From an uncultured Oscillospiraceae bacterium (GTDB lineage Bacteria > Bacillota > Clostridia > Oscillospirales > Oscillospiraceae): 24,900 bases of DNA. A model generated the notes under the pieces. That model saw only the letters and a list, made by a program, of their open reading frames with translations, searched no databases and was not told the origin of the DNA. The translations under genes and the position numbers were made by a program. The DNA lies in assembly GCA_934572445.1 (NCBI GenBank), contig CAKTLD010000017.1:1-24900 (forward strand), written 5' to 3'. Shown one piece after another: positions 1 through 24,900 of this stretch. Position 1 is the first letter of the stretch; every line of letters starts with the position of its first letter.

Positions 1-833
1 GCAACGCCCCCATCGAGCTGCCCCACGTCATGCTGCTCATTGACGACCCCGAGAAGACCGTCATCGAGCCGCTGACCGCCGCGGCCGATAAGATGGAATC
101 CGTCTACGACTTCGACCTGATGGAAAACGGCGGCCACATCAAGGGCTACAAGCTCTCCGCTGCGCAGATCGACGCGGTCGCCGACGCGCTCACCGGCCTC
201 ACGACCGACGAGGCGATGAAGAGCAAGTACGGCGTCTCCGGCGTCGCTCCCCTGTTGTTCGCCGTCGGCGACGGCAACCATTCCCTCGCCACCGCCAAGG
301 CCTGCTATGAAGAGCAGAAGAAGGGCAAGACCCCCGAGGAATACCTTGCCCTGCCCGCCCGCTACGCGCTCGTTGAGGTCGTGAACAACCACGACGACGC
401 GCTCCAGTTCGAGCCCATCCACCGCGTGCTCTTCGGCGTGGATCACGAAAAGTTCATGGAAGAGTTCAAGAAGTTCTACCCCAACGCCCACGAGGGCAAG
501 GGCGAGGGTCACGTCATTGAGGTCTGCTGGAACGGCCACGACGATTTCATCACCGTTCCCGATCCCAAGGTCCAGCTGGCCGTCGGCACGCTGCAGGCGT
601 TCATCGACGAGTACCTCAAGCAGTTCGGTGGTGAAGTCGACTATATCCACGGCGACGAAGTCACTCGCGAGCTCGGCTCCAAGGAGGGCAACATGGGCTT
701 CCTGCTTCCCGCGATGGGCAAAGAGCAGCTGTTCAAGACCGTCATGGCCGACGGCGTGCTGCCCCGCAAGACCTTCTCCATGGGTCACGCGCAGGACAAG
801 CGCTACTACGTCGAGGCCCGCAAGATCAGATAA
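1..833 (+). CDS. DUF1015 family protein, 3' part
   Basis: The reading frame is open from the first bases of the window (codons in phase with position 3), so the gene begins upstream and only its last ~276 codons are here. The protein is soluble, with no membrane segment or signal. The segment GDGNHSLATAKACYEEQ and the surrounding layout match my memory of the DUF1015 (COG4198-type) family, which is about 400 residues long and has no firmly established reaction. The ATG at 30 is internal to the family alignment and is not taken as a start. The gene stops at 831-833 and is followed 17 bases later by a strong terminator, so it is the last gene of its transcript. Family assignment is fairly sure; function is unknown. 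Confidence 0.85.
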   Translation, partial: NAPIELPHVMLLIDDPEKTVIEPLTAAADKMESVYDFDLMENGGHIKGYKLSAAQIDAVADALTGLTTDEAMKSKYGVSGVAPLLFAVGDGNHSLATAKACYEEQKKGKTPEEYLALPARYALVEVVNNHDDALQFEPIHRVLFGVDHEKFMEEFKKFYPNAHEGKGEGHVIEVCWNGHDDFITVPDPKVQLAVGTLQAFIDEYLKQFGGEVDYIHGDEVTRELGSKEGNMGFLLPAMGKEQLFKTVMADGVLPRKTFSMGHAQDKRYYVEARKIR

Positions 834-850
834 CCCGCTCACAACACAAC

Positions 851-876
851 AAAAAAGCGCCGCGAGGCGCTTTTTT
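851..876 (+). terminator. Rho-independent terminator after the DUF1015 gene
   Basis: A short perfect stem (GCGCC / GGCGC around a GCGA loop) is flanked by six A on the left and six T on the right, so it can terminate on either strand. It sits between the DUF1015 stop and the ribosome binding site of the next gene. Confidence 0.85.
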
Positions 877-893
877 GCTCAGGAGGACTCACT

Positions 894-1181
894 ATGGATC
901 TCAAATCCGCAAACCGCTGGCAGAACATCCTGCTCTTCGGCGGGCTGATCGTCGGCCTTACCGGCGTTTCTGTGTTCGATAATCTTTACATCTCCATTGC
1001 CGGGCTTGTAATGATGATGCTCTCAATCGTCGTTTGGTGGATGTACCACCGCTGCCCCTACTGCCGCGAGCAGCTCGGCCGCGGCAATCCCAAGCGCTGC
1101 CCGCACTGCGGCGCGTGGGTCGCCGACGAGCCGGAGCCGGAGGAGAAGAAAAAGGTCCAGCACAAAAAGAAAAAGCGCTGA
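894..1181 (+). CDS. Small membrane protein with C-terminal zinc ribbon
   Basis: This 95-residue protein starts at an ATG seven bases after AGGAGG (881-886). Residues ~13-30 and ~33-51 form two hydrophobic segments, giving a membrane hairpin. A zinc ribbon follows with two CxxC knuckles (CPYC near residue 55, CPHC near 70). The tail is highly charged: an acidic patch, then a lysine-rich end. The layout is the same as in the first ~80 residues of the next gene, so the two look like tandem paralogues. Both termini probably face the cytoplasm. No function is recognised; zinc binding and membrane anchoring are inferred from motifs only. It lies 15 bases upstream of the ispE fusion and is probably co-transcribed with it. 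Confidence 0.75.
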   Translation: MDLKSANRWQNILLFGGLIVGLTGVSVFDNLYISIAGLVMMMLSIVVWWMYHRCPYCREQLGRGNPKRCPHCGAWVADEPEPEEKKKVQHKKKKR

Positions 1182-1196
1182 ACGCGGGAGAATGAT

Positions 1197-2315
1197 ATGA
1201 ATGGCAAAAAGCCTCTGATCGATTACCGCAATGCGCACCTCGTGATGTATTCTCTCTCCGCGCTCGGTCTTCTGGTCGGCGTCGTCGGGCAGAGCGAGCT
1301 GTGCCTGGCGCTCGGCACGCTGATCGTTTTCAGCGGTCTTGCAGTACTATTCATCTATTACCGCTGCCCGCACTGCGGGCGGCACCTCGGGCGCGAGGGC
1401 GGCCTGACCTACTGTCCCTACTGCGGCAAGACGCTGGATGCACCTGTGGATGAGCCGCTTCGTACGCTCACCGTCCCCGCCTATGCTAAGCTCAACCTGA
1501 CGCTTGACATTCTTGGCAAGCGCGACGACGGCTATCACGAGATGCAGATGGTCATGCAGACCGTTTCGCTCCACGACGATGTGACCGTCACGCTCGCGGA
1601 CGGCGGCGGCATCCGCTGCCGCGTGGAGGGCGCAGACCTCCCGTGCGACGAGCGCAATCTCGCCGTCAAGGCAGCGAACGCCTTCTGCGAGGCATTGGAC
1701 TACGGCGTCGGTATCGACATTGCGCTCCAAAAGCGCATCCCGTCTGAAGCCGGCATGGCCAGCGGCAGCGCGGACGCCGCCGCGGTGCTGCGCGCGCTGC
1801 GCGAACTCGTCTCCCCCGCCCTCACGGACGAGCGGCTCGAGGAGATCGGCGCGCGCGTTGGCAGCGACGTGCCCTTCTGTATTCGCGGCGGCACGCAGCT
1901 GGCCGAGGGCCGCGGCGAAAAGCTGACCGTACTGAAAGCCGCGCCGCCGCTCTATGCCGCCATCTGCAAGCCGGACTTTCCCATCTCCACGCCCTCACTC
2001 TTCGCGCGCGTGGATGGCATCACGCTTTCGGACCGCCCCGACACGACAGCGATGCTTGCCGCCATTGAGGACGGAAATGCGGACGCACTGTGTGCGAATG
2101 TCCGCAACGTCTTCGAGCAGGCGCTTGAGGGCCCGCAGCAGGACTGCATTGAAAAGCTCAAGCGTGCGCTCGTCCTGCACGGCGCGGCTTGTGCGGCCAT
2201 GACCGGCTCGGGCAGTGCCGTCTTCGGTCTTTTTCATGACGAGGACGCCTGCCGCACAGCATGCGAGGCACTGCGAAGCGGAAGCATTGAAACCTTCTGC
2301 GCCGCCTTTGTTTAA
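1197..2315 (+). CDS. ispE: Membrane/zinc-ribbon domain fused to 4-diphosphocytidyl-2-C-methyl-D-erythritol kinase (IspE)
   Basis: The ORF encodes 372 residues. From about residue 88 it is a full-length IspE (~284 residues), the ATP-dependent kinase of the MEP isoprenoid pathway. The GHMP-kinase hallmarks are visible: AYAKLNLTL and DDGYHEM at the N-terminus, a glycine/serine-rich phosphate loop (PSEAGMASGSADAAA), SDVPFC, and the C-terminal TGSGSAVFGLF. The first ~80 residues are not part of IspE: they form two hydrophobic segments and a zinc ribbon (CPHC, CPYC), like the preceding gene. IspE is normally a stand-alone cytosolic enzyme. A GTG at 1446 could be a separate internal IspE start, but I see no good ribosome binding site before it, so a genuine fusion (a membrane-tethered IspE) is the simpler reading. 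Confidence 0.88.
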   Translation: MNGKKPLIDYRNAHLVMYSLSALGLLVGVVGQSELCLALGTLIVFSGLAVLFIYYRCPHCGRHLGREGGLTYCPYCGKTLDAPVDEPLRTLTVPAYAKLNLTLDILGKRDDGYHEMQMVMQTVSLHDDVTVTLADGGGIRCRVEGADLPCDERNLAVKAANAFCEALDYGVGIDIALQKRIPSEAGMASGSADAAAVLRALRELVSPALTDERLEEIGARVGSDVPFCIRGGTQLAEGRGEKLTVLKAAPPLYAAICKPDFPISTPSLFARVDGITLSDRPDTTAMLAAIEDGNADALCANVRNVFEQALEGPQQDCIEKLKRALVLHGAACAAMTGSGSAVFGLFHDEDACRTACEALRSGSIETFCAAFV

Positions 2316-2322
2316 AATACAG

Positions 2323-2370
2323 AAAAGCCGTCCATACTCAAGGCAAATATCTTGAGATGGGCGGTTTTTT
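2323..2370 (+). terminator. Terminator after ispE, overlapping the next ORF's leader
   Basis: A long stem with one bulge (GCCGTCCAT-A-CTCAAG pairing with CTTGAGATGGGCGGT) is followed by six T at 2365-2370. The T-run ends one base before the ATG of the next ORF (2372), so that ORF is probably translated from a transcript in which this hairpin has been read through, or from a weak promoter not recognised here. Confidence 0.75.
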
Positions 2371-2371
2371 C

Positions 2372-2584
2372 ATGAAATATTCCAAGCTTGAGCTTTCCCT
2401 CGCCATCGGCCTTGCGGTCATGCTGCTCATTTGCGCCGTGCAGCCGCAGCCAACGCTCCAATGGTGGAGCGCAGCCTTTTCTCCGCTGTGTGACGGCGTT
2501 CTGACGCAGAACGCCGCGACCGGCGGCATCCTTGTCAAATCAAAGCTCCTTGAACTGCTCGTGCAGCTCAAAGGCCTGCTTTAA
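2372..2584 (+). CDS. Mini-SpoIIR-like protein (ends of SpoIIR without the middle)
   Basis: This 70-residue protein has a lysine-containing N-terminus and one hydrophobic signal/anchor segment (residues ~7-25). A short segment follows (LQWWSAAFSPLCDG) and then a tail ending KSKLLELLVQLKGLL. Both ends resemble the N-terminal anchor and the C-terminal WWC.LFPPLC...F+..E.. region of the stage II sporulation protein R (SpoIIR) as I remember it. The ~130-residue conserved central domain is absent. SpoIIR is the secreted forespore signal that triggers pro-sigma-E processing and is commonly near ispE in clostridia, which supports the idea. It is either an internally deleted remnant or a divergent small protein. 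An ATG at 2357 lies inside the terminator stem and is less likely. No good ribosome binding site is visible. Confidence 0.5.
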   Translation: MKYSKLELSLAIGLAVMLLICAVQPQPTLQWWSAAFSPLCDGVLTQNAATGGILVKSKLLELLVQLKGLL

Positions 2585-2586
2585 GC

Positions 2587-2624
2587 AAAAAGGGAGGGAC
2601 CGCGGCGCGGTCCCTCCCTTTTTG
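2587..2624 (+). terminator. Strong bidirectional terminator
   Basis: A near-perfect G/C-rich stem (GGGAGGGACCGC / GCGGTCCCTCCC) is flanked by A5 on the left and T5 on the right. It can serve the mini-SpoIIR gene on the plus strand and any transcript from the TraX remnant on the minus strand. Confidence 0.9.
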
Positions 2625-2649
2625 CTATCAGCTGCCCTGTTTACCTGCG

Positions 2650-2841
2650 TTATCCTCCCAGATGCACGATCAGTCCCAGCACCAGCAGGTGCACGGGATA
2701 AAAAGCGCAGCAGGCGTACTGAAAAGCTCTGCTGTGGTGGCCCTGCCGCCCGCGATAGCACCAGATAGGCACGAGCACGAACAGCGCAAGCCCCTGCCGG
2801 CAGACCTCGAGATGCGCGCTGCAGAAGTGATAAAGGAGGTA
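2650..2841 (-). pseudogene. TraX-family acyltransferase-like C-terminal remnant
   Basis: Reading the minus strand from 2841 to a TAA at 2650-2652 gives about 63 codons. They end in a hydrophobic stretch with AFYPVHLLVLGLIVHLGG, preceded by a second hydrophobic stretch (LALFVLVPIWCYRGRQG). This FYP-HLLVL ending after a short basic turn is typical of the last two membrane helices of TraX-like proteins (about 230-250 residues, membrane acetyltransferase family). A TAG directly upstream (2842-2844) closes the frame, and I found no start or the rest of the gene. It is therefore a decayed 3' fragment; the family call rests on the C-terminal motif only. Confidence 0.6.
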
Positions 2842-2844
2842 CTA

Positions 2845-3190
2845 TGTGAACGCAGAAAAAGCGAATATTCAAAGCAGCATGTACTTCTGTGAAGTCCTGC
2901 TCGCAAACTCATTTTTGCGCATTTAGTCTAAATTAATCCGATTATTTGGTACTTGCGAATCTGTGCCACTCTCTTTGCAGCCCGTCAAATTCTAACACTA
3001 CTTACATAAGGCACCATAAATGCAAGTACTGCTGCGGTCATAATCAGTTCACGTTTGCTTTCACACTCGAAAGCGGGTACGCCACTCGACTCTCTCAAAA
3101 TAATTGCTTACAGCAACTCACGCGCAGAAATGCGGGGCACCGTTCTTTTAGACGCGGCAGTTCCCCGACTACACAAGAGAAAATTCGAAA
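2845..3190. other. Gene-free stretch, probably decayed sequence
   Basis: No ORF with a credible start and ribosome binding site is seen here. Base composition is more AT-rich than the surroundings around 2900-3060. On the minus strand a ~40-codon open stretch ends in a hydrophobic peptide (ELIMTAAVLAFMVPYV, stop near 2990), but it has no start codon in a good context. I read it as remnant sequence between the TraX fragment and the repeat at 3191. Confidence 0.4.
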
Positions 3191-3260
3191 GAAGCGGACA
3201 CACGCCTGTGGCGTGTGTCCGCTTTCTCCAGTTCCGCAGCCCGCCGGGCTGCGCGTATTC
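3191..3260 (+). repeat. Two-hairpin structured repeat, copy A
   Basis: The first hairpin is a 13-bp G/C-rich perfect stem (GCGGACACACGCC / GGCGTGTGTCCGC) with a 3-base loop. The second has a GCAGCCC / GGGCTGC stem. The unit ends in GTATTC. A second copy of the same length and layout lies at 17430-17499. The first stems differ at two base pairs that have changed on both arms, so structure rather than sequence is preserved. This resembles a REP-type or mobile terminator element. Confidence 0.7.
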
Positions 3261-3275
3261 TAAGGCCTCCGCCTA

Positions 3276-3398
3276 TTAGTTTCGCCGGTCGAATTCCTCC
3301 GCCAACGTTGCAAGGCAAGCATAAAAAGCAATTCTCTGATGTTCTTCATCCATGTTCCCGGCCACTCCGCACAGCTCCCGCGCCGCATAAGCTGGCAC
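3276..3398 (-). CDS. Possible 40-aa protein at the end of the amidohydrolase operon
   Basis: A GTG at 3398 lies 25 bases after the stop of the M20D amidohydrolase, preceded by CGGAG about eight bases away, and opens 40 codons to a TAA followed at once by TAG. The peptide is helical-looking and charged at its end (MDEEHQRIAFYACLATLAEE, then FDRRN), with composition like a real protein. No family is recognised. It could be a genuine small gene in the operon or the 3' end of a lost gene. Confidence 0.35.
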   Translation of the reverse strand: MPAYAARELCGVAGNMDEEHQRIAFYACLATLAEEFDRRN

Positions 3399-3423
3399 TA
3401 AAGCAACTCCGGTCAGTCTGCAA

Positions 3424-4605
3424 CTACCATTGCTCTTTCAAGTACAAAATTGCCGTTAACGTGAGGGTCATAGCTCCCGTCCGAATCGCTCCTTCGCCGA
3501 AAACAATCCGCGGATCGTGCAGGCCCAATCGGCTTTCTGGCCGTTCATCATGCGTACCGATGCGGAAGAACGCCCCCGGAATCTTTTGCAGATAATATGC
3601 AAAGTCCTCGCTGCCGAGCGATGGCTTTTCCAGGTGGAAAACTCTCTCCGCTCCAACCACCATCTGTGCGGCCTGCTCAACAAGCGACACCAGTTTGTCC
3701 GTCCCGCAGAGCGGCGGACAACCAACATGGTACTCTATCGATGCCTCCGCCCGCAGGCTCTCCGCTGTAAGCTTTGCGATACGCTCAATGCTCGTTCGTA
3801 TCTTCTGCCGGGTATCATGTGTCATTGAACGCACAGTACCGCGCAGAACCGCCTCCGCCGGAATGATATTCGGTGCGCTGCCCGCATGGAGTTCGCCCAC
3901 CGTCAGCACCGCGCTCTCCAGAGGCGAAAGCTCCCGTGCCACAATGGTATGCAGCTGCGCAGTAATATACGCGGCCGCCAGTACGGGATCTGCCGTATAC
4001 TGTGGATGCGCCGCATGCCCCCCCTGTGCCAGAACCTTGACGGAAAATGTGTCCGCGGCCGCCATCATAGCCCCAAAGCGGACGCCAACGCTCCCCTCCG
4101 GCAATTCCGGCCATGTATGCATTGCAAAGATCGCATCTGCATCATCAAGGAAATTTGTCTCGTTCAGCACAAACGCCGCGCCTGAGAGCGTCTCCTCTGC
4201 CGGCTGAAACAATAACTTTACCGTCCCGCAGAGTTCATTCCTACATTCGGACAGCAGCTTTGCCGCAAACAGCAGCGCCGCCGTATGGATATCATGTCCG
4301 CAAGCGTGACATACCCCTGCGCATTGCGAAGCAAACGGCAGTTCTGATCGTTCCTGCACAGGCAGGGCATCCATGTCGGCACGCAGGACAACCGTTCTGC
4401 CCATCTTTTCGCCCCGCAGCACGCCAAGTACACAGTTTCCTCTCCGTACTGTTTCAATGCCAAAGGAACGCAGCGTCTTTTCTATCAGTGCCGCCGTTTT
4501 TTCTTCATGCTGCGCCGTTTCCGGATACGCGTGAATTTCTCGCCGGAGCGCAATGAACGTTGCCTCCAGCACAGCGGCACGGGCCGGCAGCTTCTCCATC
4601 GTCAT
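3424..4605 (-). CDS. M20D family amidohydrolase (N-acyl-amino-acid hydrolase type)
   Basis: The 393-residue protein has the usual length of the HipO/AbgB/IAA-amino-acid hydrolase group, cytoplasmic metal enzymes that cut N-acyl (acetyl, benzoyl, indoleacetyl) amino acids. The expected di-metal ligands are visible: CHACGHDIHTA (Cys and His), PAEET (Glu-Glu), FAMHTWPELPEG (His) and LGLHDPRIVFGE (terminal His). The dimerisation 'lid' domain starts near GAMMAAADTFSVKVLAQGGH. Starts at an ATG with GAAGGA upstream, inside the end of the RidA gene (4 bases between stop and start), so it is translationally linked. A second ATG two codons later is possible. Last certain gene of the minus-strand operon. 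Substrate not deducible. Confidence 0.92.
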   Translation of the reverse strand: MTMEKLPARAAVLEATFIALRREIHAYPETAQHEEKTAALIEKTLRSFGIETVRRGNCVLGVLRGEKMGRTVVLRADMDALPVQERSELPFASQCAGVCHACGHDIHTAALLFAAKLLSECRNELCGTVKLLFQPAEETLSGAAFVLNETNFLDDADAIFAMHTWPELPEGSVGVRFGAMMAAADTFSVKVLAQGGHAAHPQYTADPVLAAAYITAQLHTIVARELSPLESAVLTVGELHAGSAPNIIPAEAVLRGTVRSMTHDTRQKIRTSIERIAKLTAESLRAEASIEYHVGCPPLCGTDKLVSLVEQAAQMVVGAERVFHLEKPSLGSEDFAYYLQKIPGAFFRIGTHDERPESRLGLHDPRIVFGEGAIRTGAMTLTLTAILYLKEQW

Positions 4606-4609
4606 TTGC

Positions 4610-4978
4610 TTAATCCTTCACTGCGACGACATCAAGCTCGACCGTCGCCTTGCCGGCAAGTCCCGCAACAAACATCAGCGTCCGCGCCGGAACCTGCCCG
4701 CCAAAATATTCCATATAGACGCTGTTAAAATCTGCCATATCTTCCTTGTTGGTAAGAATACAGCTCACCTTCACAACGTCCGAAAGCGAAAGCCCCTGTT
4801 CATTCAGGATTGCGGCGATCCCCTCGATCGCAAAGCGTGTCTGATCTGCCGCGCTGTCCGCAACGGCACCGGTCTGCGGGTCAATGCCCACCTTGCCGGA
4901 GAGATAGAGCGTATCGCCGGCCCACACGCCGGTCGCAAACGCAGCGCCGGCCTTTTTGGGGGGAATAAATGTTTTCAT
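4610..4978 (-). CDS. RidA/YjgF family protein
   Basis: This 122-residue protein is of the RidA family length. The C-terminal signature is intact: PARTLMFVAGLAGKATVELD, including the conserved arginine (PAR) that binds the carboxylate of 2-aminoacrylate and other imines in RidA deaminases. The central SDVVKVSCIL also fits. RidA proteins are small cytosolic trimers that hydrolyse reactive enamine/imine intermediates. They often accompany enzymes that release such intermediates, which fits its place between two M20-type proteins. AGGAT lies upstream of the ATG and there is a 38-base gap to the preceding gene. Family certain, precise role inferred. Confidence 0.93.
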   Translation of the reverse strand: MKTFIPPKKAGAAFATGVWAGDTLYLSGKVGIDPQTGAVADSAADQTRFAIEGIAAILNEQGLSLSDVVKVSCILTNKEDMADFNSVYMEYFGGQVPARTLMFVAGLAGKATVELDVVAVKD

Positions 4979-5016
4979 GGTCTGATATCCTTTCTCTTCC
5001 GTTTGCCGCTTTGCGC

Positions 5017-6444
5017 TTACGCCTGCGCAAAGCGCTTGAGGAACTCAACAAAGAACAGCTCACTGTCCACGATACCCGCATATTCGGGCGTGCTCTCCAC
5101 AGCGAGGAATTCATCAATGCCGCCCGCATTTGCACCGTAACCTAGGCCGACATCAAAGAGCGTTGGAAGACCGTACTCAGGGAACAGAGACCACGGGCCG
5201 CCGCCGCCGACAAAGGGCCATGCGAACCACGGAATCTGCTTCTCATCCAGAATACCGGTGATCGTCTTGCACAACGTGCTGTCAAGGCCGGTCTGATACG
5301 GCTCATAGGCAGCGATCACCTCGACTTCAATATCGCCGTATCCGTTTGCGATCAGGTGTTCACGGATGCGATCAATGGTTTTCTGTGCATGATACCCGCG
5401 GGGAACGCGAACGTCGCAAAGCGCCCACGCCTGATTCGGCAGGCGGAACACCTCGGTGCCCGGTCCGGTAAATCCGCTGGCAAGACCGTTGATGTTAAAG
5501 CTGGGAGAGTACCAGAACTTCAGGCACGCCTCTACGTTGCTGAGCTTATCGCTGTCACCGGCGACATCCGTACCGATCATCGGCAGGAACTGCTTCCAGC
5601 TCTTGCCGGGGAATTCCTCGCAAACTTTTTCCGCAGCGGCACGCTCCTCCGGCGTAACGGGCTTTTCATCGCTATAGAAATCGCGAATGACCAGTTTTCC
5701 CGTCTCATGATCGCGGAAGGTCGAGAGCGCCTCGATCAGCCGCCATGTCGGACTTTCGACCAGCGCGTGCGCTGCCGCGTGCGTGGCCCGCTGCTGCGGG
5801 CCCTTGCCCCATTTGAGTCCCGAGCAGGTAAATTTCAGATTGATGAGACCCTTGTAGCCGAGCGTAAGCTTGACCTTTCCTTCCTTGCTCTGCACAGCGC
5901 CGGGGCAGAAGGCCGCGTCCGCTCCGGCAATGCGATCCTCATATTTCTTCACAAAGCTCTTATAGTTCGGGCTGCCTGTGTTTTCCTCGCTCTCGGCAAG
6001 GAAAAGGATATTAACCGGCAGCCTGCCATCAATCTGCTGCATGGCACGCAGTGCATTGAGCCATGAAATGTACGGTGCTTTTCTTCCCTGAGCGCCGCGG
6101 GCCATAATGACCTTGCCTACGCCCTCCTTGTCCACAATATCCGCGGCAAAGGGCTGCGACGACCAGCCCTCGCCGTCAGCGGGCTTCGTATCGAGCATGC
6201 AGTAGTTGACCAGTGTTTTTTTCGCGCCGCTGTCCAGATAGGCGAACACCCCGGGACGTCCGGAGTCTGTTTCGATCAGTTCCACCTCCTGGCAGCCGAG
6301 CTCACGATAATACTTCATCAGCAGCTCCGCTGACTCCTTGCAGCCCTCATAGTTGGAAGGAATGCAAGGCTGGCGCAGAAACTCCTGAATTCGTGCGATA
6401 TCCTCCTGCTGATGCGATTCCAGATATTCTTTGTATTTTTCCAT
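5017..6444 (-). CDS. M20-fold peptidase homologue lacking canonical metal ligands
   Basis: The 475-residue protein follows the CPG2/M20 dipeptidase layout. At each expected metal-binding place the residue is different. Where relatives have a histidine in GHYD there is Met83 (YCMLDTKP; Asp85 is kept). The bridging aspartate of GRGATDDKG is Gly120 (ARGAQGRKA). The later aspartate falls in AAFCPGA, and the terminal histidine of NAH is Gly441 (NAGGIDEF). The Glu pair (E153-E154 in EENTGSPN) is retained. It may be a metal-independent enzyme, a binding protein, or use other ligands. AGGAGAG precedes the ATG. It lies 12 bases after the D-glutamate-cyclase-like gene. Fold call is strong; activity unknown. 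Confidence 0.85.
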   Translation of the reverse strand: MEKYKEYLESHQQEDIARIQEFLRQPCIPSNYEGCKESAELLMKYYRELGCQEVELIETDSGRPGVFAYLDSGAKKTLVNYCMLDTKPADGEGWSSQPFAADIVDKEGVGKVIMARGAQGRKAPYISWLNALRAMQQIDGRLPVNILFLAESEENTGSPNYKSFVKKYEDRIAGADAAFCPGAVQSKEGKVKLTLGYKGLINLKFTCSGLKWGKGPQQRATHAAAHALVESPTWRLIEALSTFRDHETGKLVIRDFYSDEKPVTPEERAAAEKVCEEFPGKSWKQFLPMIGTDVAGDSDKLSNVEACLKFWYSPSFNINGLASGFTGPGTEVFRLPNQAWALCDVRVPRGYHAQKTIDRIREHLIANGYGDIEVEVIAAYEPYQTGLDSTLCKTITGILDEKQIPWFAWPFVGGGGPWSLFPEYGLPTLFDVGLGYGANAGGIDEFLAVESTPEYAGIVDSELFFVEFLKRFAQA

Positions 6445-6456
6445 AAAGATCTCTCC

Positions 6457-7512
6457 TCAGAAATAGTTTTTATCGAGAACGATGTCATACATCCGGCCGT
6501 ATTGTTCGCTGGCTTTCAGCGGATACGCAACCACCTCGCGCAGCATCTCAACGAGCATTTTGTTAAATTCGAGCGCGATCCCGTCGATGGACGGAATCAC
6601 CCAGCCGGAGCCGTCGATCAGATCGTTTCGGTTCGCGCACTCGCAGACCTTTTCCTCCAGCCCAGCTGTCGGAATCAGATCAAGATTTCCGGTCAGCGCC
6701 GCGAGTGCGGCAGTTACCCCGTAGCAGGCCCAATCGGATGTGGTCGCGACGCAAAGGTGATCGGCCTTTGTCTCCACGCAAAGGCTGTCGCCGCAGCCGC
6801 AGACGCATTGGTCGCCCATCGGAATATATCTACGGATCGTTTCTTCAATCGCGCCGAGTCCGATCTCATTGCCAAGATCACCGATGGCAAAGGTTGGAAT
6901 TCCTTCTTTCTGGCAGGCAAAAAACAGCCCGTCAACCTTTGCGCACAGATCGCTCACATCGATCGCTGTTCCCTGATGATAAACACCCTTACAATTTCGT
7001 CCCGGCTTCTCGATTGAAAACAGCAGTCGAGGCTTTTTCGCCTCAAAGGCCGCGCGCCACTGTCGCTCCGCCTTCTCCGCATCTGTAGAAATACCGATAA
7101 CCGCAGCCGCATGGGGGTATCTCTCCAGTTCCTCAAGAGAGGTATACACATTGATCCCCGCCGACTGCAGCACGGCCCGCGCCGCCGGTGCGATCAGCTC
7201 TTCGCAGAAGATGACCGGCTTCACATCGCATATCTGCAAAAGCGCGCGGGCCACGAGTGCAGTGCCCGTCAGACCGTCCAGTTCACCTTTCCCGTGCGGC
7301 TCAAATACAAAGCCTGTCATCAGGAAAAGATAATCACCCGGCTGAACCAGCCTGTGCAGCTCCTTTGCCGTGTGCATACACACCGGTTCGCCGCAAAGCT
7401 TCCGCGCACCCTGATAGAGAATCCGCGGGACCCCGTAACCCCGCATATCCAGCGTGACCAGCCGGTCAATATTCTCGCCGATAGACAGCAGGCACAGTTC
7501 CTTTTTGTTCAT
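6457..7512 (-). CDS. DUF4392 / D-glutamate cyclase-like protein
   Basis: The 351-residue protein contains the segment TFAIGDLGNEIGLGAI near its middle and VATTSDWACYGVTAALAAL further on. Both recall DUF4392, the domain shared with the catalytic part of mammalian D-glutamate cyclase (D-glutamate to 5-oxo-D-proline). A cysteine-rich segment, QCVCGCGDSLC, lies between them; relatives also carry cysteines there, but this one is unusually rich. The start chosen is the ATG at 7512, because AAAGGAGA lies directly before it; an upstream extension of 27 codons is open but runs through an intergenic hairpin. Cytosolic, no signal. Its place after a symporter suggests it acts on the imported compound. 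Confidence 0.8.
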   Translation of the reverse strand: MNKKELCLLSIGENIDRLVTLDMRGYGVPRILYQGARKLCGEPVCMHTAKELHRLVQPGDYLFLMTGFVFEPHGKGELDGLTGTALVARALLQICDVKPVIFCEELIAPAARAVLQSAGINVYTSLEELERYPHAAAVIGISTDAEKAERQWRAAFEAKKPRLLFSIEKPGRNCKGVYHQGTAIDVSDLCAKVDGLFFACQKEGIPTFAIGDLGNEIGLGAIEETIRRYIPMGDQCVCGCGDSLCVETKADHLCVATTSDWACYGVTAALAALTGNLDLIPTAGLEEKVCECANRNDLIDGSGWVIPSIDGIALEFNKMLVEMLREVVAYPLKASEQYGRMYDIVLDKNYF

Positions 7513-7534
7513 AGCTCTCCTTTCCGATTTTGCA

Positions 7535-7569
7535 TCTGTTGCTCCGCAGGATCCCCGCGGAGCAACAGA
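7535..7569 (-). repeat. Intergenic hairpin between symporter and cyclase genes
   Basis: A perfect 13-bp inverted repeat (TCTGTTGCTCCGC / GCGGAGCAACAGA) with a 9-base loop lies in the 77-base gap. There is no T-run on the minus-strand 3' side (TGCAAAATC follows), so it is not a classical terminator. An mRNA stability or processing element that lowers expression of downstream genes relative to the transporter is a possible role. Confidence 0.65.
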
Positions 7570-7589
7570 CATGTTTTGATAGACCCGGC

Positions 7590-9014
7590 TCAATCCTCGT
7601 TCTTCTCCGGCGGAAGATGAACGGGGTGGGCCTTTGGCCCTGCCAGACTGATAATAATGGTCAATGCAAAGCTGAGCGCAACGCCGAAACCGGCAACAGG
7701 GATCGGCGACGTGTTGACCAGCTGATAGATCACTGCAAGAATCACACCGCCGAACATACCGGCCATAGCACCCTCACGGGTCGTCTTCTTCCAGAAGAAG
7801 CCAAGCACCAGAGGCGCAAAGAAGCCGGAGGCCGTCACGCCGGTGGTGAAGGTCGTAAGCTTGATGATCATATCAGGCGGGTTGATGGCGAGGATACCGG
7901 CGAGAACGCCGAGCAGCACAACGCAGATCTTGGTGGTCTTGAGCGTCTGCTCATCTGTGACATTCTTGCGCACCATACGGTACAGATCTCTGCCCATATA
8001 GGTACCGGCCGCAAGCAGAATCGTATCCGTCGTAGACATGATCGCGCAGGCAATACCGATGAGCAGCATAACACGAACGACGATCGGCAGGTGATAGGCC
8101 AGCTCGATAATGGCATTATCAGCCGTGGAGATATCGGGGACCACGATTCTTGCGCAGATACCGAGGATGACCAGAACGATGCCAACAACCGTCCAGATCG
8201 CGCAGGAGATAGACACCATACGGCGGGCCGTCTTCATATTCTTTGCGGAATAGATACGCAGCAGATAATACTGCGTGGCCGCAATACCGAAGCCAAAGCT
8301 GATAAACGTCGAGATCATACCCCACCAGCCGCCAATCGTCCCGATGGGATCGAGCGCGATGGGATTGACAACGGCGATCGTCTCCTGCATGGCGCCGATG
8401 CCGCCGACCAGCTTGAGCGCAAAGGGCGCGGCGACCAGCACACCGATGACGAGGATGCCCGTCTGGATCAGGTCGGTGTAAACGACCGAATACATACCAC
8501 CCATCACGGTATAGAGTACGAACACCGCCGTAATGATGTACAGCGAGGTCTGGTAGTCAAAGCCAAGAATGGTCGAGCAGATCAGAGAACCGCCCTTGAT
8601 CTGGGAGACCAGCGTGGCAATAAATAGTGCGATCGTCACAACTGAGGTAAAAGTGGACATCGCCTTGCTGCCATACATGGCCTCAAACAGCTCAGGGATC
8701 GTGCAGAGATTGTCGAAGCGCTTTTTGATGGGCTTCAGGAAGCAGAAATAAATCAAATAGAACGATGCAACGCAGCCAAGCACGTTGATAAGCGTCATAT
8801 AGCCCTTTGCATAGCCATTGCCAACATAGCCCAAAACTGCGACCGCGCTAATAAAGCTGCCTGTAAATGTACCAACCGACAGCCATGTGCCGCAGGCGCG
8901 GTTGGCAACATAGTAGCCTTCGGAGCCCTTGCTCTTTTTCATGCCCCACCAGCCAATATACAACATTCCTACAAGGTAGACGCAAAATGCGATGATAATT
9001 ATCGTATTGTCCAT
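7590..9014 (-). CDS. Sodium:solute symporter (SSS) family transporter
   Basis: The 474-residue protein is almost entirely hydrophobic, with about 13 membrane helices. The N-terminus (IIAFCVYLVGMLYIGWWGMK, then GYYVANRACGTWLSVGTFTG) carries the SSS-family pattern in which a glycine-rich first helix is followed by the F-A-R/GTW segment. Length is typical of PanF/PutP-like carriers, which import carboxylates or amino acids with sodium. The tail after the last helix is short and charged (PEKNED). ATG with AGGAG upstream. It is preceded by a 25-aa membrane peptide and heads the operon of amidohydrolases, so the substrate is likely an acyl- or cyclic amino-acid derivative; that is inference. Confidence 0.93.
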   Translation of the reverse strand: MDNTIIIIAFCVYLVGMLYIGWWGMKKSKGSEGYYVANRACGTWLSVGTFTGSFISAVAVLGYVGNGYAKGYMTLINVLGCVASFYLIYFCFLKPIKKRFDNLCTIPELFEAMYGSKAMSTFTSVVTIALFIATLVSQIKGGSLICSTILGFDYQTSLYIITAVFVLYTVMGGMYSVVYTDLIQTGILVIGVLVAAPFALKLVGGIGAMQETIAVVNPIALDPIGTIGGWWGMISTFISFGFGIAATQYYLLRIYSAKNMKTARRMVSISCAIWTVVGIVLVILGICARIVVPDISTADNAIIELAYHLPIVVRVMLLIGIACAIMSTTDTILLAAGTYMGRDLYRMVRKNVTDEQTLKTTKICVVLLGVLAGILAINPPDMIIKLTTFTTGVTASGFFAPLVLGFFWKKTTREGAMAGMFGGVILAVIYQLVNTSPIPVAGFGVALSFALTIIISLAGPKAHPVHLPPEKNED

Positions 9015-9046
9015 AAGTTACTTACTCCTATCACTTTTTCATTTCA

Positions 9047-9124
9047 TTACTTCTTTACCAAGTCGTATGCCAACAGTCCAAACCCAAATACAACCGTCGC
9101 GATCATAAGGATTGTCACCGCCAT
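9047..9124 (-). CDS. 25-aa membrane peptide, symporter small accessory protein type
   Basis: A 25-codon ORF (MAVTILMIATVVFGFGLLAY, then DLVKK) begins at an ATG preceded by an excellent ribosome binding site (AAGGAGGAG, about 6 bases away). It forms a single membrane helix with a basic tail and ends 32 bases before the symporter start. Tiny one-helix proteins encoded just before SSS transporters are known as 'symporter small accessory proteins'; position, size and strong ribosome binding site all fit. It is probably a subunit or stabiliser of the transporter. Confidence 0.75.
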   Translation of the reverse strand: MAVTILMIATVVFGFGLLAYDLVKK

Positions 9125-9205
9125 ACAGCGCTCCTCCTTTCATACGTTTTCCACTTTCCGCCTCGATAGATCGCCCCCACGCAGGCCATCCATCTCTTTG
9201 TTGCA

Positions 9206-9234
9206 ATATTACCCTTTCCCACTCCCCTTGTAAA
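9206..9234 (-). promoter_or_regulatory. Sigma-A-type promoter of the symporter operon
   Basis: On the minus strand TTTACA (9229-9234) and TAATAT (9206-9211) are separated by 17 bases. Transcription would start near 9200, about 75 bases upstream of the small membrane peptide. The spacing and boxes are good; use is inferred. Confidence 0.65.
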
Positions 9235-9252
9235 ATACTTTTCAAAACACAC

Positions 9253-9281
9253 TTGTTATATCAAAATTGTTATGATATAAT
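9253..9281 (+). promoter_or_regulatory. lysR promoter with overlapping dyad operator
   Basis: TTGTTA (9253-9258) and a perfect TATAAT (9276-9281) are 17 bases apart. An 8-bp inverted repeat TTATATCA / TGATATAA (9256-9263 and 9273-9280) lies across the same bases, with the LysR-type T-N11-A character. Binding there would repress lysR and could activate the divergent operon promoter, whose -35 box is about 20 bases away. Confidence 0.65.
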
Positions 9282-9331
9282 GGGCAAAATTTCTAATGAA
9301 TCCTATCCTGCTTTGTAGGAGATGCTAAAAA

Positions 9332-10258
9332 ATGCTGACGGAAAAAGAAGTAGAATATGTCACCGCGGTTGCGGAATGTCTGAATATCACAAGGGCAGCT
9401 GAAAAGCTGCACATCGCACAGCCCGCGCTCAGCCGCGCGCTGCGCCGCATGGAAGCCGAGATCGGCGTACAGCTATTTGATCGCACGACCACGCCGCTCT
9501 CGCTCACGCATGCCGGACACAGGTACCTCATTTATGCAAGAAAGTATCAGTCGCTTCTTTCGCAAATGCAGCATGAGTTTGCAAAAATTTCAAAGCAGGA
9601 ACAGGGCAAGCTCTTTCTCGGTATTCCATCGCAGATCGCCAATTTTATATTCCCTCAAAATGTTTTGGAGTTTCTCAATAAATATCCAAGCATTGATGTT
9701 TCCATGAAGTATGGGTCAACGCAGCAGCTCTCCGAAATGCTCAAAAAAGAGAAAATTGATGCTTCTATCCTATCCGCGCCGCTGAATCGCCGCGACTTCA
9801 TCAATGACATCATCGCATACGATCTGGTTCTGTTCGCCATTCCTCCTTCCTTCGACTGCGGCAACAGCATCCGCCCCTCCCCCCATGAGGGTATCTACTA
9901 TGTTGACATCGATCATATCAGCACCGAGCGATTTTACATAACAGAATACTTTTACCAGAGCAGTCTTGCCCCGCTGCTGGAAAGCCTCGGCCTTCACCTG
10001 CCGCGCGTCACCTACGTTCCAACGCTGAATGTCGGGCTGGAACTTGCCGCTAACGGAAGCGGCATCGCTGTTATCATGCAGTCACTGCTGCACCACGCTG
10101 TATCCCCCTCGCAGCTGCGTTATTGCACCCTCAACGTTCCGGAATCTGTTATGCACTACACGCTGACATTTCGCAAAAGCGTATATGACTCAAAAAAGGA
10201 TCTCGCGCTATTCGTTGATTATTGCCGCAATTCTTTTTCCAAAACTACAACAGTATAG
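9332..10258 (+). CDS. LysR family transcriptional regulator
   Basis: This 308-residue protein has the standard LysR length. The N-terminal winged helix-turn-helix is clear (LNITRAAEKLHIAQPALSRA, then LRRMEAEIGVQLFDR). It is followed by the linker helix and a two-lobed effector-binding domain (GIPSQIANFIFPQNVLEF onward, with a GSGIAVI turn near residue 246). ATG with AGGAG about 11 bases upstream. Divergent from the symporter operon and sharing its promoter region, so it most likely controls that operon in response to the imported compound. Family sure; target inferred from position. Confidence 0.93.
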   Translation: MLTEKEVEYVTAVAECLNITRAAEKLHIAQPALSRALRRMEAEIGVQLFDRTTTPLSLTHAGHRYLIYARKYQSLLSQMQHEFAKISKQEQGKLFLGIPSQIANFIFPQNVLEFLNKYPSIDVSMKYGSTQQLSEMLKKEKIDASILSAPLNRRDFINDIIAYDLVLFAIPPSFDCGNSIRPSPHEGIYYVDIDHISTERFYITEYFYQSSLAPLLESLGLHLPRVTYVPTLNVGLELAANGSGIAVIMQSLLHHAVSPSQLRYCTLNVPESVMHYTLTFRKSVYDSKKDLALFVDYCRNSFSKTTTV

Positions 10259-10974
10259 GCAAAGCCGTATCAAGCACGAGTTATATGCCAAAATCTGCAA
10301 ATTGCAGGCATCAGCATTTGTTCCCAACGCGATTCGAGATGATGGAAGTCCATCGCGTCCGGTCTTTGCACAATCTTTGAGAAACCAGATCACAGCCCTT
10401 CAAATCGATGGGCAATTCTTTGAGACGCTCATGAACCGCTCTGCGGCCCCTTCTGTCTGCCGCTTCCTCACAGCGACTGTAAAGCCAAGGCCGAGGATCG
10501 CAATTGCCGCATAACCGGGGAGCGATTGACACAATACGATAAAACGGCGCCCCGCTTCCGATATGTCTCAGCCTGCCGTCAGATCATCGGGTACCTGAAG
10601 GAACACTGATAGAATTCTTCCGAACAGAAAGGTCTATTCTCCTTCCATCCATGTGGTTTGGGCACTTTACACGTTTTTCCGTCTCCGGATCATTCTTTCT
10701 CAAATGAAAAAGCAGTGGCTATAAACACCCGATCAGCGTTTATAGCCACCGCTTCATTTCTTGTCAGGAATAATTGCCTTGGAAGCAGAGTCTGGCACAA
10801 GCTATGTCTGTTTTCTTAAATACACAAAGCGAATCTCCCTATTCTGTCCATTGAAGCCACTGCAGAAGGATATCTCACTAACGATTTTGATGATTTTCAC
10901 GCCATGAATTTGGCGGAAGTCAATACTCGACCGCTATTATCGAAGAACACGATATTTATTACTCGGAGGTTTTT
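10259..10974. other. 716-base gap with no convincing gene
   Basis: No ORF here has both a start with a ribosome binding site and recognisable content. On the minus strand around 10430-10540 an open stretch reads as a single membrane helix followed by basic residues (LPGYAAIAILGLGFTVAVRK), which may be a remnant of a membrane protein gene. The only clear structure is the hairpin at 10702-10759. No well-spaced promoter for sbcD was found upstream of 10975, though GGAGG before its ATG is good. Confidence 0.5.
10702..10759 (+). terminator. Hairpin, probable terminator
   Basis: A perfect 12-bp core (GTGGCTATAAAC / GTTTATAGCCAC, 10715-10726 and 10738-10749) is extended by AAATGAA / TTCATTT flanks with small mismatches. 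There is only a mixed T-rich tail (TTCATTTCTT), so termination strength is uncertain. It may close the LysR transcript, although it lies about 440 bases after the lysR stop. Confidence 0.5.
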
Positions 10975-12111
10975 ATGAAATTCCTTCATTTGTCCGATCT
11001 GCATATCGGCAAACGCGTCAATGAAGTCTCCATGCTGGACGATCAGGCATATATTTTGGACCAGATCCTGGACATCGCGGATGCCGAACAGCCGGATGCC
11101 GTATTGATCGCCGGCGATATCTACGATCGAAGTATTCCATCCAACGAAGCGGTTACGCTGTTTGATGATTTCCTTGTCAAGCTGGCCAAACATCATCTGC
11201 CCGTGCTGATGATCAGCGGCAACCACGACAGTCCCGAGCGTCTTTCGTTTGGCGGCCGCCTTCTGGACGCAAGCGGGATCTACATTTCCCCTGTCTACCA
11301 CGGCAATATCCAGCCGGTCACACTTACAGACGATTACGGACCCATTCACTTTTGGCTGCTGCCATTTATCAGGCCTGCCCATGTAAGGCGCTTCTTCCCG
11401 GACGAACCCATTGAAAGCTATACGGATGCCTGCCGCACGGTGATCGCGCACATGCCCATCGATCCAGGTGAGAGGAATGTGCTGATCACGCATCAGTTTG
11501 TCACGGGCGCCGTCACCTGCGAATCGGAAGAACTGAGCGTCGGCGGTGCAGATAATGTGGATGCTTCTATCTTTGATGTCTTTGACTATGTGGCTCTGGG
11601 CCACATTCACGGTCCGCAAAACATCGGCTCCAACCGCATCCGCTACTGCGGCACACCGCTGAAATACTCATTCTCCGAGTCGGACCATCACAAGAGCGTC
11701 ACAGTGGTCACGATCAACAAAAAGGGAACATTGAACTTACAGCTGCAGCCCCTTCTGCCCCGGCATGATCTGCGGCAGATCCGCGGCAGCTTCGCAGCCT
11801 TAACCGACAAATCGTCCTATGAAGGTACGGCTTTGGACGATTATCTCCATGTTATCCTCACGGACGAGGAGGATATCCCGGAGGCGATCGGCAAGCTCCG
11901 GCTGATCTATCCGAACATCATGAAGCTCAGCTACGATAACACCCGCACCCGCACTGACCAGAGCATCGACGCGGCAGCAGACGTTCAAAGGAAGACCCCG
12001 CTGGAACTGTTTGAAGAGCTGTATGAGATGCAGAACAATCAGCCCATGGGCGAAGAACAGCGCGCATTTGCGCAGGATCTGATCGAATCCATTTGGGAGG
12101 AACGGATATGA
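10975..12111 (+). CDS. sbcD: Nuclease SbcCD subunit D
   Basis: This 378-residue protein is the Mre11-type nuclease subunit of SbcCD, which cuts hairpins and blocked DNA ends together with SbcC. The metallophosphoesterase motifs appear in order: LSDLHIG (residues 6-12), AGDIYDR (~46-52), SGNHDSPERL (~80-89), ITHQF (~170) and LGHIHGPQ (~208-215). The C-terminal capping region ends in LFEELYEMQN and a helix that normally contacts SbcC. ATG with CGGAGG seven bases upstream. Its stop overlaps the sbcC start (ATGA), so the two are translationally coupled. Confidence 0.97.
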   Translation: MKFLHLSDLHIGKRVNEVSMLDDQAYILDQILDIADAEQPDAVLIAGDIYDRSIPSNEAVTLFDDFLVKLAKHHLPVLMISGNHDSPERLSFGGRLLDASGIYISPVYHGNIQPVTLTDDYGPIHFWLLPFIRPAHVRRFFPDEPIESYTDACRTVIAHMPIDPGERNVLITHQFVTGAVTCESEELSVGGADNVDASIFDVFDYVALGHIHGPQNIGSNRIRYCGTPLKYSFSESDHHKSVTVVTINKKGTLNLQLQPLLPRHDLRQIRGSFAALTDKSSYEGTALDDYLHVILTDEEDIPEAIGKLRLIYPNIMKLSYDNTRTRTDQSIDAAADVQRKTPLELFEELYEMQNNQPMGEEQRAFAQDLIESIWEERI

Positions 12112-14873
12112 GACCGCTGAAATTGACCATTGCGGGCTTCGGCCCCTATGCCGGTGCGCAGGAACTGGACTTTGAACAGCTCGGTCAAAGCGGGCTTTAC
12201 CTCATCACCGGCGATACCGGAGCGGGTAAGACGACGATTTTCGACGCGATCACCTTTGCTCTTTTCGGGGAGGCCAGCAGCGATAACAGAGCGCCTTCCA
12301 TGCTCCGCTCCAAATACGCAAGGCCAGAGGACCCGACTTATGTCGAACTCACTTTTACATATAGCAGCAAGACTTACATCGTCCGTCGAAATCCAGCCTA
12401 TGAACGCGCCAAAACGCGCGGAACGGGCACGACCGCTCAAGACGCCTCCGCACTGTTGACCATGCCAGACGGTTCTCCTATCACAAAGCTCAAGGAAGTA
12501 GACAAGGCGATCAGAGAAACTATCGGACTAACGAGGGAACAATTCTCTCAGGTCTGCATGATCGCTCAGGGCGATTTCCGCCGCCTGCTTCAGGCGAACA
12601 CGGACGAGCGAAAGAAGATCTTTACAGACATATTTGGTACAGGACTCTATGGCAGCCTGCAGCTGCGGCTGAAATCGGAAACCGCTGACCTTCAGCGCCG
12701 GACGGATGAGGCCAAGCGCAGCATCTGGCAGTATACCGGCGGTATGGTCTGCGCAGCCGATTCGGATTTTGCCGCAGATGTCCGGAAGGCGAAGGACGAT
12801 GGGCTCCCCACCGCCGACTTGATGGAGCTTTTTGAAAAGCTTCTGAATGAGGATCACGCGCTTCTATCGCAGATGAGTAAACAAGCCGCAGAGGCAGAAC
12901 ATGATATTCTGGAGCTGGAAAAGCAGAAGGCGCTGGCCACAGCTTACCAGGACGCGAAAAAGGCTCTGGCCGCACGGCTTGCGGATGAAAAAACGCAGGC
13001 AGATGCGTGGCGCACTGCCCAAGCCGCACTGAAAGAAGCAGACGCTGCGCAGGAAGATGGTTACCCGCAGTTGATCAAGCAGATAGCGGAGATCCGGCAG
13101 ACACTCCCCTCTTACGACGAATTGGACAGCAAGACTACCGCTCTTGGTGAAAAAGAAGCTCTGCGGGCAAAGGCGGCTGCGAAAAAGGCTCAGATCGTTC
13201 AGAAAAGAGATCAGCTCTCCAGTGAGCTTGCAGCGATCAAAGCAGAGTTAAACTCCATAGAGAGCAGCGGTGAAGAAAAGGCATCCCTTGAAGCGATCCT
13301 TCAACAGAAAACGGACAGGCAGTCCGCACTCCGGGAATTGCTCTCCGACTATGAAAGCTGCCATGAGCAGAAAGCGCAGCTGTCGAAAAAGCAGCATGAC
13401 TATCAGGAGTGTGCGGAAGCCGCTTCCACCCTGCTCGAGAAATATGTCCAAATGCAGCGCGAGTTTTTAGACGCGCAGGCGGGGATCATTGCCGGCACAC
13501 TTCAGGCCGGAGTACCATGCCCTGTCTGCGGCGCTGTTGAGCATCCACACCCGGCAGTGCTGCCGGCGCATGCCCCCACCGAAGATCATGTCAAGCACGC
13601 AAAGGATGATTATGACCGTGCGCAGGCTGCTGCCGAGGACGCAAGCAAGGCCGCCGCCGCGCAAAAGGGTATCGTCGAAGAAAAGGAGCGCTCGCTGCAA
13701 GTCAGGCTGACAGCCTTGCTGCCGGATGTAACGCCCGAGCTGGCGGAAACCGCTGCCCAAGCGCGAAAAGAGGAACTTGGGCAGCAGATTACAGCTCTTA
13801 CTGAGAAAGTACAGTCGCTGGAGGCCAGTATTCGCAGGAAGCGCAGGCTGGAGGAAGAGATTCCGGGCAAAGAAACGGCTCTTCATCAGCTGGCGGAGGA
13901 TGGAAACACTGCGGACAAGCAGCATGAACGGCTCTGCGTGGAGATAGACGGGCTGACCGCGCAGATCACAGCCCTCCAAGATTCGCTTCCCTTCAGAGAC
14001 AAAGCAGCCGTTGAAGACGAGACCACCCTCCTGCAAAAAAGAGCCGACGATCTCAAGCAGGCGTTTGTGGATGCACAGGAACAGGAAAAAGACGCTCTCA
14101 ATGCACTGACCGCGACCAGAGCGGCGATCCGGCAGCTGCAGGAACAGCTGAAAAACGGAGCCGGCGCAGACGTGGACATGCTGGCCGCGCAGATCAATGA
14201 AAAAAGCGCTGTGAAAGACGCTGCAAAGGAACATCTGCAAACGATCCGCACCAGAATAAGCGCGAATGAGACCGCGCGGGACAACATCCGGAAAAAGTGC
14301 GGCGAGCTGGAAACTTTGGAACGTCGATACATGTGGATGAACAGCCTATCCAAAACCGCAAATGGGGCCCTCAATGATAAGGCGAAGGTCGATTTGGAGA
14401 CCTATGTCCAGACGACCTATTTCGACCGCATCCTTGAGCGTGCGAATCTGAGATTACAGAAGATGTCCGGCGGGCAGTATGATCTCAAACGCCGGCAGAA
14501 CGCAGATAACAAGCAGAGTAAGAGCGGATTGGAGCTTGATATCGTCGATCACATCAATGCCACCGAGCGCAGCGTCAATACGCTCTCCGGCGGCGAGGCG
14601 TTCCTGGCATCTCTGGCCCTTGCCCTCGGCCTTTCTGACGAGGTACAGATGTCTACCGGCATACACTTGGATACTCTATTTGTGGATGAAGGCTTTGGCT
14701 CGTTGGACTCTGAAGCGTTGAGCAAGGCCTATCAAACGCTCGCCGGGCTGACGGAGGGAAACCGCCTTGTCGGGATCATCTCGCATGTGGCAGAACTCAA
14801 AGAGCGCATTGATCGGCAGATCGTAGTTGTCAAGGGACCCAGCGGCGCCAGCCACGCAAGCGTTGTCTGCTGA
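12108..14873 (+). CDS. sbcC: Nuclease SbcCD subunit C (SMC-like ATPase)
   Basis: This 921-residue Rad50-type ATPase partners SbcD. The Walker A loop is GDTGAGKTTIFDAI (~residues 34-47). It is followed by the Q-loop region (FSQVCMIAQGDFRRLL) and a long antiparallel coiled coil. A zinc hook, CPVC, sits at its apex (~470). The ABC signature LSGGEAF and Walker B LFVDEGFGSLD are near the C-terminus, ending with a switch histidine in IISHV. The start is the ATG overlapping the sbcD stop, preceded by GGAGG; an earlier in-frame ATG at 12093 lies within sbcD. Length is slightly below the E. coli protein (~1050) because of shorter coils. Confidence 0.97.
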   Translation: MRPLKLTIAGFGPYAGAQELDFEQLGQSGLYLITGDTGAGKTTIFDAITFALFGEASSDNRAPSMLRSKYARPEDPTYVELTFTYSSKTYIVRRNPAYERAKTRGTGTTAQDASALLTMPDGSPITKLKEVDKAIRETIGLTREQFSQVCMIAQGDFRRLLQANTDERKKIFTDIFGTGLYGSLQLRLKSETADLQRRTDEAKRSIWQYTGGMVCAADSDFAADVRKAKDDGLPTADLMELFEKLLNEDHALLSQMSKQAAEAEHDILELEKQKALATAYQDAKKALAARLADEKTQADAWRTAQAALKEADAAQEDGYPQLIKQIAEIRQTLPSYDELDSKTTALGEKEALRAKAAAKKAQIVQKRDQLSSELAAIKAELNSIESSGEEKASLEAILQQKTDRQSALRELLSDYESCHEQKAQLSKKQHDYQECAEAASTLLEKYVQMQREFLDAQAGIIAGTLQAGVPCPVCGAVEHPHPAVLPAHAPTEDHVKHAKDDYDRAQAAAEDASKAAAAQKGIVEEKERSLQVRLTALLPDVTPELAETAAQARKEELGQQITALTEKVQSLEASIRRKRRLEEEIPGKETALHQLAEDGNTADKQHERLCVEIDGLTAQITALQDSLPFRDKAAVEDETTLLQKRADDLKQAFVDAQEQEKDALNALTATRAAIRQLQEQLKNGAGADVDMLAAQINEKSAVKDAAKEHLQTIRTRISANETARDNIRKKCGELETLERRYMWMNSLSKTANGALNDKAKVDLETYVQTTYFDRILERANLRLQKMSGGQYDLKRRQNADNKQSKSGLELDIVDHINATERSVNTLSGGEAFLASLALALGLSDEVQMSTGIHLDTLFVDEGFGSLDSEALSKAYQTLAGLTEGNRLVGIISHVAELKERIDRQIVVVKGPSGASHASVVC

Positions 14874-14944
14874 ACGTGCTTTGCTGTACGGCGCAATGCT
14901 TGCTGCGCCGGCGTCATCACAACAATAAGACGAAGGAGGACGTT

Positions 14945-15202
14945 ATGTCATACAGTCGGAGCGGCAGCGCGCGGTATTCGTGTGATGATTTGGATGTCGC
15001 GGCAGAAGAGGATACAAAGGACGGCTTCTCGGAGCAGGAGCGGGCGTACCGGGCAGTCGCTGCATACGCGCGCAGCCAGCTGCGGGAATACTACGGTTCC
15101 GCCAGCCGCATCCATCCGGAGGCCTACGGCGAGTTGGCGCATGTGGAACAAATGAGTCCGGATGAGCTTCTTTATGAAGCGGCCAAAAACGGACTTCTCT
15201 AA
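14945..15202 (+). CDS. 85-aa protein of unknown function, upstream of radical SAM gene
   Basis: The ATG at 14945 follows GAAGGAGGA by four bases; an upstream ATG at 14876 has no such site. The protein is soluble and acidic. It has a Ser/Tyr-rich beginning (MSYSRSGSARYSCDDLD) and a helical remainder (ERAYRAVAAYARSQLREYY, then MSPDELLYEAAKNGLL). No family is recognised. It lies 71 bases after sbcC and 43 bases before the radical SAM gene, all on the same strand. It may be a partner or a substrate of the radical SAM enzyme; that is position-based inference only. A small hairpin (CGGCGCA / TGCGCCG, 14889-14910) lies between sbcC and this gene. Confidence 0.75.
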   Translation: MSYSRSGSARYSCDDLDVAAEEDTKDGFSEQERAYRAVAAYARSQLREYYGSASRIHPEAYGELAHVEQMSPDELLYEAAKNGLL

Positions 15203-15245
15203 ATGTACGCTCCCCAGTCCACTAAGAAAACAAGGGTGACCAAAG

Positions 15246-16328
15246 TTGCAATATGTGATCCATGACAAGAAGTATCGCTTCAAGTTTGCGTTTGATACAC
15301 AGACCGGCGCATACATTCGTACCGGAATACTGGATGAAAACGGCAGAGACACCGGCAAAGATCCCTTCATGGCCTCCTATCCGCACCTGATCGACGTCGG
15401 CATCATGGGGCGCTGTATTCACGGAAAAAGCGGACTGTGCACAAAGGCGGGCATTGACTGCTACCAAAGCGGCCAGATGATCGCGGAGCCCAATATGTCC
15501 GTTGCGGATTTCCGGTGGATCGCCGAACAGTCCAAAGGCCGGTGCAGCCAGTTTGCATTAGGCGGACGCGGTGACCCTGATCAGCACGAGGATTTTGAAG
15601 AGGTTTTGAAAATCTGCCGGGAAAACGATCTCGTACCGAATTTCACGACGTCCGGCTACGGCATGACGCCGGAAATCGCAAAGCTATGTAAGCAGTATTG
15701 CGGCGCTGTGGCGGTCAGCTGGTATCGGAGCGAGTATACGCTCTCAGCGATCAGGCAGCTGCTGGATGCCGGGGTCAAAACCAATATTCACTATGTGCTG
15801 GGCAGAAACAGCATCGCCGAGGCGATCGACCGCCTGAAACGGAATGATTTTCCCCGGGGGATCAACGCCGTGATCTTTCTCCTGTATAAGCCCGTCGGCC
15901 AGGGGGTAAGGGAAAATATACTTGTTCCTGATGATCCGAGGGTCGCGGATTTTTTTGCCGAGGTGGATAAGCGTCATCCATTCAAAGTAGGGCTGGATAG
16001 CTGCAGCGTACCGGGCGCGGTCAGCTTTTGCAGGGCAATCGTGCCGGAGTCACTGGATACTTGCGAGGGGGGACGGTACAGCTGCTATATCGGCGCGGAT
16101 CTGACCATGGTGCCGTGCAGCTTTGACCGGAATAAGCGATACGAGGTCTCGCTGCGCGAAATGAGCATTTCAGATGCCTGGAACAGCGAACCATTTGAGC
16201 AGTTCAGAAACAGAATGAGAACTGCTTGTCCTGCTTGTGAGAAAAAGGAGCTGTGTATGGGCGGCTGCCCGCTCATGCCCGAAATCGTATGCTGCAGCAG
16301 CAGCAAAAAGAGCACAGTTAAGGGGTAA
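15246..16328 (+). CDS. Radical SAM/SPASM domain protein with CX7CX6C cluster motif
   Basis: The 360-residue protein begins at TTG (AAGGGTG 7 bases upstream; an in-frame stop lies just before). A radical SAM barrel is suggested by LIDVGIMG leading into Cys57, Cys65 and Cys72, spaced CX7CX6C rather than CX3CX2C, and by GGRGDP (~106-111) at the GGE position. The C-terminus is a good SPASM domain: Cys273, 280 and 291, then CPAC...C...C...C (328, 331, 337, 341, 349), binding auxiliary iron-sulfur clusters. Such enzymes typically modify peptides or proteins. Three bases separate it from the next gene, and that gene's ribosome binding site lies in its own last codons. The odd spacing could mean a distinct subfamily. 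Confidence 0.85.
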   Translation: MQYVIHDKKYRFKFAFDTQTGAYIRTGILDENGRDTGKDPFMASYPHLIDVGIMGRCIHGKSGLCTKAGIDCYQSGQMIAEPNMSVADFRWIAEQSKGRCSQFALGGRGDPDQHEDFEEVLKICRENDLVPNFTTSGYGMTPEIAKLCKQYCGAVAVSWYRSEYTLSAIRQLLDAGVKTNIHYVLGRNSIAEAIDRLKRNDFPRGINAVIFLLYKPVGQGVRENILVPDDPRVADFFAEVDKRHPFKVGLDSCSVPGAVSFCRAIVPESLDTCEGGRYSCYIGADLTMVPCSFDRNKRYEVSLREMSISDAWNSEPFEQFRNRMRTACPACEKKELCMGGCPLMPEIVCCSSSKKSTVKG

Positions 16329-16331
16329 ACT

Positions 16332-17420
16332 ATGAAGATCCGAACCGATTTTGTGACCAATTCCAGCAGCAGTAGTTTTTCAGTTTTAGTCACCGTCGAA
16401 GACAACAACGGGCATACCTTTTCTTTTGAAGAGAATCCCTATGACTATTACCCCGATTCCGGCGGCGACTGCCAGTTCAACGCTGATTTGAAAATGCTTA
16501 TGACCGATGATCTGGTAAAGGCGATCAAGGCGGCGCATGAAGTGAAATATGACCTTGAAGGACTCGACAAAGAGGGGTGGAATGAGCGGATCGAAAACGT
16601 AAAGGTTGGTGATGCCGCCGAATTGGTAAAGATCCCGGGGGTAACCAGTATCCGCTGGATGGACAAGGTCGATTATGTCGTAGATGTAAGAACAAAAGAG
16701 GGCTCGATCGGCCTTCTTCCCGGCAAGGCTCTGGATCTGGTCAAGTACGTTCTGGACAACGATGCCATCGAAGCAAAGGCTGTCGTCAGCAGCGTAAAGC
16801 CGCTGTCGAAGCGGGGCAAGAGCGCTAAAAATGCTTCGATCTCCGTCACGATCGACGCAGAAAAGAAAAATCCGGCGCAGGCCCTCATCTTCAAAGATGT
16901 TTCAGGCCTTGCCAGATTTCTCATAGATTCGGTATCGGACGACTATGAACCCGATGATGAAGAAAACGACACCCATGAGCAGGATACCCGTGCGCAGAAG
17001 GATAAGTTTATTGCCGATGTGAGCAAAAGCATCTCATCGACCGATGATATTGCAAAGATCTCTGTTCATCGGAAGTACAGCGCGTGGGGCGACCACGCCG
17101 ATCCGGTACCGGACAACGATGAAGCGCTTTGCGCGTATGCACGCAAAGTGCTGAACAGTTCAGGAGAAGAGCGGAAGCAATCCATTGAGGATATGCTTGC
17201 TTACATTCATCGGTCGAACCCAAACCGCTGCGGTGAAGTATTCGGTCATGGGTATGATGACATCCGCTATACATGGAACGGGGATGAAGCAACGCTCTTG
17301 ACGCTTGCGGAGCGGCTTTGCAGCTATCATTGCGCGGAGACATGCAGTGGACGGGAACACGATGAGCTTGACCTGAGAACAAAAGCAGTCAACTCTTATG
17401 CGGAGTTCGATCTGAATTGA
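16332..17420 (+). CDS. Protein with N-terminal DFVTNSSSSSF motif, candidate partner of radical SAM enzyme
   Basis: The 362-residue protein has a striking beginning, MKIRTDFVTNSSSSSF, with five serines at residues 11-15. I have seen this N-terminal motif on many otherwise unrelated hypothetical proteins of Firmicutes. The rest is soluble and acidic, with a very acidic linker (DDYEPDDEENDTHEQD, ~residues 200-216) between two domains. The second domain has conserved-looking Cys/His content (YHCAETCSGREHDE). No catalytic family is recognised. AAGGGG precedes the ATG by six bases and the gene follows the radical SAM gene by three bases, so the two are made together. Last gene before a two-hairpin repeat that can act as its terminator. 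Confidence 0.8.
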   Translation: MKIRTDFVTNSSSSSFSVLVTVEDNNGHTFSFEENPYDYYPDSGGDCQFNADLKMLMTDDLVKAIKAAHEVKYDLEGLDKEGWNERIENVKVGDAAELVKIPGVTSIRWMDKVDYVVDVRTKEGSIGLLPGKALDLVKYVLDNDAIEAKAVVSSVKPLSKRGKSAKNASISVTIDAEKKNPAQALIFKDVSGLARFLIDSVSDDYEPDDEENDTHEQDTRAQKDKFIADVSKSISSTDDIAKISVHRKYSAWGDHADPVPDNDEALCAYARKVLNSSGEERKQSIEDMLAYIHRSNPNRCGEVFGHGYDDIRYTWNGDEATLLTLAERLCSYHCAETCSGREHDELDLRTKAVNSYAEFDLN

Positions 17421-17429
17421 GATACCGGA

Positions 17430-17499
17430 GAAGCGGATGCACGCCATAGGCGTGCATCCGCTTCCTTCGATGCTGCAGCCCCACTGGGCTGCGTATTTC
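17430..17499 (+). repeat. Two-hairpin structured repeat, copy B (likely terminator)
   Basis: A 16-bp perfect stem (GAAGCGGATGCACGCC / GGCGTGCATCCGCTTC, loop ATA) is followed by a GCAGCCC / GGGCTGC hairpin and GTATTTC. Length, layout and much sequence match copy A at 3191-3260. Relative to copy A the CA/TG pair of bases in the first stem is replaced by TG/CA, keeping the pairing. It lies between the convergent ends of the TNSSSSS gene and the lipoprotein-flavodoxin gene. Confidence 0.75.
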
Positions 17500-17516
17500 A
17501 TGAACAGGGCCCGCTT

Positions 17517-18359
17517 TCACAGATCGAGCCATATATCCAGCAGTCTTTTTGCTGCATCCCGGTCGTTTTGGGCGGTTGTTCCGGCGACAGCAAGGCCGTC
17601 CAGGACTACTGCGCCGCTGCAGGCACTTTGAATACTGCCAACTGTGCCCGACAAGCCGCTGCCTGCGTGGGTGCAGAAGGGAATGATGGTCTTGCCTGTA
17701 AAGTCGCAGCTTTCCAGAAATGTATAGACCGCCATCGGCATATCGCCGTACCAGATGGGATAGCCGAGATAGATCACATCATAATCCGCGAAGTTCGTCA
17801 CCACGGACGCAAGCTCCGGTCTTGCGCCTGAATCCCGCTCCTGTCTGGCGACCGCTGTACATTCGTCATAGTCCTCCGGATAAGCATTGACCGTCCGGAT
17901 ACGGAAGGTATCTGCACCGACCGCATCTGCGATCATTTCCGCGACGATCTCCGTATTTCCCTTTTCGATCACGCCGACGCCGTAATTCTCACCGGCACGG
18001 GAAAAGTACGCAACAAGCGTTTTGGACGCGGCGGGAGTCTTTTCCTGCTCAGATGGCACCGGCCCGTCTTCTTCCCTTACAGAAGCATTTGCAGGAGGGA
18101 ACTCCGCAGGCGCTTGTGGGGCGGTCACATTATTTGTTGCGGCTTGAGAGCTTTGCTCAGAAGAAATATCGTCTATAGGCGCAGCAGAGGTGTCTTCTGA
18201 AGCCTGTTCGTTTTCCGCCTCAGGCGTTGCCGTGGAAACGACATCCGCTGCCTCGTCCTGTGATATCTCCAGTTCAGTGTCTGCCTGATTGCCGCAAGCC
18301 GCCAGCATGAACACCAGCAGAACCGACAGCAGAATGATCACAAGTTTCTTTTTCATCAT
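17517..18359 (-). CDS. Lipoprotein-anchored flavodoxin
   Basis: The 280-residue protein has a lipoprotein signal (MKKKLVIILLSVLLVF, then MLAACGN; lipobox LAAC, lipid cysteine ~22). A ~90-residue low-complexity linker rich in Glu, Ser, Thr, Ala and Pro follows, and then a flavodoxin domain of the flavodoxin_4 kind (~112-280: LVAYFSRAGENYGVG, KGNTEIVAEMI, DVIYLGYPIWYGDMPM, FCTHAGSGLSGTV). The FMN domain should lie outside the membrane, tethered by the flexible linker. Its ATG overlaps the SDR stop (ATGA), so it is translationally coupled and last in the redox operon. An extracytoplasmic electron carrier is the likely role, inferred. Confidence 0.9.
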   Translation of the reverse strand: MMKKKLVIILLSVLLVFMLAACGNQADTELEISQDEAADVVSTATPEAENEQASEDTSAAPIDDISSEQSSQAATNNVTAPQAPAEFPPANASVREEDGPVPSEQEKTPAASKTLVAYFSRAGENYGVGVIEKGNTEIVAEMIADAVGADTFRIRTVNAYPEDYDECTAVARQERDSGARPELASVVTNFADYDVIYLGYPIWYGDMPMAVYTFLESCDFTGKTIIPFCTHAGSGLSGTVGSIQSACSGAVVLDGLAVAGTTAQNDRDAAKRLLDIWLDL

Positions 18360-19189
18360 GTCTCCGGTTTCAGCGGGCCGTAATAGTAGCTGGCCGTGGC
18401 GCCGCCGTCAATGAGAAAGGTAGAACCACTGATAAAAGCACCCTTGTCGCTCATGAGCAGTACTGCCACATTGGCAACTTCATCTGCTGTGCCTGGGCGG
18501 CCCGCGGGACATTTGGCAAACATATTCTTATAGAAATCCCCGCGGGGACCGTTGAACTCATCCAGCGCCAAAGGTGTGACGATGATGCCGGGGGCAATGT
18601 CGTTGAGCCGCGCGCCCCGCTTGCCCCATTCGACTGCCTGCGCCATAACGCGCTTCTCGTTGCAGCGTTTGGCCAGCTGGTAGGCGTGGAGCGTATCGCG
18701 GATGTTCTCAGGCTGCAAAAAGTCGAGCGACAGCAGCTCCTCCGCCGGCGTGGTGGCAAGCTTTTCATCCTGCTCCACTGTCAGGGCAGGCATCCGCCAT
18801 CCGGACTGGCTGGAAATGGTGACGCCCACGCCGCCCTCGGCAATGACCTTGCCTACCTCTTCCAACAGCACCGCTGTGCCGTAAAGATCGACTTTCAAAA
18901 TTGCCTCAATGGGAGCCTGACTGGGAGAAACGCCCGCGGCGTTCACCAGCATTTTGATGGGACCGTACTTCTGTCCCTCGGTGATCAGCGCTTTGATGGA
19001 GTCCCGGCTGGACAAGTCCATCTCCACCGGAACCACATCGAAGCCAGCCTCGTTCATCGTTTTGGCGATGGCCTGCGCATTTGCGAGCTTCTTGTCGCCG
19101 ACGACGATCTTCATACCTGCGCCCATGCGGCGGGCGATGGCCATGCCGATCTGCCCGGCACCGGCCAAAAGCATAACATTCTTCATCAT
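18356..19189 (-). CDS. Short-chain dehydrogenase/reductase (SDR)
   Basis: The 277-residue protein has a Rossmann nucleotide-binding start with a slightly unusual glycine motif (LAGAGQIGMAIARRMG, where TGxxxGIG is classical). It also has NAAGVSPSQAP (NAG motif), TISSQSGW (catalytic serine), HAYQLAKRCNEK (catalytic YxxxK) and a C-terminal FISGSTFLIDGGA typical of SDRs. It would be an NAD(P)H-dependent ketone/alcohol oxidoreductase; the substrate is unknown. The start is the ATG at 19189 or the next codon (19186), following AAGGAGA; an upstream extension to 19270 lies in the flavodoxin gene. It sits 7 bases after that flavodoxin stop. Confidence 0.92.
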   Translation of the reverse strand: MMKNVMLLAGAGQIGMAIARRMGAGMKIVVGDKKLANAQAIAKTMNEAGFDVVPVEMDLSSRDSIKALITEGQKYGPIKMLVNAAGVSPSQAPIEAILKVDLYGTAVLLEEVGKVIAEGGVGVTISSQSGWRMPALTVEQDEKLATTPAEELLSLDFLQPENIRDTLHAYQLAKRCNEKRVMAQAVEWGKRGARLNDIAPGIIVTPLALDEFNGPRGDFYKNMFAKCPAGRPGTADEVANVAVLLMSDKGAFISGSTFLIDGGATASYYYGPLKPET

Positions 19190-19196
19190 ATTCTCC

Positions 19197-19694
19197 TTAC
19201 AAAAGGGCCTTGACGCTCTGCGCCCAGGCGTTGATCTTTGCCTCCGGCGTTTCCAGATGGTCGCCGCCATTGGAGTCGAACTTCACCTGCATCTCGCAGG
19301 CAAACTCTGCGCCGGAGCAAATGCTTTCCATATCTTTGATGGCATGACCCGGCCAGCCGCCGTTGGTCATAAACGGCACAACGGTCTTGCCGGCAAAGTC
19401 GTTCCGGTGCAGGAATGTCTTCACCGCGAGAGCCATGGTGTACCACCAGGTCGGCGTGCCGACGGCGATCACATCATAGTCTGCAATATCCACGCCGACC
19501 GGCTTTAGCTCCGGCTCATAGCCCTGATGGACCTCCCGCTGTCCCTGCTCCACCACGTCGTTGTAGCTGCCGGAATAGGGCACAGCCGTGTCAATCTTCA
19601 AAAGCTCGCCGCCTGCAACGCCCTGGAGCGTTTTCGCAATGCGCTCTGTGTTGCCGCACGACCAGGAGTAGTAAACGATCAGGAGTTTTTTCAT
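19197..19694 (-). CDS. Flavodoxin
   Basis: This 165-residue cytosolic flavodoxin has the FMN phosphate loop YYSWSCGNTERIAK (residues 7-20), DYDVIAVGTPTWWYTMALAV at the isoalloxazine loop and FMTNGGWPGHAIKDM late. It is an FMN electron carrier or small NAD(P)H:quinone-type reductase of the flavodoxin family. The start is the ATG at 19694, overlapping the stop of the preceding flavodoxin (ATGA) with GAGGAGG upstream. It is the second of three flavodoxin genes in the operon. Confidence 0.92.
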   Translation of the reverse strand: MKKLLIVYYSWSCGNTERIAKTLQGVAGGELLKIDTAVPYSGSYNDVVEQGQREVHQGYEPELKPVGVDIADYDVIAVGTPTWWYTMALAVKTFLHRNDFAGKTVVPFMTNGGWPGHAIKDMESICSGAEFACEMQVKFDSNGGDHLETPEAKINAWAQSVKALL

Positions 19695-20206
19695 CTTGCG
19701 ACCTCCTCGCCCCACTGCTCCAGCACCGCTTTTGCATTGTCCACGGCACTGCCGCGAACCGCAAGGCCACGGGTAACGACTGCGCCCGGCGCGGCCTTTT
19801 GAATGTCCTCTACCGTATGGGAAAGGCCGCTGCCCTCATGGGTGCAGAAGGGGTGGATCGTCTTACCGGTGAAATCGTAGTTTTCGAGGAAGGTGCAGAC
19901 CGCCATCGGCATGGTGCCCCAGTAGTTGGGATAGCCTAAATAAATCTCGTCATAAGCGTCCAGATCATCGGGCAAATCCAGCACCTCCGGGCGGGCGTTG
20001 GCCTGCAAGTCGGCCTTGGCCTCGGCGGTGCAGGTGTCGTAGTTATCAGAATAGGGCTGCGCCTGTTCGATTTTGTAAAGCTCGCCGCCGGTCATGCTGG
20101 CCAGCATCTTGGCTGCCTTTTCCGTGTTGCCGACGGAAATGCGGCGGTGCGCGCCGCCAAAGTAATTCTCTCCCGCGCGGGAGTAAAATGCGATCAAAGC
20201 TGCCAT
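19691..20206 (-). CDS. Flavodoxin (flavodoxin_4 type)
   Basis: The 171-residue protein has AFYSRAGENYFGGAHR and SVGNTEKAAKML at the FMN loop, DEIYLGYPNYWGTMPMAV in the middle and PFCTHEGSGLSHTVEDI near the end. This pattern is shared with the lipoprotein flavodoxin at 17517-18359, so the two are paralogues. Cytosolic, no signal. The start at ATG 20206 is set by AAAGGAGA six bases upstream. It overlaps the next flavodoxin by four bases and follows the iron-sulfur flavoprotein-like gene by one base. Confidence 0.92.
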   Translation of the reverse strand: MAALIAFYSRAGENYFGGAHRRISVGNTEKAAKMLASMTGGELYKIEQAQPYSDNYDTCTAEAKADLQANARPEVLDLPDDLDAYDEIYLGYPNYWGTMPMAVCTFLENYDFTGKTIHPFCTHEGSGLSHTVEDIQKAAPGAVVTRGLAVRGSAVDNAKAVLEQWGEEVAR

Positions 20207-20207
20207 A

Positions 20208-20738
20208 TCAAATCTCCTTTCCCATATCAAAAGCCTGTTTCAGCGAAGGATGGCGATACACATCGCCCTTGTCCCAAGTGCCGGTGCCAAAGATCACGCC
20301 CGCTTCCTTCGCCCCCGGCAGACAGCGCAGGAAGCCTCGGAAGTCTGCCAGCGTTTCGTCCGCGGCGCTGTGCTGGGGATCGGCCGCCGTGACGATCAGA
20401 TAGAACGTCTTATCGCGGATGGCCTGATAGTCGGCCAAGCAGCGGTCGATCATGGCTTTCATCTGGGCACAGACGGAGTAGAAGTACACCGGCGAGGCCA
20501 GCACGATCACATCCGCCGCCTTGAGTGCGTCCAGTACCTCCGCCATATCGTCCTTCCGGACGCATACATGGCTTTCGGCGCAGCCGGAGCAGGCAGCACA
20601 CGGAGCGATTTTCTTTTCCGCCAGCCGGATTTTTTCTATCTCGTGACCGTTTTCCGCTGCACCCTTCAAAAATTCGTCGCACAGTACATCGGAATTGCCT
20701 CCCTTGCGGGGGCTGGAACTGATGGCAAGTACCTTCAT
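20208..20738 (-). CDS. NADPH-dependent FMN reductase / iron-sulfur flavoprotein-like
   Basis: The 176-residue protein begins with the NADPH-dependent FMN reductase fold (KVLAISSSPRKGGNSDVLCD, FMN phosphate loop SSPRKGGNS). It carries a compact cysteine cluster, CAACSGCAESHVC (CX2CX2CX5C, ~residues 47-59), as in iron-sulfur flavoproteins that hold a 4Fe-4S cluster. VLASPVYFYSVCAQMKAMID is the usual flavin-side segment. The start is the ATG at 20738 (AGAGGG upstream, about nine bases); longer starts are upstream of the promoter. It is the first gene of the redox operon and could feed electrons to the flavodoxins. Confidence 0.9.
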   Translation of the reverse strand: MKVLAISSSPRKGGNSDVLCDEFLKGAAENGHEIEKIRLAEKKIAPCAACSGCAESHVCVRKDDMAEVLDALKAADVIVLASPVYFYSVCAQMKAMIDRCLADYQAIRDKTFYLIVTAADPQHSAADETLADFRGFLRCLPGAKEAGVIFGTGTWDKGDVYRHPSLKQAFDMGKEI

Positions 20739-20768
20739 TGGAACACCCTCTCTGTTTTTGATGCCTTT

Positions 20769-20797
20769 ATTGTAGCTAAGCAGGTCTCCGCAATCAA
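20769..20797 (-). promoter_or_regulatory. Promoter of the redox operon
   Basis: On the minus strand TTGATT (20792-20797) and TACAAT (20769-20774) are 17 bases apart, about 35 bases upstream of the first gene's start. The TetR gene ends just upstream and is closed by a terminator, so the operon has its own promoter. Confidence 0.65.
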
Positions 20798-20841
20798 TTT
20801 CGCTTTCGGAGCTTTTGAATAAGTAAAACTGATATGAACGC

Positions 20842-20879
20842 AAAAAGAGAGACAGAACCGCAAAACGGTTCTATCTCTT
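20842..20879 (-). terminator. Terminator of the TetR unit
   Basis: On the minus strand an AAGAGATAGAACCG / CGGTTCTGTCTCTC stem with one mismatch is followed by TTTTT. It separates the TetR transcript from the redox operon promoter at 20769-20797. Confidence 0.8.
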
Positions 20880-20920
20880 GCATCTTCGCGCAACGCGCGG
20901 CATTTTGGGAGTTGTTTTCC

Positions 20921-21508
20921 TCAGTCTCGCTCACATTTCGTGCATCCACGCATCACGGCAACGATATGTTCAATGCTGTCCCGGCAATCGTCCCGAAGCC
21001 ACCGGTCGATGATCGCCATCAGTCCGCTGATATAAAACGCCATCATGTATTCCCGATCCGCAGGCGTCACATGAAAGCGGTCTAAAATCGGTGTAAGCAC
21101 ATACTGATTCAGACCGCCGTAGGCATCTTTCATGCGCAGAACCGCCGCCTGTTCCACTGCGACCCGGAAAATGCGGCGGTGCTCTTTGATATAAGCCAGG
21201 TACGGCGTCAGATACTCTGGGATTACAAGGTATAGTTCCTCCAGCGGGCGATCCGGCAGCTTTTCCAAAAACTCTGCTGTATTCTGCGGCATAGCCTTCA
21301 CAAATCGGTCAACGATGTACTGTGCGCTTTCCGCCAACAGGTCTGCCATCGTCTCATAGTGCAGGTAGAAAGTGGAGCGGTTGACGCCTGCCTCCTCGCA
21401 AATTTCCTTGACGGTGATATAGGAAAAGTCCTTCTTTTCAAGGATCGCCAGAAATGCTTCGTCCATTCTGGCCGCAGTAGCGAAGTATTTACTCTCCGAT
21501 CGATTCAA
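20921..21508 (-). CDS. TetR/AcrR family transcriptional regulator
   Basis: The 195-residue protein has the TetR N-terminal helix-turn-helix (FSYITVKEICEEAGVNRSTF, then YLHYETMADLL, ~residues 28-60) and an all-helical ligand-binding domain typical of small clostridial regulators. It begins at a TTG (21508) with AAGGTG seven bases upstream and overlaps the end of the membrane protein gene by 20 bases, so it is co-translated. It likely controls its own unit and perhaps the redox operon just downstream; neither is shown by the sequence. The helix-turn-helix assignment is firm. Confidence 0.92.
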   Translation of the reverse strand: MNRSESKYFATAARMDEAFLAILEKKDFSYITVKEICEEAGVNRSTFYLHYETMADLLAESAQYIVDRFVKAMPQNTAEFLEKLPDRPLEELYLVIPEYLTPYLAYIKEHRRIFRVAVEQAAVLRMKDAYGGLNQYVLTPILDRFHVTPADREYMMAFYISGLMAIIDRWLRDDCRDSIEHIVAVMRGCTKCERD

Positions 21509-22394
21509 CAGATGACACCTTCTTTCTCAGAGTCCTGCTGTGCAGCAGCATATACACCGCGATCGCGATCACGGCGCCATAGACAAACCCGCCGGTGATG
21601 GTGTTCATCATCATGCGGAAGCGTTCTCCGTTTTCCGAAAAGCGGAAGATCATAGCCGTCTGCAAGCCGAGGATCGACATCATGGCAGAGATCAGGTTCA
21701 GCACCTTGGCGGCGGACAGAATGGGGCTGCCCAGCCTGCGGAACTTCACAAGATTGATAACGGATGCCGTCATGGCATAAAAGGTGTACAGCGCCGACAG
21801 ATAGATGATGCTGCCCGGATAGAAAAAGCCGGAGTTTGTCCGCACCATCAGCACGATCATACCGCCCATGGGGATGTTCAGCAGAAACAGCAGCCATGCC
21901 GTTGTGCGGTAACAGCGGCGTTCCAGCGCCGGACCGCGGCGGCGATAGCAGACGATCAGATAAGACCGCAAGCCGCCGAGCACCAGATAGTAGACCGCCA
22001 TAGAGGCAAACCACACCGAAGCATAGCGGATACCGGCAATGACGCGGAACACCACATAGAAGAAATTGACCGTCATGCCCTGATAGATGCTGACGCTTCC
22101 GCGAAAGGCAAGGCCGGTCAGATACCGGCCGATGATTTGAGATGATGCGGCTTTCTGCATGAGTCCACTGCCCATGACCGCAGATCTTATTTTCCTTGTC
22201 AGGCATGGCAATACCGCCAGCCATATCGCAAGAGAATACGCCGACATACCGTAGATCATGTATGCCTGCGCACCTCTTGTGTTTCGGGTCACAAAGATGA
22301 AAGCCAGCGCGGCAAAGGAAAGCGGCGGCGCAAAAAGCAGCACCCACCCGGACGGACGCAGCAGCTTTTGAAAAAACGTCCTCGCCCGTTCCAT
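21489..22394 (-). CDS. Multi-pass membrane protein of unknown function
   Basis: The 301-residue protein has about seven or eight hydrophobic segments, for example WVLLFAPPLSFAALAFIFV, SLAIWLAVLPCL, ASVWFASMAVYYLVLGG, TTAWLLFLLNIPMGGMIVLM and GGFVYGAVIAIAVYMLL. A basic loop (CYRRRGPALERRCYR) lies in the middle. No family signature is recognised, and there is no nucleotide-binding motif. It begins 3 bases after the stop of the preceding small membrane protein and overlaps tetR at its end, so all three form one unit, possibly a TetR-controlled export or stress module. Confidence 0.8.
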   Translation of the reverse strand: MERARTFFQKLLRPSGWVLLFAPPLSFAALAFIFVTRNTRGAQAYMIYGMSAYSLAIWLAVLPCLTRKIRSAVMGSGLMQKAASSQIIGRYLTGLAFRGSVSIYQGMTVNFFYVVFRVIAGIRYASVWFASMAVYYLVLGGLRSYLIVCYRRRGPALERRCYRTTAWLLFLLNIPMGGMIVLMVRTNSGFFYPGSIIYLSALYTFYAMTASVINLVKFRRLGSPILSAAKVLNLISAMMSILGLQTAMIFRFSENGERFRMMMNTITGGFVYGAVIAIAVYMLLHSRTLRKKVSSVESIGE

Positions 22395-22397
22395 GTG

Positions 22398-22751
22398 TTA
22401 CTTCTCGCTGATCTCTTTTGCCAGCTCCATGATCTCAAAGGCATATTTCTGCTTGCCCTTTGCCAGCAGCTTCTTGTAGATGGGGTAGTTGATGCAGATG
22501 CCGGCCATGCCCACTACGCCGATCATGATGCCCAGCGCAAAGGAACCGGTGGTCCCGCTGCCGATCTGCCCCATGGCAAGACACATTCCAATGCCGAAAA
22601 CAAGGGCGGCAATGATGCCGAACGTGTAGGTGAAAACGGATGCCGGACGCTTGGCTTTTGCGTCCAGCTTGCGCAGGGCGACCACCTTGGAGGTGTCCTT
22701 GGGCGCGTATTCGTTGGCGAGCTGTTCTGCGTAGATCTTATCGGTATTCAT
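22398..22751 (-). CDS. Small two-helix membrane protein
   Basis: The 117-residue protein has a soluble start (MNTDKIYAEQLANEYAPKDT) and two membrane segments (~40-60 and ~68-90). A basic, helical tail ends in ALEIxELAKE-like sequence (AFEIMELAKEISEK). Near-identical proteins occur across clostridia next to TetR regulators; some databases label them 'dihydropteridine reductase', for which nothing in this sequence gives support. ATG with AAGGAGG about nine bases upstream. First gene of the tetR unit. Confidence 0.82.
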   Translation of the reverse strand: MNTDKIYAEQLANEYAPKDTSKVVALRKLDAKAKRPASVFTYTFGIIAALVFGIGMCLAMGQIGSGTTGSFALGIMIGVVGMAGICINYPIYKKLLAKGKQKYAFEIMELAKEISEK

Positions 22752-22865
22752 GGCTTGCTGCCTCCTTCATTTGATGGCTTTATGATACCAACAAAGAAGG
22801 CACAGCGGAACAACACGAATAGCGGTTTGTGTCGCGTTCAGGAATTTGATTTGCCGCCGTCTCTC

Positions 22866-23750
22866 TTACCCCGCAAACTGCGCTTTCAGCAGCTCGGCAA
22901 ACCCCTCCACATAGTAACCGGAGTTGTCCTTTTTCCAGAAGGCACAGTAGTTTCGCATGATCGGTTCTTCTCCCCGCACCAAAGGAAGCCGCACAATGGC
23001 GGTTCCCATGGTTGGCAGGGCCGAAGCCCCTTCTACCGGAAGAAAGCCCTTACGGGAAATCACCATCAGGCGGGCCTCCTCCATGTTTTCCGCATACAAA
23101 AATTCACCCTGAAGCCCAACGATCGTCTGATAGTATCCCTGCTCCGTCTCTCTCTGCGCCGCAGAAGCGACAAGGATACACGGAACGTTTTTCAGCTCCG
23201 TCGGGGTGATTTGGGAAAGCTACGCCAGTGGGCTGCGGGCAGAGACCTCCACATAGCTTTCGCAGGTGGTCAGCAGCAGATTCACATACTCGTCCGAAAA
23301 TGCCCGCCGCTGGTCGTTCAGGACCAGATCCACCTCCCCCGAACGCAGCATGGCGTACAGCTCCTCATGGTTCCCGTAGGCGACCGACACATCAACATCC
23401 GGATGCTTTTCCGAAAACAGCTCCAGGGCACGGTGAAATTCGCCGCCCGTATAGCAGCGCAGATACCCGATCTTCAGGCTCGCCTGATCGCCCTTGGCGA
23501 GCTTGGCGGCCTCGCTGCACATCCGTTCATAGTCCGCCGTCAGAATCAGGCTCTTTTGGTAGAAGTACCTCCCTGCGGGCGTCAGGGTAAAGCTGCGGTT
23601 TTTGCGTTCCAGCAGCGGAAACCCCAGTTCCCGCTCCAACGCCTGTACCTGTTGGGAAATAGCGGACTGCGAAATGAAATTTTCTTCCGCCGCCTCGGAA
23701 AAGCTTCCAAGCCGGACGACAGACTGGAAATATTTGAGTTGTTTGAGCAT
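22866..23750 (-). pseudogene. LysR family regulator split by one in-frame amber codon
   Basis: The minus strand encodes a complete LysR protein of ~294 codons in a single frame. It has the helix-turn-helix (LGSFSEAAEENFISQSAISQ, then QVQALERELG) and the effector domain, but a TAG at 23220-23222 interrupts it after residue 176 (SPLA-stop-LSQITPTELK). The second half (ITPTELKNVPCILVAS through to FAELLKAQFAG) continues in frame with normal LysR character, so there is only the one lesion. A glutamine codon (CAG) changed to TAG would explain it. The truncated product keeps the DNA-binding domain but lacks most of the effector domain. Alternatives are a sequencing error or nonsense suppression. Confidence 0.85.
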
Positions 23751-23783
23751 CGTGAAGCCCTCACTTGCTGTCTGGTTTTTGTC

Positions 23784-23792
23784 ATTGTATCA
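23784..23792 (-). promoter_or_regulatory. Extended -10 promoter upstream of the broken lysR
   Basis: On the minus strand TGATACAAT provides a -10 box (TACAAT, 23784-23789) with the TG extension, about 35 bases from the lysR start. No good -35 box is seen at 17 bases. Confidence 0.4.
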
Positions 23793-23809
23793 TACATGGG
23801 CAGGTCTTT

Positions 23810-24160
23810 CTACCGCGGATCAATAATTTCCTCTTCATCTTCCTGCGTATTGTCTTAAAAAGCTTTTGTGCCGGCGGCGGAACAGTCGGGTATTTCACAC
23901 GGATCTCCGGCGCCTTATTTCCTATGCGGTCAGTACTGCGTTCCCGCCTTGCGAAAGGCGAGGATGATGCAGTCCGCACCGAGGAGGAACCGATAGATGC
24001 CGATGATAAGCCGAATGGAAAACAGCAAAGCGATGGGGCCAAAGCCGGTAAACCGCGATACCTTGTCATAGAGCAGAATATCTGCCACGCCCATGATGAC
24101 GGCAGCAACGCCGCAGACCACATGCGCTGTCAGGCCGAGCCGAGGTAAGGCTGCTCAGCA
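23810..24160 (-). pseudogene. Decayed membrane-protein gene, possibly DUF308/HdeD-like
   Basis: A minus-strand stretch (24121 to 23930, open further upstream to ~24160) reads HVVCGVAAVIMGVADILLY, then DKVSRFTGFGP and a second hydrophobic segment, resembling the paired helices of DUF308/HdeD-type proteins. It stops at 23930. Other frames continue with a plausible polar tail (ending near DEEEIIDPR, stop at 23810-23812), which suggests one or more frameshifts. No start with a ribosome binding site is seen. The family name is tentative. Confidence 0.35.
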
Positions 24161-24616
24161 GGATCAAAAAAGGATGCCTTCCACAAATTCAAGCCGTCCG
24201 AAGTCAGACCACTTTCCATGCCTTCGCGGGCGGCAATAATCGCATCGCCATATTATGCGGTGCTGACAAGCCAACGACATTCGGCTGGACTGCGCCAATA
24301 ATGCGGCCGCCGCTGGAATTGCCGTTGTCTCCGGTGCAGCGGACTATCCGCTTCAACTTCAGTTGCTTTCCGTCGTCTTCAGGTCGGTCGTTTCTCAGGT
24401 CCTGTATCGTCCCCGCCTTCTGCCTTCGCCCCACTTTCGCCCCGGAGGCAGAGCCAGAGCAGGCCCAGCTTCGCGATAACCGGTAAAAAAGCGCAGCGTG
24501 ACGCCCCTTTATATGGTCATCCGCATCCCGATCCCCTCTTGCAATTTTCCCTCATCTCCGCTATGGTAGAGGAAACGCTGCGCGCGGCGCTGAAATTTTG
24601 GCGGGAGGAAACGGAC
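24161..24616. other. Gene-free stretch before the sigma factor
   Basis: I see no credible gene in this ~450-base stretch. The open frames on both strands have arginine/proline-rich shadow composition. A minus-strand run near 24204-24340 (SGGRIIGAVQPNVVGL, then LLPPAKAWKVV) might be the end of a lost gene, but no family is recognised. An in-frame ATG at 24563 upstream of the sigma factor has no ribosome binding site. Confidence 0.4.
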
Positions 24617-24900
24617 GTGCTCATCTACCTGCAGACCATTTCGTCTGCGAACGAACGGGAAAAATTCACACGGCTCTATGAGCGCTACCGCGGCCTGATG
24701 TTCTGTCAGGCGCACCGCATCCTGCCCGAGACGCAGGATGCGGAAGATGCCGTGCATCAGGCGTTCCTGTCGATTCTGGAGCATCTGGATAAGATCACGG
24801 ACGTAGACTGTCCGAAAACGCGTGCCTACGTCGTTATCATTGCAGAGAGCAGGGCCATTGACATCCTGCGCAGCCGGAAGCGGCTCGTTTCCGCCGAGGA
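24617..24900 (+). CDS. ECF-type RNA polymerase sigma factor, 5' part
   Basis: A GTG at 24617, eight bases after GGGAGGA, opens a frame that is still open at the window end (~94 codons). It reads LIYLQTISSANEREKFTRLY, then ERYRGLMFCQAHRILPETQD and AEDAVHQAFLSILEHLDKI, the sigma-70 region 2 of ECF factors (the DAEDAVHQAF helix contacts the polymerase core). It continues with CPKTRAYVVIIAESRAIDIL, as in the clostridial ECF group I know. Region 4 lies beyond the window. An anti-sigma factor might follow. The in-frame ATG at 24563 would add 18 residues that do not look like the family. Confidence 0.85.
   Translation, partial: MLIYLQTISSANEREKFTRLYERYRGLMFCQAHRILPETQDAEDAVHQAFLSILEHLDKITDVDCPKTRAYVVIIAESRAIDILRSRKRLVSAE

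Follow-up and report, generated by a model that had tools for sequence, protein, structure and literature searches.

The window, by which we mean the whole 24,900-nt stretch of DNA that was analysed, carries on its plus strand sbcD (nuclease subunit, 10975..12111; TIGR00619, E=2.5e-50, above the cut-off) and sbcC (ATPase subunit, 12108..14873; PF13476 and PF13558 above their cut-offs, NF041751 and TIGR00618 in the NCBIfam scan both below). With the two subunit genes adjacent, we assign the pair to SbcCD. Further along the same strand lie an 85-aa ORF (14945..15202), the gene for a radical SAM/SPASM enzyme, our putative tag modifier (15246..16328; TTG start, 360 aa), and the gene for a 362-aa protein, the proposed substrate (16332..17420), whose residues 1–16, MKIRTDFVTNSSSSSF (16332..16379), form what we call the tag. 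Three bases separate the stop codon of the enzyme gene, ending at 16328, from the ATG of the tagged gene at 16332. The coordinates agree here with the first-pass annotation, which had put the enzyme three bases ahead of the tagged gene and both on the strand of the preceding sbcD and sbcC.

The 85-aa ORF, which the same annotation had suggested as a second partner, had no match in Pfam or NCBIfam and a best PHROG match at E=0.092, and a tblastn search of the collected loci gave nothing at E≤1. Family, phage and locus searches having returned no relatives, we dropped this open frame as a partner in the system. On the 3′ side and on the minus strand, the window encodes a Flavodoxin_4 lipoprotein (17517–18359, Pfam) and, judged by eye, more flavodoxin- or FMN reductase-looking ORFs (within 17517–20843); these minus-strand flavodoxin-type genes are possible electron donors for the radical SAM enzyme.

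In Pfam the enzyme matches SPASM (PF13186, residues 273–331, E=6.3e-8) and, below the cut-off of that family, Radical_SAM (PF04055, E=0.011), while no NCBIfam model reaches its cut-off. The predicted structure has a (partial) TIM barrel, preceded by about 45 residues, and a SPASM region with auxiliary-cluster cysteines from Cys273 to Cys350 (16062..16295; alignments A1 and A4). The model matches the folds of SuiB, SkfB, AnSME and PqqE and places the enzyme in the radical SAM/SPASM superfamily. A protein search returned 4,477 relatives at E≤1e-3, the best 120 of which are 76–93% identical to the window enzyme; relatives align from the residue encoded by the TTG start. General Pfam and NCBIfam scans gave no match to an RRE (PqqD-like) in the enzyme, the tagged protein or the 85-aa ORF.

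The SAM-cluster loop of the window enzyme does not have the canonical CX3CX2C form. Alignments place it at Cys57-Cys65-Cys72 (CX7CX6C; 15414..15461), a triad invariant in 20/20 sequences of alignment A1, the window included. As homologues of the same family do have CX3CX2C, the triad seems to be homologous and the loop to have acquired insertions: CX7CX6C is found in close members, a CVC-type loop in other phages and CX3CX2C in a distant phage/plasmid clade. The CX3CX2C phage enzymes that we inspected (L088–L096, L107, L108, L115 and L120) stop before the second (C-terminal) half of SPASM and keep the same tag proteins, which suggests that one auxiliary cluster suffices. Tags found with CX3CX2C enzymes have K4 in 50/51 cases and those with inserted-loop enzymes have R4 in 291/292 (15 tags with unclassified enzymes excluded, redundant loci included); since genomes G311 and G661 combine CX3CX2C enzymes with R4 tags, we ascribe this correlation to clade membership and give it little weight. 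In phages L124 (5602–7938) and L163 (7139–9499) the enzyme carries near residue 100 an in-frame intein with a LAGLIDADG domain.

For the tagged protein of the window, nothing in NCBIfam matches at E≤1. When the whole 362-aa sequence was used as a query, all 61 of the 61 homologues were tagged (60 as recognized by a regular expression, and P0136 in the form NSSGS). Residues 1–40 alone retrieved 577 proteins at E≤10; among the 120 matches listed all 120 bear the tag, as expected for a query that is itself the tag region. The consensus reads MK[IVFY][RK]x-D-[FY]-V-T-N-S-S-S-S-S-[FY]. From 151 tagged proteins we obtained 139 distinct tags (one tag being too short and 11 being duplicate sequences), in which N10, S11 and S12 are present in 139/139, V8 and K2 in 138 each, T9 in 137 and F7 in 135 (the remaining four have Tyr), for a set gathered by profile, which favours conserved tags. 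No conserved Cys occurs in the first 20 residues of the 139 tags. Synonymous codons vary at tag positions 2–16, which rules out a DNA-level repeat or codon signal: the tag is conserved at the protein level. A chance motif is ruled out by the 61/61 tagged homologues together with the invariant core.

What follows the tag is diverse. After five proteins under 60 aa were left out, single-linkage BLAST clustering at E≤1e-4 grouped the 146 bodies into 47 clusters, and the proteins of at least 60 aa are 76 to 1,073 aa long. The idea that one motif is common to unrelated bodies is thereby borne out; its supposed restriction to Firmicutes is wrong, as the tag is also found in Chloroflexota and Coriobacteriia (by record titles), in large phages and in alphaproteobacterial plasmids. 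In the predicted structure of the window protein (pLDDT 92.9) residues 1–10 have a mean pLDDT of 48 and the first strand begins at residue 13, the tag being modelled as a flexible peptide ahead of a folded body. Residues 59–186 (16506..16889) have, by comparison of the model with known structures, the HIRAN fold shared with HLTF, Rad5 and lp_0118; unlike in these, the domain has no attached helicase and sits inside a tagged body. The part of the body outside HIRAN has no clear PDB match, which does not imply a new fold. Domain scans of 89 tagged proteins gave BRCT in eight, LRR_5 in seven and HIRAN in one, and among the 120 listed matches to residues 1–40 there were eight BRCT, six HIRAN and two LRR proteins.

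In the anaerobic bacteria, phages and plasmids that have them, tag and enzyme are nearly always paired. Among 103 enzyme-seeded loci (the best 80 of 114 genome loci, 22 viral loci and the window) a tag lies near the enzyme in 94, counts that are not independent, as some viral loci are near-identical or share a record. In 76 loci the tag gene closest to the enzyme lies downstream on its strand; it is upstream on that strand in 14 and upstream on the opposite strand in four, with a median gap of 32 nt between enzyme and nearest tag. As to the untagged loci, the contig ends within or just after the enzyme in five (L038, L045, L097, L098 and L101), the upstream ORF is open at the contig end in L080, and in L064, L067 and L083 no tag was found though the contig extends at least 2 kb on both sides of the enzyme.

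Seeding with the tag (profile A2) gave 77 viral loci from the best 80 of 169 matches, a partly redundant set (L111/L112; L146/L147/L149/L153; L121 and L130 of one record), and the enzyme, in part cut by a contig end, is present in 67 of them. In four of the other ten it is found elsewhere on the record, at distances from the tag of 21, 27, 44 and 46 kb; in the remaining six no enzyme was found on the record. Two of these six, L155 and L162, are long phage records (121 and 111 kb) that resemble each other and have four tag matches each. In the phage record L175, eight tag matches, seven of them called as ORFs, stand in a row behind one enzyme.

The pairing also holds at the level of whole genomes. 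Among 216 genomes drawn evenly from one order, the same seven have both enzyme and tag, on the same contig, and the others have neither; the chance of identical sets of seven among 216 is 2.5e-13. An even draw of 341 genomes from one class, which overlaps the former and like it includes the seeding genome G006, gave the enzyme in six genomes and a tag match in seven. In each of the six, enzyme and tag share a contig, and the seventh match (G081) is an antisense stretch without an MK start. In a third class (150 genomes, the class of G014) the seeding genome was the sole positive, and this draw added nothing. Since linked pairs served to build both profiles, unlinked divergent tags could escape them. 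With linkage found from the enzyme side and from the tag side, the lack of enrichment by which the first-pass annotation would have been refuted was not seen.

These data bear on why the two genes travel together. Operon hitchhiking alone is disfavoured by the 21–46 kb between tag and enzyme in the four phage records and by the opposite-strand position of the nearest tag in four loci. A nascent-chain, export or localisation signal, linked to the enzyme for some other reason, would agree with a tag that is strictly N-terminal and has Lys2 in 117 of the 120 listed proteins; such a signal leaves the co-occurrence of tags and enzyme in the same genomes unexplained, and the tag is, by eye, hydrophilic with no signal-peptide core, so that we regard this explanation as very improbable. 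The linkage itself fits equally well a docking peptide that brings partners to the enzyme and is not modified, the enzyme acting instead on a nucleotide, a nucleic acid or another protein, much as viperin acts on CTP. We consider docking without modification unlikely, though it is the alternative to which we give most weight.

The genomic surroundings give an indication of what the tagged proteins may do. SbcCD-, AddAB-, UvrD- or YhaNO-like genes, or genes resembling those for an RNase_T exonuclease or WYL regulator, were found in 18/81 bacterial enzyme loci vs 1/60 control regions (60 regions, many of them short, from 20 enzyme-bearing genomes; 1,169 kb of loci vs 824 kb of controls), the query proteins having come from the loci themselves and, like the neighbour families, having been picked (SbcCD excepted) after the loci had been viewed. 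SbcCD alone, which the first-pass annotation had already named, occurs in 5/81 bacterial loci with the window counted, or 4/80 without it, vs 0/60 controls. Pfam backs the representative SbcC, SbcD, UvrD/AddA-type helicase, AAA ATPase, WYL and RNase_T neighbours. SbcCD-, AddAB- and YhaNO-like genes thus look over-represented near the enzyme, with families partly chosen afterwards. The DNA-damage or genome-defence context that had been suggested for the locus is upheld in part, by the HIRAN and BRCT bodies and by the SbcCD counts; membership in a known defence system was rejected, as PADLOC returned nothing at E≤0.001 for either the window enzyme or the tagged protein.

Several other neighbours were seen. 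In L006 (2402–5888) the enzyme–tag pair is flanked on one side by an sbcD-like fragment of 91 aa and on the other by an intact sbcD that closely resembles the fragment (by eye) and precedes sbcC, an arrangement suggestive of cassette integration with partial duplication. RVT_1 reverse transcriptase genes lie near the phage enzyme in L086 (674–2089, with a SLOG-like domain) and L083 (6254–6583), with a related gene in L087, and an adenylosuccinate synthetase-like gene is directly upstream of the enzyme in the large phages L175 (6623–7819) and L163 (5979–7136). An ABC transporter-looking family (by eye) neighbours the enzyme in three loci, and the gene run of G687 has a weak endonuclease/exonuclease/phosphatase match.

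Operons with a 34–38% identical enzyme are found on Agrobacterium, Rhizobium and Rhodobacter plasmids, where the enzyme–tag pair stands behind a SMEK-domain protein. The tagged protein in the four plasmid records translated has 131–132 aa and starts MK[IL]K-x-DFVSNSSSTSF. The operon of L181–L184, with a SMEK-domain protein, a protein of ∼120 aa (L182–L184), the tagged protein and the enzyme, has the look of a conflict system not yet described; the NTPase of L181 matches SMEK_N, NACHT and Avs2 models. The window differs in having SbcDC and no SMEK or NACHT gene. A full-length match to viperin (pVip) was not obtained: the window enzyme has no PADLOC match, and the L181 enzyme matches the viperin model over residues 47–156 only.

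In phages, PHROG 7293 matches the enzyme (E=1.2e-16) and PHROG 7397 matches tag residues 1–23 (E=7.4e-6), and neither has a name or function in the PHROG library. A search for close relatives in deposited phages gave 169 tblastn records, all below 60% identity, with 24–26% in the 40 of the 169 that were listed. T4-like phages (RB16, KP27 and Matisse) have radical SAM proteins that are distant homologues (∼25% identity) with the SAM loop CX7CX2C, and the neighbouring genes translated from RB16, Matisse and UPEC03 bear no tag.

To our knowledge, the substrates of peptide-modifying SPASM enzymes are short precursor peptides or the members of one enzyme family. SuiB, SkfB, CteB, PqqE and AnSME are 12–17% identical in sequence to the enzyme of the present system, whose family has the CX7CX6C loop in most members and is paired with one tag on 47 clusters of bodies. 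RiPP precursors, again, are short and have a variable core, whereas tagged proteins have 76–1,073 aa and that of the window is predicted to be folded. Maturation of a RiPP-like kind, or radical backbone cleavage, would make the tag a leader that is removed, the mature body starting after the Ser tract. A conserved N-terminal segment ahead of a variable body, a predicted fold that starts at residue 13 and, in G158, a trypsin-like peptidase gene in the enzyme–tag gene run (which also encodes a metallo-beta-lactamase protein) would suit such a leader. It is nonetheless improbable, given that the whole tag is conserved, that the body in the window folds into several domains rather than being a short core, and that no protease was seen among the 30 most recurrent neighbour families, some of them identified.

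The reading we favour, as somewhat more probable than not, is that the portable N-terminal tag is the substrate of a SPASM radical SAM enzyme that is dedicated to it and would alter it covalently. The data show that tag and enzyme are linked and that the tag is conserved as protein, and models give the enzyme fold and the HIRAN fold of the body; the modification, the modified residue, its chemistry and its role are what we infer. The flexible tag would enter the barrel of the enzyme, a 5′-deoxyadenosyl radical would be made, and hydrogen would then be abstracted within the invariant [FY]VTNSS core. The product may be an intramolecular cross-link (ether or C–C) among the aromatic residue 7, Thr9, Asn10 and Ser11 or Ser12. 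One enzyme would serve several cargo proteins per genome.

With no conserved Cys in the tag, a thioether is a less likely product than such a cross-link, and so is formylglycine, since the sulfatase-maturase base is missing from the enzyme. Sactipeptide and ranthipeptide maturases form thioethers at a substrate Cys, for which the first 20 tag residues offer no conserved counterpart. Another reading would have an enzyme of the anaerobic sulfatase-maturase type convert a tag Ser to formylglycine. In the profile alignment to 4k37, AnSME Asp277, which follows the auxiliary-cluster Cys276 and which we take to be the catalytic residue, falls on Ser292 of the window enzyme, a residue that all 46 sequences of A4 share. 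Sulfatases are modified at the motif C/S-x-P/A-x-R, and this motif is absent from the tag. Conversion to formylglycine is thus the least probable of the readings considered here.

With HIRAN and BRCT bodies, and with nuclease genes or phage- and conflict-type operons as neighbours, a role of the marked proteins at DNA ends or in phage–host conflict is probable. More tentatively, and with less than even confidence, the modification may be part of a putative general marking system, in which one fixed covalent mark is placed on a tag that has been fused to many unrelated effectors. Bacteria, plasmids and large phages would each have fused the tag to effectors with functions at DNA ends or in phage–host conflict, and the mark could serve all of these proteins as a label for activation, anchoring or self/non-self distinction, on up to eight cargo proteins per phage.

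The kind of enzyme is already known. A single N-terminal tag that is portable among many dissimilar folded proteins, and that bacteria, plasmids and phages have in common, is a variant of which we found no description in the open-access part of the literature. To carry one constant tag from one unrelated folded protein to many others would be a new use of radical SAM enzymes; the tag is a possible protein tag for new C–H functionalisation, and the system would provide a function hypothesis for hundreds of hypothetical proteins and for two unnamed phage families.
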